Made by a program: the position numbers and the translations under genes | Part shown: positions 1 to 64,000 of the stretch, piece by piece | Layout of the letters: each line of letters begins with the position of its first letter | How positions within the stretch are numbered: the first letter of the stretch is position 1 | From: Alkalicoccus chagannorensis DSM 18086 | Lineage (GTDB): Bacteria; Bacillota; Bacilli; Bacillales; Salisediminibacteriaceae | Assembly: GCF_000429725.1 (NCBI RefSeq) | Contig: NZ_AUCK01000004.1 | Coordinates: 62,001 to 126,000 of the forward strand | Direction of reading: 5' to 3' | DNA: 64,000 nucleotides | The notes under the pieces: generated by a model | What the model saw: the letters and a program-made list of their open reading frames with translations, nothing else | What the model was told of the DNA's origin: nothing | Database searches by the model: none

Positions 1-1840
1 CTTCCTCCGCAGTCAGGCCGATTTCTTCGAGCAGTTCAGGAACGCCGCCGTGTTCGATATACCAATCAGGAATACCCATCCGCTCGACGACGACGGAGTG
101 CACGCCTGAAGAGTGGAAGTGTTCCAGAACTGCCGATCCGAATCCTCCGAGCAGCGCATGTTCTTCCATCGTGAGAATCGGCACTTGACGTCCGGCAAGG
201 TCCTGCAGCTTTTTCTCATCCAGCGGCTTAATCGACCGGGCATTAATGACCTCGGTACGGATGCCCTTCTCGGCCAGTTTTTCAGCAGCTGCCATTGCAG
301 CAGGAACCATGGTGCCAACGGCGAGAATAGCGGCTTCATTTCCTTCATGAAGTGTTTCCCACGTTCCAATCGGGAGTGTCTTCAGCTCTTCATCCATCGG
401 AACACCGAGTCCCCCGCCTCGTGGATAGCGCACGGCTATTGGTCCGTCGTTATGCTGGAACGCTGTATAAAGAAGATGCTGGAATTCGTTCTCGTCTTTT
501 GGACACAAAAGCGTAATATTCGGCAGGTGCCGCATGTAGGAGATATCGAATACACCCTGGTGTGTTTCTCCGTCGGCTCCGACGAGACCTGCCCGGTCGA
601 TGGCAAACATCACATTCAGGTTCTGCCTGCACACATCATGCACGAGCTGGTCATACCCGCGTTGAAGGAACGTCGAATAAATTGCAAGTACCGGCTTCAT
701 GCCCTGCGTGGCAAGTCCAGCAGACATTGTGGTTGCATGCTGCTCCGCAATGCCGACGTCAAACATCCGCTCTGGATACTCTTTCGCAAATTTATCAAGT
801 CCGGAGCCGTTCGGCATTGCCGGCGTCACTGCGACCAGCTTGTCGCTCTCTGCTGCCATCCGCTTCATCGTTTCAGCAAACACACCGCTGTAGCTCGGTG
901 GACCCGGCTTTTTCACTACTTCACCCGATTCGATTTTGTATGGACCGAGGCCGTGCCACGTTCCTTTTGCATCGTTTTCGGCAGGGGCGTACCCCTTTCC
1001 TTTTTTCGTTACGACATGCACGATCACAGGTCCTTCCGTATTCTTTGCGTAACGGATGTTAGAGCGGAGATCCTGAAGATCATGTCCATCCACCGGTCCA
1101 AGGTAAGTGAATCCGAGCTCTTCAAAAAACATGCCGGACACGAGCAGATATTTCAGGCTGTCTTTCACTCGTTCAGCTGCGGAGGCCAGTCTGCCTCCGA
1201 ATGCCGGCACCTTCCGGATGAGAAGTTCCAGATCTTCTTTCGCTTTATGATAGCCTCCAGCGGTTCTCATTCGTCCGAGCATGCTGTGCATGGCACCGAC
1301 GTTCGGAGCGATCGACATTTCGTTATCATTGAGGATTACCGTCATGTCACGCTGCTCGTCTCCGATGTGGTTAAGCGCTTCCAACGCCATACCTCCGGTA
1401 AGAGCGCCGTCTCCGATTACAGGTACAATGTGCTCGCCCGTTCCTTTAAGGTCTCTTGCAAGCGTCATCCCCATCGCGCCGGAAAGCGAAGTCGAACTGT
1501 GACCTGTCTCCCAGACATCATGTTCCGATTCCGAACGCTTCGGAAAGCCGCAGAGTCCTTTGTGCTGGCGGAGCGTGTCAAACTCTCCGGCACGTCCAGT
1601 CAGGATTTTATGCACGTACGCCTGGTGTCCGACATCAAACAGAAACTTATCTTTGGGACTGTCGTACAGCTGATGCAGAATCAGGGTCAACTCAACAACA
1701 CCGAGGTTCGGACCTAAATGCCCGCCTGTCACCGATAGCTTATCGATAAGAAATTCCCGGATTGACGCGGCTGTCTCCTGTAGTTGTTCATCATCCATCC
1801 CTTTTAGAAAAGATGGATTCCTCATTGTCATAACATCCAA
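1..1840 (-). CDS. dxs: 1-deoxy-D-xylulose-5-phosphate synthase (3' end cut by window)
   Basis: Condenses pyruvate and glyceraldehyde 3-phosphate, the first step of the MEP isoprenoid pathway, using thiamine diphosphate. Reading leftwards I see the conserved N-terminal [14 protein letters not shown] stretch, [10 protein letters not shown], the [11 protein letters not shown] loop and the thiamine motif [10 protein letters not shown]...LNDNEMS. The last visible residues ([11 protein letters not shown]) match the family C-terminus, so only about 20 residues lie outside the window. I chose a TTG start at 1840, preceded by GTGAGGG; the residues from there align with the B. subtilis N-terminus. It lies 15 nt after oapA and is the last visible gene of the nusB-dxs block. 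Confidence 0.95.
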
Positions 1841-1855
1841 GGGGAACCCTCACTT

Positions 1856-2449
1856 TCATCGTTTAGATTTCTTTCTCTTATCCTTAAATATGGTTATTCC
1901 CAATTTTACCTCTATCAAATAAAATAATCTACCCACACGGTATATAATCGGTGTAGAATATTGAATTGCTATCGTTTTTCCGACAGATTTCCCCCCTACT
2001 GTCAAAGCTGCGACAATACTGGTGAATAATACAGAAATCCAGAATTGAATAACGGACCCTTCCGCATGACCGAGATTAAGAGCAAGCTGAAGTACGACAT
2101 AAGCGGATGCTGTGCCGCTGATGACACCGGCTATGTCGCCGATGACATCGTTCGTGAAGTTGGAGAATTTATCGGCGTTTCTCGTGATGCTGACCGCCTG
2201 CTTTGATCCGTTCATCCGTTTTGCGGCCATCGCATGAAACGGCCGTTCACTTGCAGCTGTAGCTGCAACACCGATCGTATCCGCCATCACCCCGATAAGG
2301 ACGATAAGAAAGACGATCATCATTCCCGCGCCCCAGGCTACTCCAGATAGGACGGCTGTTGAGATGACAGAAAAAATAGCCGCTAACACAAGAGTGATAA
2401 CGGCGATCATCCAGCTCCATCTTAGTGATTTTCGCATAGATTCCTTCAT
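1856..2449 (-). CDS. oapA: OLE-associated membrane protein OapA (DUF21-like)
   Basis: A 197-residue integral membrane protein with about four hydrophobic segments (near residues 13-35, 40-60, 105-125 and 135-155) and a basic C-terminal tail (KDKRKKSKR). The segment after helix 2 (ERPFHAMAAKRMNG...ADKFSNFTNDVIGDIAG) resembles the DUF21/CNNM fold of Mg/Co transporter-like proteins. The gene sits directly downstream of the predicted OLE RNA and upstream of dxs, which is the characteristic position of oapA. In the family, OapA binds OLE RNA and takes it to the membrane. Start at 2449 or at the internal ATG 2437, which follows AAGGA. Family assignment is by size, topology and context. Confidence 0.82.
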   Translation of the reverse strand: MKESMRKSLRWSWMIAVITLVLAAIFSVISTAVLSGVAWGAGMMIVFLIVLIGVMADTIGVAATAASERPFHAMAAKRMNGSKQAVSITRNADKFSNFTNDVIGDIAGVISGTASAYVVLQLALNLGHAEGSVIQFWISVLFTSIVAALTVGGKSVGKTIAIQYSTPIIYRVGRLFYLIEVKLGITIFKDKRKKSKR

Positions 2450-2474
2450 GAAAAGCGACCCTGCTTCCTCGTTT

Positions 2475-3071
2475 AACCTGTAATGAATTAGTAACTGGCT
2501 TATGTATAGGGTGGGTGGTCACAGAAAAAGTAAACGCTGCGCCTTAGGTCCAGTTGGATTTCCCAGACGGGTTCCGCCGCGTCGCCGCAGCGGAGGTTTC
2601 CCATTAAACCCGTCTCGGAGCCGTTGCCGGACTCCGGACTGGACTGCCACTTAGTACGCACTTTAATCCTTCTCCTGTGTCCAATGGAACAGTCTAGGGG
2701 TTTTCCCCGACAGCTCAATTCACCTTCTATCCTCTTTTGCAGAGCTGATTTCATATGATTGGCAATCATAATCCCCTCAGACTCCACTCAAGGCAGGCTA
2801 CGCTGTCCACGAGTGCCCAAAGACCCGCGTGACAGGTTCATACCCATGTACATACCAGAACAGGGGTGTCCCAGCATGCACATGGGCCTCCGCGGATGCA
2901 GGGTCTTCGCCCACATGCCTTTGTGGATCGCCCTACATCCTTTACTCCCAGTCAGGACCCAAAGCTGGGCGCCTCAAGCCAAGACTAGGAACTTCATCGA
3001 TGTGCCCTTTAGCGGATTTTTAGGCCCGCTTTCGAAGGTGCAGAGCCGACTAGAATACTGCACCACTCACC
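2475..3071 (-). ncRNA. ole: OLE RNA (ornate, large, extremophilic)
   Basis: About 600 nt without a credible gene on either strand, between ispA and oapA. The minus-strand transcript is full of GC-rich inverted segments. Examples are GACGGGTT...AACCCGTC near 2565-2615 and the CCATGTGCATG/CATGTACATGG pair near 2845-2890. Its length, its neighbours (ispA upstream, oapA then dxs downstream) and the host type match OLE RNA, a membrane-associated ribonucleoprotein RNA involved in stress tolerance. The 5' end is inferred from the promoter just upstream. The 3' end is approximate: I see no terminator, so it may be co-transcribed with oapA. The identification rests on synteny and structure, not on an alignment. 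Confidence 0.83.
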
Positions 3072-3077
3072 ATTATT

Positions 3078-3107
3078 ATTATACCACGGAGACTGATGCA
3101 GAGACAA
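3078..3107 (-). promoter_or_regulatory. Candidate promoter of OLE RNA
   Basis: On the minus strand TTGTCT (3107-3102) and a perfect TATAAT (3083-3078) are separated by 18 nt. The -35 begins 2 nt beyond the ispA stop codon, so OLE RNA can be made independently of the upstream operon. Transcription would start near 3071. Confidence 0.65.
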
Positions 3108-3109
3108 TC

Positions 3110-4003
3110 CTACTGCTCTCTGGTGCGGATGTAATGAGCGAGAGCGGAAAGAATGCTCGTGTCGGCATGCACGTGCTGGAGCGCCTCAAGCGCTGCTTCC
3201 GTATGTTCATCGAGCCGCTTTTTCGCTCCTTCGACGCCGAGCAGACGCACATACGTGTGCTTATGATTCGTCTGATCACTCCCGACAGGTTTGCCGATCA
3301 GCGCTTCATCTCCTTCGACGTCGAGCAGGTCATCCTTAATTTGAAACGATAGACCAATGTGACGGCCGAATAGATCCAGGTGCTTCTGCGCTTCTTCATC
3401 TGCACCGGCTGCGACCGCCCCCATCTGCAGGCCGACCGCCAGCAGATCCCCTGTTTTATGTTCATGAATGTTTTCCAGGTCCGCTGCAAGGATGTTTTCT
3501 TCCCGCTCCGCGAGCATATCTGCCATCTGTCCGCCGACCATCCCACCGGCCCCGGAAGCCCGGCTCAACTGCTCGATCAGCTTTACTTTCACCGCATCAT
3601 CCAGATGTTGATCCGCTGCGATAAGGTGAAAACTGTGCGTCAGCATGGCGTCCCCCGCTAGAACGGCGGTCGCTTCATCAAAACGGCGGTGGTTCGTCGG
3701 CATGCCCCGCCGCATATCATCGTTATCCATGGAAGGCAGATCATCATGAATCAGCGAATAGGTGTGCACCATTTCCAGCGCACATGCTGCTGCATCTCCC
3801 ATTACCGCCGGACGTCCGTAGCCGTGGAGGACAGCATACAGCAGCATCGGCCGGATCCGCTTCCCGCCAGCTTCCAGAGAATACAGCATCGCATCTTTTA
3901 ATCGCTGCGGTCCGGCAAGACTGTTGATCATCGTCGGGAACTGCTTTTCCACCCGTTGTTTATACTGTTCTATGAATTCCTTCAGCATCTGGTTTTCTTC
4001 CAA
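3110..4003 (-). CDS. ispA: Farnesyl/geranyl diphosphate synthase IspA
   Basis: Prenyl transferase that condenses IPP with DMAPP and GPP to give farnesyl diphosphate. It carries the first aspartate-rich motif DDLPSMD (residues 87-93), the GGKRIRP substrate motif (46-52) and the second aspartate motif DDLLD (224-228). At 297 residues it matches the B. subtilis enzyme (296). The start is TTG at 4003, behind GAGGAG that overlaps the xseB end; ATG at 3988 is an alternative. It lies 3 nt after xseB in the folD-xseA-xseB-ispA run and supplies the isoprenoid branch together with dxs downstream. Confidence 0.95.
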   Translation of the reverse strand: MEENQMLKEFIEQYKQRVEKQFPTMINSLAGPQRLKDAMLYSLEAGGKRIRPMLLYAVLHGYGRPAVMGDAAACALEMVHTYSLIHDDLPSMDNDDMRRGMPTNHRRFDEATAVLAGDAMLTHSFHLIAADQHLDDAVKVKLIEQLSRASGAGGMVGGQMADMLAEREENILAADLENIHEHKTGDLLAVGLQMGAVAAGADEEAQKHLDLFGRHIGLSFQIKDDLLDVEGDEALIGKPVGSDQTNHKHTYVRLLGVEGAKKRLDEHTEAALEALQHVHADTSILSALAHYIRTREQ

Positions 4004-4006
4004 TGA

Positions 4007-4237
4007 TTACAGCTCCTCTTCAGACAGCGTTGACAATGTCCCATCTTCAGACAGCACTTCTGTCATCTGTTTTTCCACTTTATGCAGTCGGTCGTGGCAG
4101 TCTTTCGACAGTTTCATTCCCTGCTGGAACATATTCATCGCTTCCTCCAGGGGCACATCCCCCTGCTCCAGTTTCTGCACGATCTCTTCCAGCTCTCGCA
4201 TGGACTGTTCAAAGCTTTCCTTTTTTTCTTCACTCAT
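4007..4237 (-). CDS. xseB: Exodeoxyribonuclease VII small subunit
   Basis: Small subunit of exonuclease VII, which degrades single-stranded DNA to oligonucleotides. The 76-residue acidic, helical protein contains [17 protein letters not shown] and [12 protein letters not shown], typical of XseB. The ATG at 4237 is preceded by a perfect AGGAGG and overlaps the xseA stop region by 8 nt, a sign of translational coupling. An upstream in-frame extension (MRRRRIL) has no ribosome site of its own and is left out. Confidence 0.95.
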
Positions 4238-5582
4238 AAGGATCCTCCTTCGCCTCAATCTCCTGCACGGCTGCTGATACGCTCCCGCCGAAAACTCTCA
4301 CTGTAATGGTCTCCTGCTCTTGAACTTCCTGTATATGGCGGATCAACCGCCCGTGCTGATCATACGTCAGACTGTATCCCTTCCTCATCAGCGACAGCGG
4401 GCTGAGCAGTTCCAGTTTGGACAAGAGCAGTTCCAGTTTTTTCTCTGCTCGCTGCTTTTGTTCCTCTGCTGCACGGAGGAGCTCTCTTTCGATATACGTC
4501 AGGCGTTCTTTTTTCTGTTCAAGGAGCTGAGCGGGGTGCCTGACATGCAATCGCTGCCGCTGCTGATCAAGTGTTTGATAAGCAAGGTCAACGCGCGTCT
4601 TCAGGCTTCGAGCAAGCCGTTCCTCTGCAGTATCCAGCTGCTGCGTCTTCTCCTCAATCAGTCTTCTCGGATATTTAAACGCATAGGACTGCTCCAGGCG
4701 GTGAAGCTGGTCTGCTGCATGCTGATACCTTCGTTGAACGGTTTTTACCAGTCTGGCATGCCGGTCCAGAATGAAGTTGCGCATTTCATGTATATCCGGT
4801 ACCGCCAACTCGGCTGCGGCTGTTGGCGTTGGTGCGCGCAGATCGGCAGTGAAATCCGTCATGGTCGTATCGGTCTCGTGACCGACCGCGGAAATAATCG
4901 GAGTGGAGCAACGGTAAAAAGCTTCCGCTGTTTCCTCTTCGTTAAATGCCCAGAGTTCTTCCAGCGAACCGCCGCCTCTGCCACAGATGATAACATCAAA
5001 CCCGGCTTGATCTGCCTGACGAACCGCACGCGAAATCGAAGCCGCAGCTTCTGGTCCCTGAACAAGTACAGGAAGAAGGGTGACAGAAGCAGGAGGATAG
5101 CGGCGGCGGAGGGTTGTGACGATATCCCTCACCGCTGCACCTGTTGGTGATGTGATTACCGCAATGCGCTGGGGGATTCTTGGAATCTTCTTTTTATGTT
5201 CGTCACTGAACCAGCCGGCCGTATGAAGTTTCTTTTTAAGCTGTTCAAACTGTGTGTACAAATGCCCGATCCCGTCCGGCTGCATCTCTTTCGCATAAAA
5301 CTGATACTGCCCAAACGGTTCGTAGACAGAGATGTCTCCCCGGACTATCACACTCAGCCCATTTTCCGGTGAGAAAGCGAGGTTTTTCGCACTGCCGGCA
5401 AACATCACGGTCTGTAACCGGGATTTATCGTCTTTCAGCGTGAAATACAAATGTCCCCGGCTGTGCCTCTTAAAGTTCGAAATCTCCGCGCGGAGCCATA
5501 TATTTTGAAGTCCTGGTTCGCGGTCCAGAAGCTGTTTGATCCTGCGTGTGACGGCTGTCACTCCAGGCAGCTGTTCAGACAC
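4230..5582 (-). CDS. xseA: Exodeoxyribonuclease VII large subunit
   Basis: Catalytic subunit of exonuclease VII. The 450-residue protein has the N-terminal OB-fold (residues 1-105, with FTLKD...VMF), then the nuclease core with the [12 protein letters not shown] motif (about 149-160), [15 protein letters not shown] (about 200-214) and [28 protein letters not shown] (about 230-258). A long coiled-coil arm covers roughly residues 265-400. The GTG start at 5582 overlaps the folD stop by 8 nt behind AAGGACG. The length is as usual for the family. Confidence 0.96.
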
Positions 5583-6432
5583 GGGACATCGTCCTTTTCG
5601 CAGACTCCACCGTGTTGCTCAACAGCATCGTAATCGTCATCGGTCCAACTCCACCTGGAACGGGCGTAATATAAGACGCTTTTTTCGAAGCTTCTTCAAA
5701 TAATACATCCCCTGTCAGGCTGCCATCTTCTTTCCGATGGATGCCGACATCAATGACGACTGCTCCGTCTTTAATATGATCTGCGCTGATAAATTCCTGC
5801 ATACCAGCCGCAGCGATGAGAATATCCGCCTGTCTCGTGTGCTGCTTCAAGTCACGAGTCCGGGAGTGGCAGCAGGTTACCGTTGCATTTTCACGAAGGA
5901 GCAGCTGTGCGACTGGCTTGCCTACGATGTTGCTCCGGCCGACAACAACCGCATGCTTTCCTTCCAGTGAAAGGTTTTTGGATCGAAGCATTTCGATGAT
6001 CCCATAAGGCGTGCACGATAAAAATGCCTGCCTTCCGAGTACCATATTACCCACGTTTACCGGATGAAATCCGTCGACATCTTTTTTCGGGCTGACAGCT
6101 TCGATCACTTTATCTTCACTGATATGGGAAGGAAGTGGCAGCTGGACCAGGATTCCATGAATATGGGCCGCGCGGTTTAATTCTTCTATTTTATTGAGAA
6201 GCGTTTCTTCTGTTATGGAAGCCTCCAGGCGCTGTACTTCCGAGGTGATGCCGGCTTCTATGCAGGCTTTTTCTTTTCCGCGGACATACGAAGCGGAGGC
6301 AGGATCGTCTCCTACCAGCAGAACCGCCAATCCCGGCACAATCCCTTTTTCTTTCAAGGACGCTGTCTCAGTTTTCAACGTCTCCCGGATCGTTCCTGCT
6401 AGTTCTTTTCCTGAAATAACTTCTGCTGTCAT
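5575..6432 (-). CDS. folD: Bifunctional methylenetetrahydrofolate dehydrogenase/cyclohydrolase FolD
   Basis: Interconverts 5,10-methylene-THF and 10-formyl-THF (NADP-linked dehydrogenase plus cyclohydrolase). It carries the signatures ASASYVRGKEKAC with the catalytic lysine region, GILVQLPLP, PKKDVDGFHPVNVG, the nucleotide-binding GRSNIVGKP and the C-terminal PVPGGVGPMT. I prefer the ATG at 6432 (285 residues), placed after GGTGGTG at the end of nusB; two in-frame GTG codons at 6444 and 6441 are alternatives. It overlaps or abuts nusB and xseA, as in B. subtilis. Confidence 0.96.
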   Translation of the reverse strand: MTAEVISGKELAGTIRETLKTETASLKEKGIVPGLAVLLVGDDPASASYVRGKEKACIEAGITSEVQRLEASITEETLLNKIEELNRAAHIHGILVQLPLPSHISEDKVIEAVSPKKDVDGFHPVNVGNMVLGRQAFLSCTPYGIIEMLRSKNLSLEGKHAVVVGRSNIVGKPVAQLLLRENATVTCCHSRTRDLKQHTRQADILIAAAGMQEFISADHIKDGAVVIDVGIHRKEDGSLTGDVLFEEASKKASYITPVPGGVGPMTITMLLSNTVESAKRTMSRV

Positions 6433-6433
6433 C

Positions 6434-6847
6434 TCATTCACCACCAGTATTAGTTTGGATCATTTCAGCAACTTTGGACGTAACACCATTGACGAAACGA
6501 CCGGACTCCTCCTCAGCATGAAATCCTTTTGCGAGGTCAACAGCTTCGTTGATGCTGACATTGACGGGCACTTCTTCCACGTACTTCATTTCATAAACAC
6601 ACTGCCTCATGATAGCTCGATCAATACGGGATAAACGCTGCAGCGTCCAATGTTCAAGCGCCTCCTCCAGCATTGCATCAATCTCTATGAGGTACTGGAG
6701 TGTGCCGTGTACGAGATCCTGAAGGAACGGATCTGTCGTTTCATCTTCCTCTAAGGCTACTTCTATCGCTTCATCCGGATCAACGCCCGTCATTTCTACC
6801 TGATACAGTGCCTGAACGGATTTGATCCGTGCGACTCTTCTATTCAT
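6434..6847 (-). CDS. nusB: Transcription antitermination protein NusB
   Basis: A 137-residue all-helical RNA-binding protein that, with NusE/S10, binds boxA and promotes rRNA antitermination. The N-terminal RRVARIKSVQALYQVEM and the later IDRAIMRQCVYEM and VSINEAVDLAKGF segments are typical of the family. The ATG at 6847 has AAAGGAG 9 nt upstream. It heads the nusB-folD-xseA-xseB-ispA run after a 340-bp gap containing a terminator for the accBC-yqhY transcript. Confidence 0.95.
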   Translation of the reverse strand: MNRRVARIKSVQALYQVEMTGVDPDEAIEVALEEDETTDPFLQDLVHGTLQYLIEIDAMLEEALEHWTLQRLSRIDRAIMRQCVYEMKYVEEVPVNVSINEAVDLAKGFHAEEESGRFVNGVTSKVAEMIQTNTGGE

Positions 6848-7186
6848 TTTATCTTTCTCCTTTATATCATCGGAACTTTTTCACTACATCATCATAGCAT
6901 AAAGGGAAACCGATCTGCACTTCCCTTTCCGATTTCCTCACGTAAGAAAGAGCTTTTGTCGACCTTCAGCGCTCTTCTTCTGCTGCTGCAGCATGGCATG
7001 CTGCACCGGCTCGTCTTCCGGCAGTCTGTGCATTGAAACAGACAAAATCGCGCCGGAAGCATGCTTCCGGCGCGATCCTTTCGTCGTTGTGCAGTTACGA
7101 TCCCTTCGTTGCACGTGTTGCACGGAACTATGCCTTTCTGTCCGGCTGATAGGATGAAACAGCCGGCAGGGTGCATGTACAAGGCA
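6848..7186. other. Intergenic stretch between yqhY and nusB
   Basis: No convincing gene on either strand. It holds the perfect palindromic terminator at 7047-7076. It also contains a CAGCATGG-CATGCTG inverted repeat near 6990-7005 that may be part of a decayed intergenic repeat. A nusB promoter must lie here but I cannot place it with confidence. Confidence 0.6.
7043..7076 (-). terminator. Terminator downstream of yqhY
   Basis: A 30-bp perfect palindrome (7047-7076, GATCGCGCCGGAAGC arms) followed on the minus strand by TTTTGTC. It separates accB-accC-yqhY from nusB. Confidence 0.75.
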
Positions 7187-7612
7187 TCAAGTTGTTACGG
7201 TTTTCTCCTGCTTATCCTGATCACCGGGTTCTTTGGGCTCCAGCTGCACGCCTGTTACGTGGATATGGACATGTTTCACCTTGACCCCTGTCATCATCTC
7301 CATCGTCTGGATAACATTTTCCTGGACTTTCTTTCCGATATCAGGAATGGAATAACCGTAGGTGGCTACAAGATAAATTTCCAGCATGACCCCTTCATCA
7401 TCCAGGTCAATTTTAACCCCTTTACTGTGGGTACTCTTTCGTCCCAGGCGTTCAGCCACACCGGATGCAAAGGAGCCTCGGAGATGATCTACACCTTCGA
7501 TTTCAGAAGCAGCAAGTCCTGTGACGATTTCAAGCACATCTGGAGCTATTTCTACCTGGCCAAGCTCATTCTGCATCGCCGGCAGCTTTTTTTCGTTCAC
7601 TGTTTCACTCAT
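7187..7612 (-). CDS. yqhY: Asp23/Gls24 family protein YqhY
   Basis: A 141-residue Asp23-family protein (core about residues 20-125: [53 protein letters not shown]...VHIHVTGV). In B. subtilis YqhY is linked to control of acetyl-CoA carboxylase, fitting its place just behind accB-accC. The ATG at 7612 overlaps the accC stop by 8 nt and uses GAGGAG inside accC. A 64-codon upstream in-frame extension lies wholly within accC in another frame and is not credible. A terminator follows at 7047-7076. Confidence 0.93.
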
Positions 7613-8978
7613 CTTGTTCACTCTCCTCGGGTTCGATAGGGTACAGATCCAGAAACTTAGTATTAAAATCTCCGGAACGGAATACATCATGCTGGAAGAG
7701 CCTTCGATGGAAAGGAATCGTAGTCTTGACCCCGCCGACGACGTATTCGGCGAGCGCTCTTTCCATTTTAGCAACAGCTTCTTTTCTATCTGCTCCGTGA
7801 ACAATCAGTTTACCGACCATGGAATCATAGTACGGCGTGATCATGTAGTCCGGGTACGCGGCAGAATCAATGCGTACGCCGGGACCGCCTGGAGTAATAT
7901 ATTCTGTGATTCTTCCAGGGGACGGCATGAAGTTCTTGAAAGGATCCTCTGCATTGATTCTGCATTCAATAGACCAGCCCCGGAACTCCACGTCCTCCTG
8001 CTTCACACTGAGAGGTTCGCCGGAAGCAGCAAGAATCTGCTCTTTGATCAAGTCTACCCCCGTAACCATCTCCGTCACAGGATGCTCAACTTGAATACGG
8101 GTATTCATCTCCATGAAATAGAACGTATCAGCATGATGGTCGTATATGAATTCTATCGTACCAGCACCAGTGTAGTCTACTGCTTTGGCAGCCTGCACGG
8201 CTGCATCTCCCATACGGGCCCGGGTTTCTGGTGAAACAGCTGGCGAAGGGGTTTCTTCCACCAATTTCTGGAGCCGGCGCTGAATGGAGCAGTCCCGCTC
8301 TCCAAGATGAATGACATTCCCATGGGTATCTGCAAGCACCTGGATCTCAACATGACGGAAATCTTCAATATACTTCTCGAGGTATACCCCTTCATTGCCG
8401 AAGTTTGCTTTGGCTTCTTTTTGTGTGACAGAGATCCCTTTTCGAAGGGAAGCCTCATCTTCCGCCACACGAATGCCTTTTCCTCCGCCGCCGGCCGTCG
8501 CCTTGATGATCACCGGATAGCCGATATGCTCCTCAGCAATACGAACGCCGTCTTCCACTGACTCGATCAGCCCTTCCGACCCCGGCACAACAGGAACGCC
8601 TGCTTCTTTCATGGTGGTGCGTGCAACATCCTTCGTGCCCATTCGGCTGATTGCCTCCGGGCTCGGTCCAATGAAGGTGACGCTGCATGCTGAGCATATT
8701 TCTGCAAAATCCGGATTCTCGGATAAAAACCCGTAGCCGGGATGAATACCATCTGCTCCACTCAGCGTTGCAGCACTCATAACAGCTGTGAAGTTTAGAT
8801 AACTGTCTGCACTCGATACGGGACCAATGCAGTAGGCTTCATCTGCCAGGCGGACATGCAGAGCCTCTTTATCCGCAGTAGAATAAACCGCAACCGTTTC
8901 AATGCCCATTTCTCTGCAGGCCCTTATGACACGTACAGCGATTTCTCCTCTGTTTGCAACTAGAATTTTTTTCAGCAT
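7605..8978 (-). CDS. accC: Acetyl-CoA carboxylase, biotin carboxylase subunit
   Basis: ATP-dependent carboxylation of biotin on AccB, the first half-reaction of malonyl-CoA synthesis. The 457-residue ATP-grasp protein has the N-terminal [19 protein letters not shown], the glycine-rich [13 protein letters not shown] loop, [13 protein letters not shown], the [16 protein letters not shown] catalytic segment and the RINAEDP C-terminal domain. It starts 15 nt after accB. Length and motifs are fully canonical. Confidence 0.97.
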
Positions 8979-8993
8979 AGTCAGCTACACTCC

Positions 8994-9482
8994 CTATTCC
9001 GGCTGGACGAGGAAAAGTTCTTGCCCGTATTCAACCAGCTCCCCGTTTTCGACCAGAATCTCTACGATTTCCCCGTTTACTTCCGCTTCGATTTCGTTCA
9101 TCAGTTTCATTGCTTCTACAATACAGACAACGGACTCTTTCGTTACCTTATCCCCCTGCTGTACGTAGTTATCCGCCTCAGGAGAAGGAGCAGCATAAAA
9201 GGTCCCTACCATCGGCGATGTAATCGCGTATTGTCCTGCTTTTTTCTCCGCTTCCTGTCCGTTCGCCGGAGCTGATTCAGCGGCGGGGGAAGGTGCCGGC
9301 GCTGCAGGAACGCTCTGCTGTGGCTGCGGTTCCTGTACTGGAGCTGGCTGCTGCACAACAGCTGGCTGAGCTCCTTGTTTTTTCAACGTCACTTTCGCTC
9401 CATTTTGTTCATATTTAAACTCATCGATGGACGACTGATCTATCAATTGTATTAGTTCCCGGATTTCCTGGATTTTCAGCAT
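8994..9482 (-). CDS. accB: Acetyl-CoA carboxylase, biotin carboxyl carrier protein
   Basis: Carrier of biotin between AccC and the carboxyltransferase. The 162-residue protein has a short N-terminal helical domain, a Pro/Ala/Gln-rich linker (about residues 38-75) and a C-terminal biotinyl domain with EAMKL, where the lysine is residue 126. The ATG at 9482 has AAAGGAG upstream; the in-frame GTG at 9494 overlaps that site and is rejected. It is the first gene of accB-accC-yqhY. The spoIIIA genes that usually precede it are absent. Confidence 0.96.
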
Positions 9483-9622
9483 CGTGTAAAACACTCCTTT
9501 ATTCTTTCTTCTTTATGTAGAGAAAACATGCGCTGCCAGTAAATACAACCTATTAAAACCTGGTCATTAATCATGCTACCGTAAAACATCTGTATTGGGA
9601 AGTATTTTTATGTCCTTTTTCC

Positions 9623-9636
9623 TGTAAACGCTTACA
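9623..9636. promoter_or_regulatory. Candidate CcpA cre site
   Basis: TGTAAACGCTTACA fits the degenerate cre consensus (TGWAANCGNTNWCA) at every position. It lies 141 bp upstream of the accB start, in the only intergenic region that can hold the accB promoter. CcpA control of accB is an inference. Confidence 0.45.
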
Positions 9637-9775
9637 AAGAAGCCTCTGCGTAAAAGGTTCTGCCTGCTTCCTGATTCTGTGCTGCCCGGCATGACAGGAA
9701 TGCAGCGGACGTTTGATGCTGCTTTCCAGAGACAGCCATCACGCCTGCCGCCGTGATGTCACGTTCTATATGGAC

Positions 9776-9809
9776 AAAATCACGCCAGAAGTACAGGCTT
9801 CTGACGTGA
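9776..9809 (-). terminator. Terminator downstream of the efp operon
   Basis: Stem TCACGTCAGAAG / CTTCTGGCGTGA (one mismatch) followed on the minus strand by TTTTGTCC. It ends the aroQ-yqhT-efp-orf133 transcript before accB. Confidence 0.65.
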
Positions 9810-9897
9810 ATAGTGCTTGCGTGCCTAACCGGTGATCAAGTTGGAGAAAGGCATACAGCCTCTGCTCCCCATCCTCGCCGGGTTCAGTGAGTACGTA

Positions 9898-10299
9898 TCA
9901 ACCTGTGCTTCCACCTTCATCAGAGCCTTCCTGCTCTGCCTGGGCCGCTTCTTCTGCACGCCTCGCCGCAAGTTCTTCCTGATAAGACGTTTTATACTCC
10001 CGGAAAATCGGAAAATCAGACAGATTATCCGGAATTTTCCCGTCTTCGAGAATGATGATTTTCACCATATTCTTGTTGCGGGCCATGTGATATTTTTCTC
10101 CGTACACATTTTCCTGCGTGTAGCGTTTGAGGCTCTGGTAATCCTCTTCCTGAATAGAAACAGGGTACCCGCCGTCTGCATGTTCTTCCGGCTGTTGGAA
10201 ACCAACCTCAAATTCCACGATTTGTATCTTATCATTTCTGATGTTTCTCGTCTGCTCCAGGACAGCTTTTGCTCCTTCTGTCAATTCGGACCAATCCAT
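9898..10299 (-). CDS. Uncharacterised protein between efp and accB
   Basis: I do not recognise this 133-residue protein. It is soluble, with no signal peptide or membrane helix. Residues 1-60 are mixed alpha/beta (VEFEVGFQQPEEHADGGYPVSIQEEDY), and the C-terminus (about 108-133) is a charged Ala/Glu-rich tail ending in SDEGGSTG. The ATG at 10299 has GGGAGGAAG upstream. It starts 28 nt after the efp stop and is followed by a terminator, so it is probably co-transcribed with efp. In most Bacillaceae this place is taken by yqhV and the spoIIIA operon. Confidence 0.75.
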   Translation of the reverse strand: MDWSELTEGAKAVLEQTRNIRNDKIQIVEFEVGFQQPEEHADGGYPVSIQEEDYQSLKRYTQENVYGEKYHMARNKNMVKIIILEDGKIPDNLSDFPIFREYKTSYQEELAARRAEEAAQAEQEGSDEGGSTG

Positions 10300-10326
10300 A
10301 AATACTTCCTCCCAGCTTAAATCAAA

Positions 10327-10884
10327 TTACGCTCTTGATACATATTTCCCTTCTCGTGTATCGATGACCAGTTTGTCACCCTGATTCACAAAAAGAGGTA
10401 CTTGAACAGTCAGGCCTGTTTCCAGCTTAGCAGGTTTTGATCCGCCGGACTGCGTATCTCCTTTAATTCCCGGATCTGTTTCCACTACTTCGAGCTGTAC
10501 TGTCTGTGGAGGCTCTACCCCTAGAATCTCGTCGCCGTACATGAGAATACTGACTTCCATGTTTTCTTTCAAATACTGAAGCTGGCCTTTCATTTGGTTT
10601 TCAGGAATCTCGATTTGTTCATACGAGGTCGTATCCATAAATGCATGTGCATCGCCATTTGCATATAGATACTGCATTTTCGCATTCTCGATGTGCGCCT
10701 TCTCTACTTTTTCTCCGGCCCGGAACGTTTTCTCCTGAATATTGCCGCTGCGGAGATTACGGAGCTTGGATCGAACGAAGGCAGCGCCTTTGCCCGGCTT
10801 AACATGCTGAAACTCGATAACCTGCCAGATGTCGTTTTCCACTTCAATAGTCAGGCCTGTTTTAAAATCGTTGACTGAAACCAT
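10327..10884 (-). CDS. efp: Translation elongation factor P
   Basis: Relieves ribosome stalling at polyproline stretches. The 185-residue protein has the three-domain EF-P form: a KOW-like N-domain with the loop [10 protein letters not shown], whose tip lysine (K32) is the site modified in Bacillus, then two OB domains ending in [12 protein letters not shown]. The ATG at 10884 has AAAGGAGG upstream. It lies 18 nt after yqhT, in the canonical aroQ-yqhT-efp order. Confidence 0.97.
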
Positions 10885-10902
10885 ACTATACGTCCTCCTT
10901 TG

Positions 10903-11970
10903 TTATTCTAAAATCAAAAGTTCTTTTGTCGATCTGGAAAGAATTCTGCATCCTTCTTCCGTGATCACGACATCATCCTCGATTCTTGTACCGCCAGTAT
11001 CTTCGATGTAAATGCCCGGCTCGACCGTTACTACGTGACCCGGCTCCAGTTTCTTGCTGGAGCGGAATGAGAGTCCCGGTCCTTCATGAACTTCCATGCC
11101 CATTCCGTGACCAGTAGAATGTCCGAAGTACCTGCCGTATCCTTTTTCAGTGATATAGTCACGTGCCAGAGCGTCCGCTTCGATACCTGTTATACCCGGC
11201 TTCAAACCTTCGAGACAGGTAAGCTGGGCCTGATGGACGGTATCATAAATACTGCGTAGTCCGCTGTCCGGCTCACCGACAGCCACGGTTCTTGTTATGT
11301 CGGAACAGTACCCTTGATAGTAGGCGCCAAAATCAAGGGTGACCAGCTCTCCTTGGCCGATCTGCTTGGTCGAAGCAACCCCATGCGGCAGCGCTGAACG
11401 CCAGCCGGATGCGACGATGATATCGAAGGAAGAGGACACAGCGCCCTCGCGGCGCATGAAAAATTCCAGTTCATTTGAGATATCAATCTCGCGCGCCCCC
11501 GGTCGGATATAAGCCTGGATATGATCAAAAGCACGGTCAGCGATATCAACAGCTTCCTGGATCACGTCGATTTCCTGCCCGGATTTCTTCATTCTCAGTT
11601 CCTCAATCAAACCGGATACGGGAACGAGCTCGCATGAAAGCTTCTCCTGCAGCTGCTCAAACTGGGTGTAGGTGACGTGGTCTTTTTCAAAACCGATTGA
11701 CTTGACGCCCTCTTCCTCTATGATAGAAGCAACCGTATCGAGGAGCAGACCTTTTTGCTCCACAATCTCGAACCCTTTTACTTGATCTTCAGCCTGCTTC
11801 GTGTACCTGAAGTCTGTAATGAAAAAAGCCCGTTTCTCCGTAATCAGAACCGCACCGGCAGTGCCTGTAAATCCCGTTACATACCTGCGGTTGATGCCGC
11901 TCTGGATCAGAAAGGCGTCCGTTTTCTGCACGGATGAAGCGGAGCGGATTTGTTCAATAATCTGAGTCAT
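10903..11970 (-). CDS. yqhT: M24-family Xaa-Pro aminopeptidase (YqhT-like)
   Basis: Metallopeptidase that removes an N-terminal residue preceding proline. The 355-residue protein has the creatinase-type N-domain (1-125) and the pita-bread catalytic domain. The metal ligands lie in LDFGAYYQGYCSDITRT (two Asp), HSTGHGMGMEVHEGP (His), TVEPGIYIED (Glu) and GGTRIEDDVVI (Glu). The ATG at 11970 follows AGGAGG and overlaps the aroQ stop by 4 nt, so the two genes are coupled. Confidence 0.93.
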   Translation of the reverse strand: MTQIIEQIRSASSVQKTDAFLIQSGINRRYVTGFTGTAGAVLITEKRAFFITDFRYTKQAEDQVKGFEIVEQKGLLLDTVASIIEEEGVKSIGFEKDHVTYTQFEQLQEKLSCELVPVSGLIEELRMKKSGQEIDVIQEAVDIADRAFDHIQAYIRPGAREIDISNELEFFMRREGAVSSSFDIIVASGWRSALPHGVASTKQIGQGELVTLDFGAYYQGYCSDITRTVAVGEPDSGLRSIYDTVHQAQLTCLEGLKPGITGIEADALARDYITEKGYGRYFGHSTGHGMGMEVHEGPGLSFRSSKKLEPGHVVTVEPGIYIEDTGGTRIEDDVVITEEGCRILSRSTKELLILE

Positions 11971-12395
11971 GGTGCAAACCTCCTTATGAGCTGATGGAGT
12001 GCTGCAGTATAGCTTTCAAAACCGAAGCCGCTGACCTGTCCGATACAGACCGGGGCGGTCACAGAAATCGTTCTGAAATCTTCTCTGCTGTGCACGTTTG
12101 ATATATGTACCTCGACTACCGGGGCTTCAATGCCCGCAACAGCATCCCGCAAAGCATAGCTGTAGTGGGTCAATGCTCCGGGATTCATGATCACTGCTGT
12201 GCCGTCAAACGTATGCAGGCAGTCGATGAGTCCACCCTCGTGGTTAGACTGAAAGAAGGATACTTTCACCCCATGTGCCTCTGCTTCCTGCTGCAGCATT
12301 ATCTCTAAATCCTCTAGCGTCTCCGAACCGTAGACGTTAGGTTCGCGTCTGCCTAGAAGATTCAGATTCGGGCCGTTTATCACCAGAATATGCAT
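11967..12395 (-). CDS. aroQ: Type II 3-dehydroquinate dehydratase
   Basis: Third step of the shikimate pathway, dehydrating 3-dehydroquinate. The 142-residue protein has the signature ILVINGPNLNLLGRREPNVYG, the flexible-lid Arg/Tyr segment, FFQSNHEGGLID, MNPGALTHYSYALRDA and VEVHISNVHSRE. Of three in-frame ATGs I choose 12395, 7 nt after GGAGG; 12398 is nearly as good. It is the first gene of the leftward efp block, divergent from yqhP. Confidence 0.95.
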   Translation of the reverse strand: MHILVINGPNLNLLGRREPNVYGSETLEDLEIMLQQEAEAHGVKVSFFQSNHEGGLIDCLHTFDGTAVIMNPGALTHYSYALRDAVAGIEAPVVEVHISNVHSREDFRTISVTAPVCIGQVSGFGFESYTAALHQLIRRFAP

Positions 12396-12609
12396 CATCC
12401 TGCCTCCATCCATTTATGGCTTTGTGCTCCAGTCTGTATTTTATCACAAGGCTAGTGGAGAAGATAGTTTCCATGAAGACAAAATAGAGGTGTAAGTACT
12501 TCCAAAAACGGGAACAGAAAAGTACAATAGCTATAGATAATCGTGTCTTTCACCTGTTCTTGATTACCCGCCAGCCAGGCCTTGCTACTATATTCGGGAG
12601 GTGTCCGCA

Positions 12610-13005
12610 ATGACCAGCAGAAAACTGCATCCTGTTCTGATTGTTGTGCTGGGACTCGCAGCAGTCGGGATACTTTTCAGCCTTGTACAAAATCCAGTTG
12701 GCTTTATAACTGGTATTTTTGTCACTATCGGGGTAGTAACCCTGCTTCTTCTGCTCTTTAGAAAATTCATCCAGCCTAAACTGATGCAGCGGCAGTCCGG
12801 TTTTGAAGTCCCCGTCAAAAACGGCCGGCCCCAGCCTCAGAAACAAAAACAGCGCAAACCTGCACGCCGCACCAATACACAGCTCAAGCCGGTGAAACAG
12901 GAGAAAAAAGCGCCTAAACCACTGGTGAAAAAACAGTCGGATGTCAAGCTGACTGTCATTGAAGGAAAGAAAAACATGAAGAAGAAGAGCCGCGCCCTGT
13001 TTTAA
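12610..13005 (+). CDS. yqhP: YqhP/SA1362-family small membrane protein
   Basis: A 131-residue protein with two N-terminal membrane segments (about residues 7-25 and 29-48) and a long, strongly basic Lys/Gln/Pro-rich cytoplasmic tail (residues 52-131). The shape and the position beside aroQ match YqhP/SA1362 proteins, whose function is unknown. The ATG at 12610 has GGGAGG 8 nt upstream; an in-frame GTG at 12601 overlaps that site. The last codons form the left arm of the terminator at 12985-13024. Confidence 0.8.
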   Translation: MTSRKLHPVLIVVLGLAAVGILFSLVQNPVGFITGIFVTIGVVTLLLLLFRKFIQPKLMQRQSGFEVPVKNGRPQPQKQKQRKPARRTNTQLKPVKQEKKAPKPLVKKQSDVKLTVIEGKKNMKKKSRALF

Positions 13006-13024
13006 AGCCCGGCTCTTTTCTTTT
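12985..13024 (+). terminator. Terminator overlapping the yqhP 3' end
   Basis: AAGAGCCG (12985-12992) pairs with CGGCTCTT (13010-13017), followed by TTTTCTTTT. The left arm lies inside the last yqhP codons. Confidence 0.75.
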
Positions 13025-13074
13025 AGTTTGCAAAAGAGAAATCGGCTGACAGACAGCTGAAGGCAGGGAGGTGC

Positions 13075-13896
13075 ATGATGACGGATCCCGGTTTTTTTAT
13101 TAATATCTATTCTCAGATTCTTTTTATTGCTTGGCTTGCTACAGCAGGAGGAATTTTCTGGGGGCTCGATAAACGGGCTGGATTTCAACTCTTATATTTG
13201 ACGGTCGTCTCTTTGACGTTGAGTTATATTATCGTCATGTATTTTCCGTATCTGGACTTAGGAAATGAGAATGTTCCTGTCACGCACCCGCATGTCCAGG
13301 CCACGGTAACGCTCTTTTCCTTCCTTCTCCCGCTCTGCCGGACAAGGCTGCAGACGTCCCTCTGCGTCGCTTCTCCTGCAGTCGTCAGTATGTTTTATCT
13401 CCTCGTTCAGGGAGTGCCGGCCTTTACGATCGCCGGCGGAATCCTGATAGGAGGTTTTATCAGCTACACCTACTACCATAGTCTCGAATGGATTGGGGCG
13501 ATGCCGGATCTCTACCTGTTCCTGCTGGCCATCATTCTGCCTTTTTTCCTCAGCCTGCTGATTTATCCACAGGAGTACTTTCTTCTTCTGCCGGGGCTGC
13601 TGCTTGGAATTGGGGTCGGAGCAACCCTGGAACAGTATAAGATCCGGATGAACCTCGAGCAGACCCGGCGGCGCTCCAAATTCATCTGTTTTGCTGTCGG
13701 AGCGGCCGGCATTATCTTTGTTATGGCCGGCGTACGCCCTGCTTTTGAAGGGTTTATGACGGGGGAGCTCATCACCGGCGTCTTCACCGGATTGTGGATC
13801 ACACTCATTGTGCCTTTTATGATGATCGTCTCGCAGCTGTATGAACAATTCGGAAACCGGGAACAGGTTTTTCATCATTCAACTCGGCGATTTTAA
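13075..13896 (+). CDS. Polytopic membrane protein of unknown function
   Basis: A 273-residue protein with about eight hydrophobic segments. The C-terminal half (GIGVGATLEQYKIRMN and the following helices) recalls the membrane region after the PAP2 phosphatase domain in some bacterial proteins. However, no PAP2 catalytic motif (KxxxxxxRP, PSGH, SRxxxxxHxxxD) is present, so I assign no function. The ATG at 13075 is preceded by GGGAGGTG. It stands between yqhP and mntR, where B. subtilis has the unrelated membrane genes yqhQ and yqhR. A bidirectional terminator follows. Confidence 0.8.
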   Translation: MMTDPGFFINIYSQILFIAWLATAGGIFWGLDKRAGFQLLYLTVVSLTLSYIIVMYFPYLDLGNENVPVTHPHVQATVTLFSFLLPLCRTRLQTSLCVASPAVVSMFYLLVQGVPAFTIAGGILIGGFISYTYYHSLEWIGAMPDLYLFLLAIILPFFLSLLIYPQEYFLLLPGLLLGIGVGATLEQYKIRMNLEQTRRRSKFICFAVGAAGIIFVMAGVRPAFEGFMTGELITGVFTGLWITLIVPFMMIVSQLYEQFGNREQVFHHSTRRF

Positions 13897-13965
13897 GGGA
13901 TAAGGATGTTTGTAGCAACCAGCTGTCCCGGTCTGCAGGCAGACAAATGATGTTCCACGCATAAA

Positions 13966-13997
13966 AGCACGCCGGAAATGTTCACCTCCGGCGTGCT
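13966..13997. terminator. Bidirectional terminator between convergent genes
   Basis: An 11-bp perfect stem AGCACGCCGGA / TCCGGCGTGCT, with CTTTCC after it on the plus strand and TTTTATG on the minus strand. It serves the 13075-13896 gene and mntR. Confidence 0.8.
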
Positions 13998-14175
13998 CTT
14001 TCCATATGAGACTCGATGACCGGCTTTCCCGGATTGCATAGTGCCCACCTCGTCTAAAGCGACAGCTTGCATTGCAGGCCAGTACATGATTTGCATAGGC
14101 TGTTTGTACCTGGATCGTCAGCTTTGCTGTGGAAGGCCTGTTCCTGTTCTGTCGGGATGAACTGCTGCGCTGGGC

Positions 14176-14601
14176 TCAGCCCGATTCTTCCTGCTTCCGC
14201 TGCACTTCGCGGAGTGCTTCAATCCGACCATCCTCTTCTTCAAAATACTGAAGAAGATCGCCGATTCGATCTATCGCTTCCCAGCTTAAATGGTGTTCAA
14301 TGCCTTCAACATCTTTGTAAATGCGTGATTCGTCGACGCCGATCATTCTCATGAATTCCTCGAGTAATTCATGCCGGTAGACGAGCCGCTTTCCGATTTT
14401 TTTCCCTTTGGAAGTCAGAACAAGCCCGCGGTACTTTTCGTATATCAAGTATTCACTGGCATCCAGCTTCTGAACCATTTTCGTTACTGAGGAGGGATGC
14501 ACTTCCAAAGCATCTGCAATATCCGATACCCGTGCATATCCTTTTTCATCTATGAGCTGATAAATTCTCTCTAAATAATCTTCCATACTTGGCGTCGGCA
14601 T
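14176..14601 (-). CDS. mntR: Manganese-responsive repressor MntR
   Basis: DtxR-family regulator that represses manganese uptake genes when Mn(II) is plentiful. The 141-residue protein is close to B. subtilis MntR: helix-turn-helix [22 protein letters not shown] (about 25-46) and metal ligands Asp8, Glu11, His77, Glu99, Glu102 and His103, all present. The ATG at 14601 follows GGAGGAAGT. An upstream in-frame extension of 24 codons has no support. No FeoA-like C-terminal domain is present, as in the Bacillus type. Confidence 0.96.
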
Positions 14602-14804
14602 GCATACTTCCTCCAGACTCAAATTCCTTCTGCCTTCCATTCTAGCACAGCAGAATCGCTTCCTGCCATCCAATCAGAAACAGAAACAACTTCCCTTTTA
14701 TCTCTGTTGGACCCTTCCAGCTTGAAAGAACTCCGGTTGTGCGTTGTCGCTCCAGGTGATGAGAATCCATACGCGAAGCCTCAGCTCTCGGAGATCGTCT
14801 ACAC

Positions 14805-15073
14805 CTATCGATCCAACACACTAAGTCCGTGTAGACTGAAACTTCTTGTACCACCGGTTCCTGCCTGGAGAGAAGCATCGGCTTTTCATTCTCCCCTGCC
14901 GCGTGCGAAGCCGCTCTCATCCTGTTATAACATCTTATTGCATTCTACGAAGGCAGAACAAAAGCGCCCATTGGTCGGAACGGTGTGTACCGCAGGTTCT
15001 TTGAGGGTAGGGCTTCCTATTTCCCGCGCAGCCGCCGTCACCCTGCATCAAAACGTCTACATTCTTATCACGT
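14805..15073. repeat. Two copies of dispersed repeat R1
   Basis: The better copy (about 14952-15073) has GAACAAAAGCGCC, GGAACGGTGTGTACCGCAGG, TTTGAGGGTAGG-TTTCCC and the tail TCTACATTCTTATCACG. It matches repeats near 28.9 and 40 kb. A weaker copy precedes it (about 14805-14945, with ACCACCGGTTCCTG and TGCGAAGCCGCTCTCATCCTG). No gene is seen in the 545 bp between mntR and nrdJ. Confidence 0.6.
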
Positions 15074-15119
15074 AAAATAACGAGCGGACAATCCATGTGA
15101 GAATTGTCCGCTCGTTATT
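15074..15119 (-). terminator. Terminator of nrdJ
   Basis: A 17-bp perfect stem (15076-15092 with 15103-15119, AATAACGAGCGGACAAT) with TTTTACG after it on the minus strand. It lies just downstream of the nrdJ stop. Confidence 0.8.
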
Positions 15120-15146
15120 GATTTCTAAATGATTTTCTTTTCGTAT

Positions 15147-17711
15147 TTACAGACCACACTTCAGCTGTGCACTGCAGTTCGTACACGTATTACAACCGCC
15201 GATGTCTTCAACGGTTCCCTGGCGGCAGACAGGACAAGTATCACCTACTTCACTTCCGTAATTAACAGAAGTGGATCGAAGGTCAGCGATTGATTCAACA
15301 AGCACAACAGGCTGTCTTGTTTCATCCGGTTCTTCACCGCCTGTCAGGTCTACAGTATATTCATCGTTTTCTTCTGCTTTCAGTGTCAGCACCTGAGAAT
15401 CACGGCTTCCGTCAACATAGACCGTGCCGCCTTTCGCCCCGCCGTTGTAGAGGCGTTCGTATACGGACTTGACCTGATCGACCGTATAGCCTTTCGGAGC
15501 GTTGACGGTCTTACTCAACGAGCTGTCGACCCATTTTTGAATCACGCACTGGACGTCTGCGTGTGCTTCCGGCGACAGATCCATGCTGGAGATAAACCAC
15601 TCCGGAGGATTTTCCGGGTCCTGCTCCGGATGATCTTCAAGGTAGCGCTGCAGGATTTCGGCTTTCACTTCGATGAATTTGCCGAGCCGTCCACTTCGGA
15701 AATAAGAAAAGGAGAAGTACGGTTCCAAGCCGGTGGAGACCCCTACCATCGTCCCCGTAGACCCTGTTGGTGCCACGGTCAGAAGGTGCGAGTTGCGGAT
15801 ACCGTGACGGAGCACGCCGTCTTTGATATCCTGCGGCATTTTCTCCATGTATCCCGTGCTGATAAACTGCTGTCTCAAGTGTTCCGTTTCTTCGGTGCTG
15901 CTGCCTTCGAGGAATGGGAACCCGCCTTTTTCTTCAGCAAGGTCAATCGATGTGCGGTAAGCGGTCGTTGCAATCGTTTCGAAGATTTGATCCACCAGCT
16001 CGTTTCCTTCATCGGATCCATAGACGGTTTCTGTTTCAATCAGCAGATCATGCAGGCCCATCACGCCGAGTCCTACGCGGCGTTCACCGAGTGCCTGCTT
16101 CGTGTTCTCTTCCAGAAAATACGGCGTCGCATCGATGACGTTATCCTGCATGCGTACGCCCGTTGCAACAGTCGCTGCCAGTTTGTCGAAGTCGACTACT
16201 TTATTCGTATGGTCCGCCATTTCGGCAAGGTTTACAGCGGCAAGGTTACAGACCGAGTATGGAGCAAGCGGCTGTTCCCCGCACGGATTCGTTGCAACAA
16301 CCTTTTGTCCGTAGGCGCTCGCGTTGGTCATCTCGTTGGCATTATCAATGAAGAAGATTCCCGGCTCTGCTGAATAGGTGGCGCAGATATTAATAAGATT
16401 CCAGAGTTCGCGGGCCTGAATAGTACGGTGCGTCTTTACCGCAAAGCCGAGCGCCTGCCATTCCCGGACGTCACCATATTCGGTCCATTCCCGGTTGTAG
16501 GCGTCCATCTCAGCTTCTGTGTAACTTTCCACGTCCGGAAAACGAAGTTCATAAGACGCATCTTCTTCAACTGCTTTCATGAAATCATCCGTAATACATA
16601 CCGAAATGTTCGCACCTGTCAGGAACTCCGGATTGTTGACCTGATATGTGCCGCCGTCACGGAGTTTCTGTTCCGCTTCCCGGATTACCTTCGGATCAAA
16701 GCCGCCCTGGCCTTCAATATGCTTATAATTCGCGATGCTCTGATACATCGCCTCCTCCAGCTCGGTGAGCGGAGTGAATTTCAATTTTTCGCTGATAAGA
16801 CTGCGGATCTGCTCGTCTTCCGACTGTTCCAGCAGGTAGCGGAGGATTCTCGGGTTCTGCATCTTGGAAACGATAAACTCGAGAACATCCGGATGCCAGT
16901 CCGCCAGCATGATCATCTGCGCACCTCTTCGGGAACCGCCCTGTTCCACCAGGTGCGTCAGCTTCGCTATATCATCCAGCCAGGAAACCGAGCCGGAGGA
17001 TTTTCCGTTTACCCCCCGTGCCAGTGCGTTACGTGGGCGCAGGGTAGAACCATTGGTACCGACTCCGCCGCCACGGCTCATAATCTCCATCACCTGTTTA
17101 CGGTGATCAGAAATGCCCTCACGGGAGTCTTCAACAAACGGCATCACATAACAGTTGAAGTAGGTAACGTCCGTTTCCGCGCCAGCTCCATACAGCACTC
17201 TCCCGGCAGGCACAAAATTCATATTCACCAGCTCATGATAAAACTGATCGAACGCTTCCTGCTTCTTCTCTTCGGTTTTCTCGACCGATGCCAGGCCCCG
17301 AGCATTCCGCAGTGCAATCTGCTCATAGAAAATCTCGAGCGGTTTGTCGATCGTAGCGGTCGTACGCTTGACGATCCCCGTCTCTTTTTCCTTACCTTCC
17401 AGCATGGCGGTGAATTCTTCATCGACGGAGACGTAAACCTCGTCGTGGTCCCAGTCCACTTCTGTAACGAAGCCGAATCCACGTGCAGGAAATTTCGGGT
17501 CAGGTTTTACGGTTAAAACAACGAAGTCACCGCTTTTCAGCGTTTTCTTCTCTGTATCTTTGAATGTATAGCGGTCCAGCATGACCAGACGGGAAACGCC
17601 ACTCTGCGTGCGGTGCATGTCCTCTGTAACGGGAAACACCTGCGGGAAATGCTCAATATCTCGGTTCAGCTGATCGGCATCAATGTTTTTACTGGACATA
17701 AATGTTGTCAC
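15147..17711 (-). CDS. nrdJ: Class II (adenosylcobalamin-dependent) ribonucleotide reductase
   Basis: Reduces ribonucleotides to deoxyribonucleotides with an adenosylcobalamin radical, with or without oxygen. The 854-residue protein has the NrdJ barrel: SRGGGVGTNGSTLRPR, GGSRRGAQM, the active-site segment NPCGEQPLAPYSVCNLAAVNL, VAPTGSTGTMVG and a C-terminal cysteine cluster (CPVC...GGCNTCTNC...KC) that likely shuttles electrons. The GTG start at 17711 has AAAGGAG 8 nt upstream; a longer upstream frame lacks a ribosome site. It stands alone between mntR and lipM. A paired NrdR operator lies upstream, and no cobalamin riboswitch is seen. Confidence 0.96.
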   Translation of the reverse strand: MTTFMSSKNIDADQLNRDIEHFPQVFPVTEDMHRTQSGVSRLVMLDRYTFKDTEKKTLKSGDFVVLTVKPDPKFPARGFGFVTEVDWDHDEVYVSVDEEFTAMLEGKEKETGIVKRTTATIDKPLEIFYEQIALRNARGLASVEKTEEKKQEAFDQFYHELVNMNFVPAGRVLYGAGAETDVTYFNCYVMPFVEDSREGISDHRKQVMEIMSRGGGVGTNGSTLRPRNALARGVNGKSSGSVSWLDDIAKLTHLVEQGGSRRGAQMIMLADWHPDVLEFIVSKMQNPRILRYLLEQSEDEQIRSLISEKLKFTPLTELEEAMYQSIANYKHIEGQGGFDPKVIREAEQKLRDGGTYQVNNPEFLTGANISVCITDDFMKAVEEDASYELRFPDVESYTEAEMDAYNREWTEYGDVREWQALGFAVKTHRTIQARELWNLINICATYSAEPGIFFIDNANEMTNASAYGQKVVATNPCGEQPLAPYSVCNLAAVNLAEMADHTNKVVDFDKLAATVATGVRMQDNVIDATPYFLEENTKQALGERRVGLGVMGLHDLLIETETVYGSDEGNELVDQIFETIATTAYRTSIDLAEEKGGFPFLEGSSTEETEHLRQQFISTGYMEKMPQDIKDGVLRHGIRNSHLLTVAPTGSTGTMVGVSTGLEPYFSFSYFRSGRLGKFIEVKAEILQRYLEDHPEQDPENPPEWFISSMDLSPEAHADVQCVIQKWVDSSLSKTVNAPKGYTVDQVKSVYERLYNGGAKGGTVYVDGSRDSQVLTLKAEENDEYTVDLTGGEEPDETRQPVVLVESIADLRSTSVNYGSEVGDTCPVCRQGTVEDIGGCNTCTNCSAQLKCGL

Positions 17712-17799
17712 TTGACTCGCTCCTTTGCACAAAATGTTGAATGAGGGACTTGCCGGAGCGCCGGCAAAAGCGCACCGCCCTGTAGACACTGCCTTTCAC

Positions 17800-17846
17800 A
17801 CACTATATATAGGGTCACCTTCAACAATTTGCTCAATATATTGTTA
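17800..17846. promoter_or_regulatory. Paired NrdR boxes upstream of nrdJ
   Basis: Two AT-rich palindromes, ACACTATATATAGGGT (17800-17815) and GCTCAATATATTGTTA (17831-17846), resemble the NrdR box (ACACWATATATWGTGT). Their centres are 31 bp apart, three helical turns, the usual NrdR spacing. They lie about 90-135 bp upstream of the nrdJ start. Confidence 0.75.
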
Positions 17847-17938
17847 TCTTCGTTTATTTTATACCCTGACACAGACTCTGTAAACGACTATTTTTTTCCT
17901 CCGAGTATTGACACATTGCGAAGCGGCGTCAGCTCAGG

Positions 17939-17970
17939 AAAAAGAGAGCAGAAAATCTTCCGCCCTCTCT
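17939..17970 (-). terminator. Terminator of lipM
   Basis: AGAGAG...CTCTCT with a 15-nt loop, followed on the minus strand by TTTTTCC. Just downstream of the lipM stop; a short stem but well placed. Confidence 0.5.
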
Positions 17971-17978
17971 GGTGCCGG

Positions 17979-18812
17979 TTAATATTTTTCTGTCCAGGCC
18001 TGAGCAGCGTACTTTTCTTCTGCAAGCTGCAGGACTTCTTCTTCCTGTTTTTTATCAGGCGTCCACGTTTTCAACGAGACACCGAGTGCCTCTTCAAATC
18101 CGCGCCGGAAGTGTGCTTTCATCGTTTCCATGTCAGCAAGTTCTTCCATCAGATCCCCGAGCGGCGTTGCTTTTTTATAGAACCCCTGCTGCATTCTGTC
18201 ACGTACTCTCTGATCTGGAAACTGAAACATATCGAAAAGTTTGTCGGCATCGATCGTGCGAATGAGCGAGCCGTGCTGCAGGACAACGCCTTTCTGCCGG
18301 GTCTGAGCACTACCGGCGATTTTCCGGCCTTCGACTACCATCTCGTACCAGGATGGTGCATCAAAACAGACAGCTGAACGTGGATTCTTAAGCGCTTCTT
18401 TTTCCTCCTCTGTTCTTGGAATCGAGAAGTCTGCATCAAGACCGAGGCTGCGGAATCCTTTTAACAATCCTTCGGAGAGCACACGGTACGCTTCCGTTAC
18501 CCCCTGCGGGATGCCGGGATAGCTTTCTTCAACGATGACACTGTAGGTCAGTTCATCCTCGTGCAGCACGGCGCGGCCGCCGGTCGGCCTTCTGACCAGC
18601 CCGGCTTGATGGCGTTTTACTGCTTCCAGATCAATATCCCGGTGAATCCGCTGAAAGTAGCCGAGAGAGAGAGAGGCAGGTGCCCATTCGTAAAAGCGTA
18701 CAACCGGTGGAATTTCTCCATTGCGGTGCCATTCCATTAATTTTTCATCCATGGCCATATTATACTCCGGGCGCTGGGCGCCGGAATCGAGGTAATACCA
18801 TTCTGAAGTCAT
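17979..18812 (-). CDS. lipM: Octanoyltransferase LipM
   Basis: Transfers octanoyl from acyl carrier protein to GcvH, the first step of lipoate assembly in Bacillus. The 277-residue BPL/LPL-fold protein has RRPTGGRAVLH (74-84), the acyl-accepting cysteine in SAVCFDAPSWYEM (C149) and the conserved lysine in GRKIAGSAQ (K164). Three consecutive ATG codons occur; I choose 18812, 7 nt after AGGAG. It lies next to yqhL as in B. subtilis. Its product acts on the glycine-cleavage H protein, and the P and T protein genes are only a kilobase away. Confidence 0.94.
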   Translation of the reverse strand: MTSEWYYLDSGAQRPEYNMAMDEKLMEWHRNGEIPPVVRFYEWAPASLSLGYFQRIHRDIDLEAVKRHQAGLVRRPTGGRAVLHEDELTYSVIVEESYPGIPQGVTEAYRVLSEGLLKGFRSLGLDADFSIPRTEEEKEALKNPRSAVCFDAPSWYEMVVEGRKIAGSAQTRQKGVVLQHGSLIRTIDADKLFDMFQFPDQRVRDRMQQGFYKKATPLGDLMEELADMETMKAHFRRGFEEALGVSLKTWTPDKKQEEEVLQLAEEKYAAQAWTEKY

Positions 18813-18953
18813 CATCATTCTCCTTCCATCAGCTATCATTTTACCTGACAGGTAGACAAAGCGGCAAAAGATAAGCCGCAGAGGATTGCACAATTCATTA
18901 TTAAGGTATATCATTTAAAATGATGCATGTAAATCGAAAAAAGGAGTGTCACG

Positions 18954-19331
18954 ATGAGCTGGTGGATACTTTTGCTATTAACAGCAGCACTGCTTGCCCT
19001 GCTGCTTTTCAGGTTAAAGAAACCGAAGTATTTAAAGACATTAACACAGGAAGAATTTACGAAAAATTACCGCAAGGCACAGCTGCTGGATGTCCGGGAA
19101 GAACGTGAATTCAAAACCGGTCACATTCTCGGTGCACGCAACCTCCCGCTGAGTCAGCTGAAGATGCGCATAGAAGAGATTCGGCCCGACACCCCGGTCT
19201 ATATTTACTGCCAGAACGGATCCCGCTCCATTCAGGCAGCAAAAATTATTCAAAAAAAGCGACAGCCTGAAGAAATTGCCATGCTGAAAGGCGGCTTCAA
19301 AAAATGGAGCGGCAAAATTAAAAAGAAATAA
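18954..19331 (+). CDS. yqhL: Membrane-anchored rhodanese-like protein YqhL
   Basis: A 125-residue protein with an N-terminal membrane anchor (residues 3-19) and a single rhodanese domain (28-122). The domain has LLDVREEREFKTGHILGARNLP and the active-site loop CQNGSRS, where C86 is the sulfur-carrying cysteine. It is a probable cytosol-facing sulfurtransferase whose substrate is unknown. The ATG at 18954 has AAGGAG upstream. It is divergent from lipM with 140 bp between them. Confidence 0.9.
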   Translation: MSWWILLLLTAALLALLLFRLKKPKYLKTLTQEEFTKNYRKAQLLDVREEREFKTGHILGARNLPLSQLKMRIEEIRPDTPVYIYCQNGSRSIQAAKIIQKKRQPEEIAMLKGGFKKWSGKIKKK

Positions 19332-19659
19332 AGGGCTTCACACGACAACCTGCAGCGCGAAGCTTCATTTCCCGTATGCCGGCAGCAGCCGGGCTTCTAT
19401 GTAAGAAAGGCTCCGTTTCCACAGCAGTGGAGGTGAGGACCTCTGGCCAGCACCTGCTTTGTTTTCCGCGGTCATCTCCACACAACGCCGCGCACTTGTA
19501 CCTCCCGGTTGAAATAACGGCTCCTGAAACAGAGATCCTTTTCTTTTGTACCGGTACAGAACGAAGCAAGAGCAGTCGGACGTCTGCTGAGCTGCTGCGG
19601 TGTTTCTCAAGGAACGTGAACAACCCTTCAACGACGAATTCATCCCTGTCAAAGGGAAA
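19332..19659. other. Gene-free stretch between yqhL and the gcv terminator
   Basis: About 330 bp with no frame supported by a ribosome site or a recognisable product. Short inverted segments occur (GGTGAGGACCTC near 19430, TGTACCGGTACA near 19548). Its function is unclear; it may be decayed repeat sequence. Confidence 0.4.
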
Positions 19660-19698
19660 AAGCGCCCAGGGCCGAATAACGGCCCTGGGCGCTTTTTT
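19660..19698. terminator. Strong bidirectional terminator
   Basis: A 14-bp perfect stem AAGCGCCCAGGGCC / GGCCCTGGGCGCTT with TTTTTT on the plus side and TTTTTCCC on the minus side. It lies between the convergent yqhL and gcvPB. Confidence 0.9.
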
Positions 19699-19706
19699 GC
19701 TTACTA

Positions 19707-21176
19707 TCATGTTGTGACAGCTTCTTGTTTCTCGTATCTGAGCACCGGTTTTCGTGCGGCCGTCGTTTCATCAAGACGTCCCAGCACGGTGTGATGAGGT
19801 GCTTCCTGTACAACTTCTGGTGTGTCTTCTGCTTCCTTCGCAATTTGTATCATCGCATCACAAAACTCATCGAGAGTCTCTTTGGATTCGGTTTCCGTCG
19901 GTTCGATCATCAGGCATTCTTCCACGTTGATCGGGAAGTAGATAGTCGGAGGATGATAGCCGAAATCAAGCAGTCGTTTCGCCATGTCCAGTGTGCGGAC
20001 CCCAAGCTTTTTCTGGCGGCTTCCTGAGAGCACGAATTCGTGCTTACAGTGCTGCTTATACGGTGCGTCAAAATACGGCTCCAAACGACGGAGCATGTAA
20101 TTGGCATTCAGCACAGCCTGCCTGGATACCTGCCGCAGCCCTTCCGGTCCCATCGTTCGGATATACGTGTATGCGCGCACGTTTATACCGAAGTTTCCGT
20201 AATAAGGCTTCACCCGGCCAATGCTTGCAGGGAAGTCCCAGTTGAAGAAAAACGTTCCTTCTTTTTCCTGTACTACCGGCGCAGGCAGGTATGGCACGAG
20301 ATCCTGCTTCACTCCTACAGGGCCGGAACCAGGACCTCCCCCGCCGTGCGGAGTGGTGAACGTTTTGTGCAGATTCAGGTGTACAACGTCGAATCCCATA
20401 TCCCCCGGCCGTGTCATGCCGAGAATCGCATTGGAATTCGCTCCATCATAGTACAGTTTTCCACCGGCGCCGTGAATGATATCTGCCATTTCCGTAATCT
20501 GACGCTCAAAAAGACCGAGTGTGTTCGGATTTGTCAGCATCAACGCTGCCGTATCGTCCCCTGTAAGCTCACGAAGATGATCCAGGTCTACAAGTCCTTC
20601 TTCGGTGGAGCGTACGGTCACCGCCTCGAATCCGGCAACGACCGCGGAAGCTGGATTTGTTCCGTGGGCAGAATCCGGAACAATCACTTTTGTTCTTCCA
20701 GTATCCCCATTTGCTTCATGGAAAGCACGGATCAGCATGAGACCCGTCCATTCTCCATGAGCACCAGCAGCCGGTTGAAGTGTGACCTGATCCATTCCTG
20801 TAACGGCTTCAAGCGACCGCTGCAGCTTATACATCAGCTCCAGCGCACCCTGAATCTGTCCTTCCGGCTGATATGGGTGCAGGTGGGCAAACCCTGGGAG
20901 CCTTGCTACGTCTTCATTTACTTTCGGATTGTATTTCATGGTACATGAGCCTAGCGGATAAAAGCCGGAATCGACGCCATGGTTGCGCCGGGAAAGAGCC
21001 GTGTAGTGACGAACGAGCTGAAGTTCGGATACTTGAGGAAGGTCCGCTTTCTTCTTCCGCCGCAGTGCGGCCGGCAGCAGGTCGTCCTTTTTATCGATAT
21101 CGAGCTCCGGAAGGCTGTGACCCCGCCGGCCTTCACGACTGTATTCAAAAATGAGCGGCTGTCCATTGGTTGTCAT
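19707..21176 (-). CDS. gcvPB: Glycine dehydrogenase (decarboxylating) subunit 2
   Basis: C-terminal half of the split P protein of the glycine cleavage system, which carries the pyridoxal phosphate. The 489-residue protein has [29 protein letters not shown] and the PLP-binding [16 protein letters not shown], with K271 as the Schiff-base lysine. The ATG at 21176 follows GGAGG and overlaps the gcvPA stop by 4 nt. It is the last gene of gcvT-gcvPA-gcvPB and ends at a bidirectional terminator. Confidence 0.97.
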
Positions 21177-22519
21177 ACAGATTCCTCCAATGCTGATGCG
21201 AATGCATCAATTTCTTCTTTCGTGCGGAGCTCTGTCACCGCAAGGAGCATGTCATGACGACGGTTTTCGTAGAATCGGCCGAGATCCAGCCCTCCGATAA
21301 ATCCTTTTTCCATGAGTCGTTCATTCACTTCTGCAGCCGGTGTATCCAGGCGGACAACAAATTCATTAAAAAACAGTTTGTCCGTTTCTAATTCAAATCC
21401 TGCATCCTGAAGCACACCAGCGGCGTAATGCGCTTTCTGCAGGTTCTGTTCCGCTACTTCTTCGAGTCCATATTTACCGAGGGCGCTCATCGTAATCGAA
21501 GCAGCCAAAGCATTCAGCGCCTGGTTCGAGCAGATATTACTTGTAGCTTTATCGCGTCGGATGTGCTGTTCGCGCGCCTGCAGAGTCAGCACAAAACCAC
21601 GTTCTCCGTTTTCGTCCGTAGTCTGACCCACAAGTCTGCCCGGAACTTTTCTCATTAATTTTTTGGTAACCGCAAAATAACCGCAGTGTGGTCCGCCAAG
21701 CTGTGTAGGAATACCAAACGGCTGTGCATCACCGACAACCACATCTGCCCCGAATTCTCCAGGCGGCTGCAGGATACCAAGACTCAGTGGGTTCGATGAA
21801 ACAATGAAGTGGCTTTTCGACTGATGTGCTGTCGTTTCTGCGCGTTCCAGATCTTCCAGCTGCCCGAAAAAGTTCGGATACTGCATAACAACGCAGGCCG
21901 TATTCTCAGAATATTTCGCTTCCAGATCGTCCATATCGGTAAGCCCGTCTTTCTCCTCTACTTCGATAACGTGCAGATTCTGTCCGGCCGCGTTGGTTTT
22001 CAGCACTTCCAGGGATTCTGGATGGACAGCGCGGGAAACGAGGATCTCTTTTTTCTTGTTCACGCCACAGCTCATCATTGCCGCTTCCGTCAGAGCAGTC
22101 GGACCGTCATACATCGAACTATTGGCTATATCCATTCCTGTCAGCTCACAGATCATCGTCTGAAATTCAAAAATCCCCTGCAGTTCCCCCTGCGAGATTT
22201 CAGGCTGGTACGGCGTGTAGGCAGTGAAGAATTCAGATCGAAGCAGCATATGATTGACGACAGATGGGATATAGTGTTCATACACACCCGCACCAAGGAA
22301 AGATGGATAATCTTTGATATTCACGTTTCTACCTGCAAGACGGTTCATTTCTTTCATCAGTGCTGTTTCGTGCAGGGCTGGTTCGATCTCCAGCTGTCCC
22401 TGGAATTTGACATCATCCGGAACGTCCGCAAACAGATCCTCCAGCTGATCTACGCCAATCGTCTGCAGCATCTCCTGCTGGTCTTCCTCGGTCATAGGGA
22501 GATAGCGGAATTCACTCAT
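21173..22519 (-). CDS. gcvPA: Glycine dehydrogenase (decarboxylating) subunit 1
   Basis: N-terminal half of the split P protein; it pairs with GcvPB to decarboxylate glycine onto the lipoyl arm of GcvH. The 448-residue protein has [66 protein letters not shown] and [15 protein letters not shown], all family signatures. I prefer the ATG at 22519, 9 nt after GAGAGG; an ATG at 22528 abuts that site. It starts 14 nt after the gcvT stop. Confidence 0.96.
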
Positions 22520-22533
22520 GTTGGTCATCCTCT

Positions 22534-23619
22534 CTATTTATTCCTTTGATAAAACGGGGTAGCTGTTACTACAGCTCGTTTTCTCTTCCCTCGTATTTCC
22601 ACTTCCACCTCGGTTCCCATCTCTTTAAGGCCGCTGTCGATCAGAGCAAGCCCGACGTTCTTCCCAAGCGTTGGAGACTGGGTGCCGGACGTTACAAATC
22701 CGACTGGTTCTCCGTTATGAAAAACGTCGTACCCGTGTCTCGGGATCGCTTTATCAACCATTTCAATACCTGCAAGCTTCCTGGAAGGCCCGTTCTCTTT
22801 TTGTTCACGGAGGACTTCCTCCCCAATAAACGTGATGCCTTTCCCTGGCTTCACGGCGAACCCGATACCGGCTTCAATCGGAGTAATATCCCGGGAGAGC
22901 TCCTGCCCATAGAGAGCAAGGCGCGCCTCAAAGCGGAGCGTATCTCTTGCACCGAGACCGATCGGCCGGGCACCTGCTGCAACGAGCGTTTTCCATAATC
23001 CAGGAGCATCTTCCGGACGACAGTAGATTTCAAACCCATCCTCGCCCGTATACCCCGTTCTCGAAATGAGGACAGACGCGCCGTCCATGTCTACATTGGA
23101 CTGAAAACGAAAAAATCCGATATCCTGAAGGTTCGTCCCGGTCAGCTGCTGCAGTATTTCTTCTGCTTCCGGCCCTTGAACAGCGAGCTGAGCCGTTTCA
23201 TCTGACTCATTTGCGATGTGCACCTGCTCCTCCTTCAAGTTGGAGCGGATCCATTCCTCGTTTTTGGCCGTATTCGCCGCATTAACAATCAGCAGCACAT
23301 CATCATCTGCCGTCTTATACAGCACGAGATCATCCACCGTGCCTCCGTCTTCATAACAGAGCACCGTGTACTGGCACTGACCATGCTTCACTTTAGCGAG
23401 GTCGTTGGTCAACAGCCGCTGCAGAAATGGAATCGTGTCTTCGCCGGTTATGCGTATTTCTCCCATGTGAGATACATCGAACAAGCCGGCTTTCGTTCTG
23501 ACGGCATGGTGTTCTTCTTTAATAGAGCTGAACTGGACTGGAAGGTCCCAACCTCCGAAGTCGATCACCTTTGCTCCATACTGTTCGTACAACGGATGGA
23601 GCGGTGTTTTATTCCCCAT
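22534..23619 (-). CDS. gcvT: Aminomethyltransferase (glycine cleavage T protein)
   Basis: Moves the methylene group of the H-protein-bound aminomethyl to tetrahydrofolate, releasing ammonia. The 361-residue protein has the folate-binding signatures [51 protein letters not shown] and [19 protein letters not shown]. The ATG at 23619 has AGGAGG upstream. It is the first gene of the gcv operon, about 220 nt behind a tandem glycine riboswitch and its terminator. Confidence 0.97.
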
Positions 23620-23644
23620 TTTCAGACACCTCCTGAATGATAGA

Positions 23645-23797
23645 ACAGCCGAACAAACGCGCGTTGCGCCTTTTGAATCAGAGCCGCATGCGGAGTTGCA
23701 GCCTGCTCCTGATACGTGTTGATGCTCCAGGCTCTTTTCGCGCAGTGAACGGAGCTGCCGTTTCCTTCAACGAGCCGTTGAACCATTTCCGGCCTGT
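23645..23797. repeat. Degenerate copy of repeat R1 in the gcvT leader
   Basis: GAACAAACGCGCGTTGCGCC followed by TTTTGAATC and CCGCATGCGG resembles the R1 copy at 39886. Further blocks (CGCGCAGTGAACGGAGC) fit its 3' half loosely. It lies between the riboswitch terminator and the gcvT ribosome site, so it is part of the leader mRNA. Confidence 0.4.
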
Positions 23798-23841
23798 AAA
23801 AAAAGACAGGGGCATACGGAAAACATCCGTCTGCCCCTGTC
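23798..23841 (-). terminator. Riboswitch-controlled terminator of the gcv operon
   Basis: Stem GACAGGGGCAGACGGA / TCCGTATGCCCCTGTC followed by seven U residues on the minus strand. It lies directly after the second glycine aptamer and is the likely expression platform. Confidence 0.9.
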
Positions 23842-23842
23842 C

Positions 23843-24003
23843 TGTTACCTGAGAGTTTCCCTAGCCTGCTGGCAGGTTTCCCCATCGGTGTCTGTCTTTT
23901 CAGACTTTCCAGAGATGCGTCGAACAGGAGTCCCTGTACCTGAGAGATTCACGTAATCGCTTGCTCCTTCGGTGACGGCTCAGCCGTGCTCTCCCCCTGC
24001 TGT
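23843..24003 (-). promoter_or_regulatory. Tandem glycine riboswitch
   Basis: On the minus strand the two aptamers show the gcvT-motif blocks GCAGGGGGAGAGC, CACCGAAGGAGCAAGC, GAATCTCTCAGGTACAGGGAC and CTCCTGTTCGACGCATCTCTGG. The second aptamer has ACACCGATGGGGAAACC and GGGAAACTCTCAGGTAACAGGAC. Glycine binding in this class prevents formation of the downstream terminator and switches gcvT-gcvPA-gcvPB on. Both aptamers look intact. Confidence 0.95.
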
Positions 24004-24041
24004 CATTCGCTTTATTCAGCTGCTGATGCGTTTTCATCTAC

Positions 24042-24071
24042 ATCATACCACCTGCAAATTCAGCGCCGCAA
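24042..24071 (-). promoter_or_regulatory. Candidate promoter of the gcv operon
   Basis: TTGCGG (24071-24066), 18 nt, TATGAT (24047-24042) on the minus strand, just after the aroK stop. Transcription would begin about 30 nt before the first glycine aptamer. Confidence 0.5.
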
Positions 24072-24078
24072 GTGTTTT

Positions 24079-24573
24079 TCAGCGGATGAACCGAATGATC
24101 TCATCTGCTGTCTCTCTCGGCGTTCGGTTTTCAGTAGATATGATCACATCTGCTTCTTGATAAAGCGGGAGTCTTCGTTCATAACGTTCCTTGAGGGCTG
24201 TCTGTCCCTCTTTTGTAAGGGGACGGGTTTCATCTCCTTCAATTCGTTGAAATAACGTATCGAAAGGTGCCTCGAGGAAAATAACTGTTCCTGAGGTTTT
24301 CATCTCCATCCTTACATCGGACGTTTCCACGACGCCGCCGCCCGTTGCAATCACATGCGGCTCCGTCCGGAGTTCCCTCACCGCGTCAAGCTCCAGCAGG
24401 CGGAACGCTTCCTCTCCACTCTCCTGAAAGATTGCCGGAATTTCGCGCCCGTCTTTCTTTTCGATATACTGATCCAGATCAATCAATTTACGCCCCAGCT
24501 TTTCAGCCAGCACACCGCCGACGGTTGTTTTCCCGACGCCCATAAAGCCTGTTAAGTAAATCGGTTCTTTCAC
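24079..24573 (-). CDS. aroK: Shikimate kinase
   Basis: Phosphorylates shikimate, the fifth step of the shikimate pathway. The 164-residue P-loop kinase has Walker A GFMGVGKTT (K15), the shikimate-binding Asp in LIDLDQYIE, the ATGGGVV loop and the lid arginine in RPLTKEG. The GTG start at 24573 has GGGGGG 5 nt upstream and directly follows the comGG stop, so it is probably translated as the last gene of the comG operon, as in related bacilli (where yqzE usually intervenes). Confidence 0.94.
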   Translation of the reverse strand: MKEPIYLTGFMGVGKTTVGGVLAEKLGRKLIDLDQYIEKKDGREIPAIFQESGEEAFRLLELDAVRELRTEPHVIATGGGVVETSDVRMEMKTSGTVIFLEAPFDTLFQRIEGDETRPLTKEGQTALKERYERRLPLYQEADVIISTENRTPRETADEIIRFIR

Positions 24574-24574
24574 A

Positions 24575-24946
24575 CTATCCCCCCTTTTTGTCTTCATGCC
24601 ATTCCGTGATCCGTTCTGTTTCCTCATTATATAGAAAAGAGGCTGTCAATGTATAGAGCGGTCCGTCCATTTCCAGTTGAATACGCCACAAGCCATCCGT
24701 CTCCAGAGCGCTGTCAGCGTAAATGGGTCTGCCTTCATATTCCGAAGAAAAACCCGTTTCCCTGTTTTTGATCGCAGAAGCTGCCCCCGCCCATAACAGC
24801 TGCCTCTCAACATAATGTTCCTGGTCATGCTGCTGAAGCTCCACACGATGCTGATGATCTGTCATCAGATACAGCAGCCAGGCACTCAGACAGAATACGA
24901 GCAGCATGACTGACAGCAGAATAAAACCACCCTCTGATCTTCTCAA
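24575..24946 (-). CDS. comGG: Competence pseudopilus protein ComGG
   Basis: Minor component of the DNA-uptake pseudopilus. The 123-residue protein has a hydrophobic N-terminal helix (GGFILLSVMLLVFCLSAWLL, residues 6-25) and a mixed C-terminal domain. The sequence itself is poorly conserved, as usual for ComGG; the assignment is by position after comGF and by shape. It overlaps comGF by 4 nt. Confidence 0.85.
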   Translation of the reverse strand: MRRSEGGFILLSVMLLVFCLSAWLLYLMTDHQHRVELQQHDQEHYVERQLLWAGAASAIKNRETGFSSEYEGRPIYADSALETDGLWRIQLEMDGPLYTLTASFLYNEETERITEWHEDKKGG

Positions 24947-25449
24947 GGCAGTGCCCTCCTTGCCGGAAATCCAATAACGGTTGTGTGAACCGTACCCCCG
25001 GCTGTGATCTCAACTCGAACATCATGCAGCAGGGCCTCATACTGCACAAGGTCCACGTGCTGCAGCACAACTTCATGTCCGGTCTGATTTACACGTCTTC
25101 TGATTTTATCCTGATACATTTCATACGAGATATTGGAGCGGCCGACGCGCATCACGATCGTCCGTCCCTGGTTCATGATGTGAAAAGATGAAGCCTGCTG
25201 AACTTCCGCTTCGAGCTGTCTGGAAAATACCATCATTTCTTTTTCCGAAAATCTCCCTGTATCCGGCCGGCTTTCCACCCAGAAAGTATAGAGTGACACA
25301 AACAAAATCAAAACAACGAACATAACCATGAGAGACGCCATTGCCTCCAGCAGAAGAAAACCACGATTGTTATTCAAAGCGCAGCGGGAGACATCGTTCT
25401 GTCTCTGTTCGTGTACTGGCAAGACAGATTTCCACCACTTCTCCGCCAT
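24943..25449 (-). CDS. comGF: Competence pseudopilin ComGF
   Basis: Minor pseudopilin of the competence apparatus. It has a hydrophobic type-IV-pilin-like N-terminus (NRGFLLLEAMASLMVMFVVL) and a C-terminal domain with SYEMYQDKIRRRVNQTGHEV, which matches B. subtilis ComGF (IRFDIYHSMIRKRV). The start is uncertain: the longest frame opens at 25449, inside comGE. A TTG at 25377, just before NNNRGF, gives a more usual prepilin length. Confidence 0.85.
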   Translation of the reverse strand: MAEKWWKSVLPVHEQRQNDVSRCALNNNRGFLLLEAMASLMVMFVVLILFVSLYTFWVESRPDTGRFSEKEMMVFSRQLEAEVQQASSFHIMNQGRTIVMRVGRSNISYEMYQDKIRRRVNQTGHEVVLQHVDLVQYEALLHDVRVEITAGGTVHTTVIGFPARRALP

Positions 25450-25720
25450 AGCGGGTCACCCCCTGATACGTACCGATGTCTCCGGCAATTTCTCCGGTCA
25501 ACGGCTTGTTTTTCCCCGCTTCTTCATAGAGGATCTGCATCATCTCCCCGTTTTCAGCGTGCCCTTGTTTTTCCTGAAGCAGAAAAACGAAGATACTTAA
25601 GCAGAAGCCGAGAAACAAAAGAAGGATAAAGAGACTTCCGAGCACTTCCAGCATCACGTAGCCTGACTCATGACTCCCGGATGTAGAACCGTCCTCGTCC
25701 GATCTGAAATACGAGCTCAT
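25370..25720 (-). CDS. comGE: Competence pseudopilin ComGE
   Basis: Minor pseudopilin with the N-terminal motif SGYVMLEVLGSLFILLLFLGF (glycine at residue 20 before the hydrophobic helix) and a cysteine-bearing C-terminal part. The frame opens at 25720 inside comGD; a start at the GTG/ATG near residue 22 would remove the prepilin leader and is less likely. It overlaps both neighbours, in the canonical comGC-GD-GE-GF order. Confidence 0.85.
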   Translation of the reverse strand: MSSYFRSDEDGSTSGSHESGYVMLEVLGSLFILLLFLGFCLSIFVFLLQEKQGHAENGEMMQILYEEAGKNKPLTGEIAGDIGTYQGVTRYGGEVVEICLASTRTETERCLPLRFE

Positions 25721-26099
25721 ATTCTCTGCCCCCTGTGCTGATCTTCATCGTTCCAAACTGCGGAATGTTCCCGTTAGACCGAAAGACGACACTCGCTCCG
25801 GACAAGGTGCCCGGCCGGAAGGACATCGGATAGGCCGGATCTCTGGAGAACACAAGCTCATTCTCTATGTAAGCGCTGTAGCTTCCATTCCCATGAAACT
25901 GCACAACCATGTGCTTATGTGTCCGCATCGCTTCCAGCTGCAGCATGTGCAGGTCGTCAAGCAGGACCCGTAGATTGACTTCGGCCTGATTTACATGCAT
26001 GACTTTCTCAGCTGACAGGATTCCTATTCCTGCCGCTGCGGCCGTGATGACCAGCGCGGCCATCACTTCCAGCAGTGCAGCACCTCTGCAGTTACGCAT
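25668..26099 (-). CDS. comGD: Competence pseudopilin ComGD
   Basis: A 143-residue pseudopilin with a prepilin-type N-terminus (CRGAALLEVMAALVITAAAAGIGI, cleavage expected after the glycine at residue 6) and a GspH-like C-terminal part (VVFRSNGNIPQFGTMKIS). Its ATG overlaps the comGC stop (TAATG). It is expected to be processed by ComC and assembled into the DNA-uptake pseudopilus. Confidence 0.9.
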   Translation of the reverse strand: MRNCRGAALLEVMAALVITAAAAGIGILSAEKVMHVNQAEVNLRVLLDDLHMLQLEAMRTHKHMVVQFHGNGSYSAYIENELVFSRDPAYPMSFRPGTLSGASVVFRSNGNIPQFGTMKISTGGREYELVFQIGRGRFYIRES

Positions 26100-26410
26100 T
26101 ACTGCGTTTCCGAGGAGGCATTCAACCCGTTAAGCTGAATGCTTCCTCCATCCGGACAGTCACTGCGGTCGATATAGCCTTCCGTCTTCAGTGTTTCAGT
26201 ACTGTCTGCGAATTGATTATGATCCACGTGATAAGCGAGCGCCTGAGCTTCTACGAGTTCCAGTACAGCTTCACAGCTCTTCGAATTAACGACAGACTGA
26301 TTTTTTGTCAGGTTTGGTATGAAAACAAGAAGCAGGATGGAGATGATCACCATCACCACCATGACTTCAATCAATGTAAATCCCCGCTTGTTTTTTAATA
26401 GATGCCGCAT
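26099..26410 (-). CDS. comGC: Major competence pseudopilin ComGC
   Basis: Main subunit of the transformation pseudopilus. The 103-residue prepilin has the class signature KRGFTLIEVMVVMVIISILLLVFIP (residues 8-32), with cleavage after G10 and the conserved Glu at +5. Two cysteines (residues 46 and 84) can form the ComGC disulfide. The ATG is at 26410. A 96-nt gap separates it from comGB, whereas these genes are adjacent or overlapping in B. subtilis. Confidence 0.95.
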   Translation of the reverse strand: MRHLLKNKRGFTLIEVMVVMVIISILLLVFIPNLTKNQSVVNSKSCEAVLELVEAQALAYHVDHNQFADSTETLKTEGYIDRSDCPDGGSIQLNGLNASSETQ

Positions 26411-26506
26411 GCAACCACTCTTTTCTTTTAGATTTCCGGCAAAAGGATCAGCCGGTACTGCTGAATTCAGGCAGAATCTCCGTCTACATCTGCCGCAGCA
26501 CGATCG

Positions 26507-27529
26507 TCAAATCGACTGCATCATGGAAAACACCGGCAGCATCATCGATAGAAAAAGAACTAACACTACCGCTCCTGCTGCGAGAAAGGCCGCCGGCTGA
26601 ATCATGTTGACCGCATTGGACGTCTGCTCTTTCAGTTTGTTAAACAAGTAGCTGGAGTATGTGCCGATTTCTCTTCCGGTATCTCCCCGGAGCTCGCCAT
26701 ATTCCCATACAGCAGGAAGCTCTTCCAGATACCAGTTTCTCGTACGCAGAACATCGGAGAATTCTTCTCCCTGTTCCAGCCGCTGCTGATAAATCTCTGC
26801 TTCAAGCCGAAAAAAAGCAAGTGATGCCTCTTTTTGTACCGCTTTTAAAGCCTCCTGGAGCGTCAGTCCATTCTGCAGCAGCGGAGACAGCTGAGCAGTG
26901 AAATAATACGTCAGCAGAAGGCGGATATAGCGATGGAGCAGCGGAAGCCGGAAGTAAAGACGATACCGCTCGGCGGGTGATTTGTTTTTCATCCGAAAAT
27001 AAATCATCACAGCCAATGCTGCTGCTGACAGCAGAAATGGAAGCCTGACCCACTCCACGATGAAGATCATCCACCTCGTCACGGCTGGCAGCTCTGTCCC
27101 CAGTGCATCATAAAACTGCTGGAATCTTGGCAGGATCCCCTCCGTGAAAGCAGCTGCCAGCACGACAGCACCGAGGATGAGAAACATGGGGTAATAGAGT
27201 ACCTGCCGCAGCTCCCGCTGCTGCCGGTACTTCTGCTCAAGAAGCCGGCCGGCCTGCTGGATGCTGCTGTAAAACGAGCCGAAAAGCTCCATCATTCTTA
27301 AAAAACTGACTGTCTCCCCGGAAAATCCGGCTTCTACAAGCTGGTCGGACAGCAGCTCACCCTTTTCGAGTTCAGCATAAGCATCATCCAGCCATGCAGC
27401 TGCAGGACCATGATAGAACGTCTGCTGCAGCAGTACAGCCTCTCTCAGTTCATATCCCTGCTCGAGAAGACCTCCCAGCTCAATCAGAAAACGTCCACGC
27501 TCCCCGTCATGCTTGAACGGATTGGTCAT
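26507..27529 (-). CDS. comGB: Competence pilus assembly membrane protein ComGB
   Basis: Inner-membrane platform protein of the competence pseudopilus (GspF/PilC family). The 340-residue protein has two GspF repeats, each ending in hydrophobic segments: around residues 110-130 and 160-180 for the first, and 310-335 for the second. The LSPLLQNGLTLQEALKAV segment is typical. The start overlaps the comGA stop by 4 nt. Confidence 0.93.
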   Translation of the reverse strand: MTNPFKHDGERGRFLIELGGLLEQGYELREAVLLQQTFYHGPAAAWLDDAYAELEKGELLSDQLVEAGFSGETVSFLRMMELFGSFYSSIQQAGRLLEQKYRQQRELRQVLYYPMFLILGAVVLAAAFTEGILPRFQQFYDALGTELPAVTRWMIFIVEWVRLPFLLSAAALAVMIYFRMKNKSPAERYRLYFRLPLLHRYIRLLLTYYFTAQLSPLLQNGLTLQEALKAVQKEASLAFFRLEAEIYQQRLEQGEEFSDVLRTRNWYLEELPAVWEYGELRGDTGREIGTYSSYLFNKLKEQTSNAVNMIQPAAFLAAGAVVLVLFLSMMLPVFSMMQSI

Positions 27530-28593
27530 AAGCGGGCATTCCTGCTGATTCGGCTGCTGTCTCCTTCACTGATAAACCCGAGCGCGACGCCGCGCTGGAG
27601 AAGGTGTCGAAAATTTTTCACCGGCAGTTCTTGACGGTGATGGTCGTGAAGTTGGTTGAAGCAGAGCTGCAGTTCCTCTTCCATTAAAATTTCATACAAT
27701 GCTTTTCTTCTGCTCGTCCTTCTTTTTTTACAATGAATAGAACAGGCTCCGGAGCAGAACGGACAGGCCGTATCCACAAGTTTCTGTGCAGCAATACCGT
27801 AGAGCACTTCCCGAAGGTCTGCGGGATCTGTTCCAAGATCCAGCATCCGCCGCAGTGCACCGGCAGCAGTTGCAGAATGAAGGGAGGATACAACAAGATG
27901 ACCGCTCATCGCAGCTTTAACAGCTGACGCAGCTGTTTCCTCGTCTCTAATCTCTCCTATAACGATCACATCGGGATCATGCCTGAGCAGGCTTCGAAGT
28001 GCAGCGGCATAGGTCACCCCTGCTTTTTCATTGATCTCCATCTGGAGCAGTCCATCCTGTTTTCGTTCAACAGGATCCTCCAGTGTCATAATGTTTTCGG
28101 ATGAATTTTTTAGTCGTTCCTGCAGCATGGAATATAAGGTAGTGGTTTTCCCAGCCCCGGTCGGCCCGCATAAGAGCACCAACCCGTGAGGACTGAGAAT
28201 CAATTTCTGAAGGGAATCAATCTGCGAAGGAAATAATGCGAGTTCTTTCATTTCACGAGACGTATCATAGGGAAAGATCCGAACTACGACTGTCTCGAGC
28301 ATCGCTGAGGGAAACGTGGACATTCTGGCATACAGTGTTCGGCTTCCGATATTTAGTTCGAGACGTTTATTCTGGGGACGTCTCCGCTCTCCGATGTCCA
28401 TTCCGGCACTGAACTTCATGTGTGATATTAATTTTCTTCCTGTGCTGATTGTCAGCCTTTCCATATCCATTAACCTGCCGTCAACACGTAATCGGACTCT
28501 CACATTATCCGCTTCGGTCAGCAGGTGAAGATCAGAGGCCTGCATACTGACAGCTTCTTTAATAAGCTGATGAAACTTAGCAACAACGTCCAT
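27526..28593 (-). CDS. comGA: Competence pseudopilus ATPase ComGA
   Basis: Secretion ATPase (GspE/PilT family) driving pseudopilus assembly and DNA binding. The 355-residue protein has FSAGMDIGERRRPQN, Walker A CGPTGAGKTTT (K149), the Asp box MTLEDPVE, Walker B VIVIGEIRDEETA and the His box GHLVVSSLHSATAAGA. A CPFC...C...C cluster follows, as in B. subtilis. The ATG at 28593 follows AAAGGAGCG. It is the first gene of comGA-GB-GC-GD-GE-GF-GG-aroK. Confidence 0.96.
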   Translation of the reverse strand: MDVVAKFHQLIKEAVSMQASDLHLLTEADNVRVRLRVDGRLMDMERLTISTGRKLISHMKFSAGMDIGERRRPQNKRLELNIGSRTLYARMSTFPSAMLETVVVRIFPYDTSREMKELALFPSQIDSLQKLILSPHGLVLLCGPTGAGKTTTLYSMLQERLKNSSENIMTLEDPVERKQDGLLQMEINEKAGVTYAAALRSLLRHDPDVIVIGEIRDEETAASAVKAAMSGHLVVSSLHSATAAGALRRMLDLGTDPADLREVLYGIAAQKLVDTACPFCSGACSIHCKKRRTSRRKALYEILMEEELQLCFNQLHDHHRQELPVKNFRHLLQRGVALGFISEGDSSRISRNARL

Positions 28594-28710
28594 ACATCAC
28601 GCTCCTTTGTAAGCGCGGGGTGATCAATCCCGTATGTAAAAGCTCTTACAAGAACATATATTCGCCATTGCTTCTTCATTCTCCTGCTTCTTTTTTTATT
28701 TTTTTGTACA

Positions 28711-28723
28711 AAAACAATATTTT
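28711..28723 (-). promoter_or_regulatory. Candidate ComK AT-box upstream of comGA
   Basis: On the minus strand AAAA-TATTG-TTTT fits the ComK half-operator AAAAN5TTTT, about 120 nt upstream of comGA. ComK normally needs two such boxes; I see only one clear copy, and the region is AT-rich, so support is moderate. Confidence 0.35.
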
Positions 28724-28857
28724 TTTCGAAAAGGGCCATTCCTTCAACGAATGGCAGGAATGACCCACCCCGGTGAGGGGAAGCAGTCCCTCCCCGCTTT
28801 TTAACCTCTGGATACGGTCTGCACTTTCAGAGCCAGCGCTTCTGTATGGACATGATG

Positions 28858-28990
28858 GAGAGCGCGGAGCGCCTTTCGGCCGGAACGGCCTGTACCGCAG
28901 GTTCTTTGAGGGAAGCATAGGTTCTTCATGCTTCCCGTGCAGCCGGCTACGCCGTCGTCCTGTATGAAAACTAATACATTCCTATACTTC
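28858..28990. repeat. Copy of dispersed repeat R1
   Basis: Contains GGAGCGCCTTTC, GGAACGGCCTGTACCGCAGG, the arm pair GAGGGAAGCAT / ATGCTTCCCGTGCAGCC and the tail CTGTATGAAAACTAATACAT. It is clearly the same element as at 14952 and 39886. It fills the gap between comGA and the YtxH gene. Confidence 0.75.
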
Positions 28991-28991
28991 T

Positions 28992-29025
28992 AAAAAAAAG
29001 AGCTGCCTCCGCAGAGACAGCTCTT
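28992..29025 (-). terminator. Terminator of the YtxH-family gene
   Basis: Stem AAGAGCTG / CAGCTCTT with eight U residues following on the minus strand, about 80 nt after the 29106-29555 gene. Confidence 0.85.
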
Positions 29026-29105
29026 CCACAGCCGAAGACGGCTGAGCTATAAATAAGGCAGGCACCATCGTGCCGACGATGTTCATCATCGTCAGAAAGC
29101 CAGAC

Positions 29106-29555
29106 TTACTTTTCTTCTTCTTTCAACGCTTCTACGTCTTTTTTCAGTCGCTCTTTCGTTTCTTCGATTTCCTGAACCACTTGCTTCGCAAGTTTACGTC
29201 CTTCTGACTTTTCCGTCTCCATGATTTCACGGACGTCCGCAGCAAGGTCTTCGCCCATTTCTGTTGCCTTGTTCGTCACGTTTGATGTTTTGTCGGTAAT
29301 TCGTTCTACCTGGTCTTTTGCTGCACTCGTAAGATCTTCTGCTTTTTCACGTGCGAGCTGGGAATATTCATTGCTCTTATCTTTAGCTGTGCTCGTCCAC
29401 TCGGCTGTCCGATCTGCTACTGCACCCGCTCTTTCGTTAATCGTACCGCGGACTTCCGTTCCGGACTTAGGCGTCATCAGGACAGCTGCTGCCGCTCCTA
29501 CGAGGGCTCCTACAGCGGTTCCGAGAATAAAATCTTTCGTGTTCATGCTGCTCAT
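29106..29555 (-). CDS. YtxH-domain general stress protein
   Basis: A 149-residue protein with an N-terminal YtxH segment (FILGTAVGALVGAAAAVLMTPKSGTEVR, residues 8-35), a short glycine/alanine membrane or hairpin segment. It is followed by a long charged helix of apolipoprotein/LEA type rich in Ala, Glu and Lys. YtxH/YtxG proteins are sigma-B stress proteins of unknown mechanism. I choose the ATG at 29555, 11 nt after GGAG; the in-frame GTG at 29564 lies too close to that site. A sigma-B-like promoter lies upstream. Confidence 0.85.
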   Translation of the reverse strand: MSSMNTKDFILGTAVGALVGAAAAVLMTPKSGTEVRGTINERAGAVADRTAEWTSTAKDKSNEYSQLAREKAEDLTSAAKDQVERITDKTSNVTNKATEMGEDLAADVREIMETEKSEGRKLAKQVVQEIEETKERLKKDVEALKEEEK

Positions 29556-29610
29556 GTCAATCACATCTCCTTTTTAGTCTGTATGTATATAATTCTTCAT
29601 ACAATTTGAT

Positions 29611-29636
29611 ATTCCTTCTTTTAAGAGAAAATAAAC
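29611..29636 (-). promoter_or_regulatory. Candidate sigma-B promoter of the YtxH gene
   Basis: GTTTAT (29636-29631), 14 nt, AGGAAT (29616-29611) on the minus strand. This is close to the sigma-B form GTTTAA-N12-15-GGGWAW (5/6 in each half), about 55 nt before the start codon. Confidence 0.4.
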
Positions 29637-29706
29637 CGAAGTTTTTTTCCCCCGCCATTTTTTTGTCACAACTTATCGATTAATCGTTCATTCCTGTGGA
29701 CTTCAG

Positions 29707-29736
29707 TTTACAAATGAACCGTTTTCGATTTATAAT
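29707..29736 (+). promoter_or_regulatory. Promoter of yqgY
   Basis: TTTACA, 18 nt, TATAAT on the plus strand, about 58 nt before the yqgY start. Confidence 0.6.
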
Positions 29737-29793
29737 AAGGTGAACTTTATATCATTCTGATCATCAGCTACATATTTCAAAGGAGGGGACATT

Positions 29794-30036
29794 ATGGAGC
29801 GGATGTACCGAGTACTCGGTTTCTGGACAGGAATATTTGCTGTACTTTTTCTCGTCGGTGATATGCTGGAAGCATCAATCCTCTTTTTCGCCCAGACAGC
29901 CGTGTTTATAGCACTCAGCTATCTTAAGCTGTCCGAACGTGCATATGTGTATATCTTTGGCGCATACTTAACTGTGTTCTTTGTAGGTTTCACGTATTAC
30001 AGCACTTTTATTATGCAGCCAGGATTCGGCCATTAA
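29794..30036 (+). CDS. yqgY: DUF2626 membrane protein YqgY
   Basis: An 80-residue protein with three or four hydrophobic segments. MYRVLGFWTGIFAVLFLVGDM and YVYIFGAYLTVFFVGFTYYSTF match YqgY/DUF2626 closely, but the function is unknown. The ATG at 29794 has AGGAGGGG upstream. It has its own promoter and ends at a strong terminator. In B. subtilis it likewise sits between comGA and yqgX. Confidence 0.92.
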   Translation: MERMYRVLGFWTGIFAVLFLVGDMLEASILFFAQTAVFIALSYLKLSERAYVYIFGAYLTVFFVGFTYYSTFIMQPGFGH

Positions 30037-30041
30037 TTGAG

Positions 30042-30085
30042 AAACCGGCTGTCCCGAGATGACATCTCGGGACAGCCGGTTTTTT
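30042..30085. terminator. Bidirectional terminator between yqgY and yqgX
   Basis: A stem of about 19 bp, AAACCGGCTGTCCCGAGAT / ATCTCGGGACAGCCGGTTT, with a 3-nt loop and a run of U on the plus side. It ends 1 nt from the yqgX stop on the other strand. Confidence 0.9.
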
Positions 30086-30716
30086 ACCATCCAAACCCGT
30101 TAATAAAGGGATTCGTCTCTTTTTCCGAACCAACAGTGGTCTCCGGTCCGTGGCCATTGGCAACGATGGTATCCTCCGGGAGCGGAAGAAGCCTGCTGTG
30201 AATACTCTCCAGGAGCACTTCCTCACTTCCACCATATAAATCCGTGCGGCCTACCCCGCCCCGGAACAGAACATCTCCGCTGAACACGATGTTTTCCTCT
30301 TCCAGATAAAAGGAAATGCTGCCGGGAGAATGACCCGGAGTGTACATCACGTCAAAGCGAAACGAACCAACATGCAGCGGCCCTTCTTCAACGATCACAT
30401 GCTCCGGCGGAGAACAGCGGACGGCTTCAATTCCGGGGAAGACACCCGAGCCGTTTTTCTGAGGATCCTCCAGCCAGGAGGCCTCCTCTGCGTGCATATA
30501 TACTGGACAGTTCCATTCTTTTCTTACCTCCTCAAGTGCTCCGATATGATCAAAATGGGCATGCGTAAGCAGAATGGCGGTTACGTCGTAATCCTTTGTA
30601 TACTGGATCAGCTCGCCGGCACCACCGCCGGGATCGATCATTACCGCCTCTTTTCCTTGCACGAGCAGGTATCCGTTTGTTTGAAGTGGACCGAGGGGCA
30701 GCTTTTCGATTTTCAA
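30084..30716 (-). CDS. yqgX: Metallo-beta-lactamase-fold hydrolase YqgX (glyoxalase II-like)
   Basis: A 210-residue MBL-fold protein with the metal-binding THAHFDHIGA motif, the later TPGHSPGSISFY histidine, FSGDVLFRGGVGRTDL and VANGHGPETT. It is closely related to B. subtilis YqgX, an uncharacterised hydroxyacylglutathione-hydrolase-like protein; the substrate here is unknown. I prefer the TTG at 30716, 8 nt after GGTGG; GTG at 30728 is an alternative. Convergent with yqgY. Confidence 0.9.
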   Translation of the reverse strand: MKIEKLPLGPLQTNGYLLVQGKEAVMIDPGGGAGELIQYTKDYDVTAILLTHAHFDHIGALEEVRKEWNCPVYMHAEEASWLEDPQKNGSGVFPGIEAVRCSPPEHVIVEEGPLHVGSFRFDVMYTPGHSPGSISFYLEEENIVFSGDVLFRGGVGRTDLYGGSEEVLLESIHSRLLPLPEDTIVANGHGPETTVGSEKETNPFINGFGW

Positions 30717-30885
30717 TCCGATTACCACCTTTCGTCATGGTTTGTTCACAATTTTGTACTTCCTTATTCTTTCTAGTATCTCCTACTCGACATTCTGAAT
30801 AAAACACAGTAAAATAAACGAGAAAGCATCCGTATCGCGGAGCAGTTAATTCATATCTGTATTCCAATGCAAAGGAGGTAGCCCA

Positions 30886-31071
30886 TTGTTTCTTGGTCTT
30901 ATTACATTAGGTGTTACAATTTTATCTCTGTTTGGGCTTATTAAGGAAGCGAAGCGCAAAAACTTCTTCGGAGCCGGCTTTGCCTTTGTCTCTGTCGCAG
31001 TTTTTGGATGGTTCTCCATCCGTACCATCATTGGTGTCATCTTCACTGATGGAGGAGGCGTCGTCGCCTGA
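30886..31071 (+). CDS. yqgW: DUF2759 membrane protein YqgW
   Basis: A 61-residue protein with two membrane segments. The motif LIKEAKRKNFFGAGFAFVSVAVFGWFSIRT matches YqgW/DUF2759; the function is unknown. The TTG start at 30886 has a perfect AAAGGAGG 7 nt upstream, and no ATG is available. A terminator follows at 31082-31112. Confidence 0.85.
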   Translation: MFLGLITLGVTILSLFGLIKEAKRKNFFGAGFAFVSVAVFGWFSIRTIIGVIFTDGGGVVA

Positions 31072-31081
31072 CGGCCTGACG

Positions 31082-31112
31082 CAAGGCAGCGGTTTTACAA
31101 CCGCTGCCTTAT
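31082..31112. terminator. Terminator between yqgW and the 31115 gene
   Basis: A 12-bp perfect stem AAGGCAGCGGTT / AACCGCTGCCTT followed by ATTCTTATTCC on the plus strand. It ends a few bases from the stop of the convergent gene. Confidence 0.75.
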
Positions 31113-31114
31113 TC

Positions 31115-31630
31115 TTATTCCGCCTCCTGTACCCAGTAGTAGCCGCTGATTTGATCCTCCAGCTCCTCTGCGAGATCTGCTCCTTCTTCCGGTTCAGCCT
31201 GAGCCCACGTATGATACATCCGGACCGATTCGACCCCACTCTGCTCCCAGACCGCTTCGCCGATTGCCCCGGCTGTAATCTCATTATCAATATACGTTGG
31301 ATACGCAGCAGCGACACCATCCTCTGTCAGGAACACCTCGTGCTCCGACTCTATCGCTTCATTGGCATAGTATAGGGCCACCGACAGATCATCAACAAGT
31401 TCAGTATCCTCCGTCACAATTTCAATATAATTATCGCCAATGACCCCGTCCTGCGGCTGCGTTTCCCATTCCCATTCCAGCTGCTGCTCCTGCATCTCCA
31501 GCATCATTTCCTCCTGAAGATCAGCGTTCGTCATCTCAGCAGTATTCTCCTGCAGAGTGAAGTATCCGAAGATGAAGAGGCCGGCCATCACAGCTAAAGG
31601 CAGCAGCACTACCGTCCAATTTCCTTTCAT
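31115..31630 (-). CDS. Membrane-anchored acidic extracytoplasmic protein, unknown
   Basis: I do not recognise this 171-residue protein. Residues 5-24 form an uncleaved-looking membrane anchor (TVVLLPLAVMAGLFIFGYFT). The rest is an acidic Glu/Gln-rich domain with MLEMQEQQLEWEWETQPQ and a sequence resembling a small secreted fold (VALYYANEAIESEHEVFLTEDG). Its start lies 4 nt after the glcK stop, so it is probably in the yqgQ-glcK operon. No such gene lies behind glcK in B. subtilis. Confidence 0.75.
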   Translation of the reverse strand: MKGNWTVVLLPLAVMAGLFIFGYFTLQENTAEMTNADLQEEMMLEMQEQQLEWEWETQPQDGVIGDNYIEIVTEDTELVDDLSVALYYANEAIESEHEVFLTEDGVAAAYPTYIDNEITAGAIGEAVWEQSGVESVRMYHTWAQAEPEEGADLAEELEDQISGYYWVQEAE

Positions 31631-31634
31631 ACAG

Positions 31635-32603
31635 TCAGGTCTCCTTTACAGAAGCAAGGTCTTTGGCGATCCATGCCGCTCCTAAAACACCGGCGTCATT
31701 GCCGAGTGCTGCAATGCGCATATGCGTGTCTTCAGCGATTTTCGGGATCGCATAGGCATCAAAAAACGGCCTGAGTTCCGTGATCAAAAAATCCCCGGCT
31801 TTGGAAACGCCGCCGCCAAGAACGATCGTCGATGGATTTAATGAGTTGCACAGGTTAGCGAGAGCAAATCCAAGGTGGTCCAGCGAAGTACGCAGCACAC
31901 GAAGGGCTCCCTCGTCTCCGGCTGCAGCTCCCTCAAGTACGTCTTTGGCAGTAACTGCTCCATGGTGCTGCAGTATCTGATGCAGATGGTCGGACTCTCT
32001 TCTCTTCGCTGCTTCCGAACCGAGCCGGGCGATGCCTGTCGCCGAGCTCACGGTTTCCAGGCAGCCGGTTTTTCCACAGTTGCAGAGGAATCCGTCGTCC
32101 CGCACTGCCGTAATATGGCCGATTTCGCCCGCCATTCCACTTACACCGTGAACGATACGTCCATCGGAAATGATGCCTCCGCCTACACCCGTGCCGAGCG
32201 TGACAGCCAGCATATTATCGGCTCCGTCCCCTGCACCTTTCCACTTCTCCCCGGCCGCTGCCAGGTTGGCATCATTATCTGTCCGAACAGGTACCTGCAG
32301 AAGGGCGGAAAGCTCATCAGCAAGAGGGTAGTCCTTCCACCCGACATTCACAGCTTCGTAGATATATCCGCGTTCCACGTCAATAAATCCAGGCGCGCCG
32401 ACGCCGGCAGCTTCAATATCCAGATCAAGCTGAGCCGCACGATGCAGCAGGGCATCAGCTGTTTCAGCCATAATGTAGCGCCCCTTCTCTGCCTGATTCG
32501 TGTTGATTTCCCATTTGTCGATGATATCTCCTTCAACTGTAACAAATGCCAGCTTCACTGTCGTTCCTCCGACATCCGCTGCAGCAATCACAGATTGTGT
32601 CAT
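31635..32603 (-). CDS. glcK: ROK-family glucokinase GlcK
   Basis: Phosphorylates glucose with ATP. The 322-residue protein has the N-terminal phosphate loop AADVGGTTVKLA, GAPGFID, the DNDANLAAAGE catalytic aspartate segment, TLGTGVGGGII, and the ROK zinc-binding cluster GEIGH...CNCGKTGCLE. The ATG at 32603 has GGGATG upstream. It lies directly after yqgQ, the B. subtilis yqgQ-glcK arrangement. Confidence 0.95.
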   Translation of the reverse strand: MTQSVIAAADVGGTTVKLAFVTVEGDIIDKWEINTNQAEKGRYIMAETADALLHRAAQLDLDIEAAGVGAPGFIDVERGYIYEAVNVGWKDYPLADELSALLQVPVRTDNDANLAAAGEKWKGAGDGADNMLAVTLGTGVGGGIISDGRIVHGVSGMAGEIGHITAVRDDGFLCNCGKTGCLETVSSATGIARLGSEAAKRRESDHLHQILQHHGAVTAKDVLEGAAAGDEGALRVLRTSLDHLGFALANLCNSLNPSTIVLGGGVSKAGDFLITELRPFFDAYAIPKIAEDTHMRIAALGNDAGVLGAAWIAKDLASVKET

Positions 32604-32631
32604 CGTAACATCCCCTTTCCTCGTCTTCGAT

Positions 32632-32820
32632 TTATGTAAGTTTCTGCCGCTCCTGGTGTATCACTATTCTGGCATCCGCGTAAAAAGTACTGTCGATCAG
32701 CCCGAGCCTTCGCTGTTCGTCCAGTTCTTCCTGAATCAAATCCAAGTCTGCTTCCTTATTGCCAGTATAGATAACAGCCTGATAGGATTTCAAATGCTGC
32801 AGCAGCTCCAGATACGTCAT
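32632..32820 (-). CDS. yqgQ: YqgQ (DUF910) small protein
   Basis: A 62-residue helical protein with YLELLQHLKSYQAVIYTGNKEADLDLIQEELDE, the DUF910/YqgQ signature. It is of unknown function, possibly nucleic-acid binding, and is conserved upstream of glcK in bacilli. The ATG at 32820 is preceded by AAGGGG. Confidence 0.9.
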   Translation of the reverse strand: MTYLELLQHLKSYQAVIYTGNKEADLDLIQEELDEQRRLGLIDSTFYADARIVIHQERQKLT

Positions 32821-32905
32821 GGAATCTTTTACCCCTTTCTTTCATTAACCGCCTTCTATTATAGCAGAGAGCACTGTTTTGCGCCTCAGAAAATGAGACA
32901 ATGCG

Positions 32906-32934
32906 TTGCAAATGCCGGTCAGACATGGTATCAT
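32906..32934 (+). promoter_or_regulatory. Promoter of the YueI-family gene
   Basis: TTGCAA, 17 nt, TATCAT on the plus strand, about 80 nt before the start at 33017. Confidence 0.5.
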
Positions 32935-33016
32935 TATATTGTTCAGTAATTCACATAGTCATTTGAAACAGAACTGGCATTCATGGATGCCGTCATAATA
33001 GAAAGGAGCATACACG

Positions 33017-33412
33017 ATGGGTGATGATCAAGTAAATAAAGTGCTGAAGGAAGGAATTTTAGGAAAGCCGGAGCTGAAGGCAGATGAGAAACGAGTATTT
33101 CTCGGCAACTTTGCTGAAAGAGTGAAAATTGCTCTGACCAACGGCCAGGTCTACAAAAAAGGCATGTATGAAGAAGTTGTCCATAAAATGAAAGACACCC
33201 AGCTCCACCTCTACATCAACGGCCGGCTTCCCTATCAATCTTACAACAACTACGTAAAGGAAGCGACGAAACACGGGGTGCCATTCACCATTCACGCGGA
33301 AGCCGGCGATACGCCGGTAGGACTCGTTCTGGCATCCGATAAGCCCGTATTTGAGCAGGAGAAGTTTATTGAGGACGACATATTCAAGCACGACATGGAG
33401 CACAGCGGCTAA
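33017..33412 (+). CDS. yueI: YueI-family protein (DUF1694)
   Basis: A 131-residue cytosolic protein with KADEKRVFLGNFAERVKIALTNGQV, LINGRLPYQSYNNYVKEA and GLVLASDKPV, the DUF1694/YueI pattern. In the family it is uncharacterised. The ATG at 33017 has GAAAGGAG upstream. Its 3' end overlaps that of the convergent rhomboid gene by 4 nt, with no terminator between them. Confidence 0.88.
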   Translation: MGDDQVNKVLKEGILGKPELKADEKRVFLGNFAERVKIALTNGQVYKKGMYEEVVHKMKDTQLHLYINGRLPYQSYNNYVKEATKHGVPFTIHAEAGDTPVGLVLASDKPVFEQEKFIEDDIFKHDMEHSG

Positions 33413-34578
33413 GATGCCTGCTGTGCTTCAATATCGTCTTGAAGCTCTTCATACTGTTCATCCGTCTCCAAGCGGAGCGCTTCTTCGATATACCTTTCAG
33501 CTTCGTCCATGTCTCCCTGTTCGTAGGCGATTACAGCGAGGTTGTAGTAGGCTTCGTGAAAATCGTCTCTGATACTGACTGCCGCGTCAAGCAGTTCTGA
33601 AGCGTTATCCAGATTTTCCTGATCTATCTCCAGCGAGGCGAGCAGAAAGTAGGCATTAGATTCAAGCATATCCTGGGGAATCGGCCCTTCCCCATCAGAA
33701 GGCATGTCCAGCACCTGCTGCAGGTATCGTTCCGCTGCCTCTGCTCTGCCAGCCTCCGCAGACTCTCTCCCCAGTTCATAGTAAACCGCCTGCAGCTGTC
33801 CGCCTTCGACTTCCTGAGAGAATCCGATATTCCATAGGAAGAGCCCCGCGGCCAGACCTACGGCTAAAGACAACGGCTGACTGACATGCACCCCACGACC
33901 GGGAAGTCCCGCTGCAGCTGCGGCCGCAAAGCCGCCCGCGAGTCCACCTATGTGGGCCCCGTTGTCCACCATCGGAACTAGAAAGCCAAAGGTTAAATTG
34001 ATGATTAAAATGATAACAACACTCATACCGAACGTACGGAAAAACAACCGGCGTTTGATCAGCCCAAAGTAAAGCAGAGCGCCGAACAAGCCGAAAATAG
34101 CCCCGCTCGCTCCTGCGGAAATATTGTCGTTAAAAACGAAACTGGCAATTGATCCTGACAAGCCGGCCGCGGCATAAATCCAGAGAAACCGTAACGAACC
34201 GAAAATTCTCTCGACTGCCGTCCCCAGGAAATAGAGGGCCAGAGAGTTCATGAATAAATGAAAGAAACCGATGTGCAGAAACATACTGGAGAAAAAACGC
34301 CACCATTCCCCCTCCAGGATAAGCGGATCGAATTTGGCCCCCATCTCCACCAGAGTCGTTGTTGCCATGGAACTGCCGCGCAGCTCCATCAACGCAAAAA
34401 CCGCGAGAATGACAGACAAGAGCACAAGCGTCAACACCGGCTTTCCGAACAAAAATGCCGCCTGATCTTCTTTCTGCTGACGGTGATATTCTCGTCGAAC
34501 CATGTGCCGTACCGTATCCCGGAACTGCTCTGTCTGCCCTTCCCCTTCCAGCTGAAAATCAGGGGTGAACGGGGGCAT
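33409..34578 (-). CDS. gluP: Rhomboid intramembrane protease, catalytic and TPR part of YqgP/GluP
   Basis: Intramembrane serine protease. About seven membrane segments span residues 48-290, with catalytic Ser158 in GASGAIFGL and His209 in NGAHIGGLAGG. A C-terminal TPR region follows (about 270-385, HEAYYNLAVIAYEQGDMDEAERYIEEAL). In B. subtilis YqgP this portion is fused to an N-terminal cytosolic domain. Here that domain is the preceding frame, and the two are separated by one in-frame TAA followed at once by this ATG (TAAATG). The upstream ribosome site is weak, so translation may depend on coupling. B. subtilis YqgP also takes part in processing the magnesium transporter MgtE. Confidence 0.88.
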   Translation of the reverse strand: MPPFTPDFQLEGEGQTEQFRDTVRHMVRREYHRQQKEDQAAFLFGKPVLTLVLLSVILAVFALMELRGSSMATTTLVEMGAKFDPLILEGEWWRFFSSMFLHIGFFHLFMNSLALYFLGTAVERIFGSLRFLWIYAAAGLSGSIASFVFNDNISAGASGAIFGLFGALLYFGLIKRRLFFRTFGMSVVIILIINLTFGFLVPMVDNGAHIGGLAGGFAAAAAAGLPGRGVHVSQPLSLAVGLAAGLFLWNIGFSQEVEGGQLQAVYYELGRESAEAGRAEAAERYLQQVLDMPSDGEGPIPQDMLESNAYFLLASLEIDQENLDNASELLDAAVSIRDDFHEAYYNLAVIAYEQGDMDEAERYIEEALRLETDEQYEELQDDIEAQQAS

Positions 34579-35007
34579 TTACTGCAGCTTCCACTCTGTT
34601 GCCAGAGGAAAAAGGACGCTCTCCAGTTCTTTTAATGGAAGTACAACCGTCCTGAACTGGCGCTGTCCTCCAGCAGTGAAGGGCAGTGCTCTTGATACAT
34701 CCGATTCGTAGCTGTCCACCGGTGTATACGGAGCCGTAACGACATTAACAACATTCGCCTTCCGGAGATTCAATTTTTTTCGAACCCTGTCTGAAGCTTT
34801 GTAGGCACGTTCAATATCTGTCCGCAGTTCCCGGCTCCAGTCATAACTTTTCAAATGAAACCGGAGGAGCTGGGTCTTCTTTCCGCGGTTATCTTCCAGC
34901 CAGATAATCGGTCCATCCTCATTCATGTGCACAATCTGCATCTGCTCTCTTTTCACTAAATGATAAATCAATTCCCAATACCTGAGCTCTGCATAGGCAT
35001 CGTTCAC
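34579..35007 (-). CDS. N-terminal cytosolic domain of YqgP/GluP, separated by a stop codon
   Basis: A 142-residue soluble protein aligning with the N-terminal domain of B. subtilis YqgP: LRYWELIYHLVKREQMQIVHM, WLEDNRGKKTQLLRFHLKSYDWSRELRTDIERAYK, RKANVVNVVTAPYTPVDSYESD and PLKELESVLFP. The GTG start at 35007 has GGGGGG upstream. It ends in TAA at 34581-34579, in the same frame as the following rhomboid start. Either the rhomboid is made as two proteins, or this is a recent nonsense mutation, a readthrough site or a sequencing error. Confidence 0.82.
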   Translation of the reverse strand: MNDAYAELRYWELIYHLVKREQMQIVHMNEDGPIIWLEDNRGKKTQLLRFHLKSYDWSRELRTDIERAYKASDRVRKKLNLRKANVVNVVTAPYTPVDSYESDVSRALPFTAGGQRQFRTVVLPLKELESVLFPLATEWKLQ

Positions 35008-35099
35008 TTTGTCACCCCCCTGCGTCCTTTCCAACGCCTCCTTATGTACCGTACCCTAAGCCTCTCGTAAAAAAACAGAGGTCAGAGATCGTTATAAGC

Positions 35100-35140
35100 G
35101 GAAATGAAAACGCCCACGGAATCTCCATGAGCGTTTTCAT
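35100..35140 (-). terminator. Terminator of ldh
   Basis: ATGAAAACGC / GCGTTTTCAT arms (35104-35113 with 35131-35140) and ATTTCC on the minus strand, 15 nt after the ldh stop. Confidence 0.6.
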
Positions 35141-35154
35141 GCATCTTTTGTCTA

Positions 35155-36114
<960 letters not shown>

Positions 36115-36133
36115 TCATCAACCTCCATTTTAT

Positions 36134-36151
36134 TTGTGAATAACTTCACAT
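36134..36151. promoter_or_regulatory. Rex operator of ldh
   Basis: TTGTGAATAACTTCACAT is a near-perfect Rex site (TTGTGAAN4TTCACAA). It lies 2 nt downstream of the ldh -10 hexamer and 23 nt before the start codon, where bound Rex would block transcription until NADH rises. Confidence 0.85.
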
Positions 36152-36153
36152 TA

Positions 36154-36183
36154 ATTATACATGATGGACCGTGCTGTTGTCAT
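36154..36183 (-). promoter_or_regulatory. Promoter of ldh
   Basis: On the minus strand ATGACA, 18 nt, TATAAT (36159-36154), immediately upstream of the Rex operator. Confidence 0.65.
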
Positions 36184-36184
36184 G

Positions 36185-36949
36185 CTAAAAGTAAAAAAAT
36201 GCGGAAGCCGCGATCAGTCCGGCGAGCAGATTGGAAACGGCGTTCACAACGTCGTTCTGCACCCATCTCCATCCTTTTACATGTTCCGGCTTTGCTCCGC
36301 AGTGCTCTTTTTTTTCCGTCATTTGTCCACAGACCCGGCATGCACCGCAGGACTGAAAGAGCGCACCGGCGGCTGCATCGATCCACTGTCCGGCAAAAGC
36401 TGCCGCTGCAAGAATAAGCAGATGCACGAGCTGCAGCTCCGGCAGAACAATCACCGCAGCCGAAGTTGTAAACAGTGCGCCACCCCAGGCAGCAGCGGTG
36501 CCAGCTCTGGATACACCTCCTGAAATTCCAGGCGTCAGTGGCTTTCTCGAAAATACGTGTACCGGGATTCCACCCGCAGCCCGCCCGATCGAGGATGCCC
36601 ACGTATCAGCCGTTGCAGCTGCAAAAGCGCCAGCGAAAACAAAGACCGCCGCCGTTTCCGGGAAGACCAGATAGTATGCCGCTGCAGCCGCGGGCACCCC
36701 TCCGTTCGCAGCTACCTGCACCGCGTCCCGGCGAGATCCTTTTTCTTCTACATCTTCTTCTTCTTTGGCCAGAAGCTTATCAAGGACGACGGAGGAAACA
36801 AAAAAAGCCCCTAATACTACCAGCCCTGCAGTGCCAAAGGCTGCAGCAGTTATCCCACCGACGGCGAATGCTGCTGCTGCTCCACTTAACGACAATGACT
36901 GCTTCCACCATGCAGCACCGACAACGAGGAGGACAAAGAGATAAATCAC
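36185..36949 (-). CDS. DUF92 family membrane protein
   Basis: A 254-residue, Ala-rich protein with six or seven membrane segments. It shows the DUF92/TIGR00297 features: a short cytoplasmic loop with RRDAVQVAANGGVPA, the ATADTWASSIGRAAGG motif, FSRKPLTPGISGGVSRAGTAAA and a C-terminal NDVVNAVSNLLAGL. Related plant proteins (VTE6) act as phytyl-phosphate kinases, and the superfamily includes CTP-dependent prenol enzymes. A lipid or prenol phosphate role is possible but not shown. It overlaps yqgN by 4 nt. A CGACRVCGQ...EHC cysteine cluster near residue 200 is notable. Confidence 0.8.
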   Translation of the reverse strand: MIYLFVLLVVGAAWWKQSLSLSGAAAAFAVGGITAAAFGTAGLVVLGAFFVSSVVLDKLLAKEEEDVEEKGSRRDAVQVAANGGVPAAAAAYYLVFPETAAVFVFAGAFAAATADTWASSIGRAAGGIPVHVFSRKPLTPGISGGVSRAGTAAAWGGALFTTSAAVIVLPELQLVHLLILAAAAFAGQWIDAAAGALFQSCGACRVCGQMTEKKEHCGAKPEHVKGWRWVQNDVVNAVSNLLAGLIAASAFFYF

Positions 36950-37497
36950 AGGAGCGGCACGCCAATCATATAATCTACCCGCTGGTCATGTGCCTCATCA
37001 GGTACTTCATCAATCAGCTGGCAGCTGTAAAACACAGCACATGAAGGGGCGGAAGATACAGCCAGAAAGCGGTCATAGTAACCCCCGCCGTATCCAATGC
37101 GGTAATGACGTCGATCAAATGCCACGCCGGGTACGAGAATAAAATCAAGGTCTTCCGAACGGATACGCCGACATTTTTCCGGATCCGGTTCTACAAGACC
37201 GAACGCCGCCGGCCTGCAGTCATCCCAGCTCTTCACTTCATAGAATGCCATTTCTTTCGTTTCTTGAATGACTACTGGGGCTGAAGGGATTTTCCCCTCT
37301 TCCCATGCAGCTTCAAACAAAGGCTCCGTAGGAAACTCTCCACCAACGGCAATGGTCAAGGCCGGGTGCTGTGCCTGCTTCCAGGTGTCCATTTGCAGAA
37401 GCGTCTCCAGCACAATAGATTCCTCCCTCAATTTCACCGATTCCTCCATCTGATCCAACTCAGCAAGAATCGTTTTTCTAAGTCCTTTTTTATCCAC
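36946..37497 (-). CDS. yqgN: 5-formyltetrahydrofolate cyclo-ligase
   Basis: Converts 5-formyl-THF to 5,10-methenyl-THF with ATP. The 183-residue protein has the N-terminal KKGLRKTILAELDQM, the FGLVEPDP segment and the catalytic GYGGGYYDRFLA loop near residue 135. It overlaps the start of the DUF92 gene, suggesting one transcript. The ATG at 37497 has GGAGAGATGACG upstream. Confidence 0.92.
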   Translation of the reverse strand: MDKKGLRKTILAELDQMEESVKLREESIVLETLLQMDTWKQAQHPALTIAVGGEFPTEPLFEAAWEEGKIPSAPVVIQETKEMAFYEVKSWDDCRPAAFGLVEPDPEKCRRIRSEDLDFILVPGVAFDRRHYRIGYGGGYYDRFLAVSSAPSCAVFYSCQLIDEVPDEAHDQRVDYMIGVPLL

Positions 37498-37818
37498 ACG
37501 TCATCTCTCCAATATCAATCAAGTTCTACTTGCAGCGAAGAAGCCGGTTGTATGCTGCGTCCGCGGGTACATGAGACGGTCTGCCTAGTTTCGTGTTATG
37601 TTAAAATGTTTCTTCTATCATATCGAAACTTTCTCCTGCGCACCAATAGCAGCACTTTTTATTTTGTTCATTTCCCGCATCGACTCAGAGGAACCCGGGC
37701 GGCACACACTCTTTGCCGAGCTTCTCGTCACTGCTGCGTTATTTAGAGGTTTAAGTTCCAGTGTATTAGAGAAAAGGCTATACATAAACGAATTAACATG
37801 AAAGAGAGGTGTTCTCCC
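37498..37818. other. Intergenic region between yqgN and the acidic lipoprotein
   Basis: About 320 bp holding divergent promoters that I cannot place exactly. No gene, strong hairpin or repeat is evident. Confidence 0.5.
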
Positions 37819-38178
37819 ATGAAAAAAGCAGCGACATTGACATTTATTACAGCCCTTGCGGTGATGACGGCATGCGGGAATGACAACAACGTCAACACGG
37901 TAGATCCTGAAAATATTTCCAATTCGAATGCCCCGGAAGCCGATGAGAACAACATCAACGATGCAGATGATTTCACCGAGAACCTCGAAAATGAAGAAGA
38001 CGAAGAAGAAGATGACAATGCCGAAAACAACGAAGAAAACAATCAGAACAACGATGGCAGCAACAACGAAGACGACGATGCTGAAAACAACGATGCCGAA
38101 GACAGCAGTGAGAATAACAATGATGACAATGACGAGGAAAATGAAGAAAACAACGAGAATGAAGATGATGAAAACTGA
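37819..38178 (+). CDS. Extremely acidic Asn/Asp/Glu-rich lipoprotein
   Basis: A 119-residue lipoprotein: the signal peptide KKAATLTFITALAVMTAC has the lipobox VMTAC (C19), so the mature protein should be lipid-anchored outside the membrane. Residues 45-119 are almost wholly Glu, Asp and Asn (runs such as EEDEEEDD and ENNEENNQNNDG) with no aromatic residue after the mid-40s, so the tail is likely disordered. The ATG at 37819 has AGAGAGGTG upstream. I find no known family. A terminator follows. The codon repeats (GAA/GAC/AAC) make slippage in this tract likely over time. Confidence 0.85.
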   Translation: MKKAATLTFITALAVMTACGNDNNVNTVDPENISNSNAPEADENNINDADDFTENLENEEDEEEDDNAENNEENNQNNDGSNNEDDDAENNDAEDSSENNNDDNDEENEENNENEDDEN

Positions 38179-38283
38179 TTCTTGCTGATTCAGGATCCTC
38201 CAATAGCACACGCATCTGCCCTCTTTCTGCCTGCAGCAGGAATACGAGAGCGATTTCTATCAGCTTCCTGATAATCGATAAAG

Positions 38284-38326
38284 CCTATAAAAGCCGCGCC
38301 GATCACACCGGCGCGGCTTTTATAGG
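38284..38326. terminator. Bidirectional terminator after the acidic lipoprotein
   Basis: A 17-bp perfect stem CCTATAAAAGCCGCGCC / GGCGCGGCTTTTATAGG with U runs inside both arms. It lies between the convergent lipoprotein gene and the 38393 gene. Confidence 0.85.
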
Positions 38327-38392
38327 AGTAACAGAGCTTTCGAGTCCGCCGAGCGAACAGTATCTGTTCTTACTTCAGAAGCTGTTTTCTCT

Positions 38393-38890
38393 TCAACGTA
38401 CGATCAGATCCATAATCTCGTCCTCTGTCATATCACTTCGTACCTCATATGTTCCGGTTTGAATTTCATTTTCGCTGCCTGAGTCCCGCAGCGCTTCCGT
38501 AAACGCGTTGCGGCTGTCAATGATGTTCTGTCGGGCCAGCTCTCTCACAACATCCTCCGAGGTCATTCCTGATTCGATTTCCAACAGAGAGACGTAAATC
38601 AGTTCCTCTTCTCTCTCCTCGTTCTCCTGCTGCTCCTCAGGATCCGCTGTCGAGGAAGCAGGTTCCTCCGCTTCCGCTGCTGTCAGCTCTTGAGAGAGAC
38701 GTTCTATATCGTTTTCTAAATCCTCGATGATGCTTGCATGTTCGTCGACGGTAATCACGTCTGTTTCGTCTGTTTGTCCGTCTCCTCCACTTTCTTCTTC
38801 CGCTGACATCAAACCGCTGACATAAAGTGCCGCGAGCACCGCCCCGCTGAAAAGGCAGCCAGCTGCTGCCCCCTGCAGTTGTCTCTTCAT
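38393..38890 (-). CDS. Membrane-anchored protein with MltG LysM-like domain
   Basis: A 165-residue protein: membrane anchor at residues 8-28, acidic linker and short coiled coil (45-95), then a C-terminal domain. That domain (GMTSEDVVRELARQNIID...FTEALRDSG...IQTGTYEVRSDMTEDEIMDLIV) has the pattern of the LysM-like subdomain at the start of the endolytic transglycosylase MltG/YceG. The catalytic MltG domain is absent. It could bind glycan or help divide peptidoglycan work with pbpA nearby; this is inference. The ATG is at 38890. Confidence 0.75.
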   Translation of the reverse strand: MKRQLQGAAAGCLFSGAVLAALYVSGLMSAEEESGGDGQTDETDVITVDEHASIIEDLENDIERLSQELTAAEAEEPASSTADPEEQQENEEREEELIYVSLLEIESGMTSEDVVRELARQNIIDSRNAFTEALRDSGSENEIQTGTYEVRSDMTEDEIMDLIVR

Positions 38891-39000
38891 TGTGTTTCAG
38901 CTTCAACCCGCCTGGATGCGACCATGATGCTGCGGGTGTTCCGCCTTCCCCCTCTCTCTGAATCAGCTCTTAAGCATTTCTCTTGCAGTCACAGACCGTA

Positions 39001-39318
39001 TCACGACGATCCTTTGCCATCAAGCAGCGCTTCAATCTGCTCTTCCGACAGCCCCGTCTCTAGCTTCATGTCACTCAGACTGCTGCCTTCCTCCTGCATT
39101 TCCAGCAGGTCATCTCTCGTGTACATCCGAAGCCCGCTCTGGCTTTGCTTTTCAAGCACTTCTATTCTTTTCTTTACTATGTACAGTTCCTGAAGCAGCC
39201 GCATCTCTCGTTCTTCCGCTTCTTCAGCGAGCGTCTTGTATCGGTCTCTACTGAAAAAGGAAAAAACAAACAGCAGCACAGCTGCTGCCAGCAGAGTAAT
39301 CATCGCCCATTCTATCAT
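39001..39318 (-). CDS. Small membrane-anchored coiled-coil protein, unknown
   Basis: A 105-residue protein with an N-terminal membrane segment (residues 4-22), a coiled coil (28-60, EEAEEREMRLLQELYIVKKRIEVLEKQ) and a C-terminal part ending in a short helix-turn-helix-like segment (DMKLETGLSEEQIEALLDG). It resembles small SwrB-like proteins of bacilli in layout only. The ATG at 39318 lies upstream of the 38393 gene, with 110 nt between. No function is assigned. Confidence 0.7.
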   Translation of the reverse strand: MIEWAMITLLAAAVLLFVFSFFSRDRYKTLAEEAEEREMRLLQELYIVKKRIEVLEKQSQSGLRMYTRDDLLEMQEEGSSLSDMKLETGLSEEQIEALLDGKGSS

Positions 39319-39480
39319 CGTCGTCCCCTCTTCTTCCTATAGTGAAAATAACCCGCACTTCTCACCTGTTGATGTTATGAAAACAGTTCCTGTGTTAGTT
39401 TAACAAACCTCTGTTTTAAAAGCGATCCCCACTGTCCGCCTTCTTTTAAGGTTGAAAGGAAATTTCCTTTACAGATATCC

Positions 39481-39509
39481 TTGAATATCTTTTCAGTATC
39501 TGCTATTAT
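39481..39509 (+). promoter_or_regulatory. Promoter of rpmG
   Basis: TTGAAT, 17 nt, TATTAT on the plus strand, about 37 nt before the rpmG start. Confidence 0.65.
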
Positions 39510-39546
39510 TTTAAGGTATGAGAATTAAGAGTTTGGAGGGGTAAAC

Positions 39547-39696
39547 ATGCGAGTACAAGTAACGCTTGCCTGCACAGAAACTGGTGATCGTAACTATATC
39601 ACAACCAAAAATAAGCGTACGAACCCTGATCGTATGGAGCTGAAAAAATTCAGCCCGCGTCTCGGCCGTCATACGCTGCACCGCGAAACAAAATAA
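39547..39696 (+). CDS. rpmG: 50S ribosomal protein L33
   Basis: A 49-residue L33 ([20 protein letters not shown]...[24 protein letters not shown]). Of the four cysteines of zinc-binding L33 only C9 remains. The others are replaced (T12, S36 and the last by a non-cysteine), so this is a zinc-independent form. The ATG at 39547 has GGAGGGG upstream, a promoter precedes it and a terminator follows. Such paralogues are often used when zinc is scarce, but no Zur box is seen here. Confidence 0.95.
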
Positions 39697-39705
39697 GCAG
39701 GTAAG

Positions 39706-39740
39706 AAAACCGGTTCTCCCATGGGAAAACCGGTTTTTTT
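39706..39740 (+). terminator. Terminator of rpmG
   Basis: AAAACCGGTT...AAAACCGGTTTTTTT: a stem with an 11-nt loop and seven U residues, 10 nt after the rpmG stop. Confidence 0.85.
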
Positions 39741-39751
39741 ATGCTTTTCTC

Positions 39752-40172
39752 CCCCACTCAAACACGCCGGCAGCAACCAATTCGAAAAGATTTCGCCGTC
39801 TTGTTGAGGGAGGAACAAGTTCTACTTTCTTCCCCAGCGGCCCACGACGCTGTCTCCCTCGATTAAACAAATATCTTCTTATCACAGGAACAAACGCGCG
39901 GAGCGCCTTTTGATCGAAACGGCGTGCGGAAGCGCTGCAAGCCTTTTGAGGGAAGAAGACGCTTTTGTTTCTTCCCGTGCAGCGCATGAAGCCGCCGTCC
40001 CCCTGTATGAAAACTTATGCTTTCTTATACTTGGAACAAAAGCGCCGAGCGCCTTTTGATCGAAACGGCGTGCGGAAGCGCTGCAAGCCTTTTGAGGGAA
40101 GAAGACGCTTTTGTTTCTTCCCGTGCAGCGCATGAAGCCGCCGCACCCCCGTATGAAAACGTATATAATCTT
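39752..40172. repeat. Cluster of three R1 repeat copies
   Basis: Two nearly identical copies of about 140 bp lie head to tail (about 39886-40024 and 40025-40172). From GAGCGCCTTTTGATCGAAAC to the GTGCAGCGCATGAAGCCGCC block they are the same base for base. Each folds as nested arms GCGCTGCA / TGCAGCGC around GGGAAGAA / TTCTTCCC. A more diverged copy precedes them (about 39752-39885, with GTTGAGGGAGG and GCTGTCTCCCTCGATT). Frames through this region are repeat-derived and not genes. Confidence 0.85.
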
Positions 40173-40180
40173 AACACATG

Positions 40181-40262
40181 AAAAAGCAGGCACTCCGCAT
40201 GGGCTCCATCCCTCTTTTCCAAAATGAAAGGAAGAAGAATCGGCCCCGCGGACGCCTGCTTT
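40181..40262 (-). terminator. Long-hairpin terminator of pbpA
   Basis: AAAGCAGGC and CCGC arms (40183-40198) pair with GCGG and GCCTGCTTT (40248-40262), with smaller pairing inside. UUUUU follows on the minus strand, about 85 nt after the pbpA stop. Confidence 0.6.
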
Positions 40263-40348
40263 ATCTAGGTTGAGCTTTTTTTGTATGCGTCTGGTTCTGT
40301 CTCTGCTTCTATCTCCGCCTAGACGAACGAGGGACAGGCAGCTTATTA

Positions 40349-42403
40349 CTACTCTTCCGGATCATCATCCAGGTCTTCATCCAATACTGGTCCGTCAGAC
40401 GGCTCCTGAGGTCCTTCTCGATCCTCCTGAAGCTCATAGTACGCTTCCACCGACTGTTCAGCGATGGAGTTCGCGATTCCGGATGCGTCAGAGTCTGTAG
40501 ATGCACCGGGAACCACCACAGAGAAAGCAATTTCCGGCTCGTCATATGGCGCGTAACCAACAAACGTCTGGTTATTGGCATCGTTCGGTTCGTTGACGGT
40601 AATCTGGGCAGTTCCAGTTTTCCCGGCAACATCTACAGGAACATCTTGGAAATAAGCTCTAGCGGTACCGTCAGAGCCATGTATCACCCGGTAAAAACCT
40701 TCCTGAATGCGGGAGAAGTAATTGTCGTCCACATCAATGGAATTTAACATCCTTGGCTCAAATTGATGGGATACAGCTCCGATTTCCCCTGGTTCGTTAT
40801 ACGGCTCCCGGATTTCCCGGACAACTTTCGGTTCGACTCGGCTGCCTCCATTGGCGATCGTAGACACGTACTGCGCGAGCTGCAGTGGTGTGTACGTATC
40901 AAACTGCCCGAAAGAAAGGAAAAGCATGTTCCCTGGATCTCTGCGTCCTCCGTCGATCCCGCTGAACTCGTTTGGAAGATCGATTCCGGTAGGAACACCA
41001 AGACCGAATCTTTGGTAATAGGAACGCAGAATGTCGTACCCCTGGCCGAAATCTCCCCAGTTTGTACCGGAAACGCCAGGCACATAATCGATCAGCCGCA
41101 TCGCAACTTCAACCATATAGATGTTTGATGACCGCTCCAACGCAGTAAGATCATCGACGTATCCAAGGTTGGATACCGAGCTGACTGGCCTTGATCCGGG
41201 GAATTCAATCGGTCGGTCATAAATAACCGATCCCGGCGGCAGTACGCCGGTATCATATCCTGCAAGGACCGTAGCCCCTTTGATAGAGGAACCGGCAACA
41301 AAAGCAGAAGCGAAAGTACCAATATCATTATTACCACCTGCTAAAGCAAGCACTTCACCAGTGTCCGGTTCTTTCATAACTACATAGGCATCGGCATCTC
41401 CGACAAAATGATGACTGCGCTGCTCCAACGTTGTATCGATAATCTCTGAGATACGCTGATAAAGCTCCATATCAAAGGTCAGCATCAAATCGCTGCCGCG
41501 GCTGCCTTCAGTAGATTCCGGTGCCCGGATCGGGTTCCCTTCGTCGTCCAAGAAGTTTTCCATCGATCCCGGTCTGCCGCGTAGAATATCTTCGTATTCA
41601 GCTTCAAGATAGCTCTGACCGACTTCATCATTCCGCTCATAGCCCGACGCGAGATAGCTGTCCAGGTCATCTCTCGGAATGGATCCGACCCTGCCGAAAA
41701 TAGAGCTTAATTCTTCTCCATAAGTATAAGTACGCATCGAATCGCGGATGACATCGACACCAGGAAGATCTTCCATGTGCTCCATGATCTGTGCAGCTTC
41801 TTCATACTCTATGTCCCGGAGTACCTTGTGCGGTACGTCGTTATATCCGCTGTTAAACTCCCTCCAGATCATGAATACTTCCAGGTCATCATCCGTCAGG
41901 GAATTCAACTCTTCGTCCGTTACAGCTTCAATTCTGATCTGGTGGGCTTCTCCGTCACCCAGCCCCTGTTCTTCCTGTTCTTCGAGTGTGAGTTTCTCTT
42001 CAAATTCCTCTTCATTTAATAAAGCCCAGAACTCACGACGATCCCGTTCATACTGGTCCCTTGCGTCTTCTGTGTCCAAAGTAATAAACGCATTCAGATC
42101 CTCCGCTGTCTCCAGCAGCTGTTCCTGCGGGCGGTTCCGGTTTGTATAGGTCACCGTCAGCATCAGTTCATTTCCTACAAGCAGGTTTCCGTGCCGGTCA
42201 TACATCATGCCCCGGGGGGCCTCGACCGGCTCACTGACGCTGACCTCCTCATCCACCTGCTCCTGAAATTCTTCCCCCTGCACGATCTGAACGACGCCGA
42301 GCCTCAGAATAAGGGCTGAAAATAAAAGGAAAACTAAAAAAAAGAGCACGTTGAGCCTTAATGAAAGATGCGATTTATAGTCTTTCGATTTCACTGCCAT
42401 CAT
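40349..42403 (-). CDS. pbpA: Penicillin-binding protein 2A-type transpeptidase
   Basis: Class B PBP that cross-links peptidoglycan during cell elongation. The 684-residue protein has a cytoplasmic tail, one membrane anchor (about 17-40) and the pedestal domain (EAPRGMMYDRHGNLLVGNE). The transpeptidase domain has the active serine in GSSIKG (S372-x-x-K375), SSN near residue 435 and KTGTAQ near 608. The C-terminus is an acidic tail (residues 660-684) and the pedestal insert is very acidic, fitting a halotolerant host. The ATG at 42403 has AGAGGTG upstream. A promoter lies 290 nt upstream and a strong hairpin lies in the leader. Confidence 0.94.
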   Translation of the reverse strand: MMAVKSKDYKSHLSLRLNVLFFLVFLLFSALILRLGVVQIVQGEEFQEQVDEEVSVSEPVEAPRGMMYDRHGNLLVGNELMLTVTYTNRNRPQEQLLETAEDLNAFITLDTEDARDQYERDRREFWALLNEEEFEEKLTLEEQEEQGLGDGEAHQIRIEAVTDEELNSLTDDDLEVFMIWREFNSGYNDVPHKVLRDIEYEEAAQIMEHMEDLPGVDVIRDSMRTYTYGEELSSIFGRVGSIPRDDLDSYLASGYERNDEVGQSYLEAEYEDILRGRPGSMENFLDDEGNPIRAPESTEGSRGSDLMLTFDMELYQRISEIIDTTLEQRSHHFVGDADAYVVMKEPDTGEVLALAGGNNDIGTFASAFVAGSSIKGATVLAGYDTGVLPPGSVIYDRPIEFPGSRPVSSVSNLGYVDDLTALERSSNIYMVEVAMRLIDYVPGVSGTNWGDFGQGYDILRSYYQRFGLGVPTGIDLPNEFSGIDGGRRDPGNMLFLSFGQFDTYTPLQLAQYVSTIANGGSRVEPKVVREIREPYNEPGEIGAVSHQFEPRMLNSIDVDDNYFSRIQEGFYRVIHGSDGTARAYFQDVPVDVAGKTGTAQITVNEPNDANNQTFVGYAPYDEPEIAFSVVVPGASTDSDASGIANSIAEQSVEAYYELQEDREGPQEPSDGPVLDEDLDDDPEE

Positions 42404-42443
42404 ATAACACCTCTACAGCCTTACGCTGTTTTTTAATCTCTGC

Positions 42444-42482
42444 AAGAGGGTGTCCCGGGAATCGTTCCCGGGACACCCTCTT
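42444..42482 (-). other. Perfect hairpin in the pbpA leader
   Basis: An 18-bp perfect stem (AAGAGGGTGTCCCGGGAA and its complement) with a 3-nt loop, 40 nt upstream of pbpA. No U run follows on either strand, so it is not a normal intrinsic terminator. Confidence 0.7.
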
Positions 42483-42689
42483 GACTGCCCGCGCGTGCGG
42501 TTTTCTTCCAGATTTTCACGAACCCGCCTAAGGCAGGTGGGTGCCTGCAGAACAGCCTCCAGCTTCCCGGAAATAAATCCGGGCATGCTGTCATCCGTTC
42601 AATGTAAGGCTCCCAAGTGAATTGGTGTTCGGTTCGAATTAAACTCGAAGTACACCAGCACCGCAGGCAACGTTTTAACTTAATTCTTA

Positions 42690-42719
42690 TTATACAATAC
42701 ATAACTCGACCCTGGCAAT
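42690..42719 (-). promoter_or_regulatory. Promoter of pbpA
   Basis: TTGCCA (42719-42714), 18 nt, TATAAT (42695-42690) on the minus strand. Its -35 lies in the inverted repeat that follows sodA. Confidence 0.6.
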
Positions 42720-42734
42720 GCTGTGCCAGGGTCG
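42709..42734. terminator. Inverted repeat after sodA
   Basis: GACCCTGGCA / TGCCAGGGTC, a 10-bp perfect stem with a 6-nt loop, 11 nt after the sodA stop. It lacks a U run on the minus strand, so its strength as a terminator is doubtful. Confidence 0.45.
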
Positions 42735-42745
42735 GAAAGTGAAAA

Positions 42746-43354
42746 TTATTTGGCAGCGTTGTAACGCTTCGCTACTTCATCCCAGTTGATCACGTTAAAG
42801 AACGCTTCAACATAATCTGGACGCTTGTTCTGATACTTCAGGTAATACGCATGCTCCCATACGTCTACACCAAGGATTGGCGTTTTACCTTCACTGATCG
42901 GTGTATCCTGATTTGGTGTGCTTGTAATCTCAAGCTTGCCGTTGTTTACGACGAGCCATGCCCATCCGGAACCGAATCTTCCAAGAGCAGCATTTTTGAA
43001 TTCTTCTTTGAACTTGTCAAAGCTTCCGAATTCGCTGTTGATCGCATCCGCAAGCTCACCCTGCGGCGCGCCGCCTCCGTTCGGAGACATCAGCTGCCAG
43101 AACATTGTGTGGTTGAAATGTCCGCCGCCGTTGTTTCGAACTGGCCCGCGTACACTTTCAGGAAGCGCACTCAAGTCGGAAAGCAGGTCTTCCAGACTCT
43201 TATTCTGCAGATCGTCATGTCCTTCCAGAGCGTCATTCAGCTTTGTGACATACGTGTTGTGATGTTTACCATGGTGAATCTTCATTGTCTCCTCATCGAT
43301 ATGAGGTTCCAGTGCGTTGTGATCATAAGGTAGATCTGGTAGTGTAAATGCCAT
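42746..43354 (-). CDS. sodA: Manganese superoxide dismutase
   Basis: Converts superoxide to oxygen and hydrogen peroxide. The 202-residue protein has all metal ligands: H27 (HHGKHH), H82 ([11 protein letters not shown]), D164 and H168 (DVWEHAYY). The residues that mark the Mn form include GAPQG and Q149. The ATG at 43354 has AAAGGAGG upstream. It is monocistronic, next to pbpA as in B. subtilis. Confidence 0.97.
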
Positions 43355-43453
43355 TGTGAATCTCCTCCTTTAAGATAACTGCAGTATGAGAGTATTCTCT
43401 ATACGAACACCTGCAACGTTCACATTACCAAATTTTCCACTTCCCATCAAATT

Positions 43454-43795
43454 TTAAACCTCAAATTCTGGTCTTTTTAAACGAAGGTGGATTTCGTACA
43501 CTTCACTGTCGGAATACAAACGATACGTTTCCCCGTCTGATTCGAGTTTTAATTTCATGAATGATTCCGTCCGCCACGCGAGCCTCCGGTCCGCATAAAC
43601 ACCAAATATTCTTTCTGAACTGACGTGAAGAGAGGTAGAAGGAACGTCCTTCTCCTCTACTAAGAATAAACGGATCACTCCGTCAGTACTGCATCCAGTC
43701 TTTCTTGTATCATAGAAAAAATAAATGACTTCTGAGCCGCTGCGCGTACGTTCTAGTTTGATCGCTGCCGCTTCCTCTATCTCTATACGTTCCAT
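43454..43795 (-). CDS. HesB/IscA-like Fe-S biosynthesis family protein
   Basis: A 113-residue protein of the Fe-S_biosyn fold related to YqkB: IEEAAAIKLERT, IYFFYDTRKTGCSTDGVIRLFLVEE and a C-terminal FMKLKLESDGETYRLYSDSEV...LRLK. Only one cysteine (in TGCSTDG) is present, fewer than in IscA/SufA carriers, so cluster binding is doubtful. The ATG at 43795 follows GAGAGGAG. It lies between the tRNA genes and sodA. Confidence 0.8.
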   Translation of the reverse strand: MERIEIEEAAAIKLERTRSGSEVIYFFYDTRKTGCSTDGVIRLFLVEEKDVPSTSLHVSSERIFGVYADRRLAWRTESFMKLKLESDGETYRLYSDSEVYEIHLRLKRPEFEV

Positions 43796-43830
43796 GATCG
43801 GCTCCTCTCACCCAGGCTGCGGATATACAC

Positions 43831-43860
43831 AAAAACCCGGACAAAATGTCCGGGTTTTTA
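43831..43860. terminator. Terminator of the tRNA cluster
   Basis: A 13-bp stem AAAAACCCGGACA / TGTCCGGGTTTTT with a 3-nt loop and U runs in both directions. It lies 11 nt beyond the tRNA-Ser CCA. Confidence 0.9.
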
Positions 43861-43870
43861 TTAATAGGTC

Positions 43871-43963
43871 TGGCGGAGGAGGGGGGATTCGAACCCCCGC
43901 GGGCCGTGAAGCCCCTATCGGTTTTCGAGACCGACCCCTTCAGCCGGACTTGGGTACTCCTCC
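43871..43963 (-). tRNA. tRNA-Ser (anticodon CGA)
   Basis: A class II cloverleaf of 93 nt. The acceptor pairs GGAGGAG with CTCCTCC, the anticodon stem TCGGT/ACCGA encloses CTCGAAA (anticodon CGA, codon UCG), and there is a long variable arm, GGTTCGAATCC and an encoded GCCA 3' end. Confidence 0.97.
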
Positions 43964-43968
43964 TGAAC

Positions 43969-44045
43969 TGGTGGACCCTGCAGGACTCGAACCTGCGACC
44001 GGACGGTTATGAGCCGTCTGCTCTGACCAACTGAGCTAAGGGTCC
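43969..44045 (-). tRNA. tRNA-Ile2 (anticodon CAT, lysidine-modified)
   Basis: 77 nt with acceptor GGACCCT/AGGGTCC, TTAGCTCAGTTGGT D arm, anticodon loop CTCATAA, GGTTCGAGTCC T arm and encoded CCA. The CAT anticodon with this body matches the bacillar Ile2 tRNA, read as AUA after TilS modification, rather than a Met tRNA. Confidence 0.93.
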
Positions 44046-44062
44046 TGATCAGTATGTATGAA

Positions 44063-44139
44063 TGGTAGCGGCGGAGGGAATCGAACCCCCGACCTCACGG
44101 GTATGAACCGTACGCTCTAGCCAGCTGAGCTACACCGCC
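44063..44139 (-). tRNA. tRNA-Met (elongator, anticodon CAT)
   Basis: 77 nt beginning GGCGGTGTAGCTCAGCTGGC, anticodon loop TTCATAC, T arm GGGGGTTCGATTCCC and encoded CCA. It matches the Bacillus elongator tRNA-Met. The order Met-Ile2-Ser is that found inside the B. subtilis trnB cluster. Confidence 0.95.
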
Positions 44140-44469
44140 ATGCAGACAAATAGTATCATACCACGCTTGAAAATTGAGCGTCAATATCTTTTTCATCCCG
44201 TCTTTGGTCTCACAGGCACATATCCAGGTTATTTCATTCAACTGATTATGCAGGCAGTGCTGGACCCTCCTATATAAAACGACACCCCTGCAGAAGCAAA
44301 CACGTGCGTTGCCTCTGCAGGGATGTAGAACCGGCCTATCCTTCCTCTCCTACAGAAAGACAAAGAAGTGGGACGCCTTTTATGCAGCATGGCCTGTACC
44401 GAGAGATGTCGAAGGGTCGAGCTCATTCTTCTTTTAGAAACGTAGCATCCCTGTTCTGCGAGACCAGGG
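44140..44469. other. Region between nptA and the tRNA genes
   Basis: About 330 bp without a gene. It contains the nptA terminator (44286-44322) and a short stretch resembling a worn R1 repeat (GACGCCTTTTATGCAGC, GGCCTGTACCGAG, about 44365-44450). The tRNA promoter should lie near 44150-44200 but no good consensus is seen. Confidence 0.5.
44286..44322 (-). terminator. Terminator of the Na/Pi symporter gene
   Basis: CCCTGCAG / CTGCAGGG with GCAA/TTGC pairing inside, followed on the minus strand by GTGTCGTTTTATA. It lies about 150 nt after the stop. Confidence 0.6.
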
Positions 44470-46101
44470 TTACGTCTCCTCTGTCACCGCCTCCGCAATG
44501 TTAACACTATGGTCGCCGATTCGTTCCAGATTGCTGATCATATCCACAAAGACAATCCCGGCGGATCCATCACAGAGCCCGTCGTTCAAGCGGCGGATAT
44601 GCTTCTTACGCAGCTGGCGCTCCATTTTATCAATTTCTTCTTCTTTCAAAATGGCGGAACGAGCCTTTTCGTTATCATCGTGATCCAGTGCCTCCATCGC
44701 CTCTTCCAGTGTCGAAATAGTCAATGTAAACATCTGTTCGAGATCCTCCACTGCCGATTCCGATAGTTTTACTTTATTCGTAATCTGGTATTCCTTCAGC
44801 TCCACAATATTTTCCATATGATCCCCGACCCGCTCGATATCCCGGACCGTATCCATCAGCATAGAATGAAGCCGGGAGTCGTTGGCGGACAACGAGTTCG
44901 TTGAAATTTTCGTTAAATACTCCGTGATTTTTTTGTCTAAATTATTGATTGCATCTTCAAATTGATTCGCCAGCTCCGCGTGGCGATTCTGATTTGTCCG
45001 GACAAATTGCGCAGATTCATGGAGACCCTGCACAGACAGCTCTCCCATTCTCAGCGTTTCTCTCTTCGCCTGGGTTAAGGCAATCGAGGATGACTGCGTG
45101 ATTAGCGTCGGGTCCAGATGCTGCGCCTTGTATTCAATAACCGTTTCTCTACCTGGCAGTAATTTCGTCACAATAAAGGCCAGCACTCCGACAAACGGCA
45201 GCTGAATGAGCACGTTGGACACGTTAAAAATACCGTGTGCCCAGGCGATTGTCATTCTAGCATTCAATTCCAGTGCGTCCTGCAGAAAAACGATAAAGGA
45301 GATGTACGGTTGAATAATGATCAGAACAAGCACCGTTCCGACAACATTAAAGATGACGTGCGTCAACGCTGCTCTTTTGGCTGCAAGAGAAGCACCAAGC
45401 GAAGCCAATACTGCAGTAATCGTTGTACCGATATTGTCACCAAACAAAACAGGCAGAGCTGCGTCAATACCAATCGCTCCTTCGGCGAAAAGCTGCTGCA
45501 GCAGTCCAATTGCCGCCGTAGAACTCTGCACACTGACCGTAAAAATGGTTCCGATCAGAACGCCCAGCATTGGGTTTTGACTCATACTTACGGTCAAATC
45601 AGCAAAAGCTTCCACTTCTCGAATCGGGCGGAGACCGTCTCCCATCAGGTTCAGTCCATAAAACAAAGCACCGAACCCGAAAAACACCTGGCCAAAATTA
45701 TTGGCTTTCTTGTTTTTGAAAAAGAAGATAAGAAGGGTACCGACAGCGAGGATCGGCAGCGCGTAATCAGCAATGTTCAAGCCGATGATGAACGCAGTAA
45801 CGGTGGTCCCAATGTTCGCCCCCATGATAACACCAATCGCCTGCCTCAGACTCATAAAGCCGGCGTTAACAAGACCTATGGCGAGTACCGTAGTACCCGT
45901 ACTCGTCTGCAGTGCCACGGTTACGGTTATACCAGTGATAACACCCATCACCGGATTACTCGTAAACTTGTCGAGCATATCTCGGAGTTTGTCCCCGGCT
46001 ACTTTCTGCAGGCCGTCTCCCATATATTTAATGCCGAATAAGAAAATGGCGAGACCACCAAAAAACATAAATAATATTTCCTGCAGACCCAGTTCCTCCA
46101 C
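44470..46101 (-). CDS. Na+/phosphate symporter with PhoU domain
   Basis: Sodium-driven phosphate uptake or efflux protein of the NptA/YjbB family. The 543-residue protein has two inverted Na_Pi_cotrans repeats, with TVALQTSTGTTVLAIG (about 60-75) and TVSVQSSTAAIGLLQQL (about 188-204). It has eight or nine membrane segments up to about residue 310 and a C-terminal cytoplasmic PhoU-like domain (about 335-540, with RDIERVGDHMENI and NLERIGDHSVNIAEAV). The start at 46101 lies 200 bp from the divergent yqgB. It may relate to the ppx-ppk phosphate genes at 57-60 kb. Confidence 0.92.
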   Translation of the reverse strand: MEELGLQEILFMFFGGLAIFLFGIKYMGDGLQKVAGDKLRDMLDKFTSNPVMGVITGITVTVALQTSTGTTVLAIGLVNAGFMSLRQAIGVIMGANIGTTVTAFIIGLNIADYALPILAVGTLLIFFFKNKKANNFGQVFFGFGALFYGLNLMGDGLRPIREVEAFADLTVSMSQNPMLGVLIGTIFTVSVQSSTAAIGLLQQLFAEGAIGIDAALPVLFGDNIGTTITAVLASLGASLAAKRAALTHVIFNVVGTVLVLIIIQPYISFIVFLQDALELNARMTIAWAHGIFNVSNVLIQLPFVGVLAFIVTKLLPGRETVIEYKAQHLDPTLITQSSSIALTQAKRETLRMGELSVQGLHESAQFVRTNQNRHAELANQFEDAINNLDKKITEYLTKISTNSLSANDSRLHSMLMDTVRDIERVGDHMENIVELKEYQITNKVKLSESAVEDLEQMFTLTISTLEEAMEALDHDDNEKARSAILKEEEIDKMERQLRKKHIRRLNDGLCDGSAGIVFVDMISNLERIGDHSVNIAEAVTEET

Positions 46102-46301
46102 AAAGCATCCCCCTGTACGTAAATAAAGTCAACAAACTAAACCAGCCCTCATCCTACGTGCAGATTGTTAATTATTCATTAATGCTTTGTAAAGATTATA
46201 TTAAGATTGTAGTTTTTATGAATGAATTTCGATTTGTGCATCATGAACTAAACAGGTAAACTAAGCTATGCAGAGAAATTATCCATGTTAGGAGTCAGAC
46301 G

Positions 46302-47102
46302 ATGAATATTTTTCAAAAACTAGTAAAAAGCATTTATTCACCGGAGGCGATTGCCGGCTTCCGTCAGACACATCCTGGTAAGGCCGTCCTTTACATCTTC
46401 CTCTTGATGCTGATTGCCACCCTGCCAGTTATTATTACGACCATCTTTCTAATTAACAGCCTGATCGATTCCGGAGGAGACTATCTGGACGAAATGCCTG
46501 ACTTTACAATCGAAGACGGGACATTGGAGTCAGGACTGGATGAACCGATGCGGGAAGAGATTGACGGGATGACCATTGTCGTCGATGATACAGGAGAAAC
46601 ATCGGTTGGAGATCTCGACGGTAAAGGCGATGTCATCGCGCTGCTGGAGAGGAACGCTGTTTTTTCTGTTGGTGGGATCGCTGATCAGCTGGGCTATCAG
46701 GAATTCGGGTTGGATGTAAGCAAAGAAGAGATTGAATCGTTTTACCTGACCATTGACGGTCTTTCCGGATTATTGGCTGCCGGAGCTGCCCTGCTTATTT
46801 ACTTATTCAACACTGGGTCGAAATTTATCGGCGTCCTCTTTCTGTCGTTGATTGCGCTCTTGATGAAACGGAGCCGTGCTCCTCACTTGAGGTACCGGGA
46901 CTGCTTCGTCCTTTCTGCTTTCACAGTAACGATGCCTACGTTACTGTTTGCGGCACTGGAAGCATTCGGGATTATTTTCCCTTTCCAGTTCGCCTTTTAC
47001 TGGATTATTGCTGTCGTGATGCTGAACCTCGTTATGAAGCATGTACCGTCAGCGGATAACAGTGACGAGTCTCAACCGAGCGAACCTTCCACTTCGACAT
47101 AA
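46302..47102 (+). CDS. yqgB: DUF1189 membrane protein YqgB
   Basis: A 266-residue protein. It has an N-terminal cytoplasmic segment (FQKLVKSIYSPEAIAGFR), a first membrane helix (28-52), an acidic external domain (55-145) and three or four C-terminal membrane helices, with SKFIGVLFLSLIALLMKR and RYRDCFVLSAFTVTMP. This is the DUF1189 (YqgB) pattern; the function is unknown. The tail is acidic and Ser/Thr-rich. The ATG is at 46302, with GTTAGGAG upstream. Confidence 0.88.
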   Translation: MNIFQKLVKSIYSPEAIAGFRQTHPGKAVLYIFLLMLIATLPVIITTIFLINSLIDSGGDYLDEMPDFTIEDGTLESGLDEPMREEIDGMTIVVDDTGETSVGDLDGKGDVIALLERNAVFSVGGIADQLGYQEFGLDVSKEEIESFYLTIDGLSGLLAAGAALLIYLFNTGSKFIGVLFLSLIALLMKRSRAPHLRYRDCFVLSAFTVTMPTLLFAALEAFGIIFPFQFAFYWIIAVVMLNLVMKHVPSADNSDESQPSEPSTST

Positions 47103-47146
47103 TCAGGAGGAACAGGCTTTAATACGGCCGTTAACAACCAGTAACA

Positions 47147-47190
47147 ATACAGAAGACCCTTCCCATTTTCTTGGTGAGGGTCTTCTGTAT
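47147..47190 (+). terminator. Terminator after yqgB
   Basis: A 14-bp stem ATACAGAAGACCCT / AGGGTCTTCTGTAT with a loop ending TTGGTG. There is no immediate U run. Confidence 0.6.
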
Positions 47191-47412
47191 GTAAGATGGT
47201 CTTTTTTTAGCGTGACATGCTGATTATGAATGATCGGTTTCATCCGACAGCTTCAAACCGAAGAGGTTTCCCCCACTCTTTTCACTCCGCAGGAAAGCAT
47301 AACATGTCATAGCAGGATAAAGGCGGCTTCTTCCTGTGCGGCGGCACCAACGCCTCATTGACCAAATGCTTCAACAGCTGCATAACCCTTCGAGCTGCCC
47401 CTGAGTTCAGGT

Positions 47413-47876
47413 TCTCATTCACATGTTGAACAGGCTCAAAATGCTCATACATTTTTCAAAGGACGCCTGCGGCTCCTTTTTCTTCGCTTGTCGCGGAGAA
47501 ATCCTTCCGCTATCCCTTCCTTTCGTCCGGGATGATCGTCATGCTTTCTTTTTCCGCAGGCGTCTCGAAACATCGCCTTGCCTACGCTTTTTTGATAGAA
47601 AATGGGAGAAAGAAACCATCTCTGTCTTTTCTTTTGCAAAGCAAGAACGAAGCGGAGGAGCTCGACCACGACAGGCATGCCGACTTGAAAGGAAGGACCC
47701 TTGTATCAACAATGAACAGGAAAAGAGCGAAAAAGAAAAACAAAACGAAACCTCTATCAGTAGGAAAGCGCGGCGACGCCAGAGGGATCAAGCGCCCCTT
47801 GGCAGGCGTCCGCCTGAAACGGAAGAAAAGATGCCACGGAAATGAACCTCTACCACAACATGTATTTTAGAACCTG
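47413..47876. repeat. Dispersed repeat R2, copy 1
   Basis: About 460 bp. It begins ATGTTGAACAGGCTCAAAAT and contains a 103-bp module (47462-47564) bounded by 11-bp inverted ends GACGCCTGCGG / CCGCAGGCGTC. It ends with a conserved tail (GGCGACGCCAGAGGGATCAA ... GATGCCACGGAAATGAACCT ... TATTTTAGAACC). The same blocks recur at 53.0-53.8 kb and, in part, at 49.0 kb. The frames through it are biased but have no ribosome sites. Confidence 0.8.
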
Positions 47877-47927
47877 AGTTCACGAAAACGGATCGTCCTA
47901 ACCAGCGTATGATTCGTCCATGCAGAC

Positions 47928-47973
47928 AGAACGCCTCCGACGATCCGTCCTGGATCATCGGAGGCGTTCTTTT
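47928..47973 (+). terminator. Terminator-like hairpin downstream of R2 copy 1
   Basis: A 13-bp stem AGAACGCCTCCGA / TCGGAGGCGTTCT around CGATCCGTCCTGGATCA, then TTTTG. Its loop resembles the hairpin at 61056-61100. It faces the convergent nfeD gene. Confidence 0.7.
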
Positions 47974-48040
47974 GAACATTATTTCGATCTATCATGTGGA
48001 ACCAGTGCTTCAGCCGACTGATTTTTATGCAGCAGCAGAC

Positions 48041-48727
48041 TTAAGCTTGATCAGCGCGGGACTGCTCTGTCTGCTGATCTTCTTTTTTCTCCTCATCACT
48101 GCTGATCGGCGTGACGAGAATTCTCGTTCCATCTGCTTTCACAACGCGGACTTTCGTGTCTTCTGTGATCCATTGATTATCGGTGGTTGCACTGTATAAT
48201 TCCCCATCGATATCCACAGTTCCAGTCGGTCGAAATGGTGTCATCGCTGTGCCTTCTTTTCCTGCAAGCTCCTTGTAGGAATCATTCATCGAATTGTAGC
48301 CGTCTTCACCTGTTAACCTGTCCTTCAAAAGCATTTTTTCCCACAGCGTTCTGGAAGGAAATACTTTCGTAAATAAATAGGATGAAGGTGCGGCAATGAG
48401 AAATGCTACTGCCACCATAAATCCATAGGCAAGATCCGGTGCAGGAATCGCGAGACCAAACACCATCAGCAGTACACCGATGCCAGCAATCGTCCCGTCT
48501 GTCGTTACTTTCCCGTCAAATACAATCAGTGCCAGACCCACTGCATACAGAATAATCACCCACGTACCGTCAGCTGCACCTAAATGGTAAGAAAAGTAGA
48601 GCGTCATCAAAAGTATCCCGATAACAGCGAAAAGTCCTTTCACTCTTACCATTACTTCTCCGAAAATAAAGAGCGTCGCAAGGAATATAACAAAGAAACC
48701 AAAAACGGCACTATCCAGTAGTTCCAT
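48041..48727 (-). CDS. NfeD-family membrane protein
   Basis: A 228-residue protein with about five membrane segments in its first 125 residues and a C-terminal NfeD OB-fold domain (about 155-205: GKEGTAMTPFRPTGTVDIDGELYSA...EDTKVRVVKADGTRILV). NfeD proteins usually pair with stomatin/flotillin-like proteins (YqeZ-YqfA in B. subtilis); no partner is seen in the window. I choose the ATG at 48727, 8 nt after GGGAG; the GTG at 48736 is too close to that site. The C-terminal tail is acidic. Confidence 0.88.
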   Translation of the reverse strand: MELLDSAVFGFFVIFLATLFIFGEVMVRVKGLFAVIGILLMTLYFSYHLGAADGTWVIILYAVGLALIVFDGKVTTDGTIAGIGVLLMVFGLAIPAPDLAYGFMVAVAFLIAAPSSYLFTKVFPSRTLWEKMLLKDRLTGEDGYNSMNDSYKELAGKEGTAMTPFRPTGTVDIDGELYSATTDNQWITEDTKVRVVKADGTRILVTPISSDEEKKEDQQTEQSRADQA

Positions 48728-48904
48728 TCTTTTCACTCCCTCTCATCCGCTTACACTTCCAGTTTACCAGAAGTAGCGCCTTTGTATCACGTACGAACTA
48801 CCGAAAAAAAAGTTTCAGCTGATTTCTTTCTATCCCGCGTCGGATGAAGCTGAGGAAAACAAAACCGCAGAGTACCTTATGTAGAGAGCTGCGGTCAACA
48901 TCGC

Positions 48905-49190
48905 TGCAGGATACTCCGGGGAAACCCCTGTCCACTGTCTCTGAGCAGCGGCCGAAACCGCAGGCTTTCGAAGGGAAAAAGGGAACTTCTTTTTTCCCTC
49001 GCAACGCGCGGCGGCGACGCCAGAAGGATCAAGCGCCGTCCGAACATCCTCCCCGCAAAGCGAAGATCGTTTCAGGCAGCATCCCCTTGGCGGGCGTCCG
49101 CCTGATACGAAAAAAAGATGCCACGGAAATAAACCTCTACTCCAACATATAATTTAGAACCGAAAACTTATACATTCTTATCATCTAAAA
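48905..49190. repeat. R1 repeat interrupted by an R2 tail
   Basis: The left part (about 48905-48997) is an R1 start (CGGCCGAAACCGCAGGCTTT, GAAGGGAAAAAGG / CTTTTTTCCCTCGCAACGCG). The right part (about 49155-49190, GAAAACTTATACATTCTTAT) is an R1 end. Between them (about 48998-49154) lies an R2 tail (GGCGACGCCAGAAGGATCAA to TAATTTAGAACC), so one element appears to have inserted into the other. No gene lies in the 550 bp between nfeD and the DUF1002 gene. Confidence 0.65.
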
Positions 49191-49276
49191 AAATATCCTG
49201 CCGGTATATCCCGGCAGGGCGGTCATCAGACCGATATCTCCAAAAATGACATGATGCTTGCTATATACGTGGACTC

Positions 49277-50173
49277 TTACTGCTCCGGATTGTCAGAACC
49301 GGAATTAAACCAGCTCATGACTGTGTCGATCAAGGAGTTGAAGAAGTCCGTAATGGCTTCTATAATACTCTGTCCCTCATCGCTCTGAACAAAATCACTG
49401 ATATTTCCCCGGACGGAGTCCAGCTGCGTTCTCACCTGATCCCAGTCGATATTCAGCCCACGGATTCGTTCGAATAGAGAAACCAGGCTGTCCTCTTCGT
49501 CCTGAGTCAGATCAATACCGATTTCCTCCGCAAGACGGCGGATGAGATCTCTGAGATCACTTTCCGATTCAATGTCTTCCTCTGCGATTCCTTCTTTAAT
49601 TCTCGTCATCAGTTCCGTTGCATCTTCTACGCCGTATTCATCCGCCAGCTCTGCCGTGCGAACGAGTTCTTCATTGGCGGCCTGCTTCTGCTCTTCCGGG
49701 ATATCTTCATCGGATGAACTTTCGTAGGCTTTAATCAGGCCGGTCAATGCTCCAGTACCTGAAACATCAAATGGCGCAGTAACATAGACGTCGGCATCTT
49801 CCACGCCAGCCGTAATCAGTGCATTGGCATACATACCTTCAGACACCCAGGTTATCCGGTTTGTCTCGACATTGACGCCTTCGCCCGCTTCCAGCATGGT
49901 GATTTTTGACGAAGAAAGAGCATTGCTTCCAATCACGGATGCATCAATATAATCTCCGAGGTACTGATGTTCTTCCTCGTTCGTGACAGTAATGATTTCT
50001 ACTTCTCCCTCCGCTGTTCCCATTTCCTGGAGAAGTTCTTCACGCTGTTCTGGATTCAGATCCTCACCGAGTGTGACGATCTCTTCTCCCGGGACCGCAT
50101 CAGCAGCCGCTGTACTGCCAGTAAAAATAAGTACTGCTAAAAACACTATAAATGATTTCATCGCTATTTTCAT
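49277..50173 (-). CDS. Secreted DUF1002 protein (YpuA-like)
   Basis: A 298-residue exported protein: signal peptide (residues 1-25, KSFIVFLAVLIFTGSTAAADA) followed by a DUF1002 domain (EIVTLGEDLNPEQREELLQEMG...ITVTNEEEHQYLGDYI, SSKITMLEAGEGVNVET, YANALITAGVEDADVYVTAPFDVSGTGALTGL). A helical acidic C-terminal part ends SWFNSGSDNPEQ. Function unknown in the family. The ATG at 50173 has AAGGAGTG upstream; an upstream frame start is not supported. Confidence 0.88.
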   Translation of the reverse strand: MKIAMKSFIVFLAVLIFTGSTAAADAVPGEEIVTLGEDLNPEQREELLQEMGTAEGEVEIITVTNEEEHQYLGDYIDASVIGSNALSSSKITMLEAGEGVNVETNRITWVSEGMYANALITAGVEDADVYVTAPFDVSGTGALTGLIKAYESSSDEDIPEEQKQAANEELVRTAELADEYGVEDATELMTRIKEGIAEEDIESESDLRDLIRRLAEEIGIDLTQDEEDSLVSLFERIRGLNIDWDQVRTQLDSVRGNISDFVQSDEGQSIIEAITDFFNSLIDTVMSWFNSGSDNPEQ

Positions 50174-50352
50174 GAACCTATCACTCCTTATTGTCTCCAC
50201 TGCACTCTCTTTGTCGACGATATGTGGAGAAAAGTTTCACACAGTCGAAAATTTGTCTTCCTGCATCACGTGCCTGCAGTGCCGCTTTTTATTCTAATAT
50301 GGCCGCTGCAGGATGTAAACATTGTTAATTGTGGAAATCGAAGCGGTTCTGC

Positions 50353-50381
50353 TTGTATCCTGGTATGCTCGTTGTTACAAT
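50353..50381 (+). promoter_or_regulatory. Promoter of ispG
   Basis: TTGTAT, 17 nt, TACAAT on the plus strand, about 43 nt before the ispG start region. Confidence 0.55.
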
Positions 50382-50430
50382 ATAGAATGAAGCTTTTACT
50401 GCTCGAATGAAGAAAGGGCGATGATGACGC

Positions 50431-51540
50431 ATGAGCGAAATGACACATCGAAAAAACACGAGACCGGTCAAAGTCGGTCCATTAACAATCGGCGGCAAAG
50501 ACGAAGTCATTATGCAGAGCATGACCATGTCCAAGACGCACGATGTTGAAGCTACTGTTGCAGAAATACTCCGGCTGGAAGAAGCCGGCTGTCAAATTGT
50601 CCGGGTAGCGTGTCCAAACATGGAAGATGCTGAAGCCATCCCTGAAATTAAAAAACGGATCAACATCCCTCTTGTGGCAGATATACATTTCGATTACAAA
50701 ATGGCGCTGAAGGCGATTGAAGGCGGAATTGATAAAATCCGAATCAACCCGGGTAATATCGGCCGGCGTGAGAAAGTCGAAGCTGTTGTCAACGCAGCGA
50801 AAGAGAAAGGCATTCCAATCAGAATCGGCGTAAACGCCGGCTCCCTGGAGAAAAAAATTCTCGATAAGTACGGCTATCCGACGGCGGAAGGTATGGTGGA
50901 AAGTGCCCTTCACCACATTAAGATACTTGAAGATCTGGACTTTTATGACATTATCGTGTCAATGAAAGCATCCGATGTTCACCTCGCTGTCGAAGCGTAC
51001 CAGAAAGCCGCTGAAGCTTTCGATTATCCACTCCACCTCGGTATTACAGAGTCCGGTACACTCTTCGCAGGTACCGTTAAGAGTTCCGCCGGCCTCGGCG
51101 TCCTGTTGAATCAGGGCATCGGAAATACGATGAGAATTTCCCTTTCGGCGGATCCGGTAGAAGAGATTAAAGTACAGAAAGAGCTTCTCAAGAGCTTCGG
51201 GCTTGCCGCTAATGCAGCAACCCTCGTCTCCTGCCCGACATGCGGCAGAATTGAGATTGACCTGATCAGTATTGCAAATGAGGTCGAAGAATATATTCAG
51301 AACATCCACGCACCGATCAAGGTTTCTGTTCTCGGCTGTGCCGTCAATGGACCCGGTGAGGCAAAAGAAGCCGATATCGGTATTGCAGGCGCCCGAGGGG
51401 AAGGTCTGCTGTTCATGAAAGGGGAGACAGTCCGTAAAGTTCCTGAAGAAACGATGGTCGAAGAGTTAAAGAAAGAAATCGACAAACTTGCGGAAGAACA
51501 TTATAAAAAACAACGTGAAGAGCAAGAACAGAACGCTTAA
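50431..51540 (+). CDS. ispG: 4-hydroxy-3-methylbut-2-en-1-yl diphosphate synthase (flavodoxin)
   Basis: Penultimate step of the MEP pathway: reductive ring opening of methylerythritol cyclodiphosphate with a [4Fe-4S] cluster. The 369-residue protein has the TIM-barrel part ([31 protein letters not shown]) and the C-terminal cluster domain with cysteines in SCPTCGR and [11 protein letters not shown]. The ATG at 50431 has AAAGGGCGATG upstream. It serves the same pathway as dxs at the left end of the window. It is monocistronic, with promoter and terminator. Confidence 0.97.
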
Positions 51541-51583
51541 CATGTTCTGTACCCTCCTGCTGGGACAAAAGCAGAAATTTAAG

Positions 51584-51611
51584 AAGCCCTCACCATTTTT
51601 GGTGAGGGCTT
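51584..51611 (+). terminator. Terminator of ispG
   Basis: An 11-bp perfect stem AAGCCCTCACC / GGTGAGGGCTT with loop ATTTTT. It ends TTACG, 44 nt after the ispG stop. Confidence 0.75.
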
Positions 51612-51754
51612 TACGTATCCCAAAGTGATTCACCGCCTCCCGCCGGCAGAACATCCGCCGAGCGGCGAACGCATACGGACGGGATACCTGCTGCTTTTAC
51701 CACTAGCTTATCCTCTTTCCCCTAACATTCTTAAGGAAAGAACGTTCTCGATTT

Positions 51755-51900
51755 TTAGTGACCAAAAGCCCGAAGCGCCTTTTGGTCACAACAGTGTAAC
51801 CCTGGTTCTTAGAGGGAAGATGGAATCCTGCCTTCTTCTTGAGCAGCGCACGAAGAAGCCGTCTCCCTCGATGAGAATCTATCCATTCTTATAACTTAAA
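51755..51900. repeat. Copy of dispersed repeat R1
   Basis: Contains GTGACCAAAAGCCCGAAGCG, CCTTTTGGTCAC (which pairs with the first block), TTAGAGGGAAG, GAGCAGCGCACGAAGAAGCC and the tail CTATCCATTCTTATAACTT. It lies in the 660-bp gap between ispG and the nucleotidase. The remainder of the gap (51900-52150) shows no gene. Confidence 0.65.
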
Positions 51901-52206
51901 AATTTCGAAACATCTTAATGTTTCCAACGTATCGTACGAATTAGATCGTTCTGCCGATGGTGGTCTTCCTTCAACAGCACACAAGATGTTTATTTTGTTC
52001 TCAGGGAGATCCATTTTTCTCCGAGTGCTTTGTTTGGTACATACGACACAAGGGCAGATGGCTCTGCTGTCATCCCCCATGCCGACAGACTTAGTTTCTG
52101 CCCGACGTGTAGGGCTCATCACCTGAAAGTTCCTCCAGGAGGTGTAAATTCTGCTGTATGTATGAGATAATATCGCCTATATAGACAGCAACAGGAGGCA
52201 ATGATT

Positions 52207-52788
52207 ATGCGAAATCACCGATTTGGTATCGATATTGATGGGACGGTTACCGATCCCGCAACGTTCATTCCTCATTTGAATGAACATTTCAATAAAAACT
52301 TGACGCTCGATGACATTCAAGAGTATGACTTGACGAAAGCGCTGGGTGTAAGCCAGCAGACGTTCTGGACATGGATGCAAGAACATGAAACGATGCTGTA
52401 CCGTTCTTCGATTCTCGCCAGATTTGCGAAGCAGACCCTGCAGCAGTGGCAACATCATTTTGAACTTTACTATATCAGTGCACGCCCGGATCACTTGTTT
52501 GATGTAACGCAGCAGTGGTTTACAGACCAGGAAGTGCCGTATGATCACATCGAACTGCTCGGCCAGCATGATAAATTACAGGCCGTCCGCCGCAACAAAG
52601 TGGATATCTTTTTTGAAGATAAGCACGACAATGCCGTAAATATTGCAGAAGAATGCCGGATTCCGGTTGTCCTTATGGAAACTCCCTACAACCAGATGAC
52701 TGTTCCGGACAATGTATACCGAGCAGCAACCTGGCAGGAAGCCCGCCATATCACTGAACAGCTCTTTCAGCCGGCAGCACAGCGCTGA
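52207..52788 (+). CDS. yqfW: HAD-family nucleotidase YqfW
   Basis: A 193-residue HAD phosphatase of the 5'(3')-deoxyribonucleotidase (NT5C-like) type: catalytic motif FGIDIDGTVTDP (the two Asp of DxDGT), a cap-like helical part with FWTWMQEHE, motif II YYISARPDH and motif III/IV VDIFFEDKHDNAV. It is related to B. subtilis YqfW; the substrate is probably a nucleoside monophosphate but not determined. I choose the ATG at 52207, 8 nt after AGGAGG; ATG 52201 is too close. A strong terminator follows. Confidence 0.87.
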   Translation: MRNHRFGIDIDGTVTDPATFIPHLNEHFNKNLTLDDIQEYDLTKALGVSQQTFWTWMQEHETMLYRSSILARFAKQTLQQWQHHFELYYISARPDHLFDVTQQWFTDQEVPYDHIELLGQHDKLQAVRRNKVDIFFEDKHDNAVNIAEECRIPVVLMETPYNQMTVPDNVYRAATWQEARHITEQLFQPAAQR

Positions 52789-52854
52789 GGGACACCTCTT
52801 TTGGCACCCGGGCCCCAAAAAACAACAAGCAGCCGGCATTTCCAGCTTTGATAC

Positions 52855-52894
52855 AGAAACAAGGACGCCGTTTTTATTCGGCGTCCTTGTTTCT
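52855..52894 (+). terminator. Terminator of yqfW
   Basis: A 15-bp perfect stem AGAAACAAGGACGCC / GGCGTCCTTGTTTCT around a T-rich loop, about 65 nt after the stop. Confidence 0.75.
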
Positions 52895-53029
52895 GAACGG
52901 AAAATCGCAGTGCGCTCCCATCCATATCCCTGCTGCTGTTAATATTGTCAGCACCGTTCTCTGCTGTACTCCCGCTCACGCGTCCAAATGCGGCACGCTT
53001 TTGGTTGAAAAGTCGGTTTTCTATCGTTC

Positions 53030-53765
53030 TCATTCACATGTTGAACAGGCTCAAGAATGCTCAGACGTTTTTCAAATGGCGCACCTAGGATTTTTTAAAA
53101 AGAAGGCTATGTATCGTTCGTTGTTGATTCCTTCCGCTTTCGGCGAACGCTTGCTCCGGGACTTGTCCTCCACGCGCTTTCGCGAAGCGAAGGAGATTTA
53201 TCGGACTGCGCTTATCCCTTGAGCGTCTCCGCCTATCATTACTATCATCAAGTAACAACATCAAGCTTTAGTCGAGCTTCACCAAAGGCTTTGTTAAAGC
53301 CTAGTGTTGTTATAACAAAAGTACGCCTGCGGCTCTTTTTTCTTCGCCTGCCGCGGAGACATCCTTCCGCTCTCCCTCCCTTACGTCCGGGAGAATCTCA
53401 CGCTTTCTTTATCCGCAGGCGTCTCAAAAATAGCCTGGGCTTGCTCCGTTTCATAAAAGTTTCTTTTCTTTCAGAAGGACGCAGCGAAGACCGGCGGACG
53501 CCTGTGGAAGAAGGAGATCGGAAGCTCCCGCAGGGCGTAAGACCGAGGAAGCTGGAGATTTCCTCCACGGCAAGCCTGCCGAGTTGCAGCGGCGTTTTCT
53601 GTCATTATCAACAACAAACGATAACAGAGCTAAAAAGAGAAACAAAGCGAACCCTTTTCAGGATTGAAGGGCGGTGACGCCAGAGGGATCAAGCGCCGTC
53701 CGCCTGAAACGGAAGAAAAGATGCCGCGGACATGAACCTCTACCCCAACATTTATTTTAGAACCT
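53030..53765. repeat. Dispersed repeat R2, copy 2 (with internal insertion)
   Basis: It starts with ATTCACATGTTGAACAGGCT as copy 1 does. Relative to copy 1 it carries about 240 extra bases (about 53083-53322, including an AACAACATCAAGCTTTA ... TAAAGCCTAGTGTTGTT inverted pair). Then come the same inverted-end module (53323-53422, ACGCCTGCGG / CCGCAGGCGT) and the same tail (GACGCCAGAGGGATCAAGCG ... TATTTTAGAACC). No credible gene lies in the 1.05 kb between yqfW and zur. Confidence 0.8.
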
Positions 53766-53795
53766 TTTCTATGACACTTCTATCTCTTACGAACG

Positions 53796-53821
53796 AAAAA
53801 AACCGCTGAACAAGCCAGCGG
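53796..53821 (-). terminator. Terminator of the znu-zur operon
   Basis: CCGCTG / CAGCGG stem with a 7-nt loop, then seven U residues on the minus strand, 20 nt after the zur stop. Confidence 0.75.
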
Positions 53822-53840
53822 CGGTGAATAAACGATTTCG

Positions 53841-54281
53841 TCAGACCTGCTCTGCTGTTTTTTCCGCAGCAGTACGGCAGTCACCACAATAACCATACAC
53901 TTCAAATTTATGACCGACCACATCAAAGCCCGTTGCTTTAACAGGCTCATCATCCATCGGACAGTGATGAATGTGTTTCGTCCGCCCGCATTCCAGGCAG
54001 ATCACATGGTGGTGGTGTTCGTTGACACTGCACGTAAAGCGGAACCGCTTTTCCCCGTTCAACTCTGTGGCCTCGAGAATACCCAGCTCGGTGAACAAAG
54101 AAAGATTCCGATAAATGGTGTCGAAACTCATCCCGTCATACACCGGCTGCATCGATTCAAGCACATCTTTTGCACCGAGGTAACGACTCTCATCTGAAAA
54201 AAGCTGCAGTATATCGCGTCTTTTATCTGTATACTTGTATCCCTTCTCTTTCAGGCGTCCCATCGCTTCATCTACATTCAT
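53841..54281 (-). CDS. zur: Zinc uptake regulator Zur (Fur family)
   Basis: Represses zinc-uptake genes when zinc is bound. The 146-residue Fur-family protein has a winged helix (KYTDKRRDILQLFSDESRYLGAKDVLE...FDTIYRNLSLFTELGILEATELNG). It has the metal-site histidines (RFRFTCSVNEHHHHVICLECGRTKHIHHCPMD) and two CxxC pairs (CLEC, CGDC) for the structural zinc. Its ATG overlaps the stop of the preceding permease gene by 4 nt, making it the last gene of the znuC-permease-permease-zur operon. This allows autoregulation through the upstream Zur box. Confidence 0.94.
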   Translation of the reverse strand: MNVDEAMGRLKEKGYKYTDKRRDILQLFSDESRYLGAKDVLESMQPVYDGMSFDTIYRNLSLFTELGILEATELNGEKRFRFTCSVNEHHHHVICLECGRTKHIHHCPMDDEPVKATGFDVVGHKFEVYGYCGDCRTAAEKTAEQV

Positions 54282-55141
54282 GCTGTGGACTCCTCCTTTC
54301 GGCTGCTGCTGAAAATATCCATCAGCCGGCGTACCAGCACGGCTCCAGCAAGCAGGATTACTCCTGTCAGCACAATCATGCCGCCAGTAGCAACATTTAA
54401 ATAATAAGAACTGATAATACCACCGATCACGGCAGCCTCTCCAAATAGGATACCAAGAATCATCACCTGACGAAAGCTTTTTGCAAATAGAACCGCCGCT
54501 GCTACCGGCAGGGTGATCAGCGCTCCGACGAGCAGGATACCAACGATCATAATCGACATCGAGATCACGAGCGCAATCAGCAGTGAAAAGATGAAGTTCA
54601 ATCGGCGGGCCGGAATGCCAGAGGCAGCTGCAAACTCAGAATCAAACGAAAGCGAGAGCAGTTCTTTATAAAACAGCCCTAGAATAAGCAGGGCCGCTGC
54701 CCCGACACCCAGACTGAAAAACAGGTCGTTCAATGACACAGTCACGATACTGCCGAATAAATAATTATACCATTCTGTATAGCTCGTTGCAGCGATACTG
54801 ATCATCACCGCACTGACCCCTACGCCTCCGGATAAAATGATCGGAACGGCCAGCTCAGAGAAATGTTTGTATACTTGGCGGAGTTTTTCGATCGCCAGAG
54901 AGCCGAGGAGCGAAAATAACAGCCCGGTATACAAAGGGTTGACCCATTCGAGCCACGCCGCAGTCTGGATCATTAAGACCCCTGCTGTTATACCGGTTAA
55001 TGTGACGTGGGAGAGGCCTTCGGAAATAATCGTCATTCTGCGCACGAGCAGAAACGCACCGATGAGCGGTGCCGTGAATCCGATCAGCAGTCCGGCGATG
55101 ATGCCTCTTTCAAGAAACGTTAATTGTTCAAGCAGTTCCAC
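54278..55141 (-). CDS. Zinc ABC transporter permease (second copy)
   Basis: ABC-3 family membrane permease of 287 residues with eight or nine helices: LIGFTAPLIGAFLLVRRMTIISEGLSHVTLTGITAGVL and GIPARRLNFIFSLLIALVISMSIMIVGILLVGALITLPVAAA are family signatures. The GTG start at 55141 has AAAGGAGGGG upstream and overlaps the first permease gene by 14 nt. Two adjacent related permeases suggest a heterodimeric channel with ZnuC. Confidence 0.9.
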   Translation of the reverse strand: MELLEQLTFLERGIIAGLLIGFTAPLIGAFLLVRRMTIISEGLSHVTLTGITAGVLMIQTAAWLEWVNPLYTGLLFSLLGSLAIEKLRQVYKHFSELAVPIILSGGVGVSAVMISIAATSYTEWYNYLFGSIVTVSLNDLFFSLGVGAAALLILGLFYKELLSLSFDSEFAAASGIPARRLNFIFSLLIALVISMSIMIVGILLVGALITLPVAAAVLFAKSFRQVMILGILFGEAAVIGGIISSYYLNVATGGMIVLTGVILLAGAVLVRRLMDIFSSSRKEESTA

Positions 55142-55991
55142 GCCTTCCCCTCCTTTGCATCGTTCCGCCAGCTGAAGTTATCCCGAGAATGATAAGCAGA
55201 AGAAGAATGTTGATGACGACAATCATCCCTCCAGGAGCGGTGTCGAGATGAAATGCCGCCACCAGTCCGCTCATAACAGACACTTCACCGATCAGCACCG
55301 AATAAATAAACATCTGCTTAAATGAGGAAGCGAGCCGCATGGCCGCCGCCACTGGAAGCGTCATGAGCGCAGAGACGAGCAGAATCCCGACGATTTGCAT
55401 GGATAACCCAATCACGACAGCCGTAATAATAATAAATAGAAAGTGCATCCACTGCTTCGGCAGTCCCGATACGACAGCCTGCTCTTCATCGAAGCTGAGG
55501 AAAAACAACTCCTTGTAAAAGAGAAGCAGCAGAAGACTGACTGCCCCGGTTAACAGCAGGACCATCTGGAAATCACCTTCAGACACCGCAGACACGCTGC
55601 CGAATAGATAGGAAAACAAATCGGTCGTAAATCCATCGGCGAGCGAGATAAAGACGACTCCAATTCCTACTGCAGAAGAGAGGATAATCGGAATCGCAAT
55701 TTCCTGATAAAACCGGTACGTGCGGCGCAGGTTCTCGGTCAGAATCGACCCTCCCACCGCAAAAACCATCCCCATATACACAGGATTCGCTCCTGCAAAC
55801 AGAGAAAAATGCCTTCCGAGAAGCAGACTGAAGGCAATTCCGGTCAACGTAATATGGGAGAGCGCATCCGCCATCAGTGACATCCGTCGGACAACGATGA
55901 AAACACCTACAATGGGAGCAAGAAACCCGATCAGCACGGACGTGTAAAAAGAATATCGTAGAAAATCATACTGTAAAAATACGTCGATCAT
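55128..55991 (-). CDS. Zinc ABC transporter permease (first copy)
   Basis: ABC-3 family permease of 287 residues: VLIGFLAPIVGVFIVVRRMSLMADALSHITLTGIAFSLLLG and GLPKQWMHFLFIIITAVVIGLSMQIVGILLVSALMTLPVAAAM, with eight or nine helices. Its ATG overlaps the znuC stop (ATGA). It is clearly a paralogue of the next gene, with the same length and the same motifs, so the pair likely arose by tandem duplication. Either could be called ZnuB. Confidence 0.9.
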   Translation of the reverse strand: MIDVFLQYDFLRYSFYTSVLIGFLAPIVGVFIVVRRMSLMADALSHITLTGIAFSLLLGRHFSLFAGANPVYMGMVFAVGGSILTENLRRTYRFYQEIAIPIILSSAVGIGVVFISLADGFTTDLFSYLFGSVSAVSEGDFQMVLLLTGAVSLLLLLFYKELFFLSFDEEQAVVSGLPKQWMHFLFIIITAVVIGLSMQIVGILLVSALMTLPVAAAMRLASSFKQMFIYSVLIGEVSVMSGLVAAFHLDTAPGGMIVVINILLLLIILGITSAGGTMQRRGRRGTA

Positions 55992-56803
55992 CTTTGTAAT
56001 TCCTTAATATCATCGTGATCATGATGATGATGGTGGTGGTCGTGATCGTGGTTGTGATCAAGGACGTGCACATCCGTCCCGTACATCCGCTGCATCATCG
56101 TATCCTGGTTATCCTCAAACTCCTGTCTGCCCCCGTGGAAATGCAGGCATTTATTCAGGCAGGCTACATCCGTCACATAGTCCGTCATGGCCCCAATATC
56201 GTGGGTGACGAGAATCAGCGTAATACCGTTATCCTGATTCAAGGATTTCAGCAGTTGATAAAAGTTCTGCACGGACTGCGCGTCCACGCCGACAGTCGGC
56301 TCATCCAGAATAAGCAGATCCGGTTCGCTGACCAGCGCTCTTGCAATGAATACACGCTGCTGCTGTCCGCCGGAGAGCTGCCCGATGCTCCGGTTTAAAT
56401 AGTCTGACATACCAACTTGAGCAACTGCTTCCCGCACTTTTTGCCTATGTTTTTTCGTGATAAAGCGGAACAGTCCGATTTTGCCATACAGCCCCATGGA
56501 TACAACCTCAAACACCGTTGCCGGAAAGCCGCTGTTGAAACTGTTAGCTTTCTGCGATACATAGCCGATTCTGCTCCAGTCTTTGAAAGACTGTACGGGT
56601 GTACCGAACAGAGACACTTCTCCGCGGTCCGGTTTCATCAGGCCGAGAATCAATTTCATCATTGTGGATTTACCGGATCCATTAGGCCCGACGAGACCTA
56701 AGAAAGATCCAGCTTCGACATGTAAATGTATATCTTCCAGCACCTGCTGCGAGCCGTAATCGAAGTCAATGCCTTCTAAACGAAGTACTTCTTTCTGGGA
56801 CAC
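55988..56803 (-). CDS. znuC: Zinc ABC transporter ATP-binding protein with His-rich tail
   Basis: ATPase of the zinc importer. The 271-residue protein has Walker A GPNGSGKST, the Q-loop region GYVSQKA, the ABC signature LSGGQQQR, Walker B LLILDEPTVGVD and the switch histidine LVTHDIG. The C-terminus carries a tail of 18 residues of mostly His and Asp (HNHDHDHHHHHHDHDD), a likely zinc-binding segment, before the final DIKELQR. I choose the GTG at 56803 with GAAGGGATAACA upstream; the longer frame starts inside the Zur box. No solute-binding protein gene is in the operon. Confidence 0.93.
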   Translation of the reverse strand: MSQKEVLRLEGIDFDYGSQQVLEDIHLHVEAGSFLGLVGPNGSGKSTMMKLILGLMKPDRGEVSLFGTPVQSFKDWSRIGYVSQKANSFNSGFPATVFEVVSMGLYGKIGLFRFITKKHRQKVREAVAQVGMSDYLNRSIGQLSGGQQQRVFIARALVSEPDLLILDEPTVGVDAQSVQNFYQLLKSLNQDNGITLILVTHDIGAMTDYVTDVACLNKCLHFHGGRQEFEDNQDTMMQRMYGTDVHVLDHNHDHDHHHHHHDHDDIKELQR

Positions 56804-56821
56804 TGTTATCCCTTCTTTCCC

Positions 56822-56842
56822 ATTAGTAATCATTACGATTTA
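56822..56842. promoter_or_regulatory. Zur box upstream of znuC
   Basis: On the minus strand AAATCGTAATGATTACTAAT closely fits the Bacillus Zur operator (AAATCGTAATNATTACGATTT), a 9-1-9 inverted repeat with one arm slightly worn. It lies 19 nt before the znuC start, in the promoter/leader region of the znu-zur operon. Confidence 0.85.
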
Positions 56843-56958
56843 TATACTTAATCTAGTATAGAATATTCCCTCAGGAATGTAAACCGGATGCGCTCCTCCA
56901 CGTATACAGGAAAGGCGTGATACATGTATAATGTAGAAAACAGAAAGGTGTGACAACT

Positions 56959-58500
56959 ATGTCAGCTTCACAGCAGATCGGTATTATCGATATGGGATCG
57001 AACTCCATCAGGCTGGTCATCTATGAGGTAGATGAATACGCCTGTTTCAGCGAAACGCAGAATCTCAAAGTTTCCGCTCGACTGAGTACATATATTGATG
57101 AGGAAGGAAGAATGAGCCAGGAAGGCATTCGGGTCATTCTCGATACGTTAAAACAATTCGAAAAGGTCACGTCGGGATATTCGCTTGACAGTGTGCGAGG
57201 TGCTGCTACTGCGGCTGTCAGAAATGCTGTTAACCAGGAAGAAATTATGGAAGCAGTAGAGAAGCACTCGGCATTCCCGTTTGAAGTGCTGAGCGGCGAA
57301 GATGAAGCGTATTACGGCTACCTTGCTGTCACCAATTCTACCGACCTCCAGGAAGGGCTTACGATCGATATCGGCGGCGGCAGTACCGAAATTACGTACT
57401 TTCAAAATAGAGAACTGAAACATTCCCACAGCTTTCCTTTCGGTGCCTTAACGTTGAAAGAACAGTTTGTTGAAGGGGATACACCGACATCGGCTGAATG
57501 GAAGAATATGACCCGCTTCATTAAAGAGTCCTACCGTTCACTCGGCTGGATAGACGACAAGGAAGTCCCTGTGATCGGGATCGGTGGTTCAGCGCGGAAC
57601 GTGGCTCTCGTGCATCAGCAGGAAACAGCCTACCCCCTCTCCGGCCTTCACCAGTACACGATGGAGAAAGAAGACATGGAAGAAACCATCGATGACTTGA
57701 TGAGTATGTCCCTGAAAAAGAGAGAGAAGCTTGATGGACTCTCCAAAGATCGCGCAGACATCATTCTACCGGCAGCGGCAGCGATGATGATGCTGGTCAA
57801 AGAATCCGGATCCGACAGCTTCGTTGTCAGCAACCGCGGTCTCCGGGACGGATTGTTTTATGAACAGATGCTCAGCACAATCGAAGTGACACATTTTCCG
57901 AATGTAAAAGAAGAAAGTTTCTATCAGTTGAGTAACCACTACCGGCTCAACACAGAGCATCAGAAAAAGGTCTCGATTCTGGCTTCCTATCTCGCTGACG
58001 AACTAAGGAATCAAGGACTGATTGAGCTGGACAAACATGATGCCCATCTCCTGCGTCTTGGAGCGAACGTTTTCTACCTCGGCCGGGCTGTTCACAGTGA
58101 ATCCAAGAGTCAGCATACATTTTACTTAATCACGAATCAGTCGATTGACGGTCTATCTCATATGCAGCGGCTGGCCGTTGCTTTTATTTCTTCCTTTAAA
58201 TCCAAGTCGCAGCTGAAGCAGTTTGCCAAACCATTTAAGAAGTGGGTGCCCAAAAAGGAGCTGAAAACCTACGAGCTCCTCGGTGCAGTTATTCGTTTCT
58301 GTGATGCACTCAATGTTTCCGAGCAGCATCCCGTCAGTCACATTGAGCTCGGTCAAGTAGATGAGAACGACGTCCACCTCCACATCTATCACAAAGGCGA
58401 CGTGTTTTTCGAAGCAGAAGAAGCTGCCAAGTATAAAAAACATCTCGAACGCCCGCTGAAAAGGAATATTGAACTCGTTTTTCATCCGATTGAATCTTAA
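56959..58500 (+). CDS. ppx: Exopolyphosphatase Ppx/GppA
   Basis: Hydrolyses inorganic polyphosphate or pppGpp. The 513-residue protein has the ASKHA phosphate loops GIIDMGSNSIRLVIYEV and DIGGGSTEITYF, GIGGSARNVA, and a C-terminal HD-like domain (LRLGANVFYLGRAVHSESKSQHTFYLI, about 350-420). I choose the ATG at 56959, 8 nt after AAAGGTG. It lies 78 nt before ppk; the two enzymes make and break the same polymer and probably share a transcript. TATAAT at 56927-56932 may be its -10. Confidence 0.94.
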   Translation: MSASQQIGIIDMGSNSIRLVIYEVDEYACFSETQNLKVSARLSTYIDEEGRMSQEGIRVILDTLKQFEKVTSGYSLDSVRGAATAAVRNAVNQEEIMEAVEKHSAFPFEVLSGEDEAYYGYLAVTNSTDLQEGLTIDIGGGSTEITYFQNRELKHSHSFPFGALTLKEQFVEGDTPTSAEWKNMTRFIKESYRSLGWIDDKEVPVIGIGGSARNVALVHQQETAYPLSGLHQYTMEKEDMEETIDDLMSMSLKKREKLDGLSKDRADIILPAAAAMMMLVKESGSDSFVVSNRGLRDGLFYEQMLSTIEVTHFPNVKEESFYQLSNHYRLNTEHQKKVSILASYLADELRNQGLIELDKHDAHLLRLGANVFYLGRAVHSESKSQHTFYLITNQSIDGLSHMQRLAVAFISSFKSKSQLKQFAKPFKKWVPKKELKTYELLGAVIRFCDALNVSEQHPVSHIELGQVDENDVHLHIYHKGDVFFEAEEAAKYKKHLERPLKRNIELVFHPIES

Positions 58501-58578
58501 CACGGGCTTAACATTCTTCTGCTATAGTAACACTGTATACAAGCAGTTATTAAACAGATGGGAAGTACAGGTGATCAG

Positions 58579-60645
58579 ATGAACACATTCGACAGCCCGG
58601 AGTATTACCATAACCGTGAACTGAGCTGGCTTCGTTTTAATGAGAGAGTTCTGGAGGAGTCGAAAGATGCGTTGAATCCGCTGCTGGAGCGCTTCAAGTT
58701 CCATGCTATATTCAGTTCCAACCTGGATGAATTTTTTATGGTTCGTGCAGCCGGACTGAAAGATCAGCTAGCCGCGGGTTTTAATAAACCCGAAAATAAA
58801 ACCGGCCTCACTCCGAAGCAGCAGTTGAGCCGCATCGCTGCGTTTAACCACACTCTCGTGGATTCGCAGTATGAACATTATCAGCATGTGCTTCTTCCTG
58901 AGGCTGCCGAGGCCGGGTTCGAGTTTGTGTCAGCCTCAGATCTTCAAGGGGACGATTACGAGCGGATGAACTACCACTTTAAGAATTATATCCTGCCGGT
59001 GCTGACTCCCCTGGCTATTGACGCTTACCGGCCGTTCCCTATGATCTCCAATAAAAGTCTGAACCTTGCCGTGGTGCTTGAACAGGAGGGAGAACGCCGT
59101 CTTGCTATCGTTCAGGTCCCTTCTGTTTTATCCAGAGCTGTTCCCGTTGTCGATGGGGATTATTCCAGATTCGTCCTGCTTGAAGACATCATCAGCCTTT
59201 TTATTCAGCACTTGTTTCACGGCTTTCATGTCCATTCGATCAGCCAGTTCCGCATTACACGCAATGCGGATTTAACCATCCATGAAGAAGGAGCGAGAGA
59301 TCTTTTAAGAGAAATTGAGAAAGAGCTGAAAAAGAGGAAATGGGGAGCGGCCGTCCGATTTGAAATGAAAAAAGGGGAAATGGATGACAATGTCCTCTCG
59401 CTGCTGAAGGACGTACTTGAACTGGAAGATGATGATGTGTATGAACTCGACGGTCCGCTTGATTTAAGTTTTCTGTTTGCTTTCTACGAGCAGATGAAAC
59501 CTTACAGGGAAGATCTAGTCTATGAAACCTCGATCCCCCAGCCCCCGAAAGACCTGCTGGAAGAAGAAGATATCATGAGTGCTATGACGAAATCAGATAT
59601 CTTTCTCCATCACCCTTATGAATCGTTTCAGCCGGTTATCGACCTGATGGATCAAGCGGCAGAGGACCCTAACGTACTTGCTATCAAACAGACTCTCTAC
59701 CGGGTGAGCGGTGACTCTCCTATCATAGCTGCACTGGCAAGAGCCGCAGAACGCGGCAAACAAGTCACTGTCCTCGTTGAATTGAAAGCGCGTTTCGATG
59801 AAGAAAACAACATCCAGTGGGCCAAACAGCTGGAGAAAGCGGGATGTCACGTCATCTATGGCATCACCGGACTGAAAACGCACAGCAAAATCACGCTCAT
59901 CGTCAGACATGAAGATGAAAAAATTCAACGTTTTGTTCATCTCGGGACAGGCAACTACAACGATTCGACTGCGAAACTTTACACAGACATGGGGATGCTG
60001 ACGACGAGATACGAATTCGGAGTGGATGCCACCAACTTCTTCAACTATCTTTCCGGATACAGCAGCAAACCTGAATGGCTGGAAATTGCTGCGTCACCGT
60101 TTGAAATCAGAGAAGCATTTATCGATCAGATCGACGAGGAAATCGCTTCTCATCAAACCCACGGCGGTGGAAGAATCATGGTTAAAATGAACTCCCTGAC
60201 CGATAAGCCGATTATCATGAAACTGTATGAAGCAAGCTGTGCCGGTATTTCTATCGAGTTGATCATCCGGGGGATCTGCTGCCTGAAGCCGGGTATCCCC
60301 GGTATTAGTGATAACATCACCGTACGCAGCATTCTCGGGCGCTTTCTGGAACACAGCCGGATCTTTTATTTTTACCGCGGTGGCGAGGAGCGCATCTTCC
60401 TCTCCTCTGCAGACTGGATGACGCGGAACATGGAAAAACGTATTGAAGTCGTATTCCCTGTCTATGAGGAACACATCCGAGATCGAGTCAAAGAAGTCCT
60501 CGATATATCGCTTGCTGATAATACGAAGGCCAGAATCATGAATACGGATGGCTCCTATTCTTACGTGCATGCAGAGAGCGAGGCAACACTGAGCAGTCAG
60601 GATATCTTCCGAACAAAAGCAGCGCTGAAACAGGAAGACAGCTGA
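58579..60645 (+). CDS. ppk: Polyphosphate kinase 1
   Basis: Reversibly makes polyphosphate from ATP. The 688-residue protein has the PPK1 layout: N-domain (YYHNRELSWLRFNERVLEE), head domain, and two phospholipase-D-like catalytic domains. These include KQTLYRVSGDSPI, the autophosphorylated histidine in TGLKTHSKI, VHLGTGNYNDSTAKLYTDMG and LIIRGICCLKPGI. I choose the ATG at 58579 with AGGTGATC upstream; the ATG at 58558 lacks a ribosome site. It acts with ppx upstream. Confidence 0.96.
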   Translation: MNTFDSPEYYHNRELSWLRFNERVLEESKDALNPLLERFKFHAIFSSNLDEFFMVRAAGLKDQLAAGFNKPENKTGLTPKQQLSRIAAFNHTLVDSQYEHYQHVLLPEAAEAGFEFVSASDLQGDDYERMNYHFKNYILPVLTPLAIDAYRPFPMISNKSLNLAVVLEQEGERRLAIVQVPSVLSRAVPVVDGDYSRFVLLEDIISLFIQHLFHGFHVHSISQFRITRNADLTIHEEGARDLLREIEKELKKRKWGAAVRFEMKKGEMDDNVLSLLKDVLELEDDDVYELDGPLDLSFLFAFYEQMKPYREDLVYETSIPQPPKDLLEEEDIMSAMTKSDIFLHHPYESFQPVIDLMDQAAEDPNVLAIKQTLYRVSGDSPIIAALARAAERGKQVTVLVELKARFDEENNIQWAKQLEKAGCHVIYGITGLKTHSKITLIVRHEDEKIQRFVHLGTGNYNDSTAKLYTDMGMLTTRYEFGVDATNFFNYLSGYSSKPEWLEIAASPFEIREAFIDQIDEEIASHQTHGGGRIMVKMNSLTDKPIIMKLYEASCAGISIELIIRGICCLKPGIPGISDNITVRSILGRFLEHSRIFYFYRGGEERIFLSSADWMTRNMEKRIEVVFPVYEEHIRDRVKEVLDISLADNTKARIMNTDGSYSYVHAESEATLSSQDIFRTKAALKQEDS

Positions 60646-60722
60646 CCCTCCTCTCCTCCTCCTTTCTTGCCTGGACAACCTGCTGCACGCTCAGCGCTCT
60701 GCAGAGAGCAGATATAAAAACG

Positions 60723-60761
60723 AAAAAAAGAGGCCCTCATCCTCGTTGGTGAGGGCCTCTT
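60723..60761 (-). terminator. Leftward terminator after ppk
   Basis: A 12-bp perfect stem AAGAGGCCCTCA / TGAGGGCCTCTT with seven U residues on the minus strand and none on the plus strand. It would stop leftward transcripts running into ppk. Confidence 0.75.
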
Positions 60762-60787
60762 GCAGCAGGTAGATTGATTGCCATACT

Positions 60788-60982
60788 TTGGCGGGGATAT
60801 CGCTTCGACCTCTGCTTTACCCAAGGGACCGCCGTCTTCCGCTCAACGAGCTCCCGAAACAGCACCTCTTGATTTTACAGAAAGAAATGGAACGGCTGAC
60901 TGTCGATGCAGAAGCCATTTTTAACGTGCTGCACGCTGCTGTCTCTCGCCGGCGTGCCGGCAAGAAGCAGCGTAACATGTGA
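60788..60982 (+). CDS. Possible small protein, weak support
   Basis: A 64-codon frame with a helical, basic C-terminal half (PKQHLLILQKEMERLTVDAEAIFNVLHAAVSRRRAGKK). In favour: coding-like residue use in that half and a plus-strand terminator 74 nt downstream. Against: it would open with TTG and has no clear ribosome site, the N-terminal third is Arg/Leu-rich and unlike a protein, and no family is recognised. It could also be the remnant of a larger gene. Confidence 0.25.
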   Translation: MAGISLRPLLYPRDRRLPLNELPKQHLLILQKEMERLTVDAEAIFNVLHAAVSRRRAGKKQRNM

Positions 60983-61055
60983 GACAGGACAGAGCTTCTG
61001 CACTCATCGCAGAGAAAGCCAGCCATAGCGGGTTACGCTATTGTCATGAACACAC

Positions 61056-61100
61056 AAGACGCTTCCAACGATCCGTTCGGGATCATTGGAAGCGTCTTTT
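61056..61100 (+). terminator. Terminator before the transglycosylase gene
   Basis: A 13-bp perfect stem AAGACGCTTCCAA / TTGGAAGCGTCTT around CGATCCGTTCGGGATCA, followed by TTTTACTT on the plus strand. It faces the convergent gene at 61177. Confidence 0.75.
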
Positions 61101-61176
61101 ACTTATTCAGCACTTTTTTACTCAGCCCCGTTAATGTTGTTACTGTGAGGGTCATTTTCCGTTGGAGCACATTCGC

Positions 61177-61896
61177 TTAATTTTCTCTAGCAGAAGCTGT
61201 CATTTCAGCATTTTCCTGTATATCGACCGCGTACCAGCTGTCCGCTCCACCGTTTTCCGACACGTAGGCATTCATTCCAGCAATACCACGGTGATACGCT
61301 GTCAGCGCCCGATCCCAGTCCCCATCGAATCGGTCATGGAGATAGTCCAGGTACGTAACCGACAGCTGAATCGCGTAATGAGGGTCAAACAGCTTATCAT
61401 GTTCGTAAGTCAGTCCTGCCTTCTCTGCAATCCAAGGGCCCGTATTTTTCATAAACTGAGCGAGACCGTAAGCGTGACCGTACTTGGTTTCCGGGCCGAC
61501 AAGTTCCGGATCGAACGTGTCGCCGGTTTCTACACGCAGCAGCTCATAAACAATATAAGGATCTATCCCTTTACTTTGAGCTTCAAGATCCAGGAGCAGC
61601 CCCCAGTCTTTCTTAAACAAACCACTGCTGTCCTCATATATGTGAGCTGCTGTTTCTTCAGCTCGAGTCCAGTCTATACCTGCTGAAACTTCATATCCAT
61701 CCGGGAGTGCATCAATTTCCTGCTGCAGCGTGCCGAATCCATCAAGTGAACGTTCAAAATCACCTGAGTCCATTGCCTGCTCCATTTCCAGCTCTTCGAT
61801 CTCCGACTGTGTGTTGACGTAGTCTGATCCGAGCAGAATAGAAATTGTACTGAGAAACAGTACGGCTGCAGACATCGTTAAGAATGATAAACGCAT
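61177..61896 (-). CDS. Lytic transglycosylase-like (SLT domain) protein
   Basis: A 239-residue exported or membrane-anchored protein: hydrophobic N-terminus (residues 4-24), an acidic helical linker and a C-terminal SLT lysozyme-like domain (about 105-220). The domain has LLDLEAQSKGIDPYIVYELLRVETGD (catalytic Glu in RVETG), YGHAYGLAQFMKNTGPWIAEKAG, PHYAIQLSVTYLDYL and WDRALTAYHRG. It probably cleaves peptidoglycan glycan strands. I choose the ATG at 61896, 6 nt after GGAGG. Monocistronic by context. Confidence 0.88.
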   Translation of the reverse strand: MRLSFLTMSAAVLFLSTISILLGSDYVNTQSEIEELEMEQAMDSGDFERSLDGFGTLQQEIDALPDGYEVSAGIDWTRAEETAAHIYEDSSGLFKKDWGLLLDLEAQSKGIDPYIVYELLRVETGDTFDPELVGPETKYGHAYGLAQFMKNTGPWIAEKAGLTYEHDKLFDPHYAIQLSVTYLDYLHDRFDGDWDRALTAYHRGIAGMNAYVSENGGADSWYAVDIQENAEMTASAREN

Positions 61897-62154
61897 TCTC
61901 ATCCTCCTAGTTAGTTAGAAATGAATTATAAATTCCAATAAGCAATACTATAGGAAATCCCGCATAAATGCAAGCTCCCAGCACGGCTTATCAAGGCTTT
62001 TGTCTGACAGCGCTTCCGTCGTCAAGGACTTCCGCCCCACTGTTTTCACATACCCGGTCACGATGTCGAATAAACACCGCTGCTGGTCAACACAATGAAA
62101 CATGCCGCTCCGGATGCGCCCGGGCGGCATGTTCTGCAGCATGTTTATTTTTTT

Positions 62155-63054
62155 CTATTTGTCCGCTTCTGCGGTCAGATCTTCCTTCAGATCCTCATCA
62201 AACTGCTTTTGTTTCAGCATGGTAATTTCTCTGGCGTACGGAGGCTTCTTGTTCTTTTTATCCGTTCCTACATAAGGTGTCTCCAAAATCTTCGGCAGGT
62301 CCGAGAAAGCCTCGTGGTAGATGATGCGCTCGAGTGCCTCATAACCAATGTGGCCGAATCCAATGTTCTCATGCCTGTCTTTCCCGGCTCCGCGCTCATT
62401 TTTACTATCGTTGACGTGCACCACTTTGATCCGGTCCAGCCCCACGACGCGGTCAAAATGAGCCAGCGTGCCTTCGAGATCATGGACAATGTCATACCCT
62501 GCATCGTGCACGTGACAGGTGTCAAAGCAGACCGACAGCTTGTCGTTATGGGTTACTTTGTCAATAATGGCTGCGATTTCTTCGAATGTCCGGCCGCACT
62601 CCGACCCTTTGCCGGCCATGGTTTCGAGAGCGATTTGTACATCCTGATCGGGGTCTATCACCTGATTCAGCCCCTCGGCAATCTTGTCAATTCCCGCTTC
62701 GGCTCCCGCTCCGACGTGAGCACCTGGATGAAGGACAATCTGTCTCGATCCAAGGGCTTCGGTTCTGTCGATTTCACTCTTCAGAAAATCGACCCCAAGC
62801 TGGAACGTTTCCGGCTTTACCGTGTTGGCGATGTTAATAATATAGGGAGCGTGCACCACAATATGAGAGAGGCCGTGTTCCTCCATAAACTGCGTGCCAT
62901 TCTCAATGTTCAAGTCCTCGATGGCTTTACGCCTCGTGTTCTGAGGTGCACCAGTATAAATCATAAAAGTGTCTGCTCCATAAGATGCTGCTTCTTCTGC
63001 TGCCGCAAGAAGCATTTTCTTGCCGCTCATGGACACGTGTGAACCCAACAGCAT
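62155..63054 (-). CDS. nfo: Endonuclease IV (AP endonuclease)
   Basis: Cleaves DNA at abasic sites in base-excision repair. The 299-residue TIM-barrel protein has the zinc ligands in [74 protein letters not shown] and ILETPY, all family-conserved. The start at 63054 shares one base with the cshB stop (TAATG), so the two are co-transcribed as in B. subtilis (yqfR-yqfS). Confidence 0.96.
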
Positions 63055-64000
63055 TATTTTCTGCCCCCTTTGCTTTTCGTCCGTCTGCGTTCCAGACGTC
63101 GATCCCGCTGCTGCTTTCGTTCTGCTTCTGCGCGGGCCTTTTTCTTATATCCCGGTTTCACTTTCGTCGTTTTTTTCTTCGGTGGCATGATGGTACCTTT
63201 GTCCGTCGGTTTCTGATCCGCACGCTTTTCCACTGTCTGCCATCCGCCCCGGCGGAATTCTTTATAAATAAAGGGAATCCCTTGTTTTTTCAGTTTGGCA
63301 ATGGAAGCTTCATCCGATCTTCCGTATATCGTCAGCGCTGTGCCATCCCAGCCGGCGCGGGCTGTTCTGCCGACGCGGTGGACATAATACTCAAGTTCAC
63401 TTGGTATTTCAGCATTAATGATATGACTGACACCGGTGATATCAATACCGCGAGCAATCAAGTCCGTTGCGACCAGATACTGAACTTCTGCATCCTGAAG
63501 TTTCTTCAGCACTTTCTTTCTCTTTCTCGGAGCGACATCCCCGTGAAGCTGGTCTACATTATATCCGCGGTCCAGGAGATCCTGATATACTTCTTCAGCA
63601 AATTCCTTCGTGTTGACAAAGATGATTGCGAGAAACGGGTTCAGTCGTTCCGTGACTTTTAAAAGCACCTCCCGCCGATCGCGGTTTTTGTCATACACGA
63701 GCCAGTGCTGCATCGCTTCAGGAGCCGTCTGGTCCGGCTGTACTTCCACCTGCTTCGGCTGCTTCATGTATTTTTTCAAAAACGGCATAAGACTCTCCGG
63801 AATTGTGGCGGAAAATACAAGCAGCTGTACATCCCCTTTCAAGGAAGAAGCAATCTCATTGACCTCTTCCAGAAAACCAAGATCGAGCATCTGGTCTGCC
63901 TCGTCGACAACAAATGTCTGAATCGACGCTGTTTCCAGCGCAGAGGCCTGAACCATATCCCGGATACGTCCCGGCGTTCCAATGATAAGGTGAGGACGGT
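63054..64000 (-). CDS. cshB: DEAD-box RNA helicase CshB (5' end cut by window)
   Basis: ATP-dependent RNA helicase. The visible 315 residues begin within the first RecA domain: [14 protein letters not shown] (motif Ib), [13 protein letters not shown] (motif II, DEAD), VFSATIP (motif III, SAT), then the second domain with [36 protein letters not shown] and [12 protein letters not shown] (motif VI). A basic Lys/Arg-rich tail ends [10 protein letters not shown]. The basic tail and the neighbour nfo point to CshB (YqfR), a cold-shock-linked helicase, rather than CshA. Confidence 0.93.

Follow-up and report, generated by a model that had tools for sequence, protein, structure and literature searches.

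A yqgP (gluP) rhomboid protease gene interrupted by one in-frame TAA directly before a conserved ATG: probably a young nonsense allele in Alkalicoccus chagannorensis

The window, by which we mean the whole stretch of 64,000 nucleotides of Alkalicoccus chagannorensis DSM 18086 that was analysed, carries on its minus strand one frame of 533 codons running from a GTG at 35007 to a TAG at 33411-33409, of which the only internal stop is a TAA (34581-34579, codon 143). An ATG (34578-34576) abuts this TAA, with 0 nt between the two, and the frame is divided into two ORFs (Table 1). An earlier note on this DNA had described a single TAA followed by ATG in an otherwise continuous frame, and its coordinates proved exact. 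We took GTG 35007 as the start; an in-frame TTG at 35034 lies upstream, with a Shine-Dalgarno (SD)-like stretch that is too close to it. Downstream of yqgP are the genes for a YqgQ-like protein and for a ROK-family (glucokinase-like) protein, both of which also lie beside yqgP in B. subtilis. A convergent DUF1694 gene (33017-33412, plus strand) overlaps yqgP by 4 bases (33409-33412), in the stop codons of both.

Table 1. Features of the interrupted yqgP locus (positions are those of the window)
Feature	Position	Strand	Remarks
First ORF, 142 aa, YqgP N-terminal cytosolic domain (NTD)	34582-35007	-	6R0J sequence and fold matches
SD-like stretch of first ORF	35012-35021	-	
In-frame TAA	34579-34581	-	Glu/Asp codon in 21/24 aligned family rows
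ATG right after stop	34576-34578	-	Conserved Met codon, possible reinitiation start
Second ORF, 389 aa and TAG	33409-34578	-	Linker helix, rhomboid core (Ser158, His209), TPR repeats

The split gene is yqgP/gluP, with NTD, rhomboid domain and TPR repeats in that order, an identity rightly put forward in the earlier note. The second ORF matches the rhomboid model PF01694 (8.7e-39) as well as several TPR models (PF13181 at 1.7e-13 and others). No Pfam model matches the first ORF at E 0.001, which does match the solved YqgP NTD (6R0J) by phmmer (E 5.4e-08), by a profile spanning the junction (E 9.4e-25) and by Foldseek (E 2.4e-07, TM 0.73 by query length). Foldseek also relates the NTD (34582-35007) weakly (E 0.02-0.05) to the nuclease folds of FokI and Can2, in agreement with the restriction-endonuclease-like core reported for the YqgP NTD (PMC7231995). 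Ser158 and His209 of the second ORF, which are S301 and H352 of the read-through protein and had been pointed out before, both fall at invariant columns of a 26-row alignment. The 507-aa YqgP (GluP) of B. subtilis (PMC7231995) has the same order of NTD, rhomboid with Ser and His, and TPR, the difference being that it is encoded by one ORF there and by two here. As the sequence stands, NTD and protease are not in one polypeptide, since the TAA intervenes. Whole-genome searches found neither a second copy of the NTD nor a better copy of either half; one further, weaker rhomboid match is present on contig C15 (258-codon frame, 36% identity).

Is the split old? The earlier note had suggested a comparison with close relatives, and the congeners examined lack the split. 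In the genus, 7/7 other genomes examined (two of them only 80% complete) have yqgP as a single open frame of 530-550 codons, which rules out an ancestral split gene. In the family, 33 of the 34 other genomes examined have an open yqgP frame of at least 517 codons, the exception being G034, in which yqgP is broken by one TGA and three TAG in one piece and of which the assembly is poor (76% complete, 6% contaminated). A TAA scored in another genome (G018) seems to be no internal stop, the match having apparently overrun a 558-codon frame at its end. At the level of the order, 397 genomes were drawn, of which 319 had a match at E 1e-50; among the matches listed (E down to ~2e-81), every one but that of this genome has a frame that stays open for 504 codons or more. 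The alignment at the junction, which covered 24 of these 34 genomes, shows a sense codon at the stop column in every row (Glu 15, Asp 6, His 1, Asn 1, Ala 1) and Met (21) or Thr (3) at the next position. By this comparison the stop is derived in this lineage, while ATG 34578, the Met of a conserved MP segment, is old and not a new start.

In five of the other seven genomes of the genus, the protein is the same as at loci that we compared by name, including those of A. daliensis (L032), A. luteus (L033) and A. saliphilus (L034), whose intact YqgP are 59-60% identical to the second half in the window. In the identical copies of these three loci (L007, L005 and L004, respectively), the same EWKL and MP segments flank the junction, and the position of the TAA is occupied by an Asp codon in L007 and L004 and by a His codon in L005. 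Among the best 80 of 100 named loci, 75 have open frames of at least 500 codons, four break off shortly behind the rhomboid domain and the remaining one, L110, is without NTD. The YqgP homologues at L107, L108, L109 and L111 are those that stop soon after the rhomboid domain, apparently (by eye) without TPR. L110 (Neobacillus sp. Marseille-Q6967, 2914-4056) encodes a rhomboid-TPR protein with a GASGAIFG motif; by eye, about 45 residues separate its start from the first transmembrane segment, much as in the second ORF. It is not a single-stop split, since no NTD is recognisable upstream (best E 0.043 with the NTD of the window, as against 1e-14 or better in two of three control loci). A split YqgP is not mentioned in the titles and abstract openings listed for the YqgP/GluP/rhomboid literature, which does not prove absence; literature searches returned nothing on gene fission by nonsense mutation with reinitiation and, judged by title, nothing related on rhomboids in Alkalicoccus.

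The stop could be a base-calling or assembly error, the gene being intact in the organism, since it is a single-base difference in a draft assembly of 38 contigs. We consider this rather improbable, as the genome is 99.92% complete and its other genes give no sign of poor assembly. We set the genes of a 1.4 Mb sample from a congener with a one-contig genome against 640 kb of the present genome. Of 206 non-overlapping matches with at least 45% identity, six contained a stop; in five of these it lies at a match edge (within the first 18 or last ~14 positions) and is probably due to differing starts or ends, and yqgP alone has a stop well inside the match. Three genes (L154_-1_7461, L184_1_1919 and L190_-1_15218) were matched only partly without touching a stretch edge. 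A smaller comparison over 240 kb of the genome gave one internal stop in 120 genes. The single case in 206 argues against a poor assembly as well as against a pseudogene-rich genome. An error would, moreover, have had to land in front of an ATG by accident: of the 1520 single-base nonsense changes that seven intact orthologues allow, 32 (2%) fall right before ATG and 61 precede ATG, GTG or TTG. The position of the stop is therefore mildly unlikely by chance, and it may reflect tolerance, if nonsense changes elsewhere leave no useful second product.

Structure prediction places the stop at a domain boundary, in a loop after the folded NTD. In a model of the read-through protein (pLDDT 88.8), residue 143 lies in loop 139-149, after helix 125-138, and helices 150-153 and 156-183 lead to what we read in the model as the first transmembrane helix (191-210). 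The NTD half is predicted to fold well alone (pLDDT 89.1, pTM 0.84). In the profile alignment, which is weak in this part, the stop aligns near residue 136 of B. subtilis YqgP, a place flanked in the solved NTD by helix 4 (121-128) and helix 5 (146-168) (PMC7231995).

The ribosome site of GTG 35007 is strong (-15.7 kcal/mol with the 16S tail, compared with -11.1 for TTG 35034), whereas that of ATG 34578 is at background level (-5.9 kcal/mol); the same place in seven congeners gives -3.5 to -7.2 kcal/mol and 28 internal ATGs span +1.3 to -12.1, so that no evolved ribosome site is seen at the second ATG. Nor does any of the seven promoter-like matches (shuffles gave 4.2, sd 2.1) lie right before the second ORF. 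With neither a ribosome site of its own nor a promoter-like match just before it, the second ORF would need reinitiation to be translated. Reinitiation is best at overlaps and very short distances: in E. coli, a +2 nt gap reduced it by 5, 20 and 70% in three native pairs that overlap (PMC10666635). An SD motif is reported to help without always being required; when it was removed in E. coli, three of five pairs lost 60-90% of their reinitiation, a fourth lost all of it and the fifth, which was not coupled, was unaffected (PMC6728339). Both studies used E. coli and Haloferax, not Bacillaceae. Of the features of coupled pairs, the very short distance (0 nt) is present here and a downstream SD motif is absent; in the light of the losses seen in E. 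coli, the output of the second ORF may be small.

These data bear on two further readings. A plain loss of function, in which the protease is no longer usefully made and the NTD is a remnant of a gene that is starting to decay, would fit the lack of a ribosome site at the second ATG, the presence of a second rhomboid-like gene on contig C15 and halves that could be intact merely because the change is young. It is nonetheless unlikely in our view, in that an abutting stop and start favours reinitiation and a stop at a predicted domain boundary, right before an ATG, looks as if it had been filtered for tolerance. Programmed readthrough or recoding of the TAA, which had been raised in the earlier note and would yield some full-length YqgP from a frame that is open on both sides of the stop, is very unlikely and finds no support: the RNA around the stop has no stable structure beyond that of shuffles (z -0.54 and -0.55), and a conserved stop, which with a stimulatory structure would mark such a case, is not what the 24 aligned family rows show.

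The two halves, which had looked intact in the earlier note, have kept their conserved positions and show no decay. In a leave-one-out comparison, the NTD half departs from 0/17 otherwise invariant columns (0-6 in intact relatives) and the second half from 1/92 (0-5 in intact relatives). The ratio of N- to C-terminal-half terminal branches is 0.70, as against 0.28-0.95 in seven relatives, a rough measure since the two trees differ in topology; neither this ratio nor the invariant columns reveal accelerated evolution of the NTD half. On the other side, in both halves alike, divergence from the outgroup is slightly greater for the window protein than for most congeners. Against 11 outgroup rows, the NTD half scores 0.485 in the window, compared with 0.495-0.518 for six congeners and 0.39 for L009, and the second half 0.501 in the window and 0.507-0.555 in seven congeners. 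On these sequence comparisons, the state of the halves fits either a young stop or continued selection.

Another reading is a fixed two-protein YqgP, with sensor domain and protease now separate, coupled and co-selected subunits. Besides the conserved positions, such an arrangement could draw on an NTD that is predicted to fold alone, a stop at a domain boundary, a start that abuts it and the domain losses that occur among the loci above. It is improbable all the same, being seen in one genome only, with all congeners intact and with neither an evolved ribosome site nor an overlap of 1 or 4 nt at the junction. The option of two coupled proteins contemplated at the outset stands only as a possible one: stop and start do abut, but no ribosome site has evolved. 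In its boldest form, the idea is of a split under selection that this species has fixed: a free sensor domain in the cytosol would act in trans on a separate rhomboid-TPR protease, in a ratio set by reinitiation, and a metal-sensing single protein would have been converted in one step into a two-component one; we hold this to be improbable.

The best explanation, to which we give a probability of about one half (0.52), is a recent nonsense substitution in one lineage, with the protease half perhaps made by termination-reinitiation and the NTD cut loose. Of the options first listed for this locus, the recent nonsense change is the one best supported, by intact relatives, conserved positions kept and a sense codon in 24/24 rows. 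A single substitution would have arisen in the loop joining the metal-sensing NTD to the helix before the first transmembrane segment; that the next codon is the old conserved Met would be either luck or the result of no other kind of nonsense change being tolerated. The stop would be young, and the mRNA would give (i) a free soluble NTD from the strong ribosome site and (ii) a membrane protease without NTD, made at a lower level by termination-reinitiation at the abutting ATG, its N-terminal Met probably being removed before Pro. On the whole the split is a real-looking, derived and probably young nonsense allele of a known gene, well defined and largely ordinary.

What such an allele would do can be gauged from B. 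subtilis, in which the NTD is reported to be needed for Mn activation and for the role of YqgP as FtsH adaptor, and in which MgtE cleavage fell threefold and Mn activation was impaired when the domain was deleted (PMC7231995). Both partners are present in this genome, with one match each for MgtE (478-codon frame) and for an FtsH-type M41 peptidase (675-codon frame), neither with a stop inside. If the split acts as that deletion does, basal activity of the protease would remain, and much of its MgtE cleavage, its metal activation and its FtsH-adaptor function would be lost, losses that would be avoided if the free NTD docks in trans. The split would, in other words, uncouple Mn activation and the adaptor role from the protease unless the NTD binds it in trans. 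If real and fixed, this would be a case in nature of a well-studied sensor-protease split between its domains by one base, which would let one test directly whether the NTD needs tethering; a recent allele, or an error, would count as ordinary variation at the strain level.

A last observation concerns the metal-sensing half itself. D50, the Mn-hotspot residue of B. subtilis YqgP (PMC7231995), corresponds to Ser54 here (34846-34848, minus strand), and Ser is also found in the 7 other genus rows of the alignment, so that metal sensing in Alkalicoccus may already differ from that in B. subtilis.
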